Shown one piece after another: positions 1 through 64,000 of a stretch of DNA of 64,000 bases (the stretch's first letter is position 1; each line of letters begins with the position of its first letter). A model generated the notes under the pieces. The model did not search any database. It was not told where the DNA came from and worked only from the letters and a program-made list of their open reading frames with translations. The stretch covers positions 236,501 to 300,500 of the forward strand of contig NZ_CP068023.1 of the NCBI RefSeq assembly GCF_016695175.1, written 5' to 3'. The stretch comes from Pseudoalteromonas sp. GCY (GTDB lineage Bacteria; Pseudomonadota; Gammaproteobacteria; Enterobacterales; Alteromonadaceae). Position numbers and translations under genes: made by a program.

Positions 1-1
1 A

Positions 2-556
2 CTTTCAAGTTCGTTAGCTTTACAAAAGAACTCTGAAAACATTAACCAAGTACTCGATGTCATTCGCGGGATCGCTGAGCAAACCAATTTATTAGCACTC
101 AACGCGGCAATCGAAGCGGCAAGGGCTGGTGAGCAAGGTCGTGGATTCGCAGTGGTAGCTGATGAGGTTAGGTCATTGGCCACTCGAACACAAGACAGCA
201 CCAATGATATTCAGAAGATGTTGGAAGCATTCTCACATAGCGTAGAAGATTCGCAAAAGACCATTGAAGATGGCAAGCAGTATGTTGATGTTGCGGTCGA
301 AAGTTTTGTGAAGGCAACGGAGTTATTGGAGTTGATTGCGCAAAGTGCGGTAAAAGTGACTGAACTTTCCGAGCAAACAGCCCATGCAACTCAGCAGCAA
401 AATGCTGTATCTACCGAGATTAGCTGTAATCTCACGGATTTAAATGACAGGGCATTGGATGGCGAGCGGTTGTCTGGAGAAACGCACCAAATTTCGGATG
501 ATGTGCTGCGAGTCACCAGTAAATTGGTGGATGAATTATCTCAGTTTAAAGTCTAA
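2..556 (+). CDS. Methyl-accepting chemotaxis protein, C-terminal part (left-truncated)
   Basis: This is the cytoplasmic end of a chemoreceptor whose ligand-binding part lies outside the window. The reading frame is open from base 2. It contains the conserved hairpin tip that contacts CheA and CheW ([20 protein letters not shown], then [15 protein letters not shown]), followed by about 120 residues of heptad-patterned helix. The last residues (ELSQFKV) carry no CheR/CheB tethering pentapeptide. Ligand and membrane topology cannot be judged. The signalling tip is nearly identical to that of the complete chemoreceptor at 29207-31159, as expected for this family, but the flanking helices differ, so this is not a recent duplicate. 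A palindromic hairpin follows the stop. Confidence 0.95.
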
Positions 557-561
557 GGTAT

Positions 562-591
562 CATAAGGTGTGCCGTGCGGTACACCTTATG
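562..591. terminator. Long palindrome between convergent genes, probable bidirectional terminator
   Basis: CATAAGGTGT and ACACCTTATG form a perfect 10-bp stem, extended inward by a G-U pair and CC/GG around a GTGC loop. It lies between the stop of the chemoreceptor gene and the 3' end of the opposing dipeptidase gene. No run of T follows on either strand, so it is not a classical intrinsic terminator. Confidence 0.5.
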
Positions 592-610
592 AAATTACAG
601 GTTTGAGCAG

Positions 611-1801
611 TTATTTAGCAAACTTATTTGCGTAAGCCTCGGCTTGTTTCCACACGCGCAGGGTATTGCCACCTAAAATCTTTTTGATATCAGCGTCGCT
701 GTAGCCTCTATCCAAGAGACCTTGCACAAGATTTGGATACGTTGATACGTCTTTCAGGCCAACCGGTAGTGAGTCACCCACACCATCGTAATCTGAACCA
801 ATGCCTACATGATCTATCCCTATCAACTTAACGACGTGGTCAATGTGATCTAGCACTTGATCAAGTGTGGCAAATGGGAACGGATTTTTTGCTCTAAACG
901 CGGCTCTGAAGTCGGTGCGATCTTTGTCTTTGTCTTTGGCTTCTTTTTGTGCTTCGTCACGCTTGTCATACCAAGCACCAGCTTTTGCCGTCACAAAGCT
1001 CGAGCCAAAGTTAATTTGGATCACACCGCCATTTTTTGCCAAGGCCTTTAGCATTTCGTCATCCATATTGCGTTCGAATCCTGGGGTGTATTTACGCAGG
1101 GATGAATGTGAAGCAACGACCGGTACTTTTGAAATGTCCATTACCTGATAAAAGGCGTCATCGGAAATATGTGATACATCAATGAGCATACCAATTTTGT
1201 TCATTTCAACCACAAGTTCTTTACCAAAGGGGCTTAAGCCTTTCCATTTACGGCGTACGTCATAAGAAGAGTCAGAAATATGGTTGCTTTGCGAGTGTGC
1301 TAAGGTGATATAGCGTACGCCACGGGCATAAAAATGTTTAAGGTTTTTCATCTCACCTTCAATGGGCGAGCCATTTTCCATACCCATCGCGATAGACATA
1401 ATACCATTGTCAAATTGTGCATAAATGTCGTCGGTATTGTAAGCCATTGCAAATTTATCTGGTGCGCGATGCGCTAAGGCTTCCATACCGTCAATCAGTT
1501 GGTTGGCGAGTTGATAGCTTTTACCCTTACCTTCAAATTCTAAATTAGCTGGAATATAAATAGACATAAATGGCGCATTAAGACCGCCTTTTACCGCGCG
1601 AGGGTAATCAAAATCACCGCCTTCGGTTGCTTGACTAACATCATCCCATTTACTTTGGATGCGGTATGGAACGTCGATGTGTGTATCAATTAGGATGTTA
1701 TCGTGAGCGAGTTTAACCGCGCGCTCAGAGGCTTTGTATTCAGTTGCATAAGCTGTAGAAACAGCCAGCGCTAGGGCGCAAAGAGCAGTGCCGAGCTTCA
1801 T
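611..1801 (-). CDS. Exported membrane dipeptidase, peptidase family M19
   Basis: The product (396 aa) resembles renal dipeptidase and its bacterial relatives, zinc enzymes that hydrolyse dipeptides, including D-residue dipeptides. An N-terminal signal peptide (MKLGTALCALALAVSTAYA) predicts export. Family landmarks are present: the HxD metal motif in DTHIDVPYR, a Glu in MENGSPIEG, histidines in LAHSQSNHISDSS and DVSHISDDAFY, SHSSLR, and a late aspartate region GIGSDYDG. The length is usual for the family. It stands alone between a convergent chemoreceptor and yheU. A role in recycling peptides from wall or medium is an inference; substrate preference cannot be read from the sequence. Confidence 0.92.
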   Translation of the reverse strand: MKLGTALCALALAVSTAYATEYKASERAVKLAHDNILIDTHIDVPYRIQSKWDDVSQATEGGDFDYPRAVKGGLNAPFMSIYIPANLEFEGKGKSYQLANQLIDGMEALAHRAPDKFAMAYNTDDIYAQFDNGIMSIAMGMENGSPIEGEMKNLKHFYARGVRYITLAHSQSNHISDSSYDVRRKWKGLSPFGKELVVEMNKIGMLIDVSHISDDAFYQVMDISKVPVVASHSSLRKYTPGFERNMDDEMLKALAKNGGVIQINFGSSFVTAKAGAWYDKRDEAQKEAKDKDKDRTDFRAAFRAKNPFPFATLDQVLDHIDHVVKLIGIDHVGIGSDYDGVGDSLPVGLKDVSTYPNLVQGLLDRGYSDADIKKILGGNTLRVWKQAEAYANKFAK

Positions 1802-1906
1802 AAAATTGCCTTTCCTTTATAGTTATAGAAATTTGATTGTAACAACTCCTGTCACTTCGACAACTGTTTACGATTAGCGCTAAATACAAAGAAAGCTGAA
1901 GGTTTT

Positions 1907-2152
1907 TTAATACTCGTAATCTTCTTGTGCTTGCATTGCTTGAAATTGTTGTTTGCTAACAATATTCACAGATTCATGTAATTCCGAGAAAACGATCAGC
2001 GCTTCTCCTGATTTTAGCTGTGCTTTCACTTGTGCTACTTTGCTCTCGGTACTGACTTCAGTATCACCATAGTCTGTTCCTTCACGCAGCACATAGTGTT
2101 CAATAAGATTGTCTAGCGTCTCTTGTGGAAGTTGTTGATAGGGAATGAGCAT
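1907..2152 (-). CDS. yheU: YheU family (UPF0270) small protein
   Basis: This 81-aa cytoplasmic protein matches the YheU family, recognised from the start [29 protein letters not shown], broken here after YQQ: MLIPYQQ then [26 protein letters not shown] helix and the GEALIVFSE segment. The family has no established function; the fold is a small helical domain. It begins one base after the stop of yheT and is surely co-transcribed with it, the same pairing as in Escherichia coli, where yheS, yheT and yheU are adjacent. The C-terminus is acidic (QEDYEY). Confidence 0.88.
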
Positions 2153-2153
2153 A

Positions 2154-3161
2154 CTACTTAGCCTTACTATAAATTTGCTGTAAATATTGTGGGATAACGC
2201 TTTCTAGCCAAAACTTGGGTTTAAGGGGGTTACTCCCTGAAATAAAACCTACGTGACCACCGTGTTGACTCACTGCGAGTGTCACTGGTGAATTAACCTG
2301 AGCGGCTGTAGGCACGGCTTGCGATGATAGCATGGGGTCATCTTCGGCGTGGATCAGGAGCGTTGGTGTCGTGATTTGGGTTAAATAGGGCTGTGAACTT
2401 GCTTGCGCGTAATAGTCTTCCGCACCGTTAAAACCATGTAGAGGTGCAGTTATCTTATCGTCAAATTGCCATAGGTCGTCAATGGCATAAAGGGCAGGCT
2501 TGTCTATCTTAATTTGCGACTGGATGGTGTCTAGCTTACGTGAAAATGACTTCTTCATCCTGTCTAGCAAGTATTTTTGATAGAGCTTGAAGCAGCTCTT
2601 TCTGATCACCTGACAAGAGGAAGAAAGGTGATAAGGCGCTGAGACAACGACGCCAGCCTCAAGACCGCTTTGCGATTTGGTTTCTCCCAAGTATTTGGCA
2701 AGTACATTACCGCCGAGCGAAAAGCCAACCGCAAATAATGGCCGTTTAGGAAAACGGGCTTTTAGCGTGTCTATAAAAAAGCCAAGATCTGAGGTTTCGC
2801 CGCTATGATAAGCTCTGGCTTGGCGATTTACTTCACGTGAGCAGTTGCGAAAGTGCATCAGTACGGCATCAAAACCATGGTGTACCAACGCTTTTAATAG
2901 GCCTTTTGCATAAAAGCTGTTGATATTGCCTTCTAGCCCATGCAATACCACAACCAACGGTGCCGATTTATCGCCGTGTTTTGCCCATGCAAGTTCTAGA
3001 AAATCATCGTCTGGTGTGTCTAGTGTTTCATAGTCGACGGGCACCTGTAATCTGGGCCTAAAGAATCGCGGAAGTATGGTTTGGGCGTGGCGGTTGCGCA
3101 TCCACCAAGCGGGTTTAAATTCGTAATTATCGGCTGTTATTGTTTTCATGGCTTGATTCAT
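2154..3161 (-). CDS. yheT: YheT-type alpha/beta hydrolase
   Basis: The product (335 aa from this start) belongs to the YheT/EMB8 group of alpha/beta hydrolases. It shows the usual landmarks: [15 protein letters not shown] near the N-terminus, [11 protein letters not shown] after the oxyanion strand, [11 protein letters not shown], the nucleophile elbow [14 protein letters not shown], the acid [10 protein letters not shown] and the histidine QHGGHVGFI. So the catalytic Ser-Asp-His triad looks complete. The reading frame extends 23 codons further upstream, but homologues begin close to MNQAMK or MKTIT, and I chose the former. No strong ribosome binding site separates the choices. It is coupled to yheU downstream. 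The biological substrate is unknown; esterase activity is a family inference. Confidence 0.88.
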
Positions 3162-3276
3162 AATAGAAACTGCGTCTTTTTGAGGGTTGCTCGCAAAGCA
3201 AAGAAAGGAAGCTATCCAGTTGCAAAACACGTTTTAGCCAGTTTAACGTATTATCAGGTGAGGGTTAAGCAAATAA

Positions 3277-3310
3277 AAAGCACCCGACCAGTAAACTGAT
3301 AAGGTGCTTT
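3277..3310 (-). terminator. Intrinsic terminator of the DUF3149 gene
   Basis: AAAGCACC at 3277-3284 pairs with GGTGCTTT at 3303-3310, and a small CAG/CTG stem sits inside the loop. On the minus strand the hairpin is followed by a T-rich tract (TTTTTATTT). It ends the short transcript from the gene at 3409-3555 before yheT begins. Confidence 0.7.
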
Positions 3311-3408
3311 GTGCGTCGTGCTTAATTCTGCAAGTTGGGGAACTACGTTGAGCCGATCTTTTACTACTTATTCTTCAATCGCCCCAAGGTAATACATTTA
3401 AATCTGTT

Positions 3409-3555
3409 CTATTGTTCGTTAGGTACTTCAGCGTCCATGACTTTTTTAATGAAAAAGTAGACGTAATAACAGCACAGCAAAATTACAATCCCTAAAAAGC
3501 CAAAAGACAGAAACAACACAGGGTCGGAAAAAAAGTCTCTAAAGAATACGTTCAT
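3409..3555 (-). CDS. DUF3149-type single-pass small membrane protein
   Basis: This is a 48-aa protein starting MNVFFRDFFSDPVLFLSFG with one hydrophobic helix (about residues 14-36) followed by a short charged tail (FIKKVMDAEVPNEQ). It resembles the DUF3149 family of small bacterial inner-membrane proteins, which has no known function. The start is well supported: AGGAGG lies 8 bases upstream of the ATG, whereas the frame upstream of it has no site. The gene has its own terminator (3277-3310) and is preceded at about 60 and 110 bp by sequences resembling FNR boxes, so it is probably a separate transcription unit induced or repressed by oxygen limitation. A link with respiratory complexes is only an inference. 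Confidence 0.72.
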   Translation of the reverse strand: MNVFFRDFFSDPVLFLSFGFLGIVILLCCYYVYFFIKKVMDAEVPNEQ

Positions 3556-3613
3556 GGCTGTGCCTCCTAATTTGTCGATGAGTAAATAGTAGTGGAGGTC
3601 TGGGGTGCTTGAT

Positions 3614-3627
3614 ATGATCAAGATCAA
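3614..3627. promoter_or_regulatory. FNR-like box, proximal
   Basis: ATGATCAAGATCAA matches the FNR consensus TTGATNNNNATCAA at nine of ten specified positions. It lies about 60 bp upstream of the DUF3149 start codon, a distance compatible with activation from the usual -41.5 position. It partly overlaps another dyad, TTGATATGATCAA. Confidence 0.5.
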
Positions 3628-3664
3628 GTTTCAATCCTGAGTGAAATTAAACCTAGGCAAAGGC

Positions 3665-3678
3665 TTGATCTCGATCAG
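3665..3678. promoter_or_regulatory. FNR-like box, distal
   Basis: TTGATCTCGATCAG matches the FNR consensus TTGATNNNNATCAA with one mismatch. It lies about 110 bp upstream of the DUF3149 start and 51 bp from the proximal box, in the gap behind the 3' end of the next gene. The only promoter it can plausibly serve is that of the small membrane protein. Confidence 0.5.
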
Positions 3679-3728
3679 GTTTTATATCTGAGTTGGGTAA
3701 ATAACAGGGCTTATATTGATTTAATGGC

Positions 3729-4178
3729 TTAGAAGTCAGTCGTATTGAATAAAGCGTCGTACTCACTCTGGCTCAAATAGAGCAGCACATTGCTACTTAA
3801 TTGCAATGGCGCAAACGAAAAGCGTTTTAATGTCTCCAATAATAGCGCTTGCTGGCGCTTTTCAAGCTCAAGCTCTGCAGCCAGCATCGCTGAACGCAAC
3901 TTTTTGTAGTCTTGGTAGTCTTGATGATGTGCTTTTAGGGTATGGCGGATCGCGCGTTGAGGTTGTAACACCGCTTGGTCAAATTGCTTAGCAGTCTGTA
4001 CCAGCGCGGCTAGGGTGTCGGGGGTAATCGTCAGTGCTAAAGTGTCGAGGTAACAAAGTAACAGGCACAGGTTGATATTTTTGCCTGCAGCATCTTGCAA
4101 ATTCAGCAGCCGCGATTGCATCTGCGGGCGGCTGTAGAATTCACAGGCAAACTGCCAAAAGTCTTCACGACTTAGCAT
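3729..4178 (-). CDS. TIGR02444 family (DUF2390) protein
   Basis: This 149-aa cytoplasmic protein is mostly helical, with the typical start MLSREDFWQFACEFYSRP and a cysteine/leucine-rich stretch NLQDAAGKNINLCLLLCYLD that marks the TIGR02444/DUF2390 family found in gammaproteobacteria. No function is established. Its start overlaps the last codons of yheS by 7 bp, so it is translated from the same mRNA and is probably translationally coupled. The same association with yheS-like genes in relatives is why I accept it as a real gene. No catalytic motif is visible. Confidence 0.8.
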   Translation of the reverse strand: MLSREDFWQFACEFYSRPQMQSRLLNLQDAAGKNINLCLLLCYLDTLALTITPDTLAALVQTAKQFDQAVLQPQRAIRHTLKAHHQDYQDYKKLRSAMLAAELELEKRQQALLLETLKRFSFAPLQLSSNVLLYLSQSEYDALFNTTDF

Positions 4179-6100
4179 ATCTCTCCAGTCTCATCGAAAT
4201 GGTTTTGCTTTTCTTCTAACTCTTCCAGTGCCATTAATAAGTTTTCTTCTGTGTCATTAAGCTCAGGGGTTATCTTGGCTTGTTTTGCCAGTAAGTCACT
4301 TAATTTTGCTTTGTTCTCGTCCGTGTATAGGTTGTTGTCAGCCAAAGCTTGCTCAATTTCGTCTGCTTGCTCAGTGAGTTTGTCGAGCTGTTTTTCGAGC
4401 TTTTCAATCGACTTTTTCAACGGCTGAATGGTTTTTCTGAATTCGGCTTCGAGACGCTTTTGCTCTTTACGATTGGCATTAGAGTTTTGCTTTGGTTCAG
4501 CCTCTGAGCCACTTGGTTTCGCTTGCTCTTTATTGGCATTCATGAGCCATTGGTAATAAGCATCTAAGTCATAGCCGAACTGAGAAACGGTTCCATTATC
4601 AACTAAATAGTACTCGTCAGCGGTATTTTTCAGCATGTGGCGATCGTGGGAAACCGTTACCATTGCACCCTCAAAACCTTGCAAGGCCATCACAAGTGCG
4701 TGTCGCATTTCTAAATCCAAGTGGTTAGTCGGCTCATCGAGTAACAGCAAGTTCGGCTTTTGATACACCAACATAGCGAGTACGAGTCGTGCTTTTTCGC
4801 CACCAGAAAACGGCGCAACGGGTTCTAGGGCCTTATCACCATGAAAAGCAAAACCGCCCAAGAAATCACGAATAAGCTGCTCTGGCACTTTAGGGTCTAG
4901 ACGCTGAATGTGGGTAACCGCACTGGCTTCAAGATCGAGAGATTCAAGCTGATGCTGAGCAAAATAGCCAACATTTAACCCTTGGTGTTGAAACACTTCA
5001 CCAGCTTGTGGGGTTAAATCGCCGGCAAGTAACTTGATTAGGGTCGATTTACCAGCGCCGTTACGGCCAAGTAACGCAATACGGCTACCTGGGACCAGAT
5101 TAAGCTTGATGTCATGCAAAATGGTAACGTCACCATAGCCCGCTTTGGCTTGCTCTAGTGTCATCAATGGATTAGGCAAGCTTGTTGGATCTGCAAATTC
5201 AAAATTAAATGGTGAATCTGCATGAGCGGGCGCGAGCATTTCCATGCGTTCAAGGGCCTTCACACGACTTTGCGCTTGTTTTGCTTTACTCGCTTTCGCT
5301 TTAAAGCGGGTAATAAACTTCTCTAAATGTGCAATCGTTTCTTGTTGCTTCTCGTAAAGCGCTTGGTGCTGTGCCATGCGCTCTGCTTTTTGACGCTCAA
5401 ACTGAGAATAGTGACCTTTATAAACATTGATCTGCTGTTGGTCGATATGCCAAATCTCGCCAACAACCGCATCTAAAAATTCGCGGTCGTGAGAAATAAG
5501 CACTAATGTACCCTGATAGGCGCGCAAAAAGCGTTCTAGCCAATAAACAGCGTCCAAGTCCAAGTGGTTGGTTGGCTCATCCAGAAGCAATAAATCGGCA
5601 TCGCGGATCAGCGCTTGCGCAAGGTTCAAGCGCATGCGCCAACCACCAGAAAAGTCGCTAACGGCAAACTCAATCTGTTCATTGCTAAAACCAAGGCCAT
5701 GGAGTAGTTCACCCGCTTTGGCTTCAATACTATACCCTTTGATGTTCTCTAGCTGTTGGTGTGCTTTTGCTTGTAGTTCACCATCACCGTCCTGCTCCGC
5801 TTGTTGTAGCTGCGTTCTCAACACATAGTATTCGGGGTGTCCCTGTAGTACATATTCGAGGGCGCTAATGGAGAGTGCTGGGGTTTCTTGTTTTACAGAT
5901 GCAATAGACCAATCTTTTGGAATAGAAAAATCACCAGAATCGAGTTGCAGCTCACCTTTTAGTAGCGCAAAGAGAGATGATTTACCACAGCCATTGGCAC
6001 CGACAAGGCCCGCCTTATGTTGTGGATAAAGCGTTGCATTTGCTTGTTTTAGCAGTGTTTTACTGCCACGAAGTAGCTCGATATCAGAAAGTTGGATCAT
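4172..6100 (-). CDS. yheS: YheS-type ABC-F ATPase
   Basis: This 642-aa ABC-F protein has two ATP-binding domains in one chain and no membrane segment. The first domain has Walker A GANGCGKSS near residue 35, the signature FSGGWRMRLNLAQAL and Walker B LLLLDEPTNHLD. A charged linker follows (AERMAQHQALYEKQQETIAH). The second domain has Walker A GRNGAGKST, signature FSGGEKARLVLAMLV and another DEPTNHLD. A lysine/glutamate coiled coil closes the protein. ABC-F proteins act on the ribosome E site; YheS is reported to help with particular nascent chains. I chose MIQLSDIELLRGS as the start because the 13 codons upstream lack similarity to the family. It is the first gene of an operon with the TIGR02444 gene. 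Confidence 0.94.
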   Translation of the reverse strand: MIQLSDIELLRGSKTLLKQANATLYPQHKAGLVGANGCGKSSLFALLKGELQLDSGDFSIPKDWSIASVKQETPALSISALEYVLQGHPEYYVLRTQLQQAEQDGDGELQAKAHQQLENIKGYSIEAKAGELLHGLGFSNEQIEFAVSDFSGGWRMRLNLAQALIRDADLLLLDEPTNHLDLDAVYWLERFLRAYQGTLVLISHDREFLDAVVGEIWHIDQQQINVYKGHYSQFERQKAERMAQHQALYEKQQETIAHLEKFITRFKAKASKAKQAQSRVKALERMEMLAPAHADSPFNFEFADPTSLPNPLMTLEQAKAGYGDVTILHDIKLNLVPGSRIALLGRNGAGKSTLIKLLAGDLTPQAGEVFQHQGLNVGYFAQHQLESLDLEASAVTHIQRLDPKVPEQLIRDFLGGFAFHGDKALEPVAPFSGGEKARLVLAMLVYQKPNLLLLDEPTNHLDLEMRHALVMALQGFEGAMVTVSHDRHMLKNTADEYYLVDNGTVSQFGYDLDAYYQWLMNANKEQAKPSGSEAEPKQNSNANRKEQKRLEAEFRKTIQPLKKSIEKLEKQLDKLTEQADEIEQALADNNLYTDENKAKLSDLLAKQAKITPELNDTEENLLMALEELEEKQNHFDETGEIC

Positions 6101-6230
6101 AATTCTAAAAGTCTGTCTAAATTGCGCGCATGATAGCATGGATCCAATCCCTTACTCCAAGCGTATCATGACAAATAAAATTAGGATAAAATGACAAACC
6201 TTAAACTCGGTGTTCATTAGAGGTGTAGAG

Positions 6231-6431
6231 TTGAAAGTTAAGAAGCGTTTTATTGCAGGGGCAAGTTGTCCAGAATGCCAAAAAATCGACGTAATGATGC
6301 TCTACAAAGAGCATGATGTCGAAAAAGTTGAATGTGTTGAGTGTGGCCACGTAATGTCACAGCCGAAAGACGCAGTACAGGCTTCTACACGCCAGTTTGA
6401 GCAAGTCATTGGGGTGTTCAAACCGGAGTGA
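6231..6431 (+). CDS. yheV: YheV-type zinc-ribbon protein, TTG start
   Basis: This 66-aa protein matches Escherichia coli YheV in length and pattern: KKRFIAGASCPECQKIDVM, then VECVECGHVM, and QVIGVFKPE at the end. The two CPEC/CVEC pairs form a putative zinc ribbon. Function is unknown. The frame is open upstream to a GTG at 6210, but the TTG at 6231 gives the same length as the family and follows an AGAGG ribosome binding site, so I take TTG as the start. It is divergent from yheS and convergent with slyX. The terminator hairpin overlaps its last codons. Confidence 0.85.
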   Translation: MKVKKRFIAGASCPECQKIDVMMLYKEHDVEKVECVECGHVMSQPKDAVQASTRQFEQVIGVFKPE

Positions 6432-6448
6432 GTGTTCACCCCGGTTTT
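6420..6448 (+). terminator. Terminator overlapping the yheV stop
   Basis: AAACCGG at 6420-6426 pairs with CCGGTTT at 6441-6447, with TGA/TCA inside. A short T run follows, then an AT-rich stretch. The left arm consists of the last sense codons of yheV. The hairpin probably also serves the opposing slyX transcript. Confidence 0.6.
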
Positions 6449-6459
6449 CAATTTATTTG

Positions 6460-6672
6460 TTAGTAGTGCGGTGGCGGTGGCTCTTGGTGCTGAGGCATTA
6501 AACCTGGGTCGCGGCCTTCCTTCATTTTCTCTGCCAATAGCTCAATTTGTCGTTGCATTTTAGCCAAGCGTTGCTGATGTGCCTTTAGCTCTTCATTTAA
6601 GGTTTCGATTGTATCTTCTTGAAAGGCAAGCTTAGCCTCAAGCTCAGTAATTCTGTTTTCGATTTCATTCAT
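6460..6672 (-). CDS. slyX: SlyX family protein
   Basis: This 70-aa protein is an almost uninterrupted coiled coil (ENRITELEAKLAFQEDTIE onward) ending in the diagnostic proline-rich tail EPPPPHY. SlyX is a small cytoplasmic protein of unknown function, found next to slyD or fkpA in Enterobacteria. Here it also lies close to an fkpA-like gene, with one lipoprotein gene between. Its start overlaps the stop of that upstream gene by 4 bp (ATGA), which implies translational coupling. Confidence 0.9.
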   Translation of the reverse strand: MNEIENRITELEAKLAFQEDTIETLNEELKAHQQRLAKMQRQIELLAEKMKEGRDPGLMPQHQEPPPPHY

Positions 6673-7682
6673 GGCTTTTTCACCTGCGCAAATTTTTCCA
6701 GTAGTCCGCTGGAACTTTCGGTTAACAATGCAGTGTCTTGGTCTTGAAAAGCAACGTCAAATACAACCGCAGACTTGGGGCGGCTGCCTTCTCGGGGTTG
6801 TACACGCCAAGTTTGCAATCGTTCACCATCACTCACTTGCCATAAAATAAGCTCGCGGTTAGGTGAGCCGGTAGCCAAGAGCGTAGCGTCTTGATTAAAG
6901 CGCACTGCACTGAAAATTTTCTGGCGAGCAATATACTGTAATTGTGCTTTGAGATCACCAGAAGTTAATTGCCAAATGCTCGCTTTTTTCATGCTATCGG
7001 CGGTAAAGGCAAATCTTCCTTGGTCATCTAACGCAACTTTAGTCACGCGACTTGGGTGGTTAAAACGATGGATCACTTGCCCCGTTCTAGTATCCCAAAA
7101 GTAAGCGGTGTAGTCGTTGCCTCCGCTTAAGGCAAAGTGACCATTGGGAGACATGGCAATAGAATTGATATTTTCTTGATGTCCAAGGAACTCTATCCGC
7201 CTTCCACTCTCTAAGTCGAGGTGAACGACAACGTTATCACTGCGGGCATAGAGTAAATATCGGCCCGTATTGCTAATTGCGATATCTCGAATAGTGCCAG
7301 ACTCGATCTCGAAATAACCTAGGTTTTGACCGTTTTCGACACTCCAGATGGCGAATGTCTTATCAGTGGCCGTGACAGCAGTAGAGTTGTCATTAGCTAA
7401 AGCCAGTGAGTGAATGAGATCATCGGATGCATCGGAGTGGCGCCATTGAAATTTGAGGCCTTGCTCTTGATTATCCCAAAGTACGGCCCCATGCTCTATT
7501 GAAGAAACAAGGCTGTAGTGGCCATCCGCAGAGATTGCTGCAGAAAATGCGCCTCTGCTGGCATGTTCTACGGTCATAACGGCTTTTGAAGTGTCAGGGC
7601 CACAGCCGGTTAAGGTGAAGCAACTGAGCATCGCGCATGCAAAGAGGAGACTTGTCCACTTAATGTTGACGAGTTTGACCAT
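6669..7682 (-). CDS. WD40-repeat lipoprotein
   Basis: This 337-aa protein starts with a lipoprotein signal: a hydrophobic stretch and the lipobox FTLTGC, with the mature Cys at about residue 27 followed by GPDTSK. The rest is a beta-propeller of WD40-type repeats: blades end in patterns such as GAVLWDNQ, TFAIWSVENG, YTAYFWDTRTG, KASIWQLTSG and RELILWQVSDG, about 40 residues apart. It is probably anchored in the outer or inner membrane facing the periplasm and works as a protein-binding scaffold. The binding partner is unknown. It is translationally coupled to slyX (4-bp overlap) and divergent from the fkpA-like gene. Position +2 of the mature protein is Gly, not the Asp that signals retention in the inner membrane. 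Confidence 0.83.
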   Translation of the reverse strand: MVKLVNIKWTSLLFACAMLSCFTLTGCGPDTSKAVMTVEHASRGAFSAAISADGHYSLVSSIEHGAVLWDNQEQGLKFQWRHSDASDDLIHSLALANDNSTAVTATDKTFAIWSVENGQNLGYFEIESGTIRDIAISNTGRYLLYARSDNVVVHLDLESGRRIEFLGHQENINSIAMSPNGHFALSGGNDYTAYFWDTRTGQVIHRFNHPSRVTKVALDDQGRFAFTADSMKKASIWQLTSGDLKAQLQYIARQKIFSAVRFNQDATLLATGSPNRELILWQVSDGERLQTWRVQPREGSRPKSAVVFDVAFQDQDTALLTESSSGLLEKFAQVKKP

Positions 7683-7950
7683 AAACTAGGTAAATCCTCC
7701 TTAACTCCGAAGTCTACAACAGGTAGACTAAAGGCACTAAAAACAAGATATTATTTTGATATTAGCGTATTAAAAGCGTAATGTCGTTACGCGATAATGG
7801 CAAGCAAATGCATATTGGCATTCTGATCAGAGAATGTTAATGTGGCTAGCACCTTTTCTTATTAATATAAAATTAACAATGGCACCGCATATCAAGCTCT
7901 CTTGCGCGAGCATTGGTGTTTTGATAGTAGGGACTGTCGGAGAGTTGAGA

Positions 7951-8703
7951 ATGAAACAGACGATTAAACTGTCACTCGTTGCTGCTTCAGTGTTAGCACT
8001 AGTAGCGTGTAATAAAAAAACAGAAGAGCAGAAGCCTGCTGAGGTTAAGCTAGATACAGAGGTACAACAGCAAGCATACGGTATCGGTGCTTCTGTCGGT
8101 AACTTCTTGCAAAAAGACTTGGCGGATAAAAAAGAGCTAGGCATTGAACTTGATCAAGAGTTACTAATGCGTGGTTTTAAAGATGCACTTGCTGGTGAAG
8201 CTAAGTTAGATGAAGCAAAAATTCGTGAAGTACTAACGGCACTTGATTCTTCTGTTCGTGAAAAGCAAGCTGCTAAAGCTGAAGCTGACGCGAAGAAAAA
8301 TAAAGAAGAAGGCGACAAGTATCTAGCTGAGAACGCGAAAAAAGAAGGCGTTCAGGTGACTGAGTCAGGTCTTCAGTATGAAGTGCTAAGCGAAGGCGAT
8401 GGTAAAAAGCCAGTCGCAACAGACAAGGTGACAGTACATTATAAAGGTACGTTGCTAGATGGTTCTGAGTTCGATAGTTCCTACGCACGTAATGAACCTG
8501 CCACTTTCAACCTAAATCAAGTTATTGCAGGTTGGACTGAAGGTCTACAATTAATGAACACTGGCGCTAAGTATAAGTTTACTATTCCTGCGGAGCTTGC
8601 ATACGGCACTCGTAACCTTGGTAAAATTCCAGCTAACTCAACACTGGTATTTGAAGTTGAGCTGCTAGGTATTGAAGACGAAGCTGAAGAAGCTGCTGAA
8701 TAA
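7951..8703 (+). CDS. fkpA: FkpA-type FKBP peptidyl-prolyl isomerase, probable lipoprotein
   Basis: This 250-aa envelope foldase has an N-terminal dimerisation domain (residues about 30-130, with QQAYGIGASVGNFLQ and a long charged helix) followed by an FKBP domain (about 135-240: KVTVHYKGTLLDGSEFDSSY, AGWTEGLQLM, PAELAYG, ANSTLVFEVELL). It catalyses proline isomerisation and acts as a chaperone in the periplasm. The signal peptide ends LALVAC, a good lipobox, so unlike soluble Escherichia coli FkpA this protein is likely lipid-anchored. I chose ATG 7951 because GGAG lies 8 bases upstream and a signal sequence begins there; the frame continues 39 codons upstream without support. The C-terminus is acidic (EDEAEEAAE). 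Confidence 0.9.
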   Translation: MKQTIKLSLVAASVLALVACNKKTEEQKPAEVKLDTEVQQQAYGIGASVGNFLQKDLADKKELGIELDQELLMRGFKDALAGEAKLDEAKIREVLTALDSSVREKQAAKAEADAKKNKEEGDKYLAENAKKEGVQVTESGLQYEVLSEGDGKKPVATDKVTVHYKGTLLDGSEFDSSYARNEPATFNLNQVIAGWTEGLQLMNTGAKYKFTIPAELAYGTRNLGKIPANSTLVFEVELLGIEDEAEEAAE

Positions 8704-8723
8704 CTTGGCAGTTTCTGTAAAGG

Positions 8724-8754
8724 AAAAGGTGAGATAGCTATCTCACCTTTTTTT
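8724..8754. terminator. Bidirectional terminator between fkpA and rsd
   Basis: AAAAGGTGAGATA and TATCTCACCTTTT form a perfect 13-bp stem with a two-base centre, followed by T residues on the plus strand and, by symmetry, on the minus strand. It separates the convergent fkpA and rsd genes. Confidence 0.85.
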
Positions 8755-8779
8755 ATACTTTGGTGCCCGCAAATTTAGA

Positions 8780-9250
8780 CTATTCAGTGTGATTAGAATA
8801 AAGGTTATCGATAAGTTCATCTTCCAATTGGAAGCGCAACTCAAGCGTTTCACCTAACACAGACAAGTCGTTATCGAAGTCTGCTAATTCTTGTGTTTCT
8901 TGATTTACTTCAGCGTATTTGTCGTTGAAATCAAGTGCGGTATCAGTCGTATCTGTGATCCGAGGGTACAGTGACTGAGCCAATTTTGCGCTTTCAGGGC
9001 CTTTTTCTTGGCAGGCCTCAACAATGTTGTCATAAATTTCAAAATGACCAGCTGAAAGGTAGTCCATCAAAATCTGGCAGAATGACTGAATGTCAACTTG
9101 CTCAGGAAGTGCTTTACCATTTCGAGTTGGTGAGCATCCTGCAACTTTATAATATAAAACCAATAGTTCCTGACGCTCTGCTAACCATGCATCAATAACA
9201 CTATGGCTACCTCCCCATTTCTGTTGGGCTTGTTCTAACTGCGAAAGCAT
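8780..9250 (-). CDS. rsd: Rsd/AlgQ-type anti-sigma-70 regulator
   Basis: This 156-aa protein has the Rsd/AlgQ signature: a helical start, AWLAERQELLVLYYKVAG, then SFCQILMDYLSAGHFEIYDNI. Rsd binds region 4 of the housekeeping sigma factor and favours alternative sigma factors as growth slows. It also stimulates SpoT hydrolase in Escherichia coli. The gene is divergent from hemE, close to the rsd-nudC-hemE arrangement of enterics, with nudC missing between them. The C-terminal half is more divergent and acidic. A hairpin with a T tract lies 140 bp upstream on the same strand, so its leader may be attenuated. Confidence 0.87.
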   Translation of the reverse strand: MLSQLEQAQQKWGGSHSVIDAWLAERQELLVLYYKVAGCSPTRNGKALPEQVDIQSFCQILMDYLSAGHFEIYDNIVEACQEKGPESAKLAQSLYPRITDTTDTALDFNDKYAEVNQETQELADFDNDLSVLGETLELRFQLEDELIDNLYSNHTE

Positions 9251-9715
9251 AGTGATTCTCCTTAAGCGGGTTACCTACCCCTATGGAAAGGGAAAGCGCG
9301 CAAAAGGTCAACTAATTTTTTCTGTAAAAGCGTAAAAAGATCAAAAGATTATTGGTTTGATTATCGGGAATGTTAACAAATTCAGGGGGATAAAAATAAA
9401 AAACCACCGAGAGAAACTCAAGGTGGTTCAAAATAGCAGTTTAGCTTGTTGCGTAATGTTGTTATTTTTCTAATTGAAGGTGTTTTGTTGTTATTTTTCT
9501 AACGCGGTAATTTTATACCAACCTTTTAATCGTGTTGCAAACAGTTTAATCGCTTGTTTCGGTAATTTTTACACAAGCTTATGAATTTGTTCCTAATAAA
9601 GTGAGGTTTAATCTAGATCATAACGAGGCGCTGGCAAGGATAGTTTAGATAGTGCCCATGTGCACTTAGTGATACAATCCGCACAATTGAATTTAAGTAT
9701 TGGAATAGAGACGCT
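9251..9715. other. Intergenic region between divergent rsd and hemE
   Basis: No coding region is supported in these 465 bp. They hold a minus-strand terminator (9391-9428), a 17-bp direct repeat TGTTGTTATTTTTCTAA at 9457-9473 and 9486-9502, and the promoters of both genes, which I cannot place confidently. The sequence is AT-rich. The hemE start is preceded by only a weak ribosome binding site (GAGAC). Confidence 0.6.
9391..9428 (-). terminator. Minus-strand hairpin plus T tract upstream of rsd
   Basis: AACCACC (9402-9408) pairs with GGTGGTT (9422-9428), with GAG/CTC inside. On the minus strand the stem is followed by TTTTTTATTTTTA. Because rsd lies downstream on this strand, the hairpin may be a leader attenuator of rsd or the end of a separate short RNA starting near 9500-9650. 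Confidence 0.6.
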
Positions 9716-10780
9716 ATGAGCGAATTAAAAAACGATCGTTATTTACGAGCGCTATTAAAACAACCAGTTGACGTCACACCAGTATGGATGATGCGCCAAG
9801 CTGGTCGTTATCTACCAGAGTATCGTGCCACCAGAGCACAAGCTGGTGACTTTATGAGCCTTTGTAAAAATGCAGAGCTGGCATGTGAAGTGACATTACA
9901 GCCGCTTCGTCGTTATCCACTAGATGCGGCGATTCTGTTTAGCGATATTTTGACTATTCCAGATGCAATGGGACTTGGACTTTACTTTGAAACCGGTGAA
10001 GGTCCAAAGTTTGAGCGTCCTATCCAATCGTTAGACGATGTTAAAAAGCTACCTAAATTAGATCCAACCGATGAGCTTGGTTATGTAATGAATGCGGTGA
10101 GCACAATTCGTCGTGAGCTTAAAGGTGATGTACCACTTATTGGTTTCTCTGGCTCACCATGGACGCTAGCGACTTACATGATTGAAGGCGGTAGCAGCAA
10201 AACATTCGGTAAGATTAAAAAGATGGCGTTTGCGGAGCCGCAGACACTGCACCTACTGCTAGATAAAGTGGCTGATTCGGTTATCGATTACCTAAATGCG
10301 CAAGTAAAAGCTGGTGCTCAATCGCTAATGATCTTCGACTCTTGGGGTGGGGTGTTAAGCCCACGTGATTACAAAGAGTTTTCACTACAATATATGCACA
10401 AAATTGTAGACGGTCTTATTCGTGAAAACGATGGTCGTAAAGTACCCGTGACATTATTCACGAAGAACGGCGGTCAATGGATTGAAGCAATTGCGGCTAC
10501 TGGGTGTGATGCAGTTGGCCTTGATTGGACGATTGACATCGCCGATGCTAAACGTCGTGTAGGCGATAAAGTCGCACTACAAGGTAATATGGATCCTTCA
10601 ATGCTACACGGTACCCATGAGCGTATTCGTGAAGAAGTACAGCATATCTTAGCTGGCTTTGGCGAAGGTAATGGTCATGTCTTTAACTTAGGCCATGGCA
10701 TTACACCAGATGTTGACCCTGAAAATGCAGGTGTTTTCATCAATGCGGTTCACGAATTTAGCCGTCAATATCACAAGTAA
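9716..10780 (+). CDS. hemE: Uroporphyrinogen decarboxylase
   Basis: HemE (354 aa) removes four carboxyl groups from uroporphyrinogen III to give coproporphyrinogen III in haem synthesis; it is a cytoplasmic homodimer. The family motifs are clear: the N-terminal [28 protein letters not shown] (with the catalytic aspartate), [26 protein letters not shown], and [16 protein letters not shown] at the end. The length is exactly typical. It stands alone, divergent from rsd, and ends at a strong terminator. Confidence 0.98.
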
Positions 10781-10811
10781 CTTAAGTTTGAACTTAAACT
10801 TAAAATAGAGA

Positions 10812-10840
10812 AGAGCGCTTATTGAAGCGCTCTTTTTGTT
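10812..10840. terminator. Terminator between hemE and the M1 aminopeptidase gene
   Basis: AGAGCGCTT and AAGCGCTCT form a 9-bp stem with an ATTG loop, followed by TTTTGTTTTT on the plus strand. The two flanking genes converge on it. Confidence 0.88.
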
Positions 10841-10851
10841 TTTGAAATGTA

Positions 10852-12699
10852 TTATTCAAATAAGGCGTCGATGGTGCCTTGAGCAAGCGGGTGGTATCCC
10901 GGACGTGCTTGTTGGTAAACACGGTAAGCCCAGTCACGTTTGCCATTCTTAATGAGTGACTTGTATAAATTCACAATAAGCTTGCGACGACCAATACTTA
11001 CCAGATGCTTTTCAAGGTCTGGGTAAATTGCCTGATAGCCGTTACCCACAGCTAGCATATACCAAGCAAATGCACGTTCTGCGTTGGTCGATTGCGTCAG
11101 CTTAAAAGCTTTGTCCAATGCTTCCATACGCTCAATGGCGAGATCTCTTGGTAAGTTATTAATAAAGTGTAGCCATTCATGTACCGTCCAAGCGTCGGTC
11201 GGTAAGTCTGCAAGTGTTTTTTCATCTTTTAGCCAAGCTTGAGTTAGCGCATCCACTTTTTCAAAAGCATCAGAAGTTGGGTTCGGTGCGTCGCTTGGCA
11301 AACCTGGCTCATAAATCCATTCTTTGGCTTTTTCTAAGCTCACGATACCAGGATATTGCTGTAGCAAGTTTTTGTCTAAGTACGCGACAAATTCATCGGT
11401 AGTCAGAGATTTAAAAGAGAACGTTTTAAAGTAGGTTTTAACAAACTTGTCGAACTTGTCACGACCAAACTTTTCTTCTAGATAAATAAGGAATAATTGA
11501 CCTTTAGTGTAAGGTACAGAGCTAAACGCATCGTCAGGATCGCGGCCATTAAGCTCTAAATTCATGCGCGTATCAGGAGCGGCGATAGTGTTAAGTTGTG
11601 CACGTAGGCCAGCAGCGTCAAGCGCTTGCTCCATCACCGCGCGGTCACGACCAAACACTTCTTCCATAATACGGTTTTCAACGTAAGAGGTGAAACCCTC
11701 ATTTAGCCATAGGTCTTCCCATGTCGCGTTGGTCACTAAGTTTCCAGACCAAGAGTGCGCTAACTCATGGGCGATAAGGTTTACTAAACTTTTGTCACCG
11801 GCAACTACGGTTGGCGTGATAAATGACAGGCGTGGATTTTCCATACCACCAAACGGGAAGCTAGGCGGCAACATGAGCAGATCGTATCTACCCCAAGCGT
11901 ATTCACCATACATGGCATTGGTTTTGTCGATCATCGCTTGTGTATCGTTAAACTCTGCAACAGAGGCATCGAGGATTTGCGGTTCTGCAAAAATCGCAGT
12001 TTGGTGCGACATCTCTTTATATTCAAGATTACCTGCACCAATTGCAATTAGGTATGGTGGGATAGCTTGTGGCATATCAAACCAATAATCGCCATCTTTG
12101 ATCAATGCGCCGGTATTGTCCGCACTCATTACCGCACGCACATCTTTAGGTGTATGTACGCGAGCAGAGTAAGTCACACGCATTGCTGGCGTATCCTGCA
12201 CAGGGATCCAACTACGAGCATGAATAGCTTGAGACTGGCTATACATAAATGGGTGAGATTTACTTGCGGTTTGCTGCGGTGTTAACCACTGTAGACCTGA
12301 TGCTACTGGCAAGCTGTTGTAATAAATACGTGCTTTTTTTGCTTGCTCTTTAAAGTGAATAGTTAACTTAGCACCTTTCACATCATCGCGCTTGGCAAGA
12401 TCAAACTTGGCGGTATGCCATTTATCATCTTTACCTTGATACATCACTTTGTCGATTTCGAGGTCACGCGTATCTAGCACCAGCGTTCTTGCTTGGCGGT
12501 TCTGCCAATCTAGTGTGTGTTCAACAAAACCTTCTAGTTGCTTATCTTCAAAGTCAACGTCTAGGTCTAAATGCAAGTGTGTGGTAATAACATCGTTAAG
12601 ATTAGCGTAAGTGTGTTGGTCAACGGCTGCGTTTACATCAGCAGTGTGGACAAGGCCAGCCATGGCGAGGCTGAGCGTAAGTGCCGAAAGTTTCATCAT
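10852..12699 (-). CDS. Exported M1-family aminopeptidase (leukotriene A4 hydrolase-like)
   Basis: This 615-aa zinc aminopeptidase has a signal peptide (about residues 1-24, ending HTADVNA). The N-terminal beta domain is followed by the substrate motif FGGMENPRLSF and the zinc site HELAHSWSGN, with the third ligand Glu in WLNEGFTSYVE some 20 residues later. A helical C-terminal domain of the leukotriene A4 hydrolase type follows (YEPGLPSDAPNP and beyond). It resembles cold-adapted aminopeptidases described from marine bacteria. It should release N-terminal residues from peptides in the periplasm. It is divergent from murB and convergent with hemE, so it is monocistronic. Confidence 0.93.
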   Translation of the reverse strand: MMKLSALTLSLAMAGLVHTADVNAAVDQHTYANLNDVITTHLHLDLDVDFEDKQLEGFVEHTLDWQNRQARTLVLDTRDLEIDKVMYQGKDDKWHTAKFDLAKRDDVKGAKLTIHFKEQAKKARIYYNSLPVASGLQWLTPQQTASKSHPFMYSQSQAIHARSWIPVQDTPAMRVTYSARVHTPKDVRAVMSADNTGALIKDGDYWFDMPQAIPPYLIAIGAGNLEYKEMSHQTAIFAEPQILDASVAEFNDTQAMIDKTNAMYGEYAWGRYDLLMLPPSFPFGGMENPRLSFITPTVVAGDKSLVNLIAHELAHSWSGNLVTNATWEDLWLNEGFTSYVENRIMEEVFGRDRAVMEQALDAAGLRAQLNTIAAPDTRMNLELNGRDPDDAFSSVPYTKGQLFLIYLEEKFGRDKFDKFVKTYFKTFSFKSLTTDEFVAYLDKNLLQQYPGIVSLEKAKEWIYEPGLPSDAPNPTSDAFEKVDALTQAWLKDEKTLADLPTDAWTVHEWLHFINNLPRDLAIERMEALDKAFKLTQSTNAERAFAWYMLAVGNGYQAIYPDLEKHLVSIGRRKLIVNLYKSLIKNGKRDWAYRVYQQARPGYHPLAQGTIDALFE

Positions 12700-12879
12700 A
12701 ATGCTGCTCTTATAAAAAGAATATTCCCAATTAGAACGGCTAACATAACTAATTTCTAACCATTTAAACAGTATAAGCCGATGGGTTACATAAAATGGTG
12801 GGCAAGATGACGTTAATGCGTAAGTCAGGGCAATGCGCTACACTAGCGCCAGTTTAGTTAATATTGGCAAGGTGCTGCA

Positions 12880-13899
12880 GTGACTAGTTTGCAGTCTTAT
12901 CACACTTTTTCGCTGCCGTCGTGTTGCGAGTCCCTTATTGTTATCACAGATCCACATGCGCTGGTTGAGCTCGATTTCAGTCGTCCTTTCTTTTTAATTG
13001 GGGAAGGGAGTAATACCATTTTTCTGGAAGACTATGCTGGAACCGTTATTAAGCTTGCGACCTTAGGTGTCGATATTGATCAACAAGGTGATAGTTATGT
13101 CGTTACAGTCGCAGCTGGAGAAAACTGGCACCAGCTCGTTACAAAGCTGCTTGATAACGGAATTGATGGGTTAGAAAACCTCGCATTGATCCCTGGCACC
13201 GTTGGTGCGGCACCGGTACAAAATATCGGCGCCTACGGCGTTGAAGTATCACAATTTATCACTGCCGTTAGAGGATTTGATATCGCCGAGCGGCGCTTCA
13301 CTACATTAACAAATGCAGAGTGTGAATTTGGCTATCGAGATTCAGTCTTTAAACACCGCCTAAAAGATCAGTTAGTGATTACTGAAGTGACATTTACTTT
13401 GCCTAAACGTTGGCAGCCAACGTTAAGTTATGGCCCTCTACAAAGCTTGAGTGATACAGCAACCGCGCAAGAGATTTGTGAAGCGGTGATAGTTACCCGA
13501 AACAGTAAATTGCCCGATCCTGCGACGCTTGCAAATGCTGGGAGCTTTTTTAAAAACCCAGTGGTTGATAGGGCGTTTGCAGCTCAGTTGCAAAGTAAAT
13601 TTCCTGAGGTGCCAGCGTTTGATGTGGACAATGACCATGTAAAACTTGCGGCTGGCTGGTTAATTGACAAAGCGGGTCTAAAAGGCTGCCACCGTGGAGC
13701 CATTCGTGTGTATGAGAAACAAGCGCTGGTACTTGTTCATAGTGGTGGCAGCACTGGTGAAGATTTAAAACAGTTAGTGAGCCATATTCAGCAAACCGTT
13801 TGGCAAAAATTTGCTGTGTTACTTGAGCATGAAGTGCGCCTTATAACAAAGCATGGTGAATGTCAGTTGCAAAGTGTGGAATGCCATGAAAACGCCTGA
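12880..13899 (+). CDS. murB: UDP-N-acetylenolpyruvoylglucosamine reductase
   Basis: MurB (339 aa) reduces UDP-GlcNAc-enolpyruvate to UDP-MurNAc with NADPH and FAD in peptidoglycan synthesis. Visible motifs are the FAD-binding LIGEGSNTIFLEDYAG, LENLALIPGTVGAAPVQNIGAYG, the catalytic region FGYRDSVFK, and NAGSFFKNPVV with the catalytic Ser; the C-terminal domain of the type I enzyme is present (LIDKAGLKG to EHEVRLI). The start is GTG. The 3' end overlaps birA by 14 bp, so the genes form an operon. Confidence 0.97.
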   Translation: MTSLQSYHTFSLPSCCESLIVITDPHALVELDFSRPFFLIGEGSNTIFLEDYAGTVIKLATLGVDIDQQGDSYVVTVAAGENWHQLVTKLLDNGIDGLENLALIPGTVGAAPVQNIGAYGVEVSQFITAVRGFDIAERRFTTLTNAECEFGYRDSVFKHRLKDQLVITEVTFTLPKRWQPTLSYGPLQSLSDTATAQEICEAVIVTRNSKLPDPATLANAGSFFKNPVVDRAFAAQLQSKFPEVPAFDVDNDHVKLAAGWLIDKAGLKGCHRGAIRVYEKQALVLVHSGGSTGEDLKQLVSHIQQTVWQKFAVLLEHEVRLITKHGECQLQSVECHENA

Positions 13900-14878
13900 T
13901 CATAAGAAGCAAACGATTTTAGCGGCCTTGAACAAAGGAGAATTTGTCTCAGGGCAAGAACTGGGAGAGCAATTAGGTATTAGTCGCGCGGCTATTGCAA
14001 AGCATATAGCAGCGTTGCAAGAGATGGGCGTGGATATATTTCGAGTCAATGGCCGCGGCTATAAACTCAATTATAGCTTACCGCTTATTCATCAAAGTAA
14101 GTTGAATACTCTATGGCGACAGCAGTTTCAAAGTGAGTGTCCAATCGAATATCACGCAATTATAGACTCAACGAATAGCGAGCTAATGCGCCGCTTGCAG
14201 GACAAACAGAATATGGGGTCAGGCCATGTCTTGGTGGCTGAAATGCAGCAAGCTGGCAGAGGGCGCAGAGGTCGGGTATGGCAATCGCCCTTTGGCGCTA
14301 ACCTTTATTACAGCTATTACTGGCAGTTTGACGCTGGTATGCAAGCCGCGATGGGCTTATCTATTGCTGTAGGACTTGCGGTATATGATGCGTTAAAGGT
14401 CCTTTATGGTATTTCCGTTGAATTAAAATGGCCAAACGACATTTATCTCAACCAGCAAAAACTGGCGGGGATCTTGGTTGAGCTAGAGGGGCAAGTGGAA
14501 GGGCCTTGCCATCTCGTGATTGGGATCGGGCTAAATATATGCATGCCAGAATCTGCCTCTAAACACATCGACCAAGCTTGGACAGATCTACAAACGCACT
14601 TAGGTCAAATTGATAAAAATCAGTTAGTGGTGCAGCTCACTCACTCTTTGTATGAGCGTCTTGCGCAGTATAAAGAGTCTGGACTGAGCGAAATGGTGAC
14701 CGAGTGGAATAGTCTAAATGCCTTTAAAGGTGATGCAGTGACCTTGAGTACAGGGCAAAGAGAATGGCGTGGGATCTGTGAAGGCATCGATATGCAAGGC
14801 GGCTTATTACTTAGGCAAGATGGTGAGCTTAAAGCTTTTTATGGCGGTGAAATTTCGTTAAGAAAGGTGATATCGTGA
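13886..14878 (+). CDS. birA: Bifunctional biotin ligase / biotin operon repressor
   Basis: BirA (330 aa) activates biotin to biotinyl-AMP and transfers it to the acetyl-CoA carboxylase carrier protein; with bound biotinyl-AMP it represses biotin genes. The N-terminal winged helix is present (FVSGQELGEQLGISRAAIAKHIAAL). The ligase domain shows DSTNSELMRR, the GRGRRGRVWQSP biotinoyl-AMP loop, LKWPNDIYL, KLAGILVE, and a small C-terminal SH3-like domain. I chose the internal ATG at 13886 rather than the upstream one in the same frame because the family begins shortly before the winged helix. It overlaps murB and, by GTGA, coaX. Confidence 0.96.
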   Translation: MKTPDHKKQTILAALNKGEFVSGQELGEQLGISRAAIAKHIAALQEMGVDIFRVNGRGYKLNYSLPLIHQSKLNTLWRQQFQSECPIEYHAIIDSTNSELMRRLQDKQNMGSGHVLVAEMQQAGRGRRGRVWQSPFGANLYYSYYWQFDAGMQAAMGLSIAVGLAVYDALKVLYGISVELKWPNDIYLNQQKLAGILVELEGQVEGPCHLVIGIGLNICMPESASKHIDQAWTDLQTHLGQIDKNQLVVQLTHSLYERLAQYKESGLSEMVTEWNSLNAFKGDAVTLSTGQREWRGICEGIDMQGGLLLRQDGELKAFYGGEISLRKVIS

Positions 14879-15567
14879 AACTGCTAATTGACGTAGGTAA
14901 TACCGCAGTTAAATATGCACTTGAGCATGAAGGCCGTATTAGTCCTGTAAAAGAAAGTGATATTGAATGGCAAAAGCTAACCGCAATTGTCTGCTCTCAG
15001 GTTGGTAAGGGAACAAGATTACAGTGGGTGGAAAGTCGCGCCTCTGAGTTTGGTCTTGTGCTAGAGCAAGCACATGTATCGCCAAGGCGAGCTGGGGTAA
15101 CTTGCGCCTATCCTAGTTTTAAAAATTTGGGAATTGATAGGTGGCTCGCTGTACTTGCCGCACATGCTCTATATCCAACACAAGATATTATCGTGATTGA
15201 TTCAGGCACTGCGACCACGGTTGATGTAGTGACTGCACAAGGGATACACATGGGTGGGTGGATTTTGTCAGGTATCGATCTCATGATTTCCAGTATTACC
15301 GCGCGTGCAGAGCGGGTATTTTGTGATGAGAACACTCCGTTTGCCGCGGAATTTGCTAAAAATACACCAGAAGCGGTGAAAAATGGTGCGTTAGCAGCAA
15401 CGCTTGGACTCGTACATAGTGCAAAACAGCAGCTTAATAATGAATCTGCGTTGGTATTGTGCGCAGGTGGATATGGCGAGTTAATAAAAAACCATATCGA
15501 GTCAGCAGTTTTTGATGACCTTTTGGTATTCAAAGGGCTGTCAGTTTGGTGGAAAAACCCACAATAA
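14875..15567 (+). CDS. coaX: Type III pantothenate kinase
   Basis: CoaX (230 aa) phosphorylates pantothenate, the first step of coenzyme A synthesis; the type III enzyme is insensitive to CoA feedback. Motifs include LLIDVGNTAVKYAL (phosphate-binding), GIDRWLAVLAAH, VIDSGTATTVDVV and GGWILSGIDLM. The start is GTG, overlapping the birA stop in GTGA, so translation is coupled. It is the last gene of murB-birA-coaX and ends about 70 bp before the tRNA promoter. Confidence 0.96.
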   Translation: MKLLIDVGNTAVKYALEHEGRISPVKESDIEWQKLTAIVCSQVGKGTRLQWVESRASEFGLVLEQAHVSPRRAGVTCAYPSFKNLGIDRWLAVLAAHALYPTQDIIVIDSGTATTVDVVTAQGIHMGGWILSGIDLMISSITARAERVFCDENTPFAAEFAKNTPEAVKNGALAATLGLVHSAKQQLNNESALVLCAGGYGELIKNHIESAVFDDLLVFKGLSVWWKNPQ

Positions 15568-15641
15568 CTGTAAAAATGTCATGGGATTGGCTTAAAACTG
15601 AGCGTTTGAACAATAAATTTAAATTTTTTTGCATATTCCTG

Positions 15642-15670
15642 TTGCATCAAGTCAATGGTTGCTCTAATAT
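15642..15670 (+). promoter_or_regulatory. Promoter of the tRNA-tuf operon
   Basis: TTGCAT (15642-15647), a 17-bp spacer and TAATAT (15665-15670) are followed by a GC-rich discriminator CTCGCCCCG. That combination is typical of stringently controlled stable-RNA promoters. The first tRNA starts 21 bp after the -10 element. Confidence 0.7.
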
Positions 15671-15691
15671 CTCGCCCCGTACTAAAGCAGT

Positions 15692-15767
<76 letters not shown>

Positions 15768-15815
15768 TCTTTTTACCCTATCTTGTATAGGATGCTTTAG
15801 GAAAGAATTTTACGT

Positions 15816-15900
15816 GGAGGGGTTCCCGAGCGGCCAAAGGGATCAGACTGTAAATCTGACGGCTCAGCCTTCGCTGGTTCGAATCCAGCTCCCTCCACCA
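15816..15900 (+). tRNA. tRNA-Tyr (GTA)
   Basis: An 85-nt class II tRNA starting GGAGGGG and ending CCCTCCACCA, with a long variable arm. The anticodon loop CTGTAAA gives GTA for tyrosine. CCA is encoded. Confidence 0.97.
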
Positions 15901-15944
15901 CTTTATTCTTGACGGTTAGAGGTAGTTAAGAACAGGTTCCTAAA

Positions 15945-16019
<75 letters not shown>

Positions 16020-16032
16020 GTTCGTCTGGCGT

Positions 16033-16108
16033 GCTGATATAGCTCAGTTGGTAGAGCGCACCCTTGGTAAGGGTGAGGTCGGCAGTTCAAATCTGCCTAT
16101 CAGCACCA
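16033..16108 (+). tRNA. tRNA-Thr (GGT)
   Basis: A 76-nt tRNA with acceptor stem GCTGATA/TATCAGC and encoded ACCA end. The anticodon stem encloses TTGGTAA, giving GGT for threonine. It is 13 bp after tRNA-Gly and 137 bp before tuf. Confidence 0.97.
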
Positions 16109-16180
16109 GTCTCCGAAGAATCTTCTCAAATACTTCCTTTGAATTGTCGAAAAAATATTTATAATAGACTGAATAATTCT

Positions 16181-16207
16181 AATCCACACTCGTCGTGGAT
16201 TATTTTT
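16181..16207 (+). promoter_or_regulatory. Hairpin plus T tract in the tuf leader
   Basis: AATCCAC and GTGGATT form a 7-bp stem with a 7-base loop, followed by ATTTTTA, 40 bp before the tuf start codon. Just upstream, TATAAT at 16160-16165 could be a -10 element of a tuf-specific promoter with a poor -35. The hairpin may be an attenuator, a processing site or a partial terminator between the tRNAs and tuf. Confidence 0.45.
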
Positions 16208-16245
16208 ATATGTAATCTAGATACACAAAACTTATAGGTTTCGTC

Positions 16246-17430
16246 ATGGCAAAAGAAAAGTTTGAACGCGTAAAACCGCACGTAAACGTTGGTACTATCG
16301 GCCACGTTGACCACGGTAAAACAACTCTAACTGCAGCAATCACTAACGTACTTGCAAAAGTATACGGTGGTACAGCAAAAGACTTCGCATCAATCGATAA
16401 CGCTCCAGAAGAGCGTGAGCGTGGTATCACAATCTCAACTTCACACGTTGAGTATGACACACCAACTCGTCACTATGCACACGTAGACTGTCCAGGACAC
16501 GCTGACTATGTTAAAAACATGATCACAGGTGCTGCACAGATGGATGGCGCGATCCTAGTAGTTGCTGCTACTGACGGTCCTATGCCTCAAACACGTGAGC
16601 ACATCCTACTTTCTCGTCAGGTTGGTGTACCTTACATCATCGTATTCATGAACAAATGTGACATGGTTGACGACGAAGAGCTACTAGAGCTAGTAGAGAT
16701 GGAAGTTCGTGAACTACTTTCTGAGTACGACTTCCCAGGTGATGACCTACCACTAATCCAAGGTTCAGCGCTTAAAGCACTAGAAGGCGAAGAGCAGTGG
16801 GAAGCGAAGATCATTGAGCTTGCAGAAGCACTAGATACTTACATCCCAGAGCCAGAGCGTGACATCGATAAGCCATTCATCATGCCTATCGAAGACGTAT
16901 TCTCAATCCAAGGTCGTGGTACAGTAGTAACAGGCCGTGTAGAAGCTGGTATCATCAACGTGAACGACGAAGTAGAAATCGTAGGTATTAAAGAAACTAC
17001 GAAGACAACTTGTACGGGTGTTGAGATGTTCCGTAAGCTACTAGACGAAGGTCGTGCGGGTGAGAACATCGGTGCACTACTACGTGGTACTAAGCGTGAT
17101 GAAGTTGAGCGTGGTCAAGTACTATGTAAGCCTGGTTCAATCAAGCCACACACAAAATTCACTTCAGAAGTATACGTACTTTCGAAAGATGAAGGTGGTC
17201 GTCACACTCCTTTCTTCAAAGGTTACCGTCCACAATTCTACTTCCGTACAACAGACGTAACTGGTGACATCCAGCTACCAGACGGCGTAGAAATGGTAAT
17301 GCCTGGCGACAACATCAAGATGACTGTTGAGCTAATCGTACCAATCGCGATGGACGAAGGTCTACGTTTCGCTATCCGTGAAGGTGGCCGTACAGTAGGT
17401 GCTGGTGTTGTAGCAACAATCGAAGAGTAA
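16246..17430 (+). CDS. tuf: Elongation factor Tu
   Basis: EF-Tu (394 aa) carries aminoacyl-tRNA to the ribosome with GTP. The G motifs are present: GHVDHGKTT (G1), RGITI (G2), DCPGHADY (G3), NKCD (G4) and GSALKA (G5), followed by beta-barrel domains 2 and 3. Codon choice is strongly biased, as expected for a highly expressed gene. The position after the Thr-Tyr-Gly-Thr tRNAs is that of tufB in Escherichia coli; the str operon that usually carries a second copy is not in this window. A terminator follows. Confidence 0.99.
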
Positions 17431-17458
17431 TCTGTAGATTGTCGTAACACACATAAAA

Positions 17459-17483
17459 AAAGGTCGCTTTGGCGGCCTTTTTT
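17459..17483 (+). terminator. tuf terminator
   Basis: AAAGGTCGC pairs with GCGGCCTTT (one G-U pair) around a TTTG loop, followed by more T residues. It lies 28 bp after the tuf stop. Confidence 0.85.
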
Positions 17484-17535
17484 AATGGCTTGTAGCAGCG
17501 ATTTTATATCGCGACAAATGAAAAGGGTCGTTCTC
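17473..17535. repeat. Tandem repeat unit 1 with REP-like palindrome
   Basis: First of two copies of a roughly 63-bp sequence with a 74-bp period. It begins inside the tuf terminator (CGGCCTTTTTT). The core at 17492-17515, GTAGCAGCGAT-TTTAT-ATCGCGAC, is an imperfect hairpin headed by GTAG. The GTAG/GTGG head is the hallmark of REP sequences mobilised by RAYT (REP-associated tyrosine) transposases. The 395-bp gap to the next gene holds nothing else I can identify. Confidence 0.7.
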
Positions 17536-17546
17536 TGACAGGAGTT

Positions 17547-17609
17547 CGGCCTTTTTTAATGCTTTGTAGCAGCGATTTTATATCGCGACAAAGGAAAAGG
17601 GTCATTCTC
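17547..17609. repeat. Tandem repeat unit 2 with REP-like palindrome
   Basis: Second copy, differing from unit 1 at only a few positions; its GTAG-headed hairpin is at 17566-17589. It carries a duplicated copy of the terminator T tract without its left stem arm, so the duplication started within the terminator. Confidence 0.7.
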
Positions 17610-17825
17610 ATATAAAAGCATCATTTTTGTCGTTGTGATGTTTATAACTAACAACTCGATAATGTTCTTATATTTGCTTTCGACAGCTTAAAATCCATAT
17701 TCTCACCATTTAATCTCCCTATTCTATATGCTGATATCCTGCCACCAGCTACGTAAAAATTTGGTTAATTGCGTAAAGGTGTGCACAATAAGCCCATATA
17801 AAACCTAAAATTAGGGAGTGAAAAG

Positions 17826-18842
17826 ATGTTAGGTCTTTCGGCTCGAACAATTTCTGCTGTGCTCAGTATCACAATATCACTATGTACTTTTACAAGCTTT
17901 GCCAATGTAGATAAAGACAGATCCTATATTTTGGCGACAGCCTCATCTGGTGGCACTTTTTATCCAGTAGGTGTCGCGATTGCGACACTAACTAAGCTAA
18001 AAGTCACGCCGCAGCACGGTATGAGTGTGTCGGCCATTACCTCTGCCGGTTCTGGTGATAACCTCAAACTCATGCGTAATAAAGAAGCTGAACTGGCGAT
18101 TCTACAAGGCCTTTACGGCGCGTGGGCGACGCAGGGGACGGGTGCAATGACACCCGTTGGCAAACAAGATTATCTGCGTTCTGTGACGATGTTGTGGCAA
18201 AACGTTGAGCACTTTGTCATTGCTAAGAAGTATGCCAAAACGGGCAACGTCTCAGATTTGAAAAACCTATATTCACAAGGGTTTGGCATTGGTAAGCGTA
18301 ACTCTGGAACGGAAGGATCTGGAAAGCACATTATGGCTGCACTGGGCGTCGATAGTGACAAATTCACTTTGGTGCATAAAGGTTACGCGGGATCTTCTAG
18401 CGCCCTACAAAATGGTCAGATTGCTGGAATGAATATTCCAGCAGGAGTACCTGTCAGCGCTATCACAAGTGCTTATGCGGCCGATGCCAATGGTATCACT
18501 GTGCTGGATTTCACTGATGAGCAGCTAAATAAAGTCAACGCTGAGGTAGAGCTATGGTCACGCTTCGAGATCCCAGCTAACACTTACCCCGGCCAAACTA
18601 ACGCAATCAAAACAATTGCGCAGCCAAACTTTCTTGCTGCACATAAAGATATGAGTGAGGAAGATGTATATCTACTCACCAAGGCAATTTATGAAAATTT
18701 AGTCTTTCTTCAAACCATCCATAAAGCGACTAAAGCCATGGCGATAGAAAAGGCACTTATGGGGCTGCCTGCCAAGCTACATCCCGGTGCGCTGAAGTAT
18801 TATAAAGAAATAGGTATTTCCATACCTGCTCATCTGCAGTAA
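17826..18842 (+). CDS. TAXI-family TRAP transporter substrate-binding protein
   Basis: This 338-aa periplasmic binding protein has a signal peptide (about residues 1-27, ending TSFAN) and the TAXI pattern ILATASSGGTFYPVGVAIA, SAITSAGSGDNLKLMRNKEAELAI and GKRNSGTEGSGKHIMAALG. TAXI proteins deliver substrates, often dicarboxylates or amino-acid-like compounds, to a sodium- or proton-driven TRAP permease. The permease gene follows 36 bp downstream. The substrate cannot be predicted. No regulator is adjacent. Confidence 0.93.
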   Translation: MLGLSARTISAVLSITISLCTFTSFANVDKDRSYILATASSGGTFYPVGVAIATLTKLKVTPQHGMSVSAITSAGSGDNLKLMRNKEAELAILQGLYGAWATQGTGAMTPVGKQDYLRSVTMLWQNVEHFVIAKKYAKTGNVSDLKNLYSQGFGIGKRNSGTEGSGKHIMAALGVDSDKFTLVHKGYAGSSSALQNGQIAGMNIPAGVPVSAITSAYAADANGITVLDFTDEQLNKVNAEVELWSRFEIPANTYPGQTNAIKTIAQPNFLAAHKDMSEEDVYLLTKAIYENLVFLQTIHKATKAMAIEKALMGLPAKLHPGALKYYKEIGISIPAHLQ

Positions 18843-18878
18843 CGCCGTCAACTAAGTAAAACGGGATAGTATCTATCA

Positions 18879-20963
18879 ATGAGTAATAGTAGCAATGAGC
18901 AAAGCGCGTTAGTAGCACCAACAGCAGCTCGTAATCGGATCGCTTTTTATTTAGCGATACTCTCGAGTCTGTTGCACCTCTATTTTAACTTGGTCGCCAC
19001 TTGGCCAGATAACTATATTTCTGCCATTCATTTCATGCTATTTGGTAGCATTATCTTGCTCACCTTGCCGCTTAGAGTTGGCAAATTAGCAGTGCTTTCT
19101 AGCGTTATTGATATCGGGCTGTTTATCGGTTTAATCGTGAGCTGCGGTTATCTTGTTCTGTACAGTGATGCGTTGGCTGCGCGTAATTATGAATTTGCTA
19201 CGGCTGACTGGATAGCATCTTCCACCGCTGTGCTCCTCGCGCTTGAGTTGGTCCGGCGCTGTGTGGGCTGGTTTATCCCGGTGATGATCCTACTGGCGAT
19301 GAGCTATGTGCTGTTTTTGGGACAGCATATTGATGGCGTGTTTCATTTTGCTGGTTTAAGCGCAGAAACTATTTTGTTTCGCAATTACTTTGATGACGGT
19401 TTGTTTGGACCTATTGCTAAAATTTCTTGGACGTTTGTTTTTATGTTTATCTTGTTTGGCGCATTTCTAGTCCAAGCAGGAACAGGGGATTTTATCATTC
19501 GCTTTGCCAATGCGCTTGTCGGTCGCATGGTTGGCGGGCAGGGACTTGTTGCTGTTGTGAGCTCGGGTATGATGGGCTCCGTATCGGGCTCTGCTATCGC
19601 GAATACAGCGGCGACTGGGGTGATCACCATTCCATTAATGAAGAAAGCTGGTTTTCCTGCAAAGTTTGCGGCAGCAGTTGAAGCCGGAGCATCGACGGGA
19701 GGTCAGCTGATCCCGCCGATTATGGGGGCTGGTGTATTTGTGATGGCCTCCTATACTCAAATTCCTTATCTTACGATAATTGCTGCGGCCTTTGTTCCCG
19801 CTCTGCTTTATTTCGCATCTATCGCCATCTTTGTACGTATTCAAGCTAAGCGTTTGAATATCCAGCCAGTATTAGAGCCCGAGCAATTAAGTGCTTGGCA
19901 AGAACTGAAGTCCGGTTGGCATCATTTATTGCCTATCGTGTTGCTCGTAACATTGATGATTTATGGCTTTACGCCAACTTATGCAGTCAGTATTGCGACG
20001 CTCAGTGTGTGTCTGTTTTCTTTGTTTTCACCTGCGCCGATGAGGTGGTCAAAGATTTTGGCTGCGCTTGCAAATGCAACTGAAAACAGCGCTAAGACAG
20101 CAATATTATTGGTTGCCATTGGCATGCTGGTTAATTGTATTTCAATCAGTTCCTTAGGCGTTACTTTTTCTCTAATGATAAATGAATGGGCGGGAGCAAG
20201 TTTGATACTGTTGTTGGTATTGATTGCGTTGGCCTCGTTAATTATCGGTATGGGACTGCCGGTGACGGCATCGTACATTGTGTTGGCAACGCTTTCTGCA
20301 CCGGCTCTATATGGCTTGATCAGCCAGTCAGCACTGGTAGAGACCATAGTAAATGGTCAACTCAATGAAACTGCGACGATGATGATGAGTATGATGGCAC
20401 CAGCACTTGGAGAGATATACAACCAGCCAAATATTACCGCGGCTCAAGTGTTTACTATTTTGGCAAGCTTGCCACCGGAGGCTATTGATATTATTCGCAG
20501 TAGCCAGTTTGATGCCACGCATTTAGCCATGATGCTACTCTCTGCCCATATGATAATTTTTTGGTTATCGCAAGACAGCAATGTGACACCGCCGGTGTGC
20601 TTGGTCGCTTTTACTGCCGCGGGCATTGCCAAAACACCGCCGATGGCAACAGGAATAGAAGCATGGAAAACGGCCAAAGCACTATACATCGTTCCCTTAC
20701 TGTTTGCTTATACGCCGTTTATTGGGGGGAGTAACTTTGAGATCATGCAGGTTTTTTTTACCGCGCTTGTGGGAATGTACGCTTTGGTAGCAGCGATATA
20801 CGGTTATGCGGAGGCGAAGCTCAATAAACCAATCAGGATGGTGTTAGCGCTTTTAGGTATCGCTTTAGTTTGGCCGCATCAAATAATCTCTGTAGATATA
20901 GCGGCGGCACTATGTGTTATTGCTGTTGTTACAAAGCAAGTAGTAGATAATCGTCTAACTTAA
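18879..20963 (+). CDS. TRAP transporter fused permease (4TM-12TM)
   Basis: This 694-aa inner-membrane protein fuses the small and large TRAP permease subunits, the form that pairs with TAXI binding proteins. About 16-18 hydrophobic helices are visible. Conserved large-subunit segments include GSVSGSAIANTAATGVITIPLMKKAG (written here as GSVSGSAIANTAATG and VITIPLMKK), EAGASTGGQLIPPIMGAGVF and GMGLPVTASYIVLA. Together with the upstream binding protein it should perform ion-coupled uptake of an unidentified organic substrate. It ends before a long palindrome facing plsB. Confidence 0.94.
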   Translation: MSNSSNEQSALVAPTAARNRIAFYLAILSSLLHLYFNLVATWPDNYISAIHFMLFGSIILLTLPLRVGKLAVLSSVIDIGLFIGLIVSCGYLVLYSDALAARNYEFATADWIASSTAVLLALELVRRCVGWFIPVMILLAMSYVLFLGQHIDGVFHFAGLSAETILFRNYFDDGLFGPIAKISWTFVFMFILFGAFLVQAGTGDFIIRFANALVGRMVGGQGLVAVVSSGMMGSVSGSAIANTAATGVITIPLMKKAGFPAKFAAAVEAGASTGGQLIPPIMGAGVFVMASYTQIPYLTIIAAAFVPALLYFASIAIFVRIQAKRLNIQPVLEPEQLSAWQELKSGWHHLLPIVLLVTLMIYGFTPTYAVSIATLSVCLFSLFSPAPMRWSKILAALANATENSAKTAILLVAIGMLVNCISISSLGVTFSLMINEWAGASLILLLVLIALASLIIGMGLPVTASYIVLATLSAPALYGLISQSALVETIVNGQLNETATMMMSMMAPALGEIYNQPNITAAQVFTILASLPPEAIDIIRSSQFDATHLAMMLLSAHMIIFWLSQDSNVTPPVCLVAFTAAGIAKTPPMATGIEAWKTAKALYIVPLLFAYTPFIGGSNFEIMQVFFTALVGMYALVAAIYGYAEAKLNKPIRMVLALLGIALVWPHQIISVDIAAALCVIAVVTKQVVDNRLT

Positions 20964-20975
20964 GCTTTGCTATGC

Positions 20976-21007
20976 ACCATAAGGCCCCTAAATTGGGGCC
21001 TTATGGT
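20976..21007. terminator. Long palindrome between TRAP permease and plsB
   Basis: ACCATAAGGCCCC and GGGGCCTTATGGT form a perfect 13-bp stem with a TAAATT loop between two convergent genes. No T run follows on either strand, so it is probably a symmetrical terminator or 3'-end protector of the U-less kind. Confidence 0.6.
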
Positions 21008-21008
21008 A

Positions 21009-23450
21009 TTAGACGATATGCTGAATAGACTGATGTATTCGTGCAGGTAGCAGGGCTTTTAAGTACTGCTCTAAAGTATGTAGTGATTCTGTGCCGCGAA
21101 TGCCAGCGGCTTCATCTTGTTCTATAAAGCCTTGCTCTTTTAGGCTAGTGACAAATGCACTGAGCACTTTTTTGTCAAAAAACTCTGGGCTTTTGATACC
21201 ATGCAAAGTTCCTAGTCGGTCGGCAAGAAGTGCACTTTCTTTTTCAAGCTCGCTACGACTTAATCCTTGATGACGCTTAACCAGGTTAATCGTGATTGCA
21301 TAGCGTTCAAGCGTTAAGTGGATCACTTTACCTAGCATTTCTAATTGTGCCAACGCGCTACCATCTTTGTTAACCGAGGCTAAGTGACCATCAAAGGTGA
21401 TCAGATCCTTAGCCGCAAAGTATTCAAAAATAGACTCTATATATCCTGTCTTAAGGTCTGTTAAGAACCACTCTTTTGCAAACAAGGGATACAAAAGCGC
21501 TACCTCTTTACGGCACTCATCAACAGTCAAGCTGTAGCGGTTGAAGAGTTGCTGAGCGATTAAGCTTGGTACGGCAAACAGGTGCAGAATATTGTTACGG
21601 TAATAATTAAGCAGAGCGCGTTCTTTTTCCTTAACACTAATGATGCTGCCGAAACTGTCTTCAATAATATCGAACTTATCAAGCTTAAGTGCATGATCGA
21701 GTAAGCCCTCAGAGCTCGAATCTGGCACCGTCGCATTGTCGTGATAAGGTGCATTTCTGTGTAGTCCAAGATACAAATCAAGCTGTTGTAGCAGTTGTGA
21801 TTTAGGCAATGCAAATTGCTCGTTACTCAGCAAAATTGTCGCAAGCAAATTAACTGAGTTCAGTGCTGCTGAGTTATTTATCTCAGTCATGATGACATCA
21901 GCGAGATCGGCAACTTGCTTGTTCAGCCAAGCTGGCTTTTGAGTTTCGGTGGGGTGGATAGAATCACGCCAATCTGGTTGATGCTCATTCAAAAATTGGT
22001 TGACTGATATCGGATCGCCGAAATTTAAATACCCTCTACCATAGTTTTTAAGGTTCTTAATCGCCTTAAAAATACCAAAGATAGACTCATTTTTCTTACT
22101 GTTGCCAGCCAGCTCTTTGAGGTAGGTGTTGATCTCCATAACATGTTCATAGCCGAGATAAACGGGCACTAATGATATAGGTCTATCAATGCCGCGAAGC
22201 ATGGATTGCAGTGTCATTGCCAACATCCCCGTTTTTGGTGGTAGAAGACGACCGGTACGACTGCGGCCACCTTCAGTATAAAACTTAACGGAATACCCTT
22301 TGATAAATAACTGGCTTAAATATTCCTTGAATACCGCGGAATAGAGTTTGTTGCCAGAAAAGGATCGGCGAATAAAGAAGGCACCACTACGGCGGAAAAT
22401 AGGGCCCGCAGGGAAAAAGTTGAGATTAACGCCAGCTGCGATATGCGGTGGTACTAAACCCTGATGGTAAATGATATAAGTTAGAAGCAAGTAATCCATA
22501 TGGCTACGATGACATGGCACGTAAATGATCTCGTGTCCTTTGTCTGCGAGTGCTTGTACTTTGTCTGAGTTATTAACTTCAATACCATTATAAAGCTTGT
22601 TCCACAGCCAAGTGAGCGCCCTGTCAGCTACGCGCACCATGGCGTCTGAATAGTTTGCGGCTATTTCGTCTAATAACCTAAGTGCTTGTAATCTTGCTTC
22701 TTCCTGACTTAGACCTTTTGTCTTTGCTTCGTCAGCAATGGCCTTTTTAATGCTTTGCGACGCTAAGATAGAATTAAATAGCTGCTCACGTGATGGTAAT
22801 TTGGGGCCGGTAGCGGCCAATTTTTGACGACGGAAATGTACGCGTGCAACGCGCAGCAGCTTATGTGGCAGCTCCTCAACGTCTGCTTTATCGTTTAACA
22901 ATTGATTGAGTTCAATCGGGCGAGAAAATCGAACAAAGTTATCCCTGCCTGAAAACAAGATCACAAAGCATTTGCGTAGCCAGCTCGGTGTTAATGAGTT
23001 GGATAATAAGGTTCCTACACCAGGCTTTTCTTTACCAGGATTACGACCCCATAATATGGTGACCGGAATAACCTGCGCATCGGTATTGTCGTCATCTTTT
23101 AAGGCTTCAAAAATCGCTTTGCTATGTTCAAGCGCATCACTTGGTTTATGACTATTGCCAAAGACACTAGGCGGAGCCTGGATCCCAACAAAACGATTGA
23201 GTTCTCTATTGCCAATTCGCGCTTTTTGAGATGGTCTTGGTAAACCAAGCTTTTTACACATAACATCTAGCGCGACCATGTCTGATACCGAGTCGAGTCT
23301 CGCTACATAAAATGTGGGAATGCTGGAGTCTAGCTCATAATCCTCGATGGGATGCTCTGGTAACACTTTACTTTTAACAAAAAGCCAGTTGCTACAGCGA
23401 GCGATGGTTGTAAGCAAATAAGAAAAAATCTGCATGGGAATACCGAACAA
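21009..23450 (-). CDS. plsB: Glycerol-3-phosphate 1-O-acyltransferase
   Basis: PlsB (813 aa) transfers an acyl group to glycerol 3-phosphate, the first step of phospholipid synthesis, at the inner membrane. The catalytic HX4D box is in VPCHRSHMDYLLLTY, followed by RRSGAFFIRRSF, the FYTEGGRSRTGRLLPPK block and SLVPVYLGYEH, in the correct order. Length is as in Escherichia coli. The start MFGIPMQIF gives a slightly longer N-terminus than MQIF; either may be used. It is divergent from the S10 operon. The gene between plsB and its usual neighbours differs from enterics, where lexA is divergent. Confidence 0.97.
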   Translation of the reverse strand: MFGIPMQIFSYLLTTIARCSNWLFVKSKVLPEHPIEDYELDSSIPTFYVARLDSVSDMVALDVMCKKLGLPRPSQKARIGNRELNRFVGIQAPPSVFGNSHKPSDALEHSKAIFEALKDDDNTDAQVIPVTILWGRNPGKEKPGVGTLLSNSLTPSWLRKCFVILFSGRDNFVRFSRPIELNQLLNDKADVEELPHKLLRVARVHFRRQKLAATGPKLPSREQLFNSILASQSIKKAIADEAKTKGLSQEEARLQALRLLDEIAANYSDAMVRVADRALTWLWNKLYNGIEVNNSDKVQALADKGHEIIYVPCHRSHMDYLLLTYIIYHQGLVPPHIAAGVNLNFFPAGPIFRRSGAFFIRRSFSGNKLYSAVFKEYLSQLFIKGYSVKFYTEGGRSRTGRLLPPKTGMLAMTLQSMLRGIDRPISLVPVYLGYEHVMEINTYLKELAGNSKKNESIFGIFKAIKNLKNYGRGYLNFGDPISVNQFLNEHQPDWRDSIHPTETQKPAWLNKQVADLADVIMTEINNSAALNSVNLLATILLSNEQFALPKSQLLQQLDLYLGLHRNAPYHDNATVPDSSSEGLLDHALKLDKFDIIEDSFGSIISVKEKERALLNYYRNNILHLFAVPSLIAQQLFNRYSLTVDECRKEVALLYPLFAKEWFLTDLKTGYIESIFEYFAAKDLITFDGHLASVNKDGSALAQLEMLGKVIHLTLERYAITINLVKRHQGLSRSELEKESALLADRLGTLHGIKSPEFFDKKVLSAFVTSLKEQGFIEQDEAAGIRGTESLHTLEQYLKALLPARIHQSIQHIV

Positions 23451-23684
23451 TTATCATTAGCCATAGAATACCAAGATTTAACTGGACTGACCATTTACAA
23501 AGGCGTCATCCATGTTTTCTTGTCGCAATATTTGCCTATAGAAGACTAACAGAAGCGAACGCTTGAGTAGAGTGAATTTTGTTCTATGTGGTTTTTGTGA
23601 GTGAAATATTGTGTATGTTCAAAGCGCTGTATCTGCGTGACAGCGCCTATGGAGCCTAGCGATAAAATTACTTTGTATTAGTTG

Positions 23685-23712
23685 TTGCATTTATCACCAA
23701 TATCACTATAAT
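23685..23712 (+). promoter_or_regulatory. S10 operon promoter
   Basis: TTGCAT (23685-23690), a 16-bp spacer and TATAAT (23707-23712). Transcription would start near 23719 and yield a leader of about 190 nt before rpsJ, similar to the long S10 leader of Escherichia coli. The rest of the plsB-rpsJ gap (23451-23684) holds the plsB promoter, not identified, and nothing else I can see. Confidence 0.75.
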
Positions 23713-23782
23713 ATGCAGACTTTCTTGACCATAGCGTCTAGGAAAGTAAATGAAAGGTCTGGATTTCAGGCCCTATGAACAG

Positions 23783-23866
23783 GAACTCCAATTGTGAGTT
23801 CAACGGTAGAAATAAATTAACAGCCGACTCCTCAGGAATAATTGAGTTAGTCTCGGTCGTTTTTTT
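23783..23866 (+). promoter_or_regulatory. S10 leader with attenuator-like hairpin (probable L4 control)
   Basis: Two hairpins are visible: GAACTC (23783-23788) with GAGTTC (23796-23801), and a larger one, 23824-23858, with GACT/AGTC and CTCA/TGAG pairs, directly followed by seven T residues (23860-23866). This is the layout of the gammaproteobacterial S10 leader, where ribosomal protein L4 binds and causes termination at the T run. L4 is encoded in this operon (rplD). Confidence 0.65.
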
Positions 23867-23897
23867 ATGCTCTTTTTAAATGCTCTTTTTATTTTGA

Positions 23898-24218
<321 letters not shown>

Positions 24219-24245
24219 TCGGAAGATTAGAGAGGTTTTAGGAAA

Positions 24246-24881
24246 ATGGCATTAGGTCTAGTCGGTCGTAAAGTGGGTATGACACGTATCTTCACTGAAG
24301 ATGGTGTATCTATCCCTGTGACAGTTATCGAAGCGACTCCTAACCGTGTTACGCAGATCAAATCTGACGCAACTGACGGTTATAACGCGCTTCAAGTTAC
24401 TGCAGGCGAGAAAAAAGCAAGCCGTGTAAACAAACCAGCAGCGGGTCACTTCGCTAAAGCTGGCGTTGAAGCGGGTCGCGGCCTGTGGGAATTCCGTCTT
24501 AACGGCGGTGAAGGTGAATTTGAAGTAGGTTCAGAGCTAACTGTTGAACTTTTCACTGAAGTGAAAAAAGTAGACGTTACTGGTACTTCAAAAGGTAAAG
24601 GTTTCCAAGGTGGTGTTAAGCGCTGGAACTTCAGCATGCAAGACGCAACTCACGGTAACTCTCTATCTCACCGTGCTCCTGGTTCAATCGGTCAAAACCA
24701 GTCTCCTGGTAAAGTTTTCAAAGGTAAGAAAATGGCCGGTCAAATGGGTAATGTTCGTTCAACGACACAGAACCTTGAACTAGTACGTGTTGACGCAGAG
24801 CGTAACTTGCTTTTAGTTAAAGGTGCAGTACCTGGCGCTATCGGCGGTGACGTTATCGTTAAACCAGCTGTTAAAGCATAA
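24246..24881 (+). CDS. rplC: Ribosomal protein L3
   Basis: L3 (211 aa) helps form the peptidyl-transferase region of the 50S subunit. The start [20 protein letters not shown] and the loop with [20 protein letters not shown] and [20 protein letters not shown] are typical, including the glutamine that is methylated by PrmB in enterics. 27 bp after rpsJ. Confidence 0.99.
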
Positions 24882-24898
24882 GTCCTGGAGATTTAGTG

Positions 24899-25501
24899 AT
24901 GGAATTAGCAATTAAAGGCGCTGGCGCGCTTGAAGTTTCCGAAGCTACTTTTGGACGTGAGTTTAACGAAGCATTGGTACACCAAGTAGTTGTTGCTTAT
25001 GCAGCAGGTGCTCGCCAAGGTACTCGTGCTCAATTGACACGTTCTGAAGTACGCGGTGGTGGTAAGAAACCATTCCGCCAAAAAGGTACTGGCCGTGCAC
25101 GTGCTGGTACAATCCGCAGCCCAATCTGGCGCAGCGGTGGTGTGAGCTTTGCAGCTAAGCCGCAAGATCACAGCCAAAAAGTTAACCGTAAAATGTATCG
25201 CGGTGCGATCAAGAGCATTCTTTCTGAGCTTGTTCGTCAAGATCGTCTAGTAGTTGTTGAAAACTTTGGTCTAGAAGCACCAAAGACTAAAGAACTAGTA
25301 GCTAAGCTTAAAGAACTTGAGCTTAAAGACGTACTAATCGTGACTGAAGAAGTAGATGAGAATCTATTCCTTTCTGCACGTAACCTGTACAAGGTTGACA
25401 CGCGTGACGTAGCTGGCATCGACCCAGTAAGCCTAATCGCTTTCGATAAGGTTCTGATTACTGCTGCTGCTGTTAAGCAACTTGAGGAGGCGCTAGCATG
25501 A
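24899..25501 (+). CDS. rplD: Ribosomal protein L4
   Basis: L4 (200 aa) lines the nascent-peptide tunnel and, in enterics, represses its own operon through the S10 leader. The extended loop is conserved ([24 protein letters not shown] split as [16 protein letters not shown] and [12 protein letters not shown]). I place the start at ATG 24899 (MELAIKGAG), 8 bases after TGGAG, not at the GTG one codon upstream. Its end overlaps rplW by ATGA. Confidence 0.98.
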
Positions 25502-25800
25502 TCCGTGAAGAACGTCTTTTAAAAGTAATCCTTGCTCCACACATCTCTGAGAAGAGCACTGTATCTGCTGAAGAAAACAACACTATCGTTTTCAAAGTAG
25601 CTAAAGATGCAACTAAAGCTGAAGTTAAAGCAGCTGTAGAAAAGCTTTTCGAAGTAGAAGTAACTGGTGTTCGCACTCTAAATGTTAAGGGTAAGACAAA
25701 GCGTACTGGTATGCGTTTTGGCCGTCGTAGCGATTGGAAAAAAGCATACGTTACTCTTAAAGAAGGTAGCGAGCTAGACTTTGTCGGCGGCGCCGAGTAA
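25498..25800 (+). CDS. rplW: Ribosomal protein L23
   Basis: L23 (100 aa) sits at the exit of the ribosomal tunnel and docks trigger factor and SRP. Conserved pieces: [35 protein letters not shown], and [20 protein letters not shown]. The start overlaps the rplD stop by 4 bp. Confidence 0.99.
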
Positions 25801-25817
25801 TAAGGGGAGTTAGAATT

Positions 25818-26642
25818 ATGGCACTTCAAAAGTGTAAACCAACTTCTGCGGGTCGTCGTCACGTCGTTAAAGTGGTTAACCCTGATCTACACAAGGGTAA
25901 GCCTTACGCTCCGCTATTAGAGAAAAACTCTAAATCAGGTGGTCGTAACAACAACGGTCGTATCACGGTTCGTCACATCGGTGGTGGTCATAAGCAACAC
26001 TACCGTGTAATCGACTTTACACGCACAAAAGATGGCATTCCAGCTAAAGTTGAGCGTCTAGAGTACGATCCAAACCGTAGCGCAAACATCGCTCTTGTAT
26101 TATATGCAGACGGTGAGCGTCGTTACATTATTGCACCTAAGGGTCTTAAAGCAGGTGATGCAATCCAATCTGGTGTTGATGCACCAATCAAGGTTGGTAA
26201 CACACTACCTATGCGTAATATCCCTGTAGGTTCTACTGTACACAACGTTGAACTTAAACCTGGCAAAGGTGCACAAATTGCACGTTCTGCTGGTGCTTAC
26301 GTACAGATCCTTGCTCGTGAAGGTCAATACGTAACACTACGTCTTCGTTCTGGCGAAGTTCGTAAGGTTGAGTCTGATTGTCGTGCGACTCTTGGCGAAG
26401 TAGGTAACGCAGAACACATGCTACGTTCACTAGGTAAAGCTGGTGCAAATCGTTGGCGTGGTATCCGTCCTACAGTTCGTGGTGTTGCCATGAACCCGAT
26501 TGACCACCCACACGGTGGTGGTGAAGGTCGTACTTCTGGTGGTCGTCACCCTGTATCTCCATGGGGCGTACCTACTAAAGGTTACAAGACTCGTAAGAAC
26601 AAGCGTACTGATAAGTTTATCGTACGTCGTCGTACTAAATAA
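25818..26642 (+). CDS. rplB: Ribosomal protein L2
   Basis: L2 (274 aa) binds 23S rRNA near the peptidyl-transferase centre. Typical pieces: [59 protein letters not shown] with the conserved histidine, and [17 protein letters not shown]. Preceded by GGGGAG. Confidence 0.99.
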
Positions 26643-26649
26643 TAGTTGA

Positions 26650-26937
<288 letters not shown>

Positions 26938-26949
26938 TCGGAGGGTATG

Positions 26950-27282
26950 ATGGAAGCATTAGCTAAACACAAATTCGCCTCTGGTTCGGCGCAGAAAGCA
27001 CGTCTAGTGGCAGATCAAATCCGTGGACTTCCGGTTGATCGCGCGCTAGAAATCCTGGCGTACAGCCCGAAGAAAGCGGCTGTATTAGTTAAGAAAGTAC
27101 TTGAGTCTGCTATCGCGAACGCGGAGCACAACGAAGGTGCTGACATTGATGAGCTTAAAGTGGCTAAAGTATTTGTAGACGAAGGTCCTACAATGAAACG
27201 TATTATGCCACGTGCTAAAGGACGCGCAGACCGCATCCTTAAGCGTACAAGCCACATCACTGTTGTGGTATCGGATAGCTAG
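26950..27282 (+). CDS. rplV: Ribosomal protein L22
   Basis: L22 (110 aa) reaches into the nascent-chain tunnel. Conserved: [20 protein letters not shown] and [20 protein letters not shown]. Two adjacent ATG codons occur; the second (26950) gives the family length and a 5-base spacing to GGAGG, the first only 2 bases, so I take the second. Confidence 0.98.
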
Positions 27283-27294
27283 GAGATATAAGTA

Positions 27295-27996
27295 ATGGGA
27301 CAAAAAGTTCATCCTACTGGTATTCGCCTAGGTATCTCAAAGCCTTGGGTATCTACTTGGTACGCGAATACAAAAGATTTCTCTGAACAGCTTTTTGGCG
27401 ATCACAAAGTACGTCAATACCTTACTAAGGAATTGAAAAGTGCTTCTGTAGCTAAGATCGTTATCGAGCGTCCAGCTAAATCAATCCGTGTAACAATTCA
27501 CACAGCTCGTCCTGGTGTTGTTATCGGTAAAAAAGGTGAAGATGTTGAAAAGCTTCGCCAAGCTGTAACTAAGCTTGCTGGTGTACCTGCGCAAATCAAC
27601 ATCGCAGAAGTACGTAAGCCAGAGCTAGATGCACAGTTAGTTGCTGACGGTATCTCTTCTCAGCTAGAGCGTCGTGTTATGTTCCGTCGTGCTATGAAGC
27701 GCGCAGTACAAAACGCAATGCGCCTAGGTGCTAAGGGTATCAAAGTTGAAGTAAGCGGCCGTCTAGGCGGTGCTGAAATCGCACGTTCTGAGTGGTACCG
27801 TGAAGGTCGTGTACCTCTACACACTCTACGTGCTGATATCGACTACGCAACTTCAGAAGCTTTGACCACTTACGGTATCATCGGTGTTAAGGTTTGGATC
27901 TTCAAAGGCGAAGTAATTGGTGGTCTTCCACTAGTTCAAGAGCAAGAGAAGCCAGCTAAACGTGCGCCGAAGAAAGCTAAAAAAAGTGCTAAGTAA
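27295..27996 (+). CDS. rpsC: Ribosomal protein S3
   Basis: S3 (233 aa) forms part of the mRNA entry channel. It begins [20 protein letters not shown], contains the KH motif with [14 protein letters not shown], and ends in the lysine-rich tail [17 protein letters not shown] precedes the start. Confidence 0.99.
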
Positions 27997-28009
27997 GAGG
28001 TAGCGACTA

Positions 28010-28423
28010 ATGTTACAGCCAAAACGTACAAAATTCCGTAAGGTACACAAAGGCCGCAACCGTGGTCTGGCTACCAGCGGTAACAAAGTTAGCTTCGGTT
28101 CTTTCGGCTTGAAAGCGACTGGCCGTGGCCGTATGACTGCTCGTCAAATCGAAGCAGCTCGTCGTGCTATGACACGTCACGTCAAGCGTCAAGGTAAAAT
28201 CTGGATCCGTGTATTCCCAGATAAGCCAATTACAGAGAAACCGCTTGAAGTTCGTATGGGTAAAGGTAAAGGTTCTGTTGAATACTGGGTTGCTGAAATT
28301 CAGCCTGGTAAAGTACTTTACGAGATGGAAGGTGTTTCAGAAGAGCTTGCTCGCGAAGCATTCGACCTAGCTGCTCGTAAATTACCTTTCAAAACAACAT
28401 TTGTAACTCGGACGGTAATGTAA
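28010..28423 (+). CDS. rplP: Ribosomal protein L16
   Basis: L16 (137 aa) lies near the A site of the 50S subunit. Typical: [39 protein letters not shown], and [20 protein letters not shown]. Its stop shares one base with the rpmC start (TAATG). Confidence 0.99.
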
Positions 28424-28614
28424 TGAAAGCTAGCGAACTTAAAGACAAAAGCGTAGAAGAGCTAAATGCTGAACTTCTAGAGCTTCTTCGTGAGCAGTTC
28501 AACCTGCGCATGCAAGCGAGCACTGGTCAGCTAGCTCAAACTCACGAGCTTAAGAAAGTACGTCGCAATATTGCGCGTGTGAAAACGGTTATCAACCAGA
28601 AGGCAGGTGCATAA
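28423..28614 (+). CDS. rpmC: Ribosomal protein L29
   Basis: L29 (63 aa) is a helical hairpin near the tunnel exit. [36 protein letters not shown] and [12 protein letters not shown] are diagnostic. Both ends share one base with the neighbouring genes (TAATG), so all three are translationally coupled. Confidence 0.99.
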
Positions 28615-28871
28615 TGAGCGATAAGATCCGTACTGTACAAGGTCGTGTAGTTAGCGACAAAATGGACAAGTCAATCGTTGTTGCTATCGAGCGTCAGGTT
28701 AAACACCCGATCTACGGTAAGTTCATCAAGCGTACAACTAAGTTGCACGCACACGATGAAAACAACACAGCACTAGCAGGTGACGTCGTGACTATTCGCG
28801 AATGTGCGCCAATCTCTAAGAAAAAATCTTGGACGCTAGTTGACGTGATTGAACGTCCTAAGAAAGCTTAA
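28614..28871 (+). CDS. rpsQ: Ribosomal protein S17
   Basis: S17 (85 aa) binds the 5' domain of 16S rRNA early in assembly. Typical: [39 protein letters not shown], and [18 protein letters not shown]. It is the last gene of the S10 operon, as in Escherichia coli. A strong terminator follows, but the spc operon does not; instead a decayed second copy of part of rpsQ lies 84 bp downstream. Confidence 0.99.
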
Positions 28872-28901
28872 TTTTAGTTTTTAACTAAATTAGACTTTTA
28901 T

Positions 28902-28928
28902 AAAGCCCCAGCATCAGCTGGGGCTTTT
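28902..28928 (+). terminator. S10 operon terminator
   Basis: AAAGCCCCAGC and GCTGGGGCTTT form a perfect 11-bp stem with an ATCA loop and a short T run. Confidence 0.9.
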
Positions 28929-28954
28929 GCGTTTATGGATAATTTTTATAAATA

Positions 28955-29048
28955 GCTATCAAACCTCAGGTTAAACATCCGATCTACGGTACTCTTTATA
29001 GAAAGAAAGCATCAAGCGTATAACTAAGTTGCACGTGCACGATGAGAG
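28955..29048 (+). pseudogene. Decayed duplicate of the middle of rpsQ
   Basis: Bases 28955-28991 match rpsQ bases 28683-28719 at 33 of 37 positions, and bases 29010-29045 match 28724-28759 at 33 of 36. Between them the copy has 18 bases where rpsQ has 4. The frame is broken and there is no start or stop of rpsQ, so it is a non-coding remnant. The rest of the 335-bp gap to the chemoreceptor gene (29049-29206) shows nothing recognisable except that gene's promoter region. The remnant lies exactly where rplN would be expected, so it likely marks a rearrangement junction. Confidence 0.9.
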
Positions 29049-29206
29049 AGATATACCTACGCCTCCTGAGTTGCTTTTTAATCGGTACCTTTACTAAATG
29101 ACGATTCACGTCAATGATTATTGTATTAAATACAAGTAGCATCAGCTCGTGCGTCTCGTGCAATTGCTACTAGACTATCCGTGAATGCGATGTTTAAGGT
29201 TGGTAT

Positions 29207-31159
29207 ATGCTTACAAAGTTAAAGTTAGGTCAGCAATTATCGGTTTCATTTGGCATTATGATTGCTCTAATGATCATGCTCTCTGGCGTGGCTTATGTTG
29301 GGTTAAGCGGTGGTTTTAGTAATTTTGTAGAATACCGAAGTTTAGCTAGAGCAAGTAACCTTGCGAGTAGTTTGGAAGCAAACTTGTTGTCAACCAGATT
29401 CAATGTCTTAAATTTCCTCAAACAGCAGTCTCAAGATGATGTACGTCAATTTGAACAAAAGACTGAGCAATTACATAAAGACTTCTTCGAGGCTAGAAAG
29501 ATCCTAATCACACCTGAGTTGGTAGCGCTAGTAGAGAAAAGTGAGGAAGCTTTAACTGATTATGAAGCAACCTTCAAACAGATCTTAACGCTTTACCGTC
29601 GCAGAGATACAGTAGTTAACGATACATTGGATCAAATAGGTCCTCAAATGCGCAAAAATGTCACTCAGTTAATGGATTTAAGTGTCGAACATAATGATTT
29701 TCAAGGGTTAAATGTTGCTGCTCATATGCAGGAGAAATTGTTATTAGGGCGGCTATTTGTGAATAAGTTCCTAGTTAGTAACTTGTCTGAAGATTATGAA
29801 AGAGCAATGAAAGAGCTTAAGCAAGAGAAGGACTTACTAAACCAGTCTAAATCGGAGTTTATTGACGGCACGGCCAAGCAACTGCTTGCAAATACAGAGT
29901 CACTTGGAGAGCGTTACTCAGAGGGGGTAAACGAAGTTCAGCGAATTATCACTGAGAGGAATCAATTAATAGCCGAATCACTTAACAAAAATGGTCAAAC
30001 TATTGCGGACTATTTAGCACGTATTAAGGCATCGATTAAAGATAAGCAAGACGAATTGGGGCCAGTTGTTCAAGCGCAAAGTGAAAACACAGTGAATACA
30101 ATTATTGTCGTTGCAATAGCTGTAATCCTTTTGGGTTGCTTTCTGAGTTGGTATATCACTCGTTTAATCAAAACCCCTATTGGTGGGGAGCCAAAAGAAA
30201 TCGCGGAAGTGGCATCAAGGATAGCCAGTGGCGACCTCACTATACAATTTGACAGGGGGGAATCGGTCAGCGGTATTTATTTGGCAATGCGTGATATGGC
30301 TGACAAACTAAAAGCCATCATTGCAGAAATCCAAAGCTCTACACATGCATTATCTTCCTCTTCGGAAACACTTAGTGCTATCACTGCCCAGTCTAAACAA
30401 GGGGCGGACAACCAAATGGAGCAACTCAGTCATAGTGCTGTTTCGATGAATGAAATGGCTGCTACGATTGCTGAGATAACCCAAAGTGCCCAACTCGCAG
30501 CGGATGCCGCGACTGATGCGGATTCTCAATCTAATTCAGGTGTTCAAGTTGTCGTTGCAACACAGCAAGCAATGGAGGGCCTCGTTGGTAAAATAGAAAA
30601 TGTTAGCAAAACCATTGAGAATCTTGAACAAGAAACAGAGTCGGTAGGTTCTATTTTGGATGTTATCAGGGGTATCGCGGAACAAACTAATCTGTTGGCG
30701 CTCAACGCAGCAATTGAAGCCGCAAGGGCTGGTGAACAAGGGCGAGGCTTTGCTGTAGTGGCCGACGAGGTGAGAAGCCTTGCGAGTCGCACCCAAAAGA
30801 GCACGGACGAAATTCAGGAGATGATCTCTAAGTTGCAAAATGAAGCGAAGCGCTCCGTTGGCATGATGCGAGAGAATGTGAAAGATGCTAAAGATACAGC
30901 AGACAAATCAGCGAAAACGGATGAAGTGTTACAAGCGATTTCTTCCTCTGTGAGTACGATTAAAGATATGAATCTGCAAATAGCCAGTGCTTCTGAAGAG
31001 CAAAACACGGTTACACAGCAACTTTCGCAAAGTGTGACAGAAATCAGCGAAACCGCGCAAGAGACTGCAACCGGAGCCGAACGAGCGTCAGATGAAGCAT
31101 TGTCGCTGCTGTCTTTATCCCGTGCACTGGATAAATCGGTGAGCAGTTTTAGATTATAA
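29207..31159 (+). CDS. Methyl-accepting chemotaxis protein with helical periplasmic domain
   Basis: This complete chemoreceptor (650 aa) has a first membrane segment at about residues 13-33, a periplasmic domain of about 260 residues that is almost wholly helical, and a second membrane segment at about 297-317. A HAMP domain follows, then the signalling domain with [20 protein letters not shown] and [15 protein letters not shown]. The periplasmic part has the length and helical character of HBM (helical bimodular) domains, which in Pseudomonas sense organic acids or polyamines. I infer the family from pattern only. No CheR tether is visible at the C-terminus. It is monocistronic with its own terminator. 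Confidence 0.93.
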
Positions 31160-31182
31160 GTGATGATACTAAGCATTGGGGG

Positions 31183-31209
31183 GATAGCACTAAAGTGTGC
31201 TGTCTTTTT
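31183..31209 (+). terminator. Chemoreceptor terminator
   Basis: GATAGCAC pairs with GTGCTGTC (one G-U pair) around TAAAGT, followed by five T residues. Confidence 0.82.
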
Positions 31210-31257
31210 ACAGTACAGCCGTTATGCTAGAGCAAACAATAAAAAATCATCACAGTT

Positions 31258-34200
31258 ATGTTTTCTATCGGGCTGATCAGTCTTATTGCGCTGCTGTATT
31301 TAGCGCTTTTATTTACCATTGCATGGGGCGCAGATAGGGCGAGTACTAAATTTAGGTCTTATCGTGCCAAGCAAGTCACCTATGCTTTGTCACTAGGGGT
31401 GTATTGCACCTCTTGGGCGTTTTTTGGTACTACCGCGCAAGCTGCAAATAATGGCTGGTGGCTTGCCCCAACTTATGTTGGCACGATTTTACTTTTTATA
31501 TTTGGTTGGCAAGTCTACACACGAATTGCTGAAATATGCCGCCAGCAGCAACTCACTTCCATGGCGGACTTTATTGCCACTCGTTACGGTAATTCTTCTA
31601 GTCTGTCTGGACTCATTTCTCTGATCTCTGTCATTGCGGTCGTGCCCTATATTGCCCTTCAGCTTAATGCTACCAGTGCCAGTATCGGTATGCTAACAAG
31701 CGACACCCAGCGGGTGAGTGTCGCGTTTTGGCAGGATAGTACTTTTTATATCACCTTGCTGTTAGCCCTGTTTGCTATTTTGTTTGGCACACGTAGGCTG
31801 AGACCCAGTGAGCATAACCCAGGGTTGATGACTGCAATCGCCTTTGAGTCATTAATTAAGTTGCTGGCGTTTATTGCCGTCGGTGTCTATGTCTGTTTTG
31901 TACTCTTTGAATCACCCACTCACTTATTTTACCAAGCGGAGCAGCAGGGAATTACCAAGCAAATAGAGGCAACCGCTAGCCCAACCTATGTTTATTTAGT
32001 TCATGTTCTTTTAGGGGTATTGGCAACGCTTTGTTTGCCGAGGCAGTTTCATACCTCTTTTATTGAATATGATGAACAAGACCAATTTAAGACCGCACGC
32101 TGGCTGTTTCCCGTTTATTTGTTACTGATTAATTTGTTTATTTTGCCAATCGCCTATGCTGGGCTGGTGTATTTTAATGGTCAAGATGTTGGCTACGATA
32201 CGTTTGTGCTTGCCCTACCACTGGGATCTGATGCGCCTTTAGTCGCTTTGATAGCCTTTTTAGGAGGGTTCTCTGCGGCGACGAGCATGGTGATAGTCTC
32301 AGCCATCGTGCTATCTATTATGATCACCAATGACTTTATCAATCAATTTTTGTTGCGCCGCTCGCAGTTAAATTCGAGCCATCGGGGTTTATCTAAGTTT
32401 AATCTGCTCAATGCTCGACGGGTGGTCATTGTTGGCATTTTATTATTGAGTTATGCCAGTCATCGCGTGCTTGCTGAGGGCAACACGTTGGCCAATATGG
32501 GACTCATGTCATTTGCCTTGGTTGCGCAGTTTGCTCCCGCTATGGTGGTTGGTTTGTGGTGGCGTGGGGCTTCATGCTTAGGCGCGCAATTGGGGATTGT
32601 GACGGGTTTTGCTATTTGGTTTTACACGCTGTTGTTACCGAGCTTGATCAGTGGCTTTAATTTCGAAAGTCACTGGTTGAGCGCGGGGCCTATGAATATC
32701 GCATGGTTAGCACCTTTAGACTTTTTGGGTCTGGGGTTAGATAGTACGAGCCAATCCGTTCTGATCTCTTTAAGTGCAAATTTATTGGTTTATTTGCTGG
32801 TCCCGTTTATTTCATCTGCACGTCTTGCTGAGCGATTACAAAGCAATAAATTTGTAATGCCGTCCAAGTCTGCACAGTCCGCTAACACGGTATTGAGTTA
32901 CCAAGACTTGGCAACATTACTGCAGCGCTTTAGCGAGCAAGCGCGTGCGCAGCAGCTTGTTGAGCTTCATTTTCCTAAAGAGCCTGCAAACTGGAAACTG
33001 CCAGCGCCATTGCAAGTGGAAAATATGATCGAGCGGGAGATGTCGACGCTCGTTGGAGGGGCATCTGCGAAACTGATTTTAGATGTCGCCAAAGATGAAA
33101 AACGCCAGCCTTTAGAGCAAGTTGCAGAATTTGTCGATGAAGCGTCACAGGTGCTACGTTTTAATCGAGATTTACTGCAGTCGACGATAGAAAATGTCAG
33201 TCAGGGAATAAGTGTAGTAGATAGCCAACTGCAATTGGTCGCTTGGAACCAGCGCTACGCAGAAATGTTTAATTATCCAGACAATGCGTTGTTTATCGGG
33301 CGTCCTGTGGCTGAGCTTATTCGTTACAATGCGCAGCGCGGGCTATTTGGTGATGCTGATGTCGAGCAGCAAGTAGAGAAGCGTCTATCACATTTACGAC
33401 GAGGCAATGCGTATCGCTACCGCCGCGAGCATCACGATGGTCGAGTGTTTGAAATGCAAGGTAACCCATTGCCTGGAGGTGGATTTGTAACGACCTATAC
33501 GGATATCACCGAGTTTGTAAAACAACAATCCTTACTAGAGCAAGTTAATGTAAATCTAGAAGAAACGGTCGCGGCAAGGACCAAAGAGTTGATAGACGCC
33601 AACCGTGCTTTATCTTCTGCGAAACGCCAAGCGGAGCATGCAACGGAGAGTAAGACCCGTTTTTTCGCCGCAGCAAGTCATGACCTGTTACAGCCATTCA
33701 ACGCAGCGAGCCTGTTTTGCTCATTGATGAGTGAAAAGGCCCAAGGGACCGACTTAGCTGAGCTTTCGCAAAGCATCAAAAGTTCATTGGCAAGTGCTGA
33801 AGAACTGTTGTCGAGCATTCTTGAGCTAACAAAGTTAGAGGCTGGGGCGTTTAAGGTTAATCGCTCGCGCTTTGCGTTATCGTCACTGCTGGAACCATTG
33901 GAAAATGAATATGGGGCGGTTGCGAAAGACAAAGGATTAGCGTTTGCGGTGCGGGTTTGTGATGCCATGCTCTACACCGATAAAGCACTGCTAAAAAGGG
34001 TATTGGGAAACTTACTGAGTAACGCTATCCGTTACACTGAGTCTGGCACGGTGAGGCTTATCGCTGAATGTCAGGGGGAGAGTGTTTCTATCATTGTTGA
34101 AGACACTGGAGTGGGCATTGCAAAGCAAGATCAGGACGCCATATTTCAAGAGTTTAAACAGCTGCACAGTAAAGAACTGGCGCAGGGGTTAGGACTCGGA

Positions 34201-34716
34201 CTTGCGATCAGTAAACGGATATGCGAAGTGTTGGAAATTCCCATCACCCTTGGCTCACAACTGAATAAAGGCACGCAATTTACCTTAACACTGCCAAGTT
34301 ATGGAATGCAGACGGATCAAAAGGCCGAAGTAACCGCTGACAAACCCAGCGGTGATTCGCAATTATCGGGTCTGTCTATTTGGTTGCTAGATAATGATGC
34401 CAACGCACTTAATGCACTGTCTCAAGTATTACTGAGTTGGGGATGCCAAGTGGCTGTGGCGCGAGATGAAGCAGAGCTTAGTGCGCTGCAAGCAACGAGT
34501 CGGGCAGATATGCTGATCGCGGATTATCAGCTTGATCATGGTGTCACTGGACTTGAGGTAATAGCAGCGCTTAAGCTTGATGATATGCCAATCATTATCA
34601 ACACCGCTAACCATGACGAGACCATCCGCGAGCGAGTGAGTGATGCAGGGATCCCATTACTTTATAAACCGCTTAAAACACCAGCCCTAAAGCGCATGAT
34701 TAAGCGACTAATCTAA
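31258..34716 (+). CDS. CrbS/MxtR-like hybrid histidine kinase with sodium-symporter domain
   Basis: This 1152-aa sensor has an N-terminal SLC5/sodium-solute-symporter-like region (about residues 1-530, with a dozen or so membrane helices, including GVYCTSWAFFGTTAQAANNG). A PAS domain follows (about 641-748, with NVSQGISVVDSQLQLVAWN), then a short coiled coil, a HisKA domain with the phosphorylated His near 808 (AAASHDLLQPFNAASLF), an ATPase domain with the N box NLLSNAIRYTE, and a receiver with Asp near 1087 (MLIADYQLDHG). This order is that of CrbS and MxtR, which govern the acetate switch in Vibrio and Pseudomonas. The opposing LuxR-type response regulator, 6 bp away, is the likely partner. 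Confidence 0.9.
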   Translation: MFSIGLISLIALLYLALLFTIAWGADRASTKFRSYRAKQVTYALSLGVYCTSWAFFGTTAQAANNGWWLAPTYVGTILLFIFGWQVYTRIAEICRQQQLTSMADFIATRYGNSSSLSGLISLISVIAVVPYIALQLNATSASIGMLTSDTQRVSVAFWQDSTFYITLLLALFAILFGTRRLRPSEHNPGLMTAIAFESLIKLLAFIAVGVYVCFVLFESPTHLFYQAEQQGITKQIEATASPTYVYLVHVLLGVLATLCLPRQFHTSFIEYDEQDQFKTARWLFPVYLLLINLFILPIAYAGLVYFNGQDVGYDTFVLALPLGSDAPLVALIAFLGGFSAATSMVIVSAIVLSIMITNDFINQFLLRRSQLNSSHRGLSKFNLLNARRVVIVGILLLSYASHRVLAEGNTLANMGLMSFALVAQFAPAMVVGLWWRGASCLGAQLGIVTGFAIWFYTLLLPSLISGFNFESHWLSAGPMNIAWLAPLDFLGLGLDSTSQSVLISLSANLLVYLLVPFISSARLAERLQSNKFVMPSKSAQSANTVLSYQDLATLLQRFSEQARAQQLVELHFPKEPANWKLPAPLQVENMIEREMSTLVGGASAKLILDVAKDEKRQPLEQVAEFVDEASQVLRFNRDLLQSTIENVSQGISVVDSQLQLVAWNQRYAEMFNYPDNALFIGRPVAELIRYNAQRGLFGDADVEQQVEKRLSHLRRGNAYRYRREHHDGRVFEMQGNPLPGGGFVTTYTDITEFVKQQSLLEQVNVNLEETVAARTKELIDANRALSSAKRQAEHATESKTRFFAAASHDLLQPFNAASLFCSLMSEKAQGTDLAELSQSIKSSLASAEELLSSILELTKLEAGAFKVNRSRFALSSLLEPLENEYGAVAKDKGLAFAVRVCDAMLYTDKALLKRVLGNLLSNAIRYTESGTVRLIAECQGESVSIIVEDTGVGIAKQDQDAIFQEFKQLHSKELAQGLGLGLAISKRICEVLEIPITLGSQLNKGTQFTLTLPSYGMQTDQKAEVTADKPSGDSQLSGLSIWLLDNDANALNALSQVLLSWGCQVAVARDEAELSALQATSRADMLIADYQLDHGVTGLEVIAALKLDDMPIIINTANHDETIRERVSDAGIPLLYKPLKTPALKRMIKRLI

Positions 34717-34722
34717 TCAGAG

Positions 34723-35388
34723 TTAAGCACTCGCTTCATCGTCGAGATGTACATCCGTCGCCAGCTGATTAAATAGGATCCCAGCTTGGGTGCGGTTATA
34801 CACATTGAGCTTTTTCAAAATAGCTGAAACATGCTGTTTGATGGTGGTCTCTTGAATCGACATTGCATACGCAATCTGCTTGTTCAAAAGGCCATCGGCA
34901 ATCATCGTTAATACTCGATATTGCTGGGGAGTTAGCTTTTCTAAATTACGCGCAAATTGCGCTTGTTCGCTGTCATTTTCAGGCGCGAAATCCACGATTT
35001 CGGGTAACCAAGTTTCTCCTTCAATAACGAGCTTGATGGCATCACTGATCACCTCTAGTGAGGAAGACTTGGGAATATAAGCGCTTGCCCCGAGGGCAAT
35101 GCATTGGCTAATAATGGCTGCCGATTCGTTGGCTGAAACCATGATCACTAATATGTCTGGGTATTGATTTCTTAACCGAGCAAGACCTTCGAGACCTTTC
35201 GCGCCAGGAATAGATAAGTCCAAAAATACTAGCTCTGTCTCAGGATGCGCGAGCAACATCTCGAATAAGCTGTCTAAGGTACTGGCTTCTTTGATGGGGT
35301 CATGACCAATCGCTTGTGCAGCCGCTTGTTTGAGTGCGCTGCGAAATAATGGGTGGTCATCAGCGATGATTGCTTGCACCTGAGACAT
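34723..35388 (-). CDS. CrbR/ErdR-like LuxR-family response regulator
   Basis: This 221-aa regulator has a receiver domain (IIADDHPLFRSALKQAAAQ, phospho-accepting Asp in LVFLDLSIPGAKGLEGL, and KSSS) and a LuxR/NarL helix-turn-helix (about residues 150-210, with LTPQQYRVLTMIADGLLNKQ, and TTIKQHVSAILKKLNVYNRT). The gene converges on the CrbS-like kinase with 6 bp between them, so the two are probably a two-component pair. In Vibrio and Pseudomonas the homologous pair controls acetyl-CoA synthetase. Here the pair neighbours a locus that makes acetoacetyl-CoA and so acetyl-CoA, so local control is plausible but not shown. Confidence 0.88.
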   Translation of the reverse strand: MSQVQAIIADDHPLFRSALKQAAAQAIGHDPIKEASTLDSLFEMLLAHPETELVFLDLSIPGAKGLEGLARLRNQYPDILVIMVSANESAAIISQCIALGASAYIPKSSSLEVISDAIKLVIEGETWLPEIVDFAPENDSEQAQFARNLEKLTPQQYRVLTMIADGLLNKQIAYAMSIQETTIKQHVSAILKKLNVYNRTQAGILFNQLATDVHLDDEASA

Positions 35389-35453
35389 CCTTAACTAACT
35401 CCTAGTATCCGTTGTTATAGGGTATTTCCAAAACTACATCAAGTGATTGAGAT

Positions 35454-35478
35454 AGCGAGGCTCTCTTGCAGCCTCGCT
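35454..35478 (-). terminator. Hairpin after the TonB receptor gene
   Basis: AGCGAGGCT and AGCCTCGCT form a perfect 9-bp stem with a CTCTTGC loop just beyond the stop of the minus-strand receptor gene. On that strand no T run follows, so its efficiency as a terminator is uncertain. Confidence 0.5.
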
Positions 35479-35485
35479 TTTGGCG

Positions 35486-37768
35486 CTAAAATCGATAACC
35501 CACGGTAAGCGAAACGGTTCTTGGGTCGCCAAAGTAGCCTATCAAGGTATTATCACCACCAAGCCCCGGCGTGTACTTACTCACATTACTCGGATCGCTC
35601 GGGTCTGGTGTCACGAATTGATAGCCTCCTATCATATATTCTTCATCGGTCAGGTTTTTCCCATGAAGACCAACACGCCAATTGCCATCTGTGCTATACC
35701 AATTAATACTCAGATTGACTAAACCATAGCTATCCTGCGTCAGTAGGCTATCTTCCTCAAATAAGACATAATCACCACGATGGTAGTAGCTGGCATTGAA
35801 TACCCAATCGCCAATATCACTGTAGAGCTTGTATGTCGCGCCAAGGTTAAAAGTTAAATCAGGGGTGTTAGAAATACTAAAGCGGTCTGATTTGTCAAAT
35901 GTCGCGCCCGTGTCTGGGTTAGTATCGAGTACCTCTTCGAAGTCGCTGTCTATATATCCTATTGCGGCGTCAAAACTCAGCGCCTCTGTAGCGACATAGC
36001 TCAGCTCGGCTTCAATACCGTTTGCTGTAGACTTACCAATATTGCCAAGTCGTTGGTTTAGATCGGCAGAGGTTGCACCGGGCAACACGGAAATATATTG
36101 GCGGTCTTTGTGATCTAACGTGAATAGCGTGATATTGGCTCTTAGGTTATCGTGCCACTCGCTTTTCATACCGATTTCGAATGAATCTACGATTTCAGGA
36201 TCTGCAGCAGGCTCCGCAGTGCTGGCTCTGGGGTTGAAGGTGCCGGATTTAAACCCTTGAGCATAGCTGGCAAAGAACATAATATCGCGGTTGTATTGAT
36301 ATTCCACTCCCACTCTTGGCGTAAACCGTGACCAATCTTCTTCATCATCGAGCACTGATGGTACGAGCTCACCTGCAGGCCGTGTATAACCTGGGATCCA
36401 ATTTGATTCGGGATACACGACATCAAAGACCAAACCATTGCTGACTTGTGCCTCTTTGCTGTCTTTAGTGTAACGAGCGCCCAATGTGAGCGACCACTGC
36501 TCTGCTAAATCAATGGTGCCTTGAATATACGCGGCTTTACTATTTGAGTTGTTACAACCACTGACTTCTCGCGTAAGACCCGGTGCGCCCAAGCTTTGTC
36601 CTAATACTTCCAAAATTGCTTGGAATTGGCCGCATGACTTACCATCGTAATAATATAGACCTGAGACAAATTTATAGCCGTTACCTGCATGGCTTAGCTG
36701 TATCTCATGCGTGGTTTGCTCGTCATCATAAATGGCGGGTACATCAAAGATCCGTAATGGCGTATTATCAAAGTCGATATTGGTTGGGGAGTAACTATCT
36801 CGGCTAGCACCGATGTATTTTAATGTGGTGGCGTCAGAAAGATCCCAGCGAGCGGTCAAACTATATCCCTCAAGCTCTACTTTATTCCAGGTTGGCATAC
36901 TGGTGTAAGAATCAAATACGCTGTCAGGCACGGGGGCGTCAGTCAGTAAGCTCGGCAACAACCGATAACCCCCTTTAGAGTTGGAGTCATCGTCGGTTTT
37001 ATCCCATGCTAAACGGAAGAACAAATCATCGCTTGGACGATATTCCAAGGTTAACCGCGCAGCTTGAATTTCTTTATTGTAGTTTTCCTTATCTTGGCCG
37101 GGTAGCGTTGAAACCTTGAACTCGCCAAAGCCATCTCGATTTAAAGTAGCAAAGCCATAACCTAGGTAGAGTGTATCTTCCACGAGCGGCAATTGACCTG
37201 TGATCTTAAGATCGCGTTGATTATAGCTACCTACCGTCCCCTCCACGTTAAATGTCGCATCGCCAGACATTTCCTTAGTGACATATTTTATTGCGCCACC
37301 AATGGTGTTTTTGCCATATAGAGTTCCTTGCGGTCCACGTAGTACTTCAATCTGTTGTACATCAAGGAGGTCGAGTACAGCCCCTTGCGGCCTTGCCAAA
37401 TAAATGTCATCGACGTAAATGCCGACACCGGGTTCATAACCCCATAATGGGTCTTGTTGTCCGACACCACGAATAAAGGCAGTGAGGGTAGAGTTAGTGC
37501 CCCGGCTAGCTTGAAGTGTGGTATTGGGTGAAAACTGCTGGACTTCAGAAAGTACTGAAATGCCATTTTCGAGTAGATCGGTTTCACCGATAGAAGTCAC
37601 TGCAACTGGAACGGTTTGAAGGTTTTCTACCGTCTTACGCGCAGTGACTTCAATGCGCTCTAGCTTGCCTTCTGATTGTGTTGCTTGTTCTGCTGCCGCT
37701 GGGCTGACTTGAGTTGCGAGTGTAATAGCCAACGCGATAGCTGAATATCTAGGTTGGTAAATGTTCAT
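35486..37768 (-). CDS. TonB-dependent outer-membrane receptor
   Basis: This 760-aa outer-membrane transporter has a signal peptide (ending SPAAAEQ), a TonB-box-like start of the mature chain (RIEVTARKTVENLQTVPVAV), a plug domain with FIRGVGQQDPLWGYEPGVGI, YVDDIYLARPQG and EVLRGPQGTLYGKNTIGGAI, and a barrel ending in the aromatic residue of VSLTVGYRF. I chose the ATG at 37768, 14 codons inside the open frame, because the signal peptide starts there. It is divergent from the 3-hydroxybutyrate operon across a 248-bp region with two palindromes. The plug resembles receptors for organic compounds more than siderophore receptors, but the ligand is not predictable; context suggests a 3-hydroxybutyrate oligomer or ester. 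Confidence 0.94.
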   Translation of the reverse strand: MNIYQPRYSAIALAITLATQVSPAAAEQATQSEGKLERIEVTARKTVENLQTVPVAVTSIGETDLLENGISVLSEVQQFSPNTTLQASRGTNSTLTAFIRGVGQQDPLWGYEPGVGIYVDDIYLARPQGAVLDLLDVQQIEVLRGPQGTLYGKNTIGGAIKYVTKEMSGDATFNVEGTVGSYNQRDLKITGQLPLVEDTLYLGYGFATLNRDGFGEFKVSTLPGQDKENYNKEIQAARLTLEYRPSDDLFFRLAWDKTDDDSNSKGGYRLLPSLLTDAPVPDSVFDSYTSMPTWNKVELEGYSLTARWDLSDATTLKYIGASRDSYSPTNIDFDNTPLRIFDVPAIYDDEQTTHEIQLSHAGNGYKFVSGLYYYDGKSCGQFQAILEVLGQSLGAPGLTREVSGCNNSNSKAAYIQGTIDLAEQWSLTLGARYTKDSKEAQVSNGLVFDVVYPESNWIPGYTRPAGELVPSVLDDEEDWSRFTPRVGVEYQYNRDIMFFASYAQGFKSGTFNPRASTAEPAADPEIVDSFEIGMKSEWHDNLRANITLFTLDHKDRQYISVLPGATSADLNQRLGNIGKSTANGIEAELSYVATEALSFDAAIGYIDSDFEEVLDTNPDTGATFDKSDRFSISNTPDLTFNLGATYKLYSDIGDWVFNASYYHRGDYVLFEEDSLLTQDSYGLVNLSINWYSTDGNWRVGLHGKNLTDEEYMIGGYQFVTPDPSDPSNVSKYTPGLGGDNTLIGYFGDPRTVSLTVGYRF

Positions 37769-37842
37769 CCTGTGGTCCCTATTATTGTCATTTTGGGTGC
37801 TTGTTGTCACACCAAAGCATAGGGGAGTTGTAAAGTTTTTCT

Positions 37843-37862
37843 ATTAGTACCTTAGTACTAAT
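37843..37862. promoter_or_regulatory. Palindromic operator, site 1
   Basis: ATTAGTAC-CTTA-GTACTAAT is a perfect 8+8 inverted repeat in the divergent promoter region. Its half-sites ATTAGTA and TACTAAT also fit the NarL-family heptamer patterns AKNRGTA and TACYNMT, though spaced by 6 rather than the classical 2. The sequence CCTTAGTACTA (37850-37860) recurs in site 2. Confidence 0.6.
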
Positions 37863-37905
37863 GCCTTGATACGCTAGGATTAACACGGGGTGTAGGGCTT
37901 CTATA

Positions 37906-37921
37906 ACCTTAGTACTATGGT
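37906..37921. promoter_or_regulatory. Palindromic operator, site 2
   Basis: ACCTTAGTACTATGGT is an imperfect 16-bp palindrome with 14 symmetrical bases. It shares CCTTAGTACTA (37907-37917) with site 1, 57 bp away, and lies about 100 bp upstream of the permease start. The pair could bind one regulator cooperatively and serve both divergent transcripts. Confidence 0.55.
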
Positions 37922-38016
37922 TTTTATTGCGCCTGCACGCCACACTGATATTCATCAACAGTATGCCCAACATATCAACTTATAACGGGCATTAATAACA
38001 ATAAAAGGAAGCCCTG

Positions 38017-39321
38017 ATGCTCAGTATGCTTGGACTGGCAGGAGGACTTGGCCTGCTTATTTGGCTAACTCTCCGTGGCGTAAACTTGTTTATCGCTGCT
38101 CCACTTTGCGCTTTATTGGTCGCATTAACGAGTGGCGTTGCGCTATTTCCTACAGAAGCTGTAGAAAGCAGCTTTCTTACACTCTATATGGATGGCTTTG
38201 CTGGCTTTTTGAGTGCTTGGTTTTTCATGTTCTTGCTTGGCTCTTTGTTCGGTAAGTTCATGGAAGACAGCGGTGCTGCCGACAGCGTCGCACGCTATAT
38301 TGTCGACAAATTAGGTATGAAACATGCGGTATTAGCGGTGGTGATTGCCTGTGCTGTGTTAACGTATGGCGGTGTGAGTGTTTTTATTGTGGCTTTCTCT
38401 GTCTATCCTATGGCGCTCAGCTTGTTTAAAGATGCCAATTTACCAAGGCGCTTTATTCCCGCAACTCTGGCTTTCGGCTCAGTCACCTTTACCATGACTT
38501 CGGCAGGCTCCCCTGAAATTCAAAACTGGATCCCAATAAAATATTTGGGTACTTCACCTTATGCGGCTTGGGAAGTCAGTCTAGTGGTCGCTACATTTAT
38601 GGCTATTACGGGTTATTGGTGGTTGAAAAAGATGATAGCCAAAGCGGTAGCCAATGGTGAGCACTTTGAGGCGAAAGAAGACGACCCTGAAATCCATGAA
38701 CGTAACTATCCTCATCCAATCACTGGGGTACTGCCTTTAATCGTGGTGTTGATTTTATCTTTTACACTTCATGATGTGCTGCAGCAAAGTGCACTTATTG
38801 TGGCGTTGCTAGGCGGTGTACTCAGTATTGTCGCGATTAACTTTAAGCATTTTCACAACATGGGGGCCGCGATTAACTTAGGCACAACTGGGGCGCTAGT
38901 TGCTATCGGTAATACCAGTGCCGTGGTTGGTTTTGGTGCGGTAGCAAAAAACACCGAGGCATTTCAATTAGCGGTCGAAATGATGACACAAATGCCGGGT
39001 AATGAACTGCTTGGTGCGGCTGTAGCAGTCAGTGTGATAGCCGGTTTAACCGGTTCGGCATCCGGTGGACAAGCCATTGCGCTACCTTTAGTGGCACCGC
39101 ACTACATCGATGCGGGTGTCAATCCAGAACAATTACATCGTGTTGTGGCAATTAGCTCAGGCGCTTTGGATACCTTACCGCACAACGGTTATGTGGTCAC
39201 AACCATTCGCGCCATCTGTAAAGAAACACATCAACGAGCATATTGGTCCATGGCTGCGTTGACTGCGGTCGTGCCGCTGGTGGGCGTTGCCCTCGCATTA
39301 ACCCTATTCATCTTATTTTAA
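38017..39321 (+). CDS. GntP-family permease
   Basis: This 434-aa inner-membrane transporter has about 12-13 hydrophobic helices and resembles the GntP/short-chain organic acid family: GFLSAWFFMFLLGSLFGKFM, GGVSVFIVAFSVYPMAL, TMTSAGSPEIQNWIP and the late TGSASGGQAIALPLVAPHYI, ISSGALDTLPHNGYVVTT. GntP relatives carry gluconate, glycerate and, in several bacteria, 3-hydroxybutyrate. Being first in an operon with 3-hydroxybutyrate dehydrogenase, it is most likely a 3-hydroxybutyrate or acetoacetate importer. The weakness is that substrate assignment rests on context. Confidence 0.85.
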   Translation: MLSMLGLAGGLGLLIWLTLRGVNLFIAAPLCALLVALTSGVALFPTEAVESSFLTLYMDGFAGFLSAWFFMFLLGSLFGKFMEDSGAADSVARYIVDKLGMKHAVLAVVIACAVLTYGGVSVFIVAFSVYPMALSLFKDANLPRRFIPATLAFGSVTFTMTSAGSPEIQNWIPIKYLGTSPYAAWEVSLVVATFMAITGYWWLKKMIAKAVANGEHFEAKEDDPEIHERNYPHPITGVLPLIVVLILSFTLHDVLQQSALIVALLGGVLSIVAINFKHFHNMGAAINLGTTGALVAIGNTSAVVGFGAVAKNTEAFQLAVEMMTQMPGNELLGAAVAVSVIAGLTGSASGGQAIALPLVAPHYIDAGVNPEQLHRVVAISSGALDTLPHNGYVVTTIRAICKETHQRAYWSMAALTAVVPLVGVALALTLFILF

Positions 39322-39336
39322 CGGAGTGATACAGCA

Positions 39337-40515
39337 ATGAAGCGGATTTTCCTGTTACTCTTGTTCGTTGCCAGCAATATTGTCTATGGCAGTGAGACAA
39401 GCAAACCTATGTTGGTTGAAAAGCGAGCATTTACACTCGCGCATTTTACTACGGAGTCTGGAACCAGCATTCCTGACGTTAAGGTCGGCTGGGAAAGCTA
39501 TGGCAAATTAAATGCCGACAAAAGCAATGCGATTTTGATCACGCATTTCTTTTCAGGCACATCTCACGCCGCGGGTAAGTATCGAGAGTCTGACGTGTTG
39601 GCAGGTTACTGGGATGACATTATCGGTCCGGGCAAAGCGATAGATACTAACAAATACTTCGTGATAAGCGCAGATACTTTGGTCAATGCAAACTGGCATA
39701 GTAAAGATGTGATCACGACGGGCCCAGCTTCCATTAATCCAAAGACGGGCAAACCTTACGGTTTGGATTTTCCCGTGGTGACCATCGGTGATTTTGTTGA
39801 AGTGCAAAAGCAATTATTGGATAGCCTAGGTATCGACAAGCTACATGCGGTGATGGGCGCGTCTATGGGATCTTTCCAAGCGTTAGAATGGTCGGTGCGC
39901 TACCCCGAAAAAGTGTCACGTTTAATTCATGTGATTGGCGCTGCAAAGATGGATGCTTGGACCGTTGCTGCGTTAGAGAAATGGGCTTTACCTATCCGAC
40001 TTGATCCAAATTGGCAGGGCGGGGACTACTACGACGGGGAAAGGCCGCTTGCTGGACTGACGGCCACGATGCTTAATATTACTCAAGACGCGATGCACCC
40101 CGCTATTTATAACGCCAGTTTTCCAGACTTTATTGTGCTTGATCCCAAAGCAAAACAAGATATTCGTCAGCTTCCTAAACTCAGCCAAACGCTAGCCACG
40201 CGCGCACGAGCGAGGGCTGAAACGCAAGATGCGAATTCTATCTTGTACTTAGTCCGTGCCTCGCAACTATATACCGCAGGCATGCAAGGTAATTTTGATA
40301 GCGCTATCGATAAAATCACAGCAAAGGTTTTATTGATGCCTGCAAGCAATGACTTGTTATTAAGGCCTGAGCCCATTCGTAAGCTAGCAGAAACCCTAAA
40401 AGCCAAGAATAAAGACGTGCAAATTTCAGAGATAGAAGGCGTTTGGGGGCATTTAGACGGTATTTTTTCAATTCAATCACAGGCTGACACCATTGCTCAG
40501 TTCTTAGCAAAATAA
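39337..40515 (+). CDS. Exported MetX-like alpha/beta hydrolase
   Basis: This 392-aa protein belongs to the homoserine O-acetyltransferase (MetX) family but carries an N-terminal signal peptide (MKRIFLLLLFVASNIVYG). It shows VGWESYGKLN, THFFSGTSHAAGKYRESD, the nucleophile elbow VMGASMGSFQALEWSVRYPE, an acid in PASNDLLLRPEP and the histidine in GVWGHLDGIFSIQ, so the triad looks complete. True MetX is cytoplasmic, so an exported copy is probably a hydrolase. Between a permease and a 3-hydroxybutyrate dehydrogenase, it may cleave 3-hydroxybutyrate oligomers or esters in the periplasm. Function is an inference. Confidence 0.85.
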   Translation: MKRIFLLLLFVASNIVYGSETSKPMLVEKRAFTLAHFTTESGTSIPDVKVGWESYGKLNADKSNAILITHFFSGTSHAAGKYRESDVLAGYWDDIIGPGKAIDTNKYFVISADTLVNANWHSKDVITTGPASINPKTGKPYGLDFPVVTIGDFVEVQKQLLDSLGIDKLHAVMGASMGSFQALEWSVRYPEKVSRLIHVIGAAKMDAWTVAALEKWALPIRLDPNWQGGDYYDGERPLAGLTATMLNITQDAMHPAIYNASFPDFIVLDPKAKQDIRQLPKLSQTLATRARARAETQDANSILYLVRASQLYTAGMQGNFDSAIDKITAKVLLMPASNDLLLRPEPIRKLAETLKAKNKDVQISEIEGVWGHLDGIFSIQSQADTIAQFLAK

Positions 40516-40528
40516 TCAAGGAGTGACG

Positions 40529-41284
40529 ATGAAGACGGCGTTGATCACAGGGGCTGCAAGTGGCATTGGTCGCTATATCGCGATGGCCCTGAGCAAACAA
40601 GGTTACAGCTTATTGCTCGTAGATTTGAACTTAGCGCAAGCACAGACGGTAGCCGAGTCTATCGTCAGTGAAGGAGGAAATGCACAAGCGTTTGCGCTCA
40701 ATATTGCCAATAAGCAAGACATCGCTGACTTTGTCCGTCAGCACGATAACATTGATGTGCTTATCAATAACGCAGGCGTGCAACATGTTGAAGCACTGGA
40801 GCATTATCCAGAAGATAAATGGCAATTGCTGCAAGACGTGATGCTAACAGGCCCCGCCATGTTGTGTAAGGCGGTATTGCCGCATATGCGCAAAGGCGGC
40901 TTTGGCCGCATCGTCAATATTGGTTCTATCCATGCTTTAGTCGCTTCTAAATATAAGTCTGCTTATGTCGCTGCAAAACATGGGTTGATGGGATTTGGCA
41001 AAGTATTGGCGCTGGAAACCGCGGACTGCGATATCACCGTGAACACTATTTGCCCCGCTTATGTAAAAACCCCATTGGTAGAACAGCAAATTACCGCGCA
41101 AGCGAAACAGCATGGGATCAGCGAAGATGAAGTGATAAACAATATTATGTTGGCGCCAATGCCGAAAAAGGCGTTTATAGGGTTGGATGAGATTGCCCAT
41201 GCTGTCAATTTTTTACTCGCAAATGAGTCTCGCAACATTACTGGCCAAGCCATTGTGCTGGACGGCGGCTGGACAGTGCAATAG
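40529..41284 (+). CDS. bdhA: 3-Hydroxybutyrate dehydrogenase
   Basis: This 251-aa short-chain dehydrogenase oxidises 3-hydroxybutyrate to acetoacetate with NAD. It shows the cofactor motif [16 protein letters not shown], the catalytic Ser/Tyr/Lys ([20 protein letters not shown], then KHG) and the C-terminal [15 protein letters not shown], which is characteristic of bacterial 3-hydroxybutyrate dehydrogenases. I chose ATG 40529 (5 bases after AAGGAG) rather than the GTG two codons upstream. It is 13 bp after the MetX-like gene and 8 bp before the CoA-transferase gene. Confidence 0.93.
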
Positions 41285-41292
41285 GAGGAATG

Positions 41293-41997
41293 ATGGCTGG
41301 ATTTGATAAGGTAGTCGTAAGCTACGAAGAAGCAATGGCAGGACTTTGTGATGGCATGACCGTGATTGCGGGAGGCTTTGGTTTGTGCGGGATCCCAGAA
41401 GGTTTGATAAGCCAAATACGCCACATGGGCACAAAGGACTTAACCGTGGTTTCTAATAACTGCGGAGTAGACGGGTTTGGTTTAGGGATTTTGCTTGAGG
41501 ACAAGCAGATCCGCAAAATGGTGGCTTCCTATGTGGGAGAAAACACATTGTTTGAGCAGCAGTTATTGAGCGGAGTATTGGAAGTTGAATTAACTCCACA
41601 AGGGACACTTGCAGAAAAGATGCGCGCAGGTGGAGCCGGGATCCCCGCGTTTTATACCGCAACAGGCGTTGGTACACCCGTCGCTGAGGGCAAAGAGGTA
41701 AAAACGTTTGGTGATAGAGAATACATTTTAGAGCCGAGTATCACGGGAGATTTTGCCATTGTAAAAGCATGGAAAGCAGACCGTTTTGGCAACTGTGTTT
41801 ATCGCCACACCGCCATGAACTTTAATCCAATGGCCGCAACGGCTGGAAAAATTACCATCGTTGAAGTGGAAGAAATTGTAGAGCCTGGCGAAATCGAACC
41901 GAGCCAAATTCATACCCCCGGAATTTATATCGACAGAGTGATTCTAGGGCAGTTCGAAAAACGCATCGAAAAACGTACTGTGAAGGAGCAAGCATAA
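41293..41997 (+). CDS. scoA: 3-Oxoacid CoA-transferase subunit A
   Basis: This 234-aa subunit of succinyl-CoA:3-oxoacid (acetoacetate) CoA-transferase activates acetoacetate to acetoacetyl-Co[21 protein letters not shown], the [17 protein letters not shown] glycine-rich segment and [18 protein letters not shown] are typical of subunit A. Two start codons are adjacent; the second (41293) gives the better spacing to AGGAGG and matches the family start. It ends on the start codon of subunit B (TAATG). Confidence 0.95.
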
Positions 41998-42656
41998 TGG
42001 CATTAACCAGAGAACAAATGGCCATGCGAGTGGCACAGGAATTAAGAGATGGGTTTTATGTCAACCTTGGCATTGGGATCCCCACGCTGGTGGCCAATTA
42101 TGTGCCACAGGGCATGGATGTTATGCTGCAATCGGAAAACGGTTTATTAGGTATGGGCGCTTATCCGACCGAACAGGAAGTGGATGCGGATATGATCAAT
42201 GCGGGTAAGGAAACCGTTACGGCCCGTACGGGAGCCGCCATTTTTAGTTCTGCAGAAAGCTTTGCAATGATCCGTGGCGGTCATGTGGACCTGACGGTGC
42301 TTGGCGCTTTTGAAGTAGATCAGCAAGGTAATCTTGCCAGCTGGATGATCCCAGGTAAGCTTATCAAGGGCATGGGTGGCGCGATGGATCTTGTCGCTGG
42401 GGCTAAAAATATAATTTGCACCATGACGCATGCGAATAAACAAGGCGAGTCCAAGCTGCTACAGCACTGCAGTTTACCGCTCACCGGCGTAAACTGTATC
42501 AATAAGATAGTAACTGATCTTGCGCTGCTTGAAGTCAAAGAGGGGGCATTTCATTTACTTGAGCGAGCTCCTGGTGTTAGCGTCGCGGAAATACAAGCCA
42601 AAACCGCAGGTATATTGATTTGCCCAGATGACGTACCGGAGATGGCGTTTAGCTAG
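41997..42656 (+). CDS. scoB: 3-Oxoacid CoA-transferase subunit B
   Basis: This 219-aa subunit carries the catalytic glutamate in MLQSENGLLGMG, which forms the covalent CoA thioester. Other family pieces are LRDGFYVNLGIGIPTLVANY, MIRGGHVDLTVLGAFEVDQQ and GMGGAMDLVAGAKNIICTM. Together with subunit A it makes acetoacetyl-CoA, which a thiolase elsewhere would split to acetyl-CoA. Last gene of the operon. Confidence 0.96.
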   Translation: MALTREQMAMRVAQELRDGFYVNLGIGIPTLVANYVPQGMDVMLQSENGLLGMGAYPTEQEVDADMINAGKETVTARTGAAIFSSAESFAMIRGGHVDLTVLGAFEVDQQGNLASWMIPGKLIKGMGGAMDLVAGAKNIICTMTHANKQGESKLLQHCSLPLTGVNCINKIVTDLALLEVKEGAFHLLERAPGVSVAEIQAKTAGILICPDDVPEMAFS

Positions 42657-42957
42657 GATTGCACCAAAGCTGAGTTACCACGCTATGCATGCAGCTGGCT
42701 GTAACGCGAGCTGCGCTACATTTGTTATTCCACGCTGCTGTCACATGGTGGCTTGTAACCAACATACCTTCTCAGTTATCTAAAAAATCCTATTTTTCTC
42801 TTAATTATCCCTCAGCTGCTTAGTATAAAGAAAATGCACTTTTATCTAGTACTTTATTATTGATTGTGGTTGCGATTTGTCACATAATTTGCGCCGCGTT
42901 TCAACGCGCTCTCAGCTGGGTTGTCGAGAGTTAATAATCACGTAAAGGAACTATATA
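42657..42957. other. Intergenic region after the CoA-transferase genes
   Basis: No gene is supported in this 301-bp stretch, and no clear terminator for the preceding operon is visible. Its right half holds a likely promoter for the next gene: TTGATT (42860-42865), a 17-bp spacer and CATAAT (42883-42888), followed by a GC-rich start region and about 60 nt of leader. Confidence 0.6.
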
Positions 42958-43614
42958 ATGACAAAAAATATCGTGCGTTTAGCACTAGCCTCTCTATTTA
43001 CTATTTCTTTGACTGCTTGTGTTTCTACTTCTACTGAGGTTAAACAAAATACGGCATATGAATTTCCAATCACACTCTCAGCTCAACAACCTGTATTGAT
43101 ATTCCCGGTTTCGCTACATGGTGTTCCAGGAAACGACCGTGAAGTGGGTTTAGCAATTACCGCTGGCGTAACGGGAAAACATGGTGCGTCTGTTGTTTCA
43201 AGCCAACAGTTATATGATGTGGTTGGTAACTTATCTTGGACTGTGGGTGAAAACATGCGTAGGCATGTTAATCAAGGAAATTATGCGCTTACAGGTTCGG
43301 CTCAGCGCATTGCAGATGATCTTACCGGTGCAATACAAAAGCTGACTAAGACGCTAAAGTCGACAGGAGTGATCAAGGATAAAGGGTTTAACTTTAACAG
43401 AGTGATCGTACTGCATGTTGATAGTTCTGGTGGGATCCCAGTACCGGGCGTAAATCGTGTAACGGCATTTGGCGGGATCATCGATCTGGAGAATCAAGCA
43501 GTGGTTTCTTACATAGAAAAAGACTTGGTATTGGCTGATGGATATGATGCTGTATTGGCGCAAATGCCAATGGAAATGAATGGCATCATTGAAGATCTTA
43601 TCAATAAAGGTTAA
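42958..43614 (+). CDS. Hypothetical lipoprotein
   Basis: I do not recognise the family of this 218-aa protein. It has a lipoprotein signal with the lipobox ISLTAC (mature Cys near residue 21, followed by VSTST). The mature part has no further membrane segment. It contains a possible ATP- or phosphate-loop-like stretch AGVTGKHGAS, but the rest of a P-loop fold is missing, and a segment VIVLHVDSSGGIPVPGVNRV. The start is preceded by AAGGAA. It is monocistronic with its own promoter and is convergent with a second lipoprotein gene. Outer-membrane location is likely, since position +2 is Val. Confidence 0.75.
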   Translation: MTKNIVRLALASLFTISLTACVSTSTEVKQNTAYEFPITLSAQQPVLIFPVSLHGVPGNDREVGLAITAGVTGKHGASVVSSQQLYDVVGNLSWTVGENMRRHVNQGNYALTGSAQRIADDLTGAIQKLTKTLKSTGVIKDKGFNFNRVIVLHVDSSGGIPVPGVNRVTAFGGIIDLENQAVVSYIEKDLVLADGYDAVLAQMPMEMNGIIEDLINKG

Positions 43615-43640
43615 GCGTCTGGCTTTACACACAAAATGAC

Positions 43641-43673
43641 CACGATATCAGGAAGCAATTTCCTGATATCGTG
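43641..43673. terminator. Long palindrome between two lipoprotein genes
   Basis: CACGATATCAGGAA and TTCCTGATATCGTG form a perfect 14-bp stem with a GCAAT loop between convergent genes. No T tract is present on either strand. Confidence 0.6.
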
Positions 43674-43699
43674 AGATTTATCCTCGCTGATGCTATCTG

Positions 43700-44347
43700 T
43701 TACGCGCTGCGTGCATTCATCTCAGCAATAAACTTGTTCGAATCTTCAATAGAGCGGTTCATATCTGCGATTAGGGCGCTAATATCACGCTTTAACCCCG
43801 TAAACTCACCTTTAATAGCGCTTACCGCTTGTGCATTTAGGTTGTGCTTAAGGTACAGCACATTATCTTGTAGTGAGTCGAGCACGGGCTGCATTTTGGC
43901 TTCACTACTGCGCATTGAGCGAAGTAAGCGTTCAAATTGGCGTTGTGTTTGACTTAATTGCTTAGCACTCTCGCGTTTCAGGTTTGCACTCGAATATTGC
44001 TCAAGTTCATCTTGCCACTCGTCAAATAGTGCGTTTGCCACGTCTTCCACTTTGTCTATATTGCTACTTACTTCAGCTGCAGCGGCAAGGGATGATTGGT
44101 AGTCATCGTTAAGCAGGTTATAGGCTTCTTGTAATTCACCACCGTTAAAATTAATTAAGGTGGTGAGTCTTTCCAATGCCGATTGAAACTCTTTTTGCGA
44201 TTCCTCTTGGGACTCCTTTGTTTCTTCGACACGATCAACCAATATCTCGCGTTTATGCACACCGAACTTTTCCATGGTGGCGTAATAGGCACTTTGGCAA
44301 CCAGTAACGAGTAAAAGTAACACTGCGCTTAAGGTGAGTTTCTTCAT
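43700..44347 (-). CDS. DUF2959 family coiled-coil lipoprotein
   Basis: This 215-aa protein starts with a lipoprotein signal (lipobox LLVTGC) and continues as a long coiled coil. SAYYATMEKFGVHKREILVD at the mature N-terminus and the length match DUF2959, a family of unknown function common in marine gammaproteobacteria. I chose ATG 44347 over the GTG two codons upstream because GGGAG lies 6 bases before it. It is divergent from yihY. Confidence 0.83.
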   Translation of the reverse strand: MKKLTLSAVLLLLVTGCQSAYYATMEKFGVHKREILVDRVEETKESQEESQKEFQSALERLTTLINFNGGELQEAYNLLNDDYQSSLAAAAEVSSNIDKVEDVANALFDEWQDELEQYSSANLKRESAKQLSQTQRQFERLLRSMRSSEAKMQPVLDSLQDNVLYLKHNLNAQAVSAIKGEFTGLKRDISALIADMNRSIEDSNKFIAEMNARSA

Positions 44348-44449
44348 TTGCACTCCCGGGCTCTAGAAGGTCAATAATCAGTAAGTGGCCATGTGACCAT
44401 TTAGCACTATAAATTATGGCGGGGATTGTTATGATGTGTAAAGTGATCC

Positions 44450-45370
44450 ATGAATATTAACTTGATTATGATGCAAAGAATAACCGAAATGAAGGTCGTA
44501 GCACTGCGATTCTTACATTCTCAGCCTAGCTGGTGGCGCCGCTATAGTAAGCGGTGTATTGAGGACCAGATCACGGTCAACGCCGGCTATTTAGCGTATG
44601 TCACTCTGTTATCCTTAGTTCCCTTAGTTGCGGTGGGTGTAGCAATTTTTTCGGCGTTTCCTGGATTTGAAGATACGCGTTTTGCAATTGAAAATTTTGT
44701 GTTCAATAATTTTGTGCCAACATCGACGGACACCATTAAAGAGCACATCAGTGCGTTTACTGGCAATGCGAATAAGATGACAGCTGTGGGGGTGAGCTTT
44801 TTGGCCGTCGTGGCTTTGTTACTTATTCGTAATGTTGACACCACACTCAACCGAATTTGGCGAGTGAAGCAAAAGCGTCCATTGATGATTTCGTTTGCGA
44901 TTTATTGGATGGTGCTCACGCTTGGCCCTGTGCTATTGGGCGCGAGTATTGGTATGACATCTTATATCGTTTCTTTAGTGACATTTGCCGATCAAGGGAT
45001 CCCAGGGTTTAGTGGTGCACTAATTAAGATGTTGCCCTATTTAATTTCTATGGTTGGCTTCATCATGCTCTATACTTTAGTACCAAATACCAGTGTGTCA
45101 TTTCGAGCCGCGGTTCCTGGTGCTTTGTTTGCAGCTTTGTTATTTGAACTAACGAAAAAAGGCTTTGCATTATACATTAGCCATTTTCCCTCATACGAAG
45201 TTATCTACGGGGCGCTCGCAACAGTACCTATTCTTTTTGTTTGGGTATATTTATCTTGGATAGTGGTGTTGTTAGGCGCGGAGTTTACTGTGTGCTTAAC
45301 CCAAGATATGGAAGCCGCAGGATTAGATACGAGCTCGGAGTTTGACCCACCAGACGCGCAGGGACTTTAG
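44450..45370 (+). CDS. yihY: YihY/UPF0761 family membrane protein
   Basis: This 306-aa inner-membrane protein has six predicted helices and the family pattern TVNAGYLAYVTLLSLVPLVA, NKMTAVGVSFLAVVALLLIR, ISFAIYWMVLTLGPVLLGAS and PSYEVIYGALATVPILFVWV. It was once called ribonuclease BN, which is a misassignment; the function is unknown. Several Met codons precede the conserved region (44450, 44468, 44471, 44480), and I cannot decide among them. The order yihY, dtd, yiiD is conserved with Escherichia coli, with two extra genes inserted here. Confidence 0.9.
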   Translation: MNINLIMMQRITEMKVVALRFLHSQPSWWRRYSKRCIEDQITVNAGYLAYVTLLSLVPLVAVGVAIFSAFPGFEDTRFAIENFVFNNFVPTSTDTIKEHISAFTGNANKMTAVGVSFLAVVALLLIRNVDTTLNRIWRVKQKRPLMISFAIYWMVLTLGPVLLGASIGMTSYIVSLVTFADQGIPGFSGALIKMLPYLISMVGFIMLYTLVPNTSVSFRAAVPGALFAALLFELTKKGFALYISHFPSYEVIYGALATVPILFVWVYLSWIVVLLGAEFTVCLTQDMEAAGLDTSSEFDPPDAQGL

Positions 45371-45412
45371 CTTTTACCGATAACGGTTAGCTTAAGCCCC
45401 CAAGGGGGAGTT

Positions 45413-46357
45413 ATGAGCTTATTGTATCAACATGGCGATGCTTTGCGTCGCTTTCATCTCGCGGTAGGTGAAGGGCATCAATTGGGCATAGAGGAATATG
45501 GCTGCAGTGATGGCACACCACTTATCATGCTGCATGGTGGCCCAGGTCAGGGCCATTCTCGTAATGTACTTGGTTACTTCAATCCGCAAAAATACCGCAT
45601 TATCCTGTTTAGTCAGCGAGGCTGTGGCAACTCAACCCCTACTGACTTTAGCAATATAAATACCGCGAACCTGCTGAAAGATATTCACACCATTCGTGCG
45701 CATTTAGGACTGCAAAAGATTGTACTCGCCGGGGAATCTTTCGGTGCCATGCTGGCACTTCTTTATGCTGAGCAGCATCGTGAAGATGTCTCGGGGATGG
45801 TGTTGTGGTCGAGTTTTTTGGGTAATGAGGCGGATCTTCATTGGCTTTATGGTAGCCAAGGTGCCCCCGCGCAAATTTATCCAGAGCAGTATCTTGCCTT
45901 TGCACAAGGTGCACAAACTGTGGAATCCTTGCTAGACCATTATCATTCGGCACTCTTTGGCGAGAATGAGTTACTCAAAAGAAAAGCGGCACAGCGCTGG
46001 TGTGAGTGGGATAACCTGATCACAACGGATAGCGATACACAAGGTATTAGGCTCTGCAAAGCAGACAAACAGCTCAGCAAAGCACAGCATATGGTGCATT
46101 TTTTTAGTCACCAGTGCTTTATTAAAACACAGCAAATTACAGCAGATGCACATCAGCTCAATCACTTACCTATCTGGTTTATTCACAGTCGGCATGATTT
46201 AATGTGTCGATACGCACCAGTTCATCAGTTAGCGCAAAGCATTAAGGCGCAGTTGCTGATTTTAAATGGGGTTGGGCATTGTTGTGCTAACCTCGTTTAC
46301 GCAGAAGCAATAAGGCGAGCGGCTGATCTATTACTGTGCAAAATTCAGCATCATTAG
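45413..46357 (+). CDS. Prolyl aminopeptidase-like alpha/beta hydrolase (S33)
   Basis: This 314-aa enzyme looks like proline iminopeptidase: the oxyanion motif MLHGGPGQGHSRN, the FSQRGCGNSTP motif, the nucleophile elbow LAGESFGAMLALLYAEQH (GESFG where classical enzymes have GGSWG), an aspartate in FIHSRHDLMC and a histidine in NGVGHCCANL. It would release N-terminal proline or a related residue from peptides in the cytoplasm. The altered elbow makes the exact substrate uncertain. Preceded by GGGGGAG, 42 bp after yihY, and 19 bp before dtd. Confidence 0.85.
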   Translation: MSLLYQHGDALRRFHLAVGEGHQLGIEEYGCSDGTPLIMLHGGPGQGHSRNVLGYFNPQKYRIILFSQRGCGNSTPTDFSNINTANLLKDIHTIRAHLGLQKIVLAGESFGAMLALLYAEQHREDVSGMVLWSSFLGNEADLHWLYGSQGAPAQIYPEQYLAFAQGAQTVESLLDHYHSALFGENELLKRKAAQRWCEWDNLITTDSDTQGIRLCKADKQLSKAQHMVHFFSHQCFIKTQQITADAHQLNHLPIWFIHSRHDLMCRYAPVHQLAQSIKAQLLILNGVGHCCANLVYAEAIRRAADLLLCKIQHH

Positions 46358-46376
46358 CAGTCACAAGAGGTAGGTA

Positions 46377-46817
46377 GTGCAAGGACTAATTCAAAGGGTC
46401 AGCGAAGCAAAGGTAGAAGTAGAAGGTGAGGTTGTAGGTCAAATCGATCAGGGGATATTGTTATTATTAGGCGTTGAAAAGTCGGATACGGAGCAAACGG
46501 CGGACAAGTTACTGCACAAGGTAAGCAACTACCGTATTTTTACTGACGACAAGGGGAAAATGAATTTAAGTTTAAAAGACATTGAAGGCGAACTATTGGT
46601 TGTATCGCAATTCACCTTGGCGGCAGACACCAAAAAAGGCATGAGGCCAAGTTTTTCGAGCGCAGGAACACCTGAGCAAGCGAATACACTCTACGAATAC
46701 TTTGTGGCTCAAGCGAAGGCTGCAGGGTTGAAAGTCGCGACGGGACAATTTGCTGCGGATATGAAGGTGAGTTTACTGAATGACGGCCCTGTGACTTTTA
46801 ATTTTAGTGTTGAATAG
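46377..46817 (+). CDS. dtd: D-aminoacyl-tRNA deacylase
   Basis: Dtd (146 aa) removes D-amino acids and glycine mischarged on tRNA. Family motifs are present: [40 protein letters not shown] (SQ-containing motif) and the cross-subunit Gly-Pro motif NDGPVTFNF at the end. The start is GTG. It is 19 bp after the hydrolase gene, so probably in the same operon. Confidence 0.97.
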
Positions 46818-46850
46818 TGATTTGACGTAAAAGTCTAAGATCAACAAATG

Positions 46851-47540
46851 CTAGCGCTTAATTTCGATAATCATATTGGCGTAGTCTGGCACTTTTTCGA
46901 TAAAGGGCTTTTTACCAAAGTTGGTAATTAATAAATGTTGAAGTTGCTTGAGCTGCGACTCATGCTCAGTTAAAAAGTTGATATACAGTCGGCCTCCATC
47001 ATTAATGGCAGCTCTGAGTAGGCGATAAAACTGGTGCTGAAACAAGAAGATGGGAGGTTCAAGTTCGCTAAATAAGTCGAGCACAATCCAATCGTAGCGT
47101 TTGCCTTGTTGCAACGCTTTAAATACATCAACACAATTAACATCGCACAAAGGGTCGCCACCAAAGTAGCGTTTGTAACAATGGATCACATCAGGGTTGT
47201 TATCTATGGTGGTAATGTGACAATTTGGATAAGTGGCATTGAGGTAATCACGGATTGCACCTGCGCCAAGACCCAGCTCTAATACGCTGGTTGGCGGGGT
47301 GACTTGCTGCCAGCGACTGGCGAATGTTTTTAAATGAGGAAATAACAAGTGCTCCGGGTGGTTTAACTCCACAACGGATTGTAATGTGTTATTTATCAGA
47401 AGCCATCTTAACGATTTATCTTGGCGCACTTGGATGCTATTTCTGCCTTGTTTATGCCAATATAGCAAGTGTCCTAGCTGGTGGCTCCGGTCCACAAAAT
47501 CGTTGCTGATAGTGCCTGAATGCGTAATAAATTCTCCCAT
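46851..47540 (-). CDS. Spermidine-synthase-like SAM-dependent methyltransferase
   Basis: This 229-aa protein has a Rossmann methyltransferase core: the SAM loop LELGLGAGAIRDYLN, the acidic strand ITTIDNNPDVIHCYKRYFG and VLDLFSELEPPIFLFQHQFY. It aligns best with spermidine-synthase-like proteins, but the aspartate-rich polyamine site is not clear, so aminopropyl transfer is unproven. Convergent with dtd and divergent from yiiD. It interrupts the yihY-dtd-yiiD neighbourhood seen in enterics. Confidence 0.8.
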   Translation of the reverse strand: MGEFITHSGTISNDFVDRSHQLGHLLYWHKQGRNSIQVRQDKSLRWLLINNTLQSVVELNHPEHLLFPHLKTFASRWQQVTPPTSVLELGLGAGAIRDYLNATYPNCHITTIDNNPDVIHCYKRYFGGDPLCDVNCVDVFKALQQGKRYDWIVLDLFSELEPPIFLFQHQFYRLLRAAINDGGRLYINFLTEHESQLKQLQHLLITNFGKKPFIEKVPDYANMIIEIKR

Positions 47541-47713
47541 GATAACATCAGCATAGACGAGGATTTTGTGAATGCCAGCTTGTCCATCAGTTTTTACACT
47601 AAAGGATAAGAGTTTTGGCGCATTTTATTCCCTACACTGAGCTTATCTTGTAGGGTGTATCCGTACTAGATTCAAAGTCGTTTAACAGGCTAATAACAAA
47701 ACAGGAGTCAGTG

Positions 47714-48613
47714 ATGTTTGAGGTAACTTCACCACAAAGCAGCGAAGATTGGCAAGCCTATTACCAGTTACGCTGGCAGGTGTTAAGAGCGCCATGGGAT
47801 CAACCTCGTGGCAGCGAACAGGATGATTTAGAACAAGAAGCTGAACATCGCTACATTAAAAATAATGATGGTGAAGTGCTAGGCGTAGCTAGGCTCCATT
47901 TTAACAATCATAAGCAAGCACAAGTACGCTATATGGCCGTTGCAGAAGGGCATCGAGGTCATCACTTAGGTAGTCGTTTGCTACACGAGCTTGAGGTTAT
48001 TGCTTGGACGCAAAAAGCAGAAGAGCTGGTTTTGTTCGCTCGCGAGCGCGCGTTATCATTTTACGAGCGTCATGGCTACGAAGTGGTTGAAAAGGCACAT
48101 TTGGCCTATGGCGATGTGCAGCACTGGAAGATGGTAAAACAACGTCCTACGGAGCCAGGCTGGTTTAGGCAGCCAGATTGGACCCATGTATTACAAAATA
48201 CTTGGCGTGAGTCTATTCCAATCAGTGATGCGATGGGGATTAAAGTAGAAAGCTATACAGACTGGCAGTTTTCCACTAAGGCTGACTTAAAAGCGAACCT
48301 TAACTTACACAACTCGATGTTTGCAGGCTCTATATATAGCATGGCGACGCTAACGGGCTGGGGGGCGACTTATTTAGCACTTAAAGAGCTTGGGTTAGAG
48401 GGAGATATTGTGTTGGCTGATGCCAATATTAAATATCTAAAACCTTTAACCACGGCACCAGCGGCAACGGTTACCATTGCGGACTGTGAAGGTGAATTGC
48501 AAGCGCTAGAGACGGCTAGCAAAGCAAAATATGTGGTGCCAGTGAATGTCTATGATGGTGACATGCTAGTTGCTAAATTTGAGGGACAGTTTGTGGTGAT
48601 TAAACCGCAATAA
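47714..48613 (+). CDS. yiiD: YiiD-like fused acetyltransferase and hotdog thioesterase
   Basis: This 299-aa protein fuses a GNAT acetyltransferase domain (about residues 1-145, with VRYMAVAEGHRGHHLGSRLL and FYERHGYEVVEKAHLAYGD) to a YiiD C-terminal hotdog domain (about 155-299, with HNSMFAGSIYSMATLTGWGA and LKPLTTAPAATVTIADCE). In Escherichia coli YiiD has been named FabY and linked to initiation of fatty acid synthesis. I chose ATG 47714, 6 bases after CAGGAG, rather than the GTG upstream. It ends before a strong bidirectional terminator. Confidence 0.9.
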   Translation: MFEVTSPQSSEDWQAYYQLRWQVLRAPWDQPRGSEQDDLEQEAEHRYIKNNDGEVLGVARLHFNNHKQAQVRYMAVAEGHRGHHLGSRLLHELEVIAWTQKAEELVLFARERALSFYERHGYEVVEKAHLAYGDVQHWKMVKQRPTEPGWFRQPDWTHVLQNTWRESIPISDAMGIKVESYTDWQFSTKADLKANLNLHNSMFAGSIYSMATLTGWGATYLALKELGLEGDIVLADANIKYLKPLTTAPAATVTIADCEGELQALETASKAKYVVPVNVYDGDMLVAKFEGQFVVIKPQ

Positions 48614-48642
48614 GTAGAGAATTATTCTCAGCTTTCCAAACG

Positions 48643-48672
48643 AAAAAGCTCTGAGTGTTCAGAGCTTTTTTT
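48643..48672. terminator. Bidirectional terminator between yiiD and pldA
   Basis: AAAAAGCTCTGA and TCAGAGCTTTTT form a perfect 12-bp stem with a GTGT loop and T runs on both strands. Confidence 0.92.
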
Positions 48673-48686
48673 GTATTCGAATGCGC

Positions 48687-49709
48687 TTAAAGAATATCAG
48701 TGAGCAGCACGCCAATACCAAGCCTTTGGGTATGTGTGTTGTAGTCTATTAAGCTTTCGCCGTAACCATTAAAGTATTGTGCGTAGCCGCGCAGTCTTCC
48801 CCAAATCGGGAATGACCAGTCTAGCTGAATTGCACCGCGATTATCACTGTTTAAGTTATTGCGCCACATAAAGCCAAACTCATGCTCCTCGTGACGATAT
48901 ACCCCGCTAAACTCGAAATGACCTAAGTACTCGTCGATGTTTGGGTTGTCGTCTCCGCGTGGATCCAAGGCATCTTCTTTGTCGTCTTCAGGTAAGCGAT
49001 ACCAAGGTTTAAAGCTGAATACAAAGCCTCGGTTTTCCCAGATAAAATTCGCATAGATACGATTCCAAGAGCGGGAGTTTGGTTGACTGCGACCGTTAGA
49101 TTGATGGGAAATCCCAAGTACAAAGGCCATCTCATCGCCCCACAGCACGTTTTCATCATCTAAAAAGTTAATCCAAAAGATTTCTGGCTCATAGTTGGTT
49201 TCACGAAATGGCGAAGACACATCTTTGTTGTACAGCTGCCAATACGATTGCAGCGTAAAAGCAAAATAGATTGCCTGATCTTTATCCGAAAAGTTTTTAT
49301 AAATAGGCGCTTTTAACGAGATTTGGTATTTGGCTTCAAAGTTGTCGATTGGCTCGCCGTCTTCATCGTCAATGGCTTTTAGACCGTCGAATGGTCTGCT
49401 GTTGACGTTGGTCATATAAGAAACTGGCAAAATATAGTTACGTTTATGTGGTGTTAATACATTACGGTTCTTTTCCGTTACACGTTCACGCGCCATGCGT
49501 TTATCTAATTGGCTTAAGGTTTTATCTGCATCAGCCTCGGCACATTCGGTACGGACCTGCTCTATGGTTTTATCTTTTTCTCCAGTTAATACCGCGTTTA
49601 GCACGCACTGTTTGACTAAATCGATTTCATCTTCCTGTTGGGCTTCTTGAGCGTAAAGTGGCAAGGTAAGTAAGGCCAAAGCCGGTATTGATAAGTGTGT
49701 AAGTTTCAT
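48687..49709 (-). CDS. pldA: Outer-membrane phospholipase A
   Basis: PldA (340 aa) is a calcium-dependent outer-membrane phospholipase that removes phospholipids misplaced in the outer leaflet. A signal peptide (MKLTHLSIPALALLTLPLYA) precedes a charged N-terminal region of about 80 residues, then a 12-strand barrel. The catalytic motif is intact: GISHQSNGRSQPNSRSWNRI, with His, Ser and, in the NRI region, Asn. The N-terminal extension of acidic helix is longer than in Escherichia coli. Monocistronic. Confidence 0.94.
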   Translation of the reverse strand: MKLTHLSIPALALLTLPLYAQEAQQEDEIDLVKQCVLNAVLTGEKDKTIEQVRTECAEADADKTLSQLDKRMARERVTEKNRNVLTPHKRNYILPVSYMTNVNSRPFDGLKAIDDEDGEPIDNFEAKYQISLKAPIYKNFSDKDQAIYFAFTLQSYWQLYNKDVSSPFRETNYEPEIFWINFLDDENVLWGDEMAFVLGISHQSNGRSQPNSRSWNRIYANFIWENRGFVFSFKPWYRLPEDDKEDALDPRGDDNPNIDEYLGHFEFSGVYRHEEHEFGFMWRNNLNSDNRGAIQLDWSFPIWGRLRGYAQYFNGYGESLIDYNTHTQRLGIGVLLTDIL

Positions 49710-49823
49710 CCTGTGTGCGCCGAGAGTAAGTACAATTGATTACATTATTAACCAATGATAATGAAAGGGAAATGAATCTAGAAGGTCAAAAATGTCAGAA
49801 AGAAAAATACGTACGGATAAGAA

Positions 49824-49852
49824 AAAGGTGGCGGCTATCGCCGCCATACCTT
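49824..49852 (-). terminator. Terminator of the lysine operon
   Basis: AAGGT and GGCGG pair with CCGCC and ACCTT in a long stem with a CTAT-type loop and a 2-base bulge. On the minus strand the hairpin is followed by TTTTTC. It ends the dapA-dapD-lysA-hydrolase transcript. Confidence 0.7.
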
Positions 49853-49922
49853 AGTAAGCGTTAAGCTAAACAAGCAGAGCTTATTTGCTTTGACTTACTC
49901 TCACGCAATAAAAGTACTCAAG

Positions 49923-51035
49923 TCAAAGTGTTTCAACTTGAGTAAAAAACTTATAAAGCTCAGTGCCTTGATTCACACTAGCAGAGGCAAAGTGCAAAAT
50001 GGCGATGGCATCTTCGTCCAACTTGATCTCATTTAAAGGCGTTTCTGATAAATAGCGCTCCATTCTGAGAATTTTGGCGATGGTTTGGCCCGCCTTGATA
50101 TGCTCTCCAAGCTTTGCCGTATATTCCACCATGCCTCCCATTGGGGCATAAAAGGCGCGATAATTTTCTAGTCGACAGACGTAACGGGTGATGTCTTGTG
50201 GCATAAAGTGCGCGTCTTGAAAGACCTGTTTATGGTTCAGGTAGCTCAAAATGCTATTAGCGTCATTCAATGCTTCCGCTAAATCAATTTTTTCTTGAGA
50301 GCCAAGCTCAACCGTAAACGCTTCGGTTAATACTGGGATCTCTCGGCCTACAGCCTGATAGGCTTGCTGTAAGTTCCACCATGGACAAAAACTGGCTTCA
50401 TCCATTGCTCCATCAAAGTCATTTGGAATAAGTAACACATGTGGGATATCAAAATATCGAGCGCTGTCTTTTGCATACTCAGGACAATACAGGTGTTTTG
50501 CTGAAATTGGTCCCGTATGAAGGTCTAAAACAATGTCAGCCTCATGAGCTAGACGCTGTAAATTCAAGGCGATGCGCTTACCCGTTGTCAACCTATCTAA
50601 GGGCCCATCAAGTAGCGCTTGGGTGTGCTCAACTAATCGTTGGCGAAATTGCTGAGTGATTTCTGTAATTGAAAGCGTCGGATTTTGCTCCACAAACTCC
50701 GCAACCAACCCGGAATGGTTGATGTACATCCGATTCCAATTCGTGCCTGTAATTGGATCGAATCGACCTAAGGTAAACTCACCGGATTTCTGATTACAAC
50801 CAATCGGGTTTGCGTAAGGCACTAAGGTGATGTCCGCTTTTAATGACAATTGCTTTAACTGTTCCAGCAGTTGATAAATTACTGCATTACCTTGCACTTC
50901 GGCGCCATGCATATTCGCTTGAATATACACCTTAGGCCCACTGCCATCGCCTTTGATGCGATAGACCGGAATAGTCAAGGGCAGGCCATTGGCAATTTCA
51001 CCAACCTGAATATGTTGTTGTGTAATGGTATTCAT
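49923..51035 (-). CDS. AstE/aspartoacylase-family zinc hydrolase, candidate succinyl-DAP desuccinylase
   Basis: This 370-aa protein belongs to the succinylglutamate desuccinylase/aspartoacylase branch of M14-like zinc amidohydrolases. The zinc ligands are visible: H43 and E46 in NMHGAEVQGN and H173 in VLDLHTGP, with the catalytic glutamate near 244 (FTVELG). The C-terminal quarter has a lipoyl-like beta domain (MGGMVEYTAKLGEHIKAGQT). It is the last gene of a lysine-riboswitch-controlled operon, 2 bp after the decarboxylase gene. Because the succinylase pathway needs removal of a succinyl group between DapD and the decarboxylase, and no dapE is in the operon, this enzyme is a good candidate for that step. 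This is inference; a different N-acyl substrate is possible. Confidence 0.82.
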   Translation of the reverse strand: MNTITQQHIQVGEIANGLPLTIPVYRIKGDGSGPKVYIQANMHGAEVQGNAVIYQLLEQLKQLSLKADITLVPYANPIGCNQKSGEFTLGRFDPITGTNWNRMYINHSGLVAEFVEQNPTLSITEITQQFRQRLVEHTQALLDGPLDRLTTGKRIALNLQRLAHEADIVLDLHTGPISAKHLYCPEYAKDSARYFDIPHVLLIPNDFDGAMDEASFCPWWNLQQAYQAVGREIPVLTEAFTVELGSQEKIDLAEALNDANSILSYLNHKQVFQDAHFMPQDITRYVCRLENYRAFYAPMGGMVEYTAKLGEHIKAGQTIAKILRMERYLSETPLNEIKLDEDAIAILHFASASVNQGTELYKFFTQVETL

Positions 51036-51037
51036 GT

Positions 51038-52243
51038 TTACCTCAAATAACTTGAAGCGGGCTCTGCTTCACGGACACAGCTAATTTCTCCACCTGAGAT
51101 GATGTACTCTGCTGGGAGCTCATGACATAAAAAGAACGGCATACTTTCGGTGTACCCGTAGGCGCCACACTGACTGAAAACAAGCCAATCGCCATCGGCA
51201 CAGTCGCTTGGTAAGGCTAGAGTGCCTAACTTATCCAATGCTGTGCAAAGTGGGCCATGAATATGAAAATTTATGGTCTCAGCTTGAGACTGGCGTAACA
51301 ATTCCGCTGGGAAAGCTTGTCCGGTAACGGCTGGACGCAGCAGATGATTGACACCACCTGCGACAATCAGTTGTTGTTCACCATAGTTTTGCTTTTGTTC
51401 CACCACAGGGTTGAGATAAAAACCACATTCGCCAACCGCATAGCGGCCTAACTCCATCCATAATTCTTCCACTTGCGTGGCGGATTTTATCAATGCGAGC
51501 GCGCCTAATAATTTCTGCCAATTGAGAGAAGGGCTTTGCCTATCATAGGGGATGCCAAGACCACCGCCTAAGTCGAGCACCTTTAGAGTAATACCTAAAT
51601 CAGCAGCGAGCTGAACTAAAGGTGCAACCATAGCCTGCCAAAGTTCTGCTAGTGTATTGCTACAGAGCATGTTCCCCCATTGGAAAATATGCAGTCCGAC
51701 AAAGTCTAGGTGGGTGTAGTCACTTAAGGTTAGAGCTTGCCACTGCTCAGCGCCAAGACCAAAAGGAGTCAGCGTATTGCCACCAAGTGGATTGTGCTCT
51801 GCTTTATCAAAGCGTAATTGCACTCGCAGTAAAACTTCAAATTGAAGCTCAAACTCTTCGGCCACTTGATTTAACCAGCGTATTTGATTGTGACTTTCAG
51901 CCACGAAAATACGTACGCCTTGTGTTGCAAAATGACGGATCTGATTTAGCGATTTGGCAGGACCGGTGTTGAGCACGCGTTCAGGTGCGATCCCTTGAGA
52001 TAACACCTGATCAAGCTCGCCGCTAGATGCCACATCAAAGTTAAACCCTGCGTTATCTAGGGTTTGAATTATATGTGATAACGGATTCGCTTTTACGGCA
52101 TACCAAAGCTTAACGATTTGCTGATCAACTAAGGGCTTAACATGCGCACTGAGCTTATCTAAATCGTAGCAAAAGAATGGCGTATCTTGATGCTGGATCA
52201 ATGCCTCAGCTGCAGTTCGCTGTGACGTGCTCAACCAAGTCAT
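51038..52243 (-). CDS. lysA: Diaminopimelate-decarboxylase-like PLP enzyme
   Basis: This 401-aa fold-type III decarboxylase has the PLP lysine K51 in WYAVKANP, the phosphate-binding glycines DLGGGLGIPYD (227-234), ELGRYAVGECG, the catalytic cysteine C333 in HGPLCTALDKLG, and GAYGYTESMPFF. The histidine segment reads GLHIFQWGN, which differs from the usual HxHxGS of classical LysA, so it belongs to a divergent branch that includes enzymes of siderophore and polyamine pathways. Lysine riboswitch control and location after dapA and dapD favour meso-diaminopimelate as substrate, giving lysine. It overlaps dapD by one base (TAATG). Confidence 0.8.
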   Translation of the reverse strand: MTWLSTSQRTAAEALIQHQDTPFFCYDLDKLSAHVKPLVDQQIVKLWYAVKANPLSHIIQTLDNAGFNFDVASSGELDQVLSQGIAPERVLNTGPAKSLNQIRHFATQGVRIFVAESHNQIRWLNQVAEEFELQFEVLLRVQLRFDKAEHNPLGGNTLTPFGLGAEQWQALTLSDYTHLDFVGLHIFQWGNMLCSNTLAELWQAMVAPLVQLAADLGITLKVLDLGGGLGIPYDRQSPSLNWQKLLGALALIKSATQVEELWMELGRYAVGECGFYLNPVVEQKQNYGEQQLIVAGGVNHLLRPAVTGQAFPAELLRQSQAETINFHIHGPLCTALDKLGTLALPSDCADGDWLVFSQCGAYGYTESMPFFLCHELPAEYIISGGEISCVREAEPASSYLR

Positions 52244-52983
52244 TAGCGTAGAACCTCTTCCAGCGCCAGTGATGCATCACTTTGTTCATCACGATATTTT
52301 ACGATAAGTGCACATGACATACTTAGTCCTTGCTCGCGTGCCCACTCACTTGAGGCTGGGCGGGAGCCTGGGATCACTATCGCGTTTTCAGGGATGGCTT
52401 CACCTTTGTCGAGCAAGCGCTCGTTCACGCAGTCATAGACAGGAATACTTGCTGAAAGGCGCACACCCGGTGCTAATACGGCACCGCGTTTAACAACAAC
52501 CCCTTCAACCAATACACAGCCTGCACCAATAAAGGCATCGTCTTCAACAACAACAGGACTTGCTCCAACTGGTTCTAATACACCACCCACTTGCACTGCT
52601 GCGCTAAGGTGTACATTTTTACCAATTTGCGCGCAAGAACCAACCAACGCATGACTATCTACCATAGTACCTGAATCAATATAGGCACCAATGTTGACAT
52701 AAGCCGGTGGCATAATGATTGTGCCCGCTGCGACGTAAGCGCCACGTCTTACACTGCTTCCGCCAGGAACCATACGAACGCCATCTTGTGCAGCAAATCC
52801 GCGTGGTGCTAAGTTGTCTTTATCAACAAATCCACCTGGGAATTCTGTATTTACGCCATTTCTAAATGCTTCAAGGATCCCTTGTTTTACTTCTACGTTA
52901 GCATGCCAATGGCCTTGCTCATCCTGTGTTGCAGCACGTACTGTGCCATTTTCTAAATCGTTTAGTAGGGTTAACCAGCTCAT
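52243..52983 (-). CDS. dapD: Tetrahydrodipicolinate N-succinyltransferase, short form
   Basis: DapD (246 aa) transfers succinyl from succinyl-CoA to tetrahydrodipicolinate. The left-handed beta-helix is clear: VNIGAYIDSGTMVDSHALVG, SCAQIGKNVHLSAAVQVGGV, LEPVGASPVVVEDDAFIGAG. The N-terminal domain is shorter than in Escherichia coli (about 274 aa overall), and PRGF, GVRMVPGGSSVRRGAYVA resembles versions from Bacteroidetes and some other bacteria rather than the enteric enzyme. I chose ATG 52983 with AAGG upstream; the open frame runs 18 codons further into dapA. It lies 10 bp after dapA and is probably a second copy beside the housekeeping dapD. Confidence 0.93.
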   Translation of the reverse strand: MSWLTLLNDLENGTVRAATQDEQGHWHANVEVKQGILEAFRNGVNTEFPGGFVDKDNLAPRGFAAQDGVRMVPGGSSVRRGAYVAAGTIIMPPAYVNIGAYIDSGTMVDSHALVGSCAQIGKNVHLSAAVQVGGVLEPVGASPVVVEDDAFIGAGCVLVEGVVVKRGAVLAPGVRLSASIPVYDCVNERLLDKGEAIPENAIVIPGSRPASSEWAREQGLSMSCALIVKYRDEQSDASLALEEVLR

Positions 52984-52993
52984 GTTTACTGCC

Positions 52994-53878
52994 TTAGTTC
53001 CAAGATAAAATCGTTTCGTTCGCGCGAGTAATCGCATCGGTATGGGTGAGTTCCAAATGTGTCAGTGGCGGGCGCAAGTTTGGACTTGTGAGCTTGCCTT
53101 GTAAGTGCATTAACACTTTGACCGGAATGGGGTTTGCCACTGCAAATAAGCTATTTGCAGCTTCTGACCAGATGGTAAATAAATTAGGAGAGGTGCCGCT
53201 TAACGAGCGCCTTACAAATTCCGCGGTTTGCTGTGGCCATGCGTTTGCTGCAACAGACACCAGACCCGTTGCACCTGCTTGTGCAAAGTAGGGCATTAAG
53301 CCATCGTCGCCACTATAGATTGCGACATCAGGCGCTGCCTGACGAAATGCTTCAAAGGTGGCAATATCACCACTGGCTTCTTTTAGTGCCCACAGATTAG
53401 GGTGGCAAGCTAGCTCGCCGAGTAGTTCAGGGGCGATAGCAACGGCACTGCGACCAGGTACATTGTAGAGCATGCAAGGGTTGTGGCTCTCATCTAGTAG
53501 TGTGCTAAACCAATGCGCCAGACCAACTTTGCCGGGCTTTGCGTAGATTGGTGAGCCAAGTAAGAGCGCATGAATGGGCTGCGTATTACAAAAGCGCACC
53601 CACTGTGTTTGCTGCTCAAGGTTACTGCCGCCAACGGCAACCATGAGCGGTACGCTTGGGGCGAGCTGGCAAACAAACTCAACGATTTGTTGCTGCTCTT
53701 GTTGGGTAAGCGCAAGGCCTTCGCCGGTACTGCCAAGTAAAAGAATACCGTTACGAGCTTGCTCTTGATCGCGTACAAGCGCCGTTAATGCGCCAAAATC
53801 AACCTGATTTTCAGCATCAAAAGGCGTTACTAAGGCCGTCCACAACGGATAGTCAGATAAGTTGAATTGTGATTTCAT
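52994..53878 (-). CDS. dapA: Dihydrodipicolinate synthase homologue
   Basis: This 294-aa TIM-barrel aldolase condenses pyruvate with aspartate semialdehyde in the first committed step of lysine synthesis. The Schiff-base lysine K166 (NLWALKEASGD), Y138 and R143 (YNVPGRS), and the GSTGEG loop are present. The loop has Ser where most DapA enzymes have Thr, and the usual PYYNKP segment is SPIYAKPG, so it is divergent within the family, and a relative such as N-acetylneuraminate lyase must be kept in mind. Its lysine riboswitch and the dapD neighbour support DapA. First gene of the operon. Confidence 0.9.
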   Translation of the reverse strand: MKSQFNLSDYPLWTALVTPFDAENQVDFGALTALVRDQEQARNGILLLGSTGEGLALTQQEQQQIVEFVCQLAPSVPLMVAVGGSNLEQQTQWVRFCNTQPIHALLLGSPIYAKPGKVGLAHWFSTLLDESHNPCMLYNVPGRSAVAIAPELLGELACHPNLWALKEASGDIATFEAFRQAAPDVAIYSGDDGLMPYFAQAGATGLVSVAANAWPQQTAEFVRRSLSGTSPNLFTIWSEAANSLFAVANPIPVKVLMHLQGKLTSPNLRPPLTHLELTHTDAITRANETILSWN

Positions 53879-53883
53879 CTCTA

Positions 53884-53946
53884 CCGAACTTAAATCATGT
53901 TCGGAGCTAGGAGGATGTCCAAACTTCGAACCGTTAAAATTCGAAG
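53884..53946 (-). promoter_or_regulatory. Two short inverted repeats between riboswitch terminator and dapA
   Basis: CCGAAC (53884-53889) pairs with GTTCGG (53899-53904), ending 5 bases before the dapA start codon. CTTCGAA (53924-53930) pairs with TTCGAAG (53940-53946). In the mRNA the first hairpin would partly hide the ribosome binding site region. Confidence 0.4.
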
Positions 53947-53958
53947 AGCAATGGACTT

Positions 53959-53987
53959 AAAAAGGATAAGGCAGCCAATGGCCTTAT
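53959..53987 (-). terminator. Expression-platform terminator of the lysine riboswitch
   Basis: On the minus strand ATAAGGC and GCCTTAT form a 7-bp stem with an 8-base loop, followed by a T run (plus-strand A run 53959-53963). It lies 10-40 nt after the aptamer, where a lysine-dependent terminator is expected. Confidence 0.8.
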
Positions 53988-53995
53988 TTTTCTAA

Positions 53996-54168
53996 GACCA
54001 GAAGCTCTCCACCAAGTATGTTGGTGACAGTCGCTGGGATTCAGCCCAGTCGCCCGAAATGAGTATTAGCAAACAATACTCAATTTCTCGGCGTGTACTC
54101 CCCTCACTAAGCTGCAACGGAGTTTGCTCTCCTTCACTTAGCTACCTGAATAACGCACCTCTTCCAGC
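53996..54168 (-). promoter_or_regulatory. Lysine riboswitch (L box) aptamer
   Basis: Read on the minus strand, the sequence shows the conserved L-box blocks in order: AGAGGTGCGTT, AGGTAGC, GAGGGGAGTACACGCCGA, GGGCGACTGGGCTGAATCCC (wait-free core), GACTGTCACCAAC, TTGGTGGAGAGCTTCTGG. The same blocks in the same order occur in the Escherichia coli lysC riboswitch. Outer strands near 54161-54166 and 53999-54006 close the aptamer. It controls the dapA operon by transcription termination. A TTGACA on the minus strand (plus TGTCAA, 54242-54247) may be the -35 of the promoter; the -10 is unclear. The rest of the 435-bp gap holds the promoter of the opposing kinase gene, not identified. Confidence 0.93.
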
Positions 54169-54313
54169 CCTCAGTTTGACACCGTAGCATCAAACTATCT
54201 AAATAGGGTGAATGCGCATTGAAACATTTTGGCCGTCTAGGTGTCAAGTATTGGACTGTAAATAATACGATTGTTAACTACACTTAACACTGCAACTGAG
54301 ACAATGCTATGAG

Positions 54314-56038
54314 ATGCAAAACAAAAATATGTCGTTAATAAATAAAGTTAAAAATCGTTATATCGGGGCATTACTAGCTATGGCTATATTGCTGTCGATG
54401 GCGATGGGGGTTATGCAGTATTTACTGTATCAGCAAAGCCAAGATGCACACATAATTAATATTGCGGGTATGCAGCGGATGTTGTCCCAGCGTATTGCGC
54501 TTTATAGTGCGCAAGGCAATCAAGGGGATAGGGAGGCGCTGCGTCAAGCCATTGATAAATTTGAGAGTAATCATGAGTTTTTAACTAAAACAGAGAATGG
54601 TGAGGCCATTTATCTGAATGAGGCGCTTGCAGCGCTTTATTACCAAGAGCCAGTGCAGTTGAATTTGCAAAGTAATACTTTTGTCACTTTATCAAGGTCT
54701 CAGTTACAGCAGCCAACTCCTCAATTGGTGACGCAAATTTTTACTGCATCTCAGCATTTACTTCCAAACCTGAATGAGGCCGTTTCACTATTCGAACAGC
54801 ATGCGCGGAAAAAAGCAGAATTTGTGAGAAAAATAGAGCTGCTAATTTGGTTGCTTGGGTTGTCGCTATTGTTTATTGAAGCGAAATTTGTATTTCGCCC
54901 AATGGCGCGAGAAATTGCTGAAACACTTGATAAATTAGAGGCCGCAAGAAAGCTTGCGGATGAGGCACTACACTCAAAATCGCGATTTTTAGCACGTGTA
55001 AGTCACGAGCTAAGAACGCCATTGCAGGCCATTCAGGGGTATTTAGATGAATACCTGAATAACAAAGACATCCAGCAATTACAGCATGTGAAAAGCGCAG
55101 CAAATCAATTGGATGTATTGCTTTATTCCGTTCAAGACTTTAATAATCTTTCCGAGCAAGAAGTGGTAATTGAGCGCCATCAAGTCGCGTTGCGAGAAAT
55201 AATAAAATCAGCCTGTATTGCCTTTCAATTAACCGCACACAAGAAATCTCTCGCTTTTAATTTGGCTTTGAGTAATGAGTTAGATGTGACTTGTTATTGT
55301 GATGGTAAGCGTGTTGGTTGGTTGATCAGTGAATTGGTCAACAATGCAATTAAGTTTACTGAGCGTGGCTGTATTCAGGTGTTTGCTGATCTGGTTGTGG
55401 ATGAAGAAGTGCCATATTTAGAGTTTGTTGTTGAAGATACAGGACCTAGGTTTGACTATCAGCAGTTACGAGAATCTATGCATAGCGAACATTTTCAAGG
55501 CACGCAGTTAGGGCTGAAGCGTTGCCAATTACTCACCTCAGCGCTTGGAGGACGATTAGATTTTATTGCGAGGGAGCCAACCGGTACAAGAGCAACCTTG
55601 AGAGTCCCCATTGAAATTGACAATCAACAGACGCGGGCTCGTAAAATGGAGCCGGTGTCTGCTAGCATTTTACTGGTGGAAGATAATTTACTAAATGCGC
55701 GCGTGATTGAAAAAATGCTTCAGCCCATAGCCAAAATGGTAACGCATGTCGAACATGGTGAACGTGCCCTTGAAGTATATGAAGTGGGTAAGTTTGACAT
55801 CGTGCTAATGGATTTAAATATGCCAGTGATGGATGGCTTTGAAGCCACTCAGCGCTTAAGAGCGCTAGATCCGACCATTCCTATTTTGGTCGTGACCGCA
55901 AATACTAATGCGGAGGATTTGGATAAGGTCTACGCACTTGGTGCAACGGCTCATTTGTATAAGCCGTTGCAACCGGATGTGCTGCATAGTAAAGTGGCGC
56001 TATTACTGAATGAGTGTGGAGATTTAGTCTCGTCTTAA
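54314..56038 (+). CDS. Hybrid sensor histidine kinase with PilJ-type sensor domain
   Basis: This 574-aa membrane kinase has a first membrane helix (about residues 17-36), a periplasmic domain beginning INIAGMQRMLSQRIALY, similar to the PilJ and nitrate-sensor P-box family, and a second helix (about 173-192). A HisKA domain follows with its His near 230 (RVSHELRTPLQAIQGYL), then an ATPase domain (LVNNAIKFTE, VEDTGP) and a receiver with Asp near 499 (VLMDLNMPVMDGFEATQRL). No partner regulator or output domain is near. Two start codons are possible (54314 or 54329). The 3' end overlaps the opposing gene by 15 bp. Confidence 0.9.
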   Translation: MQNKNMSLINKVKNRYIGALLAMAILLSMAMGVMQYLLYQQSQDAHIINIAGMQRMLSQRIALYSAQGNQGDREALRQAIDKFESNHEFLTKTENGEAIYLNEALAALYYQEPVQLNLQSNTFVTLSRSQLQQPTPQLVTQIFTASQHLLPNLNEAVSLFEQHARKKAEFVRKIELLIWLLGLSLLFIEAKFVFRPMAREIAETLDKLEAARKLADEALHSKSRFLARVSHELRTPLQAIQGYLDEYLNNKDIQQLQHVKSAANQLDVLLYSVQDFNNLSEQEVVIERHQVALREIIKSACIAFQLTAHKKSLAFNLALSNELDVTCYCDGKRVGWLISELVNNAIKFTERGCIQVFADLVVDEEVPYLEFVVEDTGPRFDYQQLRESMHSEHFQGTQLGLKRCQLLTSALGGRLDFIAREPTGTRATLRVPIEIDNQQTRARKMEPVSASILLVEDNLLNARVIEKMLQPIAKMVTHVEHGERALEVYEVGKFDIVLMDLNMPVMDGFEATQRLRALDPTIPILVVTANTNAEDLDKVYALGATAHLYKPLQPDVLHSKVALLLNECGDLVSS

Positions 56039-56641
56039 ACGAATATTTCCAACCCCGACTTCTGCATCGATGGAATACTGGCCTTGACCACGATAGCCTG
56101 TTGTCGAGCCAACCATACTCTTTTCGGAAGTTTCTACGTTGCCAAAACCAGACATTGCCGTTTTACCAACACCTGAATCTAAAGACACCTTTTTGAAATC
56201 GGTGGCGGTAGTCTCAATTTTAATTTTTCCTACACCTACCTCTAAATCAGCAGAGTTATTAAGATCTTGAATATCAATTTTGCCAACACCAACCTCAACA
56301 TCTAAGGCTAAATTAACAGGCACCTTAACTTGCCAAGATAGTTCATAATCATCAGAATCGATCTCGAGTGATAATTTATCCCCTGATGTGTTGCTGTTTA
56401 GGGTAGCTTCACTCACATCTGGTTTACCAAACCAACTGTCTGACTCTTTCGGTTCAACCAAAATTTCGACCTCTATGGTGTCGCCGTTGTAAGTTTGTAG
56501 ATCGATTTTACCTACAGCAATATCCACTTCTAACTCGGCTAGGCTATTGCTTGGAAATGATGCTGTAATGGTTTTTGAATCTTTTGCTTGTGCAGTCATT
56601 GCAGCTGCACTTAATGCTAAAACTAACGCTAACTTTTTCAT
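56024..56641 (-). CDS. Exported DUF4097-like beta-repeat protein
   Basis: This 205-aa protein has a signal peptide (MKKLALVLALSAAAMTAQA) and a mature part built of short beta-strand repeats: VDIAVGKIDLQT, VEVGVGKIDIQD, LEVGVGKIKIET, LDSGVGKTAM, AEVGVGNIRLRRD. This resembles the DUF4097 adhesin-like beta-helix of unknown function. I chose ATG 56641 with GAAGGT upstream, since the 39 codons before it look non-coding. Its 3' end overlaps the kinase gene by 15 bp. Confidence 0.8.
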   Translation of the reverse strand: MKKLALVLALSAAAMTAQAKDSKTITASFPSNSLAELEVDIAVGKIDLQTYNGDTIEVEILVEPKESDSWFGKPDVSEATLNSNTSGDKLSLEIDSDDYELSWQVKVPVNLALDVEVGVGKIDIQDLNNSADLEVGVGKIKIETTATDFKKVSLDSGVGKTAMSGFGNVETSEKSMVGSTTGYRGQGQYSIDAEVGVGNIRLRRD

Positions 56642-56798
56642 TATTTTTACCTTCAACGAGAGTGTTTGAAAGGTAAGTCGCAAATAAAAATGAAAAGGTT
56701 TAAAAAGATTTTTATTTTTTAGGGCGTGTTGATGGAAGTACCTGTTTAACACGCCCACAAAGTAAACTACTTACCTCTTAGCAAGATAACGCTGAGCG

Positions 56799-57674
56799 TT
56801 ATAGTCGGGTGACTGAATAGCCGTTATTTTTAAGTTGCTCAACAAGGCCATATTTTTCAACAAGATGTAATGCACCAACGGCAATAAACGTTGATTCATT
56901 AGGAAGCTGTTTTTTAAGCATTTGCACCCAGTTATTATTGCGTTCAATGATCATCAGTTGCTCGGCTAATTTGCCGTATTTATCATCCGAAAAACTTACC
57001 TGGTAGTAATGCGATAACTTCTCCAAATCGCCGCTTCGCCATGCGGAAACTAAATCCAAGAAGTAGGTATTCAAATCAGACATCTGTGCAAATGTTTCCT
57101 TGAGCATAGCGTCACTGTGAATACTCAGCTGACTGAACATTTCAAGCTGATATTCTAAGGTTTCAAATTCACCAATTGGGATCTTCTTTTCGTTTGCGTA
57201 GGCTATTACTTGTTTATCGATGCCATTGGTATCGGTAAATCCAAGCTTTTGATATTCCAGTTGTAGCATAGTTATCATCACGGCCCATGGCGCATAGCGT
57301 TCAAATAAGGCGATATCTATTTGCTTTTTGGAAAAGTAATCTTGTAGCTTCTGATAGATTTCTGCAGAGAGCTGGTCTTTTAGTGTTTGGTTGTTTTTTA
57401 ACAGCATAAATGGCATGGAGCGCTGTTGGATCGCAAATGGAGAAAGTGCCTCTAAATTCACTTCAACCATGACTCTATCACTGCTCGCAATGGCGTTTTT
57501 TACCTTGGCTGGTAAACCTTGCATGTGTTTGTCACCGACGTGCACGGTACCAAATAAGTACGACGTTTTGTTGTCCTTTTCTATTTTCCACAGGCCAACT
57601 TCTGCGTTGGCGAGATTACTGAAAAGGCTTAAGCAAAGATAAATAAATAACAATGGTGAAAAGACTTTAACCAT
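56799..57674 (-). CDS. TraB/GumN family exported protein
   Basis: This 291-aa protein has a signal peptide (ending LANAEVG) and the TraB/GumN pattern: GLWKIEKDNKTSYLFGTVHV, RVMVEVNLE, the central SAWRSGDLEKL, and the final ESTFIAVGALHLVEKYGLVE with GxxH. The family, related to the TIKI proteases, is poorly characterised and may be metallopeptidase-like, with the GTVH and GALH histidines as ligands. I chose ATG 57674 (CAGGGA upstream) rather than the more upstream codons, which would bury the signal peptide. Monocistronic. Confidence 0.85.
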   Translation of the reverse strand: MVKVFSPLLFIYLCLSLFSNLANAEVGLWKIEKDNKTSYLFGTVHVGDKHMQGLPAKVKNAIASSDRVMVEVNLEALSPFAIQQRSMPFMLLKNNQTLKDQLSAEIYQKLQDYFSKKQIDIALFERYAPWAVMITMLQLEYQKLGFTDTNGIDKQVIAYANEKKIPIGEFETLEYQLEMFSQLSIHSDAMLKETFAQMSDLNTYFLDLVSAWRSGDLEKLSHYYQVSFSDDKYGKLAEQLMIIERNNNWVQMLKKQLPNESTFIAVGALHLVEKYGLVEQLKNNGYSVTRL

Positions 57675-57936
57675 AGTAATGATCCCTGTTGGTTTTAAAG
57701 GGCCAGTCTGCGATATCGAAATGTGAATGTCACTAAAAAATGAAGTGTGTCGAGGCGGTAGAAAAAATTTCATATAGACAAATCGAGAAAGTAAATTTTT
57801 CGTTATATCGAAACTGAACCAATAGAAAATTCGCATTTTAAAATGTATGGTTGTTTTAATTCTTTAACTTTTGGTTTTTTGGTTTTTTTATGCGAAAAAC
57901 TCAGGTTTTTAATTTTAAATAGCATAGTTTTTTGTG

Positions 57937-57966
57937 TTGACTTAAGTGTGCAAGGCGCGGTATTAA
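57937..57966 (+). promoter_or_regulatory. ilv operon promoter
   Basis: TTGACT (57937-57942), an 18-bp spacer and TATTAA (57961-57966) lie about 70 bp before the leader peptide. The AT-rich remainder of the 528-bp gap to the left (57675-57936) shows no other feature. Confidence 0.6.
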
Positions 57967-58033
57967 TAGAAAAAGAGGCAGCACAGTGCTTACACTGAAT
58001 GATTGCCAAGTTTAAATTTACGGAATTCAAGCA

Positions 58034-58105
58034 ATGTTACTAACAGCAACTCTACTAGTCGTGATTATCAACGTGGTGATTATTATTACCGCGGGGGCTA
58101 GTTAG
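58034..58105 (+). CDS. ilvL: ilv operon leader peptide
   Basis: This is a 23-codon open frame whose product, MLLTATLLVVIINVVIII followed by TAGAS, has 5 Leu, 4 Val, 5 Ile and is otherwise nearly free of other residues. It sits directly upstream of an attenuator and ilvG, as in the Escherichia coli ilvGMEDA leader. Stalling at Leu, Val or Ile codons when charged tRNA is scarce should favour an antiterminator. There is no strong ribosome binding site visible, so confidence comes from composition and position. Confidence 0.88.
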   Translation: MLLTATLLVVIINVVIIITAGAS

Positions 58106-58128
58106 TGCTGTAAGAAAAGTATCAGCAT

Positions 58129-58167
58129 AAACGCCCCCCGCACCAAAAGGTTCGGGGGGCGTTTTCG
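58129..58167 (+). terminator. ilv attenuator terminator
   Basis: AAACGCCCCCCG (58129-58140) pairs with CGGGGGGCGTTT (58153-58164), with a nested ACC/GGT stem around AAAA, followed by T residues. It lies 24 bp after the leader peptide stop and 36 bp before ilvG. Confidence 0.92.
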
Positions 58168-58202
58168 TTTTAGGGCATAAAAAAGGCAACTGAGAGCAGA
58201 TC

Positions 58203-59864
58203 ATGAGCAATTCAACAACCGGCGCACAACTTGTTATCAAGGTGCTAGAAGAGCAAGGCGTTAAACACGTATTTGGTTACCCAGGTGGTGCCATCATGCC
58301 CATTTATGACGCTTTGTATGGCGCGCCAGTTAAGCATTATTTGACTCGCCATGAGCAAGGTGCTGGTTTTGCTGCGGTTGGGTATGCTCGCAGTACGGGT
58401 AAGCTTGGGGTGTGTTTTGCCACTTCTGGACCTGGCGCGACGAATCTTATCACCGCACTTGCTGATGCCATGATGGATTCAGTTCCGCTATTGGCTATCA
58501 CTGGGCAAGTGCCGACCGCTGCTATCGGTTCGGATGCCTTTCAAGAGGTGGATGTACTGGGCATGTCCTTGTCATGTACTAAGCACAGCTACATGGTTGA
58601 GCGCGCCGAAGACTTGGCTGAAGTATTACAAGAAGCCATGTACTTAGCGCAGTCTGGGCGACCTGGTCCTGTGTTGGTCGATATTCCCAAAGATATCCAG
58701 CTAGCTAAAGTACCTTTTCATCCTTTTGCTGCGCCAGAAGACGAACAGCCAAGGGTTTCGCAAACTGAAGTAGCAAAAGCCAATCAATTATTATGTGAAG
58801 CTAAACGACCTGTTGCCTACATTGGCGGCGGCGTGCAAAGCGCTGATGCGCAGTCACAGCTGATGCAATTTTTAGAAAAGACCCATATGCCGGCCGTATC
58901 GACGCTAAAAGCTTTGGGCAGCGTAACACCGGATTATGATTATGACTTAGGAATGCTAGGTATGCACGGTACTCAGGCGGCGAACCTGGCGGTTCAGCAA
59001 TGCGACTTGCTGGTATGTATCGGTGCGCGATTTGATGACCGTGTTACGGGGAATTTGGCAAAGTTTGCTGCAGGGGCAAAGGTGATCCATTTAGATATCG
59101 ACCCTGCAGAAGTGGGTAAACGAAAACCCGCAGCCGCTTCGCTTATTGCAGATTTAAAACAGTCATTGCCGCAACTTGAATGTGTGGTTACGAATACCGA
59201 ATGGCTAGAGACCATCGAAGCACTGCAACGTCAACATGCGTGGCGTTATGACTATCCTGGCGAAAAAGTATTTGCACCGTATTTGTTAAATCAACTTAGC
59301 CAAAAGCTACCCAATACAGCGGTAGTATGCTGCGATGTAGGCCAACATCAAATGTGGGTGGCCCAGCACATGAAATTCAGCCATCCAAGCAATCACTTAA
59401 GTAGTGGCGGCGCAGGCACGATGGGATTTGGCTTACCAGCTGCAATTGGTGCACAGATAGCACGTCCAGATAACACAGTGATCACGGTATCTGGCGATGG
59501 CTCCATCATGATGAATATTCAAGAGTTGGCAACTATCCGCCGTAATAACCTGCCAGTTAAAATATTGATTTTAGACAACCAAAGGCTGGGTATGGTGAGA
59601 CAGTGGCAGCAACTCTTTTTTGACGGTCGTTACAGTGAAACCGACTTGTCAGACAATCCAGATTTTGTCTCATTGGCTGCCGTGTTCGGTATTCCTGGGC
59701 AGACAATTACTCATGCAAACCAAGTAGATGATGCCGTTGACGCCATAGTGAATGCGCAAGGGCCCTATATTTTACATGCTTGTATCGACGATAAAGAAAA
59801 CGTATGGCCGCTTGTTCCACCTGGTGCTGCCAATGATGAAATGATGACGGAGAGCCTTTCATGA
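58203..59864 (+). CDS. ilvG: Acetolactate synthase II, large subunit
   Basis: IlvG (553 aa) makes acetolactate or acetohydroxybutyrate from pyruvate, the common step of valine, leucine and isoleucine synthesis. The thiamine-diphosphate glutamate lies in [20 protein letters not shown], with [20 protein letters not shown], and the Mg site [20 protein letters not shown] is complete. The gene is intact, unlike the frameshifted copy of Escherichia coli K-12. It overlaps ilvM by 4 bp and is controlled by the leader upstream. Confidence 0.97.
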
Positions 59865-60103
59865 AACACCATTTAACCGTTGCAGTAAAACAACAGAGCA
59901 TCGCAGTGGAGCGCTTTTTACGCGTAGCCAGACATCGCGGATTTCGCTTAACGAATTTGGAATTACAAGGTCAAGATGACTTATTCCACGTCAAAATGAC
60001 CGTAGATAGTGACAAACCTATCTATTTATTAACCTCACAACTGAGTAAGCTAGTAGAAGTGCAAGCGGTTGACTTGCATACACTACAGAAACAGGCAATT
60101 TAG
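59861..60103 (+). CDS. ilvM: Acetolactate synthase II, small subunit
   Basis: IlvM (80 aa) is the regulatory subunit of acetolactate synthase II, with one ACT domain: [20 protein letters not shown], then [20 protein letters not shown]. It starts inside the ilvG stop (ATGA), so translation is coupled. Confidence 0.93.
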
Positions 60104-60123
60104 AAGAATTAAGGTAGTTAACA

Positions 60124-61047
60124 ATGACACAAACATCAGAAGTAATTTGGCATAACGGTGAAATGGTTCCTTATTTTCAAGCGACCACCCATGTGCTTAG
60201 TCATGCTTTACATTATGGCAGCTCAGTTTTTGAAGGGATCCGTGCTTACGATACGCCAAATGGTCCAGCTGTTTTCCGCTTAACCGATCATATTCAACGC
60301 CTCTTTGATTCTGCGAAGATCTACCGTATGGAAATTCCTTTTACTAAAGAGGAAGTAATCGCAGCGTGTAAAGAGACGATCCGCGCAAATGACTTTACCA
60401 ATGCTTACCTTCGTCCATTTGCATTTTTGGGTCATGTAGGCCTTGGTTTAAATCCGAAATCGCACCGTGCAGACATGACCGTTGCTGCGATGGAATGGGG
60501 TGCATACCTTGGTGAAGAAGGCTTAGCGCAAGGTGTTGATGTGTGTGTTTCTTCTTGGAGTCGCCTTGCACCAAACACCATGCCTACTGCGGCTAAAGCG
60601 GGTGGTAACTATTTATCTTCACAGCTTATTTCTGGTGAGGCGAAGCGTAATGGTTATGTTGAGGGGATCGCGCTTGATGTTAATGGCTACCTGAGCGAAG
60701 GCGCTGGTGAGAACCTGTTTGTGGTGAAAAAAGGCGTACTTTATACCCCGCCAACCACAGCTTGTATTCTACCTGGGCTCACGCGCGACACTATCATCCA
60801 TTTGGCGAAAAAACGCGGTTATGAAGCACGTGAAGAGCCGATCGCTCGTGAAGCGCTTTATCTTGCTGATGAGTTCTTTATGGTTGGTACCGCAGCGGAA
60901 GTAGTACCTGTTCGCAGCGTAGACAAAATTACGGTGGGGAATGGCGGTCGTGGTCCAATTACAGAAGAGTTACAGCAGGCGTATTTTGCTTTGGTTAAAG
61001 GTCAAACAGATGACGAAAATGGCTGGTTAGAGTACGTAAACGAATAA
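60124..61047 (+). CDS. ilvE: Branched-chain amino acid aminotransferase
   Basis: IlvE (307 aa) transfers the amino group from glutamate to the 2-oxo acids of valine, leucine and isoleucine. Class IV PLP motifs: LHYGSSVFEGIRAYDT, the PLP lysine in MPTAAKAGGNYLSSQL, LSEGAGENLFVVKKG, and FFMVGTAAEVVPVRSVD. It is 20 bp after ilvM. Confidence 0.97.
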   Translation: MTQTSEVIWHNGEMVPYFQATTHVLSHALHYGSSVFEGIRAYDTPNGPAVFRLTDHIQRLFDSAKIYRMEIPFTKEEVIAACKETIRANDFTNAYLRPFAFLGHVGLGLNPKSHRADMTVAAMEWGAYLGEEGLAQGVDVCVSSWSRLAPNTMPTAAKAGGNYLSSQLISGEAKRNGYVEGIALDVNGYLSEGAGENLFVVKKGVLYTPPTTACILPGLTRDTIIHLAKKRGYEAREEPIAREALYLADEFFMVGTAAEVVPVRSVDKITVGNGGRGPITEELQQAYFALVKGQTDDENGWLEYVNE

Positions 61048-61111
61048 TTTTATTAGTATCGGGGCCAAGCGTCCCGAACAAAAGCGCATTGTAAATTGTG
61101 GGAATGAGGAA

Positions 61112-61126
61112 CTCGGCATAGCCGAG
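61112..61126 (+). other. Small hairpin before ilvD
   Basis: CTCGGC-ATA-GCCGAG, a 6-bp stem, lies 13 bp before the ilvD start codon and just before the AAGGTG ribosome binding site. It has no T run and may influence mRNA stability or ilvD translation. Confidence 0.4.
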
Positions 61127-61139
61127 AAAAAGGTGAAGC

Positions 61140-62996
61140 ATGGCTAAATTACGGAGCAAGACAACTACTGAGGGCAGACAACGCGCGGGTGCTCGTGCAT
61201 TGTGGCGAGCAACGGGAATGACGGACAGTGATTTCCATAAACCGATCGTTGCGGTCGTGAATTCATATACCCAATTTGTTCCGGGTCATGTTCACCTCAA
61301 TCAACTTAGCGCATTGATGGCTGATGCGATAACAGAAGCAGGAGGCGTACCTCGCGAATTTAATACCATTGCCATCGATGATGGTATCGCTATGGGTCAC
61401 GGCGGCATGCTTTACTCGCTTCCGTCTCGAGACTTAATTGCAGATTCGGTAGAGTACATGGTTAACGCTCATTGTGCTGATGCCATGGTCTGCATTTCTA
61501 ACTGCGACAAAATCACCCCAGGCATGCTACTTGCTGCACTGCGGTTGAATATTCCGGTGATCTTTGTTTCTGGCGGTCCTATGGAAGCGGGAAAAACTCG
61601 CTTAGCGGATATCGATCTAAAATTGGATCTTGTCGACGCTATGGTGAAAGGCGCAGATCCAACTGTGAGTGATGAAGACTCTGAGCAAGTTGAGCGCTCT
61701 GCTTGTCCTACTTGTGGTTCATGTTCAGGTATGTTTACTGCCAACTCCATGAACTGTTTATTGGAAGCGCTGGGCTTAGCGTTGCCTGGTAATGGTACGA
61801 CACTAGCGACACACAAAGACCGCCAACAGCTGTATTTAGGCGCTGCAAAGCGCATCATGGCTTTATGTGATGAGTACTATGGTAAAGACAATGAGCAAGT
61901 GCTGCCACGCAACATTGCTAACCAAGCCGCATTTATGAACGCCATGACATTAGATATCGCGATGGGCGGTTCATCCAATACCGTGCTGCATTTATTGGCG
62001 GCAGCGCAAGAGGGCTTTGTCGATTTTGATATGAATGACATAGACCGCTTATCTCGTAGCACACCGTTTTTGTGTAAAGTTGCTCCGGCAACACAACAAT
62101 ATCACATTGAAGACGTTCACCGTGCTGGCGGCATTATGGCCATTCTCAACGAGCTGGCCAGAGGCAATAAATTGGACTTGTCGGTGGGACATGTTGCTGG
62201 CGGAAATCTAGGTGAAGTTATCGCACGCTGGAATGCCGCAGACCGTGATAACGAACGGGCACAAACTTTCTATCGCGCGGGACCAGCTGGGATCCGCACG
62301 ACCCAAGCTATGAGCCAAGAGTATCGCTGGGACGAGCTTGATTTAGACCGTGAAGGCGGCTGTATTCGCTCCATCGAGCATGCCTTTAGGCAAGATGGCG
62401 GCCTTGCAGTATTGAAAGGTAACTTAGCGCCTGATGGTTGTATTGTGAAAAGTGCCGGGGTGGCCGATGAAATGCTGCGCTTTACGGGGCCCGCTGTAGT
62501 ATTTGAATCTCAAGACGATGCCGTAGAGGGGATACTGGGTGGCCAAGTTAAGAAAGGTGATGTAGTGATCATTCGCTACGAAGGGCCTAAAGGTGGTCCG
62601 GGTATGCAAGAAATGCTGTACCCAACTAGCTATCTTAAATCGATGGGGCTAGATAAAGACTGCGCTTTACTTACCGATGGTCGTTTTTCTGGCGGTACTT
62701 CAGGACTTTCTATTGGCCATGCGTCTCCAGAGGCTGCCAGTGGTGGCAATTTGGCGCTGGTTGAAAACGGCGATGTTGTCGCTATCGACATCTATAACCG
62801 CAGTATTGACGTTAAACTGGACGACACCGAGTTGGCGCTGCGCCATGAAAAGCAACTAGCTCGTGGCAAAGAAGCGTACAAACCAGTTAACAGAGAACGT
62901 TATGTGAGTCCCGCGCTAAAAGCCTATGCACTGCTAGCAACGAGTGCAGACAAAGGCGCGGTACGTGACTTACAAAAACTAGAGGAGTTAGGCTAG
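61140..62996 (+). CDS. ilvD: Dihydroxy-acid dehydratase
   Basis: IlvD (618 aa) dehydrates dihydroxy-isovalerate and its methyl homologue to the 2-oxo acids, using an iron-sulfur cluster. Cluster cysteines are visible in [15 protein letters not shown] and [20 protein letters not shown]. Other motifs are [20 protein letters not shown], and [20 protein letters not shown] near the end. Length is typical. It lies 92 bp after ilvE and 2 bp before ilvA. Confidence 0.98.
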
Positions 62997-62998
62997 CG

Positions 62999-64000
62999 AT
63001 GGTTTCCCAAGAGCTTGATTACTTTAGAGCCATAATTCAGGCGAATGTGGCACCGCTCGTTGAGGTAACGCAAGTGAATCAATTAGAGCAAATGTCAGCC
63101 CAGCTTGGTAATCAAATTTGGCTAAAAAGAGAAGACCAACAGCCGGTCTATTCTTTCAAATTGCGTGGGGCGTATAACAAGCTCCGTCAGTTGCCGAAAG
63201 GAGCGCGGGTGTATACCGCTTCTGCGGGTAATCATGCTCAAGGGGTTGCACTAAGTGCAACACATCTAGGTCAGCACGCCACCATTGTAATGCCTGTGAC
63301 TACGCCAGAGATCAAGGTCAACGCGGTTCGTAAGCTGGGTGGCGAAGTGATCTTACACGGCCATCATTTTGATGCGGCAAAGCAATACGCGCTAGATCTT
63401 TGTGCAGCGCAAAGTGGTGTTTTTGTCCCGCCATTTGATGATAAAGATGTGATCATCGGCCAAGGTACGGTGGCGCGAGAGTTAATTCAACAGCTTGATG
63501 AGCTAGACGTCGTATTTATTCCCGTAGGTGGTGGTGGTTTGCTTGCGGGAATGGCGGTGTATTTGAAGTCACTTCGCCCTGATATCCGTATTATTGGGGT
63601 AGAAGCTGAGGACAGCGCATGCCTTAAAGCCGCGCTTGAAGCTGGAAAACCCGTGGAGCTTGAACGAGTCGGTGGTTTTGCGGACGGCGTAGCGGTGAAG
63701 CTTATTGGCACAGAAACTTTTCGGTTAGCACAAAAGTTCTGTGATGAAGTAGTGACGGTTAATGCCGATGAAATTTGTGCGGCGGTTCAAGATATTTTTG
63801 TTGAGACGAGAGCAACTGCAGAGCCTTCTGGTGCTTTATCAACCGCGGGTTTGAAAAAATGGCTTACGCAAACGGGTGAAAAGGGGCTGAGTGTTGCGGC
63901 TATCTTGTCAGGCGCTAATTTAAACTTCGATCGGTTGAGATATATCGCCGAAAGAACGGCGCTAGGTGCTAAACATGAAGCATTGCTCGGGGTGACTATC
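62999..64000 (+). CDS. ilvA: Biosynthetic threonine ammonia-lyase (right-truncated)
   Basis: The first 334 residues of IlvA are in the window; the reading frame is open to the edge. It deaminates threonine to 2-oxobutyrate, the first step of isoleucine synthesis. The PLP lysine is in SFKLRGAYNKL, followed by TASAGNHAQGVALSATHLG and the glycine-rich PVGGGGLLAGMAVYLKSLRP phosphate-binding loop. The usual enzyme has about 510 residues with two C-terminal ACT-like domains for isoleucine feedback; these lie outside. It starts 2 bp after ilvD. Confidence 0.97.
   Translation, partial: MVSQELDYFRAIIQANVAPLVEVTQVNQLEQMSAQLGNQIWLKREDQQPVYSFKLRGAYNKLRQLPKGARVYTASAGNHAQGVALSATHLGQHATIVMPVTTPEIKVNAVRKLGGEVILHGHHFDAAKQYALDLCAAQSGVFVPPFDDKDVIIGQGTVARELIQQLDELDVVFIPVGGGGLLAGMAVYLKSLRPDIRIIGVEAEDSACLKAALEAGKPVELERVGGFADGVAVKLIGTETFRLAQKFCDEVVTVNADEICAAVQDIFVETRATAEPSGALSTAGLKKWLTQTGEKGLSVAAILSGANLNFDRLRYIAERTALGAKHEALLGVTI

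Follow-up and report, generated by a model that had tools for sequence, protein, structure and literature searches.

The succinyl group of N-succinyl-LL-diaminopimelate is normally removed by DapE, an M20 enzyme, and the locus considered here raises the question of whether a zinc hydrolase of another kind, encoded at the end of a lysine operon, can take that step. The locus lies within a stretch of 64,000 nucleotides from Pseudoalteromonas sp. GCY (the window), for which an earlier note had described a lysine riboswitch and terminator ahead of four tightly packed genes and had proposed the last gene product, an AstE/aspartoacylase-type hydrolase, as a substitute for DapE. A Pseudoalteromonas operon of the form dapA-dapD-lysA-hypothetical1-hypothetical2 is already in print, its last genes without function in the part of the source available to us (PMC5584792).

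All of the elements described are present (Table 1), and the gaps between the four genes are, as claimed, 10, -1, and 2 bp. The aptamer exceeds the RF00168 gathering score of 30, the hairpin that follows it is the probable expression platform of the riboswitch, and the segment 53998-53920 folds at -21.2 kcal/mol (z of -3.28). The operon may end just past the AstE-like gene, where two further sites of this kind lie; the region holds 11 terminator-like sites, compared with a mean of 4.7 in shuffled sequences, and any single one is therefore weak evidence.

Table 1. Features of the riboswitch-preceded lysine operon, in window coordinates
Feature	Position	Strand	Support
Lysine riboswitch aptamer, RF00168	54171-53994	minus	cmscan 91.9 bits, E 6.2e-23, full length 1-182
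Terminator-like hairpin with T tail	53987-53966	minus	7 pairs, CCTTTTT tail
dapA2, 4-hydroxy-tetrahydrodipicolinate synthase, 294 aa	53878-52994	minus	TIGR00674 250.7 bits, cut-off 206.15
dapD2, short-form tetrahydrodipicolinate N-succinyltransferase, 246 aa	52983-52243	minus	NF008808 295.9 bits, cut-off 204
lysA2, divergent fold-III decarboxylase, 401 aa	52243-51038	minus	TIGR01048 204.4; Orn_Arg_deC_N 121.8 bits
AstE/AspA-type zinc amidohydrolase, 370 aa	51035-49923	minus	AstE_AspA_cat 96.7 bits, cut-off 25
Pair of terminator-like sites, probable operon end	49944-49915 and 49846-49829	minus	

The DapD is, by family assignment, of the succinylase route. It passes the N-succinyltransferase equivalog model (NF008808) but not TIGR00965 (177.7 bits; cut-off, 375.4) and is therefore the short, divergent form that had been reported; against the acetyltransferase model TIGR03532 it scores 89.8, under 231.75. 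The decarboxylase is likewise as divergent as described, falling short of the LysA equivalog cut-off (297.9 for TIGR01048) with its fold-III domains matched, and diaminopimelate is its probable substrate. The operon DapD clusters with the DapD of Bacteriovoracaceae and not with the long DapD that the genome also has, which fits the earlier idea of a portable module, the direction of whose transfer we can at most infer.

The hydrolase is a member of PF24827 (AstE_AspA_cat) and weakly matches Peptidase_M14. At 1e-3, its sole NCBIfam match is TIGR02994 (34.4 bits; cut-off, 402.7); at that threshold, it does not match the AstE (succinylglutamate desuccinylase) equivalog model, and it matches neither NF052223 nor any DapE/M20 model of NCBIfam or Pfam. 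The zinc ligands noted earlier as intact (H43, E46, and H173) are invariant, together with R91, N101, R102, and E243, across a tally of 51 sequences, one of them from the window (L184 was left out). The zinc motif is of the M14 type, and the catalytic glutamate E243 corresponds to the position that is altered in 8eip (E251A). Some other positions vary by clade (H181/Y, Q247/E, and K362/Q). By both sequence and fold, the nearest characterised homologue is CphZ of Acinetobacter baylyi (8EIN and 8EIP), at 24-25% identity; the amide that joins succinate to the alpha-amino nitrogen of a basic amino acid is almost identical to the beta-Asp-Arg bond, so this homology counts in favor of a desuccinylase.

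As a substitute for DapE in this genome, the protein has to be given up. A canonical dapE (548 bits), which rules out any DapE gap here, is found elsewhere in the genome along with dapD and lysA, and there are two further DapE-like M20 genes, one scoring 381 bits and the other 360, just under the cut-off. Across the window's order, 328 of 345 genomes have a match above the cut-off of the DapE model TIGR01246, and dapE is kept in 56 of the 57 sampled carriers of the AstE-like gene, so that mutual exclusion of the two genes is rejected for the order. The AstE-like protein would therefore be an extra enzyme in this genome, at most a second, lysine-repressible desuccinylase. The one carrier without dapE at 1e-60 (G064; gene order dapB-dapD-lysA-astE, with dapB assigned by Pfam and scoring 106.7 against a TIGR00036 cut-off of 122) is a MAG of 92% completeness and 5% contamination, with M20 matches of up to 97.7 bits. 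Genomes of the genus g16 have a fuller operon, lysC-dapA-dapD-lysA-astE, yet keep dapE, and the enzyme may thus be dispensable in gammaproteobacteria.

The operon arrangement is not due to chance, since dapA-dapD-lysA-astE recurs in 10 of the 11 loci fetched around the gene (L048-L057; L047 is lysC-astE) and in 26/26 loci titled Pseudoalteromonas. The protein searches also gave a protein of P. maricaloris that is 97% identical. This conservation bears on whether the gammaproteobacterial enzyme has drifted to a different N-acyl substrate, only the Bacteriovoracaceae enzyme acting as a DapE and the operon position in Pseudoalteromonas being a relic. Such drift would agree with a gene that is dispensable by gene content (dapE in 56/57 carriers), with the low identity (34-41%) between the window protein and those of Bdellovibrionota-type genomes, with the clade differences listed above, and with the group B (Alteromonas-like) loci that have no lysine link. 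We nevertheless regard it as unlikely, given that the gene stays beside dapD and lysA in 9/9 genus loci as well as in all 26 Pseudoalteromonas loci, that every genus locus scanned (the window and L049-L057) has the riboswitch, and that the zinc, catalytic, and NxNR residues are unchanged.

Support for the earlier proposal comes from a second phylum. Protein searches with the AstE-like sequence were followed for the best 120 of 1175 and the best 120 of 1011 matches, and 34 loci are from Bdellovibrionota-type records, mostly Bacteriovoracaceae and Halobacteriovorax (L140 is titled Cloacimonadota); the genomes are for the most part MAGs of unstated completeness, and the counts include related genomes that are not independent. 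In 30/34 loci, the AstE-like gene comes immediately after lysA or dapD (other genes intervene in L148, L152, and L183, and L162 is without a lysine gene); a same-strand dapD is found no more than six ORFs upstream in 32/34, and all five of lysC-dapB-dapA-dapD-lysA are present in 18/34, with several contigs ending early. None of the 34 carrier genomes, searched together with L136, L154, and L184 (37 genomes in total), has a DapE over the TIGR01246 cut-off of 361.8 bits, the best match reaching 122 bits; in 19 of the 34 there is no M20 match to this model at 1e-3. TIGR01246 is a proteobacterial-type model, matched in 13 of 14 control genomes and over its cut-off in only 2, and a divergent DapE is therefore possible in the 15 carriers with an M20 match.

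A role in salvage, in which the enzyme would, under lysine shortage, release the amino acid from N-acyl-lysine or from beta-aspartyl-lysine dipeptides and would be riboswitch controlled without being biosynthetic, draws on the homology to CphZ, on Shewanella-like loci in which lysC-astE stands alone under the riboswitch, and on the retention of dapE by the order's carriers. We consider it highly unlikely: the gene shares its biosynthetic operons with dapB, dapA, and dapD, and the Bdellovibrionota-type genomes with a near-complete operon have no DapE over the cut-off, although this is no strict rule, as the g16 genomes show.

A sample of 240 genomes from the phylum contains 32 carriers, every one of them DapD positive and with the AstE-like gene within 7 kb of dapD; 12 of the 32 have an M20 match at 1e-10, and a divergent DapE is possible in these as well. 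The DapE cut-off is not reached in any of the 240, whereas an M20 match of some kind at 1e-10 occurs in 122, which makes a test of mutual exclusion uninformative in this phylum and led us to a second M14 gene, MpaA-like and encoding 217 residues, that is located near dapD in no fewer than 78 other genomes of the phylum. Using a model (A3) built from four dapD-adjacent proteins, we found the gene within 3.5 kb of dapD in 78 of the best 79 genomes (≥205.8 bits; the exception is G621), to which the lower-scoring G568, G491, and G502 were added because they have it on the dapD contig; both distance limits, measured start to start, are of our choosing. One or the other M14 gene is near dapD in 113 of the 145 DapD-positive genomes (32 AstE-like and 81 MpaA-like, 3 of the latter hand-picked), and neither is in 32/145. 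The ORF list of L260 is without an MpaA-like gene, though the profile search finds one adjoining dapD there (G445). Bdellovibrio proper may, at a guess, belong to the MpaA-like group. On balance we lean slightly toward a broader reading, in which DapE has given way to M14-clan amidases on two or more occasions, to an AstE/CphZ-like enzyme in Bacteriovoracaceae-type bacteria and to an MpaA-like one elsewhere in the phylum, with the AstE/CphZ-like module and its riboswitch shared with marine gammaproteobacteria as a lysine-repressible DapE bypass.

The link of the AstE-like gene to lysine genes and to the riboswitch, anticipated by the earlier note, extends over both phyla. The riboswitch is present in 43 of the 46 lysine-linked loci scanned, the window included, and in 7/7 scanned loci of the Bdellovibrionota type; the misses are L098, L106, and L136, the last with its operon start at the edge of the stretch. 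Presence away from operon and riboswitch, named beforehand as evidence against the proposal, occurs in part: within the order (neighbourhoods of 43 of the 57 carriers, about five ORFs to either side, with dapB outside the query set), 16/43 loci have no lysC, dapA, dapD, or lysA neighbour, and 0/11 of those scanned have the riboswitch. L107 is lysC-astE, its AstE-like gene overlapped by another ORF.

In L136, dapA-dapD-lysA is followed by N-acetylornithine carbamoyltransferase, argG, an argB-type gene, argC, and argH, and only then by the AstE-like gene, a position that makes another N-acyl substrate possible. The enzyme might accordingly be an arginine-branch deacylase (for N-acetylornithine or N-acetylcitrulline) or serve arginine and lysine alike, and SO_3749 does the job of ArgE in Shewanella, according to the available part of PMC3219624; two MpaA-like proteins (L252 and L244) also show faint matches to NF052223 (18.5 and 16.5 bits, compared with 400), a family that, by its name alone, is probably that of SO_3749. 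An arginine deacylase seems distinctly unlikely to us, as nearly all other linked loci combine a lysine riboswitch with lysine genes, arginine genes were recognised in L136 alone (few neighbourhoods being annotated beyond the lysine genes), and NF052223 has no match to the window protein at 1e-3.

We therefore favor, as the likely function of the AstE-like protein, an M14-clan N-succinyl-LL-diaminopimelate desuccinylase that would replace DapE in Bacteriovoracaceae-type bacteria and be an isozyme in Pseudoalteromonas. The zinc amidohydrolase would remove succinate at DapE's step, within a lysine-biosynthesis module that the riboswitch would shut off. No better candidate for the DapE role was found in Bacteriovoracaceae-type genomes, where the order is lysC-dapB-dapA-dapD-lysA-astE, whereas in Pseudoalteromonas the dapA-dapD-lysA-astE module beside the housekeeping set would form a second, lysine-repressible supply line: when lysine is plentiful, the housekeeping genes would go on making diaminopimelate for the cell wall, and when it runs out, the module would raise flux to lysine.

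No AstE- or M14-type DapE was found by title and abstract start among the literature matches listed, with subscription journals mostly outside, and none is described in the available parts of PMC5584792, PMC7311316, PMC3219624, PMC12661447, PMC11511702, PMC9021917, and PMC3322598. A second, unrelated enzyme class for this step would fill a gap of a recognised type, since in GapMind a Pedobacter lacks DapE, and Echinicola, for which there is a DapD candidate, lacks both DapE and DapC (PMC7311316, in part). Some Bacteriovoracaceae-type bacteria, distant and mostly uncultured relatives of predatory bacteria, have the same gene set where the normal DapE is not found. Published abstracts treat DapE, an essential enzyme, as a target for antibiotics, and bacteria with the module could, if the assignment is right, bypass DapE inhibitors when lysine is scarce.

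Among known systems, AstE proper and aspartoacylase have the catalytic-domain family PF24827 in common with the window protein. Two structural-genomics entries, 3FMC (Shewanella amazonensis Sama_0604; released in 2009) and 3LWU (S. frigidimarina; 2010), are filed as putative succinylglutamate desuccinylase/aspartoacylase and would become probable desuccinylases; the papers found to contain the name 3FMC are, by title, on other subjects. CphZ, for which no dedicated paper was found and which is described here from PDB titles and the available part of PMC12661447, is a cyanophycin dipeptide hydrolase solved with its substrate beta-Asp-Arg, to which the window protein is likened by homology alone. 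SO_3749 of Shewanella oneidensis, without detectable homology to Escherichia coli ArgE in the part of PMC3219624 available, is a precedent for the nonorthologous replacement of an amino-acid deacylase in a biosynthetic route, although in a different pathway and proven by complementation, whereas the window enzyme is known here from sequence. DapE itself (TIGR01246) has the same proposed reaction and pathway step and, as a zinc hydrolase, presumably a similar mechanism, but it belongs to the M20 superfamily, in contrast to the AstE_AspA_cat and weak Peptidase_M14 affiliation of the window protein.

The operon is as the earlier note described it, down to coordinates, intergenic gaps and zinc residues: dapA, a short dapD, a divergent lysA and an AstE/AspA-family hydrolase gene (the AstE-like gene) are four packed minus-strand genes behind a lysine riboswitch and a terminator-like hairpin. 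Two terminator-like sites lie 3' of the AstE-like gene, and the next minus-strand gene (49709-48687) starts 213 bp beyond it. Elsewhere in the window, four tRNA genes are clustered at 15692-16105. A genome profile search for the remaining lysine genes recovered a canonical DapE (548 bits), a canonical long DapD (486 bits), a canonical LysA (537 bits) and two further DapA-like genes (202 and 199 bits, slightly below the cut-off of 206), together with two extra DapE-like M20 genes and a fourth M20 match at 108.7 bits against the DapE model. The operon copies share 41% (DapD), 28% (LysA), and 21 and 27% (DapA) identity with the other copies; because canonical genes are present elsewhere and are no more than remote relatives of the operon copies, the operon is a second lysine gene set. 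The proposal that the AstE-like protein replaces DapE, the M20 succinyl-diaminopimelate desuccinylase, is thus not borne out in this genome.

Coordinates of features in the window and its genome (G000), and gene orders at the compared loci
Feature	Location	Strand	Detail
Lysine riboswitch aptamer	54171-53994	minus	91.9 bits
Terminator-like hairpin, after aptamer	53987-53966	minus	
Extra DapE-like M20 genes (two)	G000:C2:2272073-2273197 and C2:1079345-1080454 (L059, L060)		381 and 360 bits
dapA-dapD-lysA-astE or dapD-lysA-astE	window and six Colwellia-like genomes		7
lysC-dapA-dapD-lysA-astE	genus g16		7
lysC-astE	Shewanella-like genomes and G113		12
dapB-dapD-lysA-astE	G064		1
AstE-like gene without lysine neighbours (group B)	L099-L105, L116-L123		15 loci
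dapA-dapD-lysA, N-acetylornithine carbamoyltransferase (argF-type), argG, argB-type, argC, argH, AstE-like gene	L136:119-10122		
dapD with MpaA-like gene entry	L244-L273, L275, L292, L304-L307, L309-L311		phylum of G381
DapD genomes with neither M14 gene near dapD	L274, L276-L291 and further genomes		32 in all, among the matches listed

Every one of the 36 genomes searched within the genus carries the AstE-like gene, as do 57 of 345 from a sample of the order (1e-40), and the accompanying loss of dapE that the earlier note asked about is not seen in the order, as 56 of the 57 carriers keep dapE at 1e-60. Among the 43 carriers whose neighborhoods were read (the window, L047, L048 and L094-L133), the gene is linked to lysine genes in 27 and has no lysine neighbor in 16, the majority of which form a group with 44-48% identity (group B). 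In one group B locus, L121, a MoeB/ThiF-type gene precedes the AstE-like gene. A lysine riboswitch is present at 43 of 46 scanned lysine-linked loci, window included (1/1, 9/9, 7/7, 10/10, 10/10 and 6/9 over the scan sets), but at none of 11 scanned loci without a lysine link (10 of the 15 group B loci, all lacking it, and L094). A c-di-GMP-I riboswitch lies near the lysC-astE pair of one Shewanella-like genome (L111:3450-3537).

Used as a query, the divergent protein of G064 (a MAG, the sole carrier sampled in the order without dapE at 1e-60) led to Bacteriovoracaceae and Halobacteriovorax records, and the best 80 of 443 relatives in a named-genome scan were taken as loci. Across 34 Bdellovibrionota-type loci, lysA or dapD immediately precedes the AstE-like gene in 30, dapD lies no more than six open reading frames (ORFs) upstream, on the same strand, in 32, and the complete lysC-dapB-dapA-dapD-lysA set is present in 18; genes intervene between the lysine genes and the AstE-like gene in L148, L152 and L183, and L162 has no lysine genes. 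Here, dapE loss fares better: no carrier genome (0/34) yields a match that passes the DapE family cut-off (top M20 match, 122 bits), and 19 have no M20 match at 1e-3. These 19 give the clearest picture, although most are MAGs for which no completeness is stated. The other 15 have weak M20 matches, as do L136, L154 and L184, searched alongside. About 100 bits is a level that another M20 gene of the window's genome also reaches, yet the model represents DapE of the proteobacterial kind, and of 14 control genomes only 2 pass its cut-off although 13 give some match, so a divergent DapE could be present in these 15.

A broader sample of 240 genomes around Halobacteriovorax G381 yielded the AstE-like gene in 32 (1e-40), DapD in 145 (1e-20) and DapE over cut-off in none. 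All 32 carriers have DapD, always within 7 kb (probability by random draw, 2e-8, kinship ignored), and an M20 match at 1e-10 turns up in 12 of them (top, 107 bits). In at least 81 of the 113 DapD genomes without the AstE-like gene (at least 78 without three hand-picked rows), an M14 protein of ~217 residues is encoded within 3.5 kb of dapD; three tested scored 77, 87 and 95 bits against the murein amidase MpaA model (cut-off, 157). Of the 30 dapD loci with the highest scores, 28 have this MpaA-like gene at most two ORFs from dapD, on the same strand in 27 (L254 is divergent), and no genome of the sample has both M14 genes near dapD among the matches listed. The MpaA-like protein is a second candidate for DapE replacement. 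Since MpaA cleaves the gamma-glutamyl bond to diaminopimelate, acting on succinyl-diaminopimelate would be a short shift. By the same matches, 32 DapD genomes lack both genes in the vicinity of dapD, and none of the 32 has a DapE that passes the cut-off.

In a 41-row tree (to be read with a long-branch warning), gammaproteobacterial operon DapD groups with Bacteriovoracaceae DapD with 100/100 support, leaving outside the window genome's own DapD and three DapD from other members of the Bdellovibrionota-type phylum. In the midpoint-rooted AstE-like tree the two phyla form separate groups with two exceptions, G064 and L136, which are placed with Bdellovibrionota-type rows; group B sits at the base of the gammaproteobacterial clade. 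These trees suggest that the module was probably transferred between phyla, in a direction that we infer.

The Pseudoalteromonas riboswitch operon is already in print, its last two genes listed as hypothetical, as is the Bacteriovorax marinus lysC-dapB-dapA-dapD-lysA set, neither with a named desuccinylase (PMC5584792), and DapE is listed as a missing step in two Bacteroidota (PMC7311316); among the matches listed in the literature searched, no AstE or M14 enzyme is named as DapE. As a reading of sequence and gene order, the AstE-like protein is likely a second DapE, repressible by lysine, in the window's genome and likely a true DapE replacement in Bacteriovoracaceae-type bacteria. The earlier note thus had the direction right but was wrong on a replacement in the genome for which it was proposed, which has a canonical DapE.

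An arginine role has to be weighed at L136, from a 1.5-Mb MAG titled Gammaproteobacteria, where a run of arginine genes separates dapA-dapD-lysA from the AstE-like gene. Because the arginine route via N-acetylornithine carbamoyltransferase requires a deacylase, the enzyme at this locus may serve arginine, or both the arginine and lysine routes. There is a precedent for ArgE being replaced by another hydrolase, in that Shewanella SO_3749 stands in place of ArgE with no detectable homology to it (PMC3219624).
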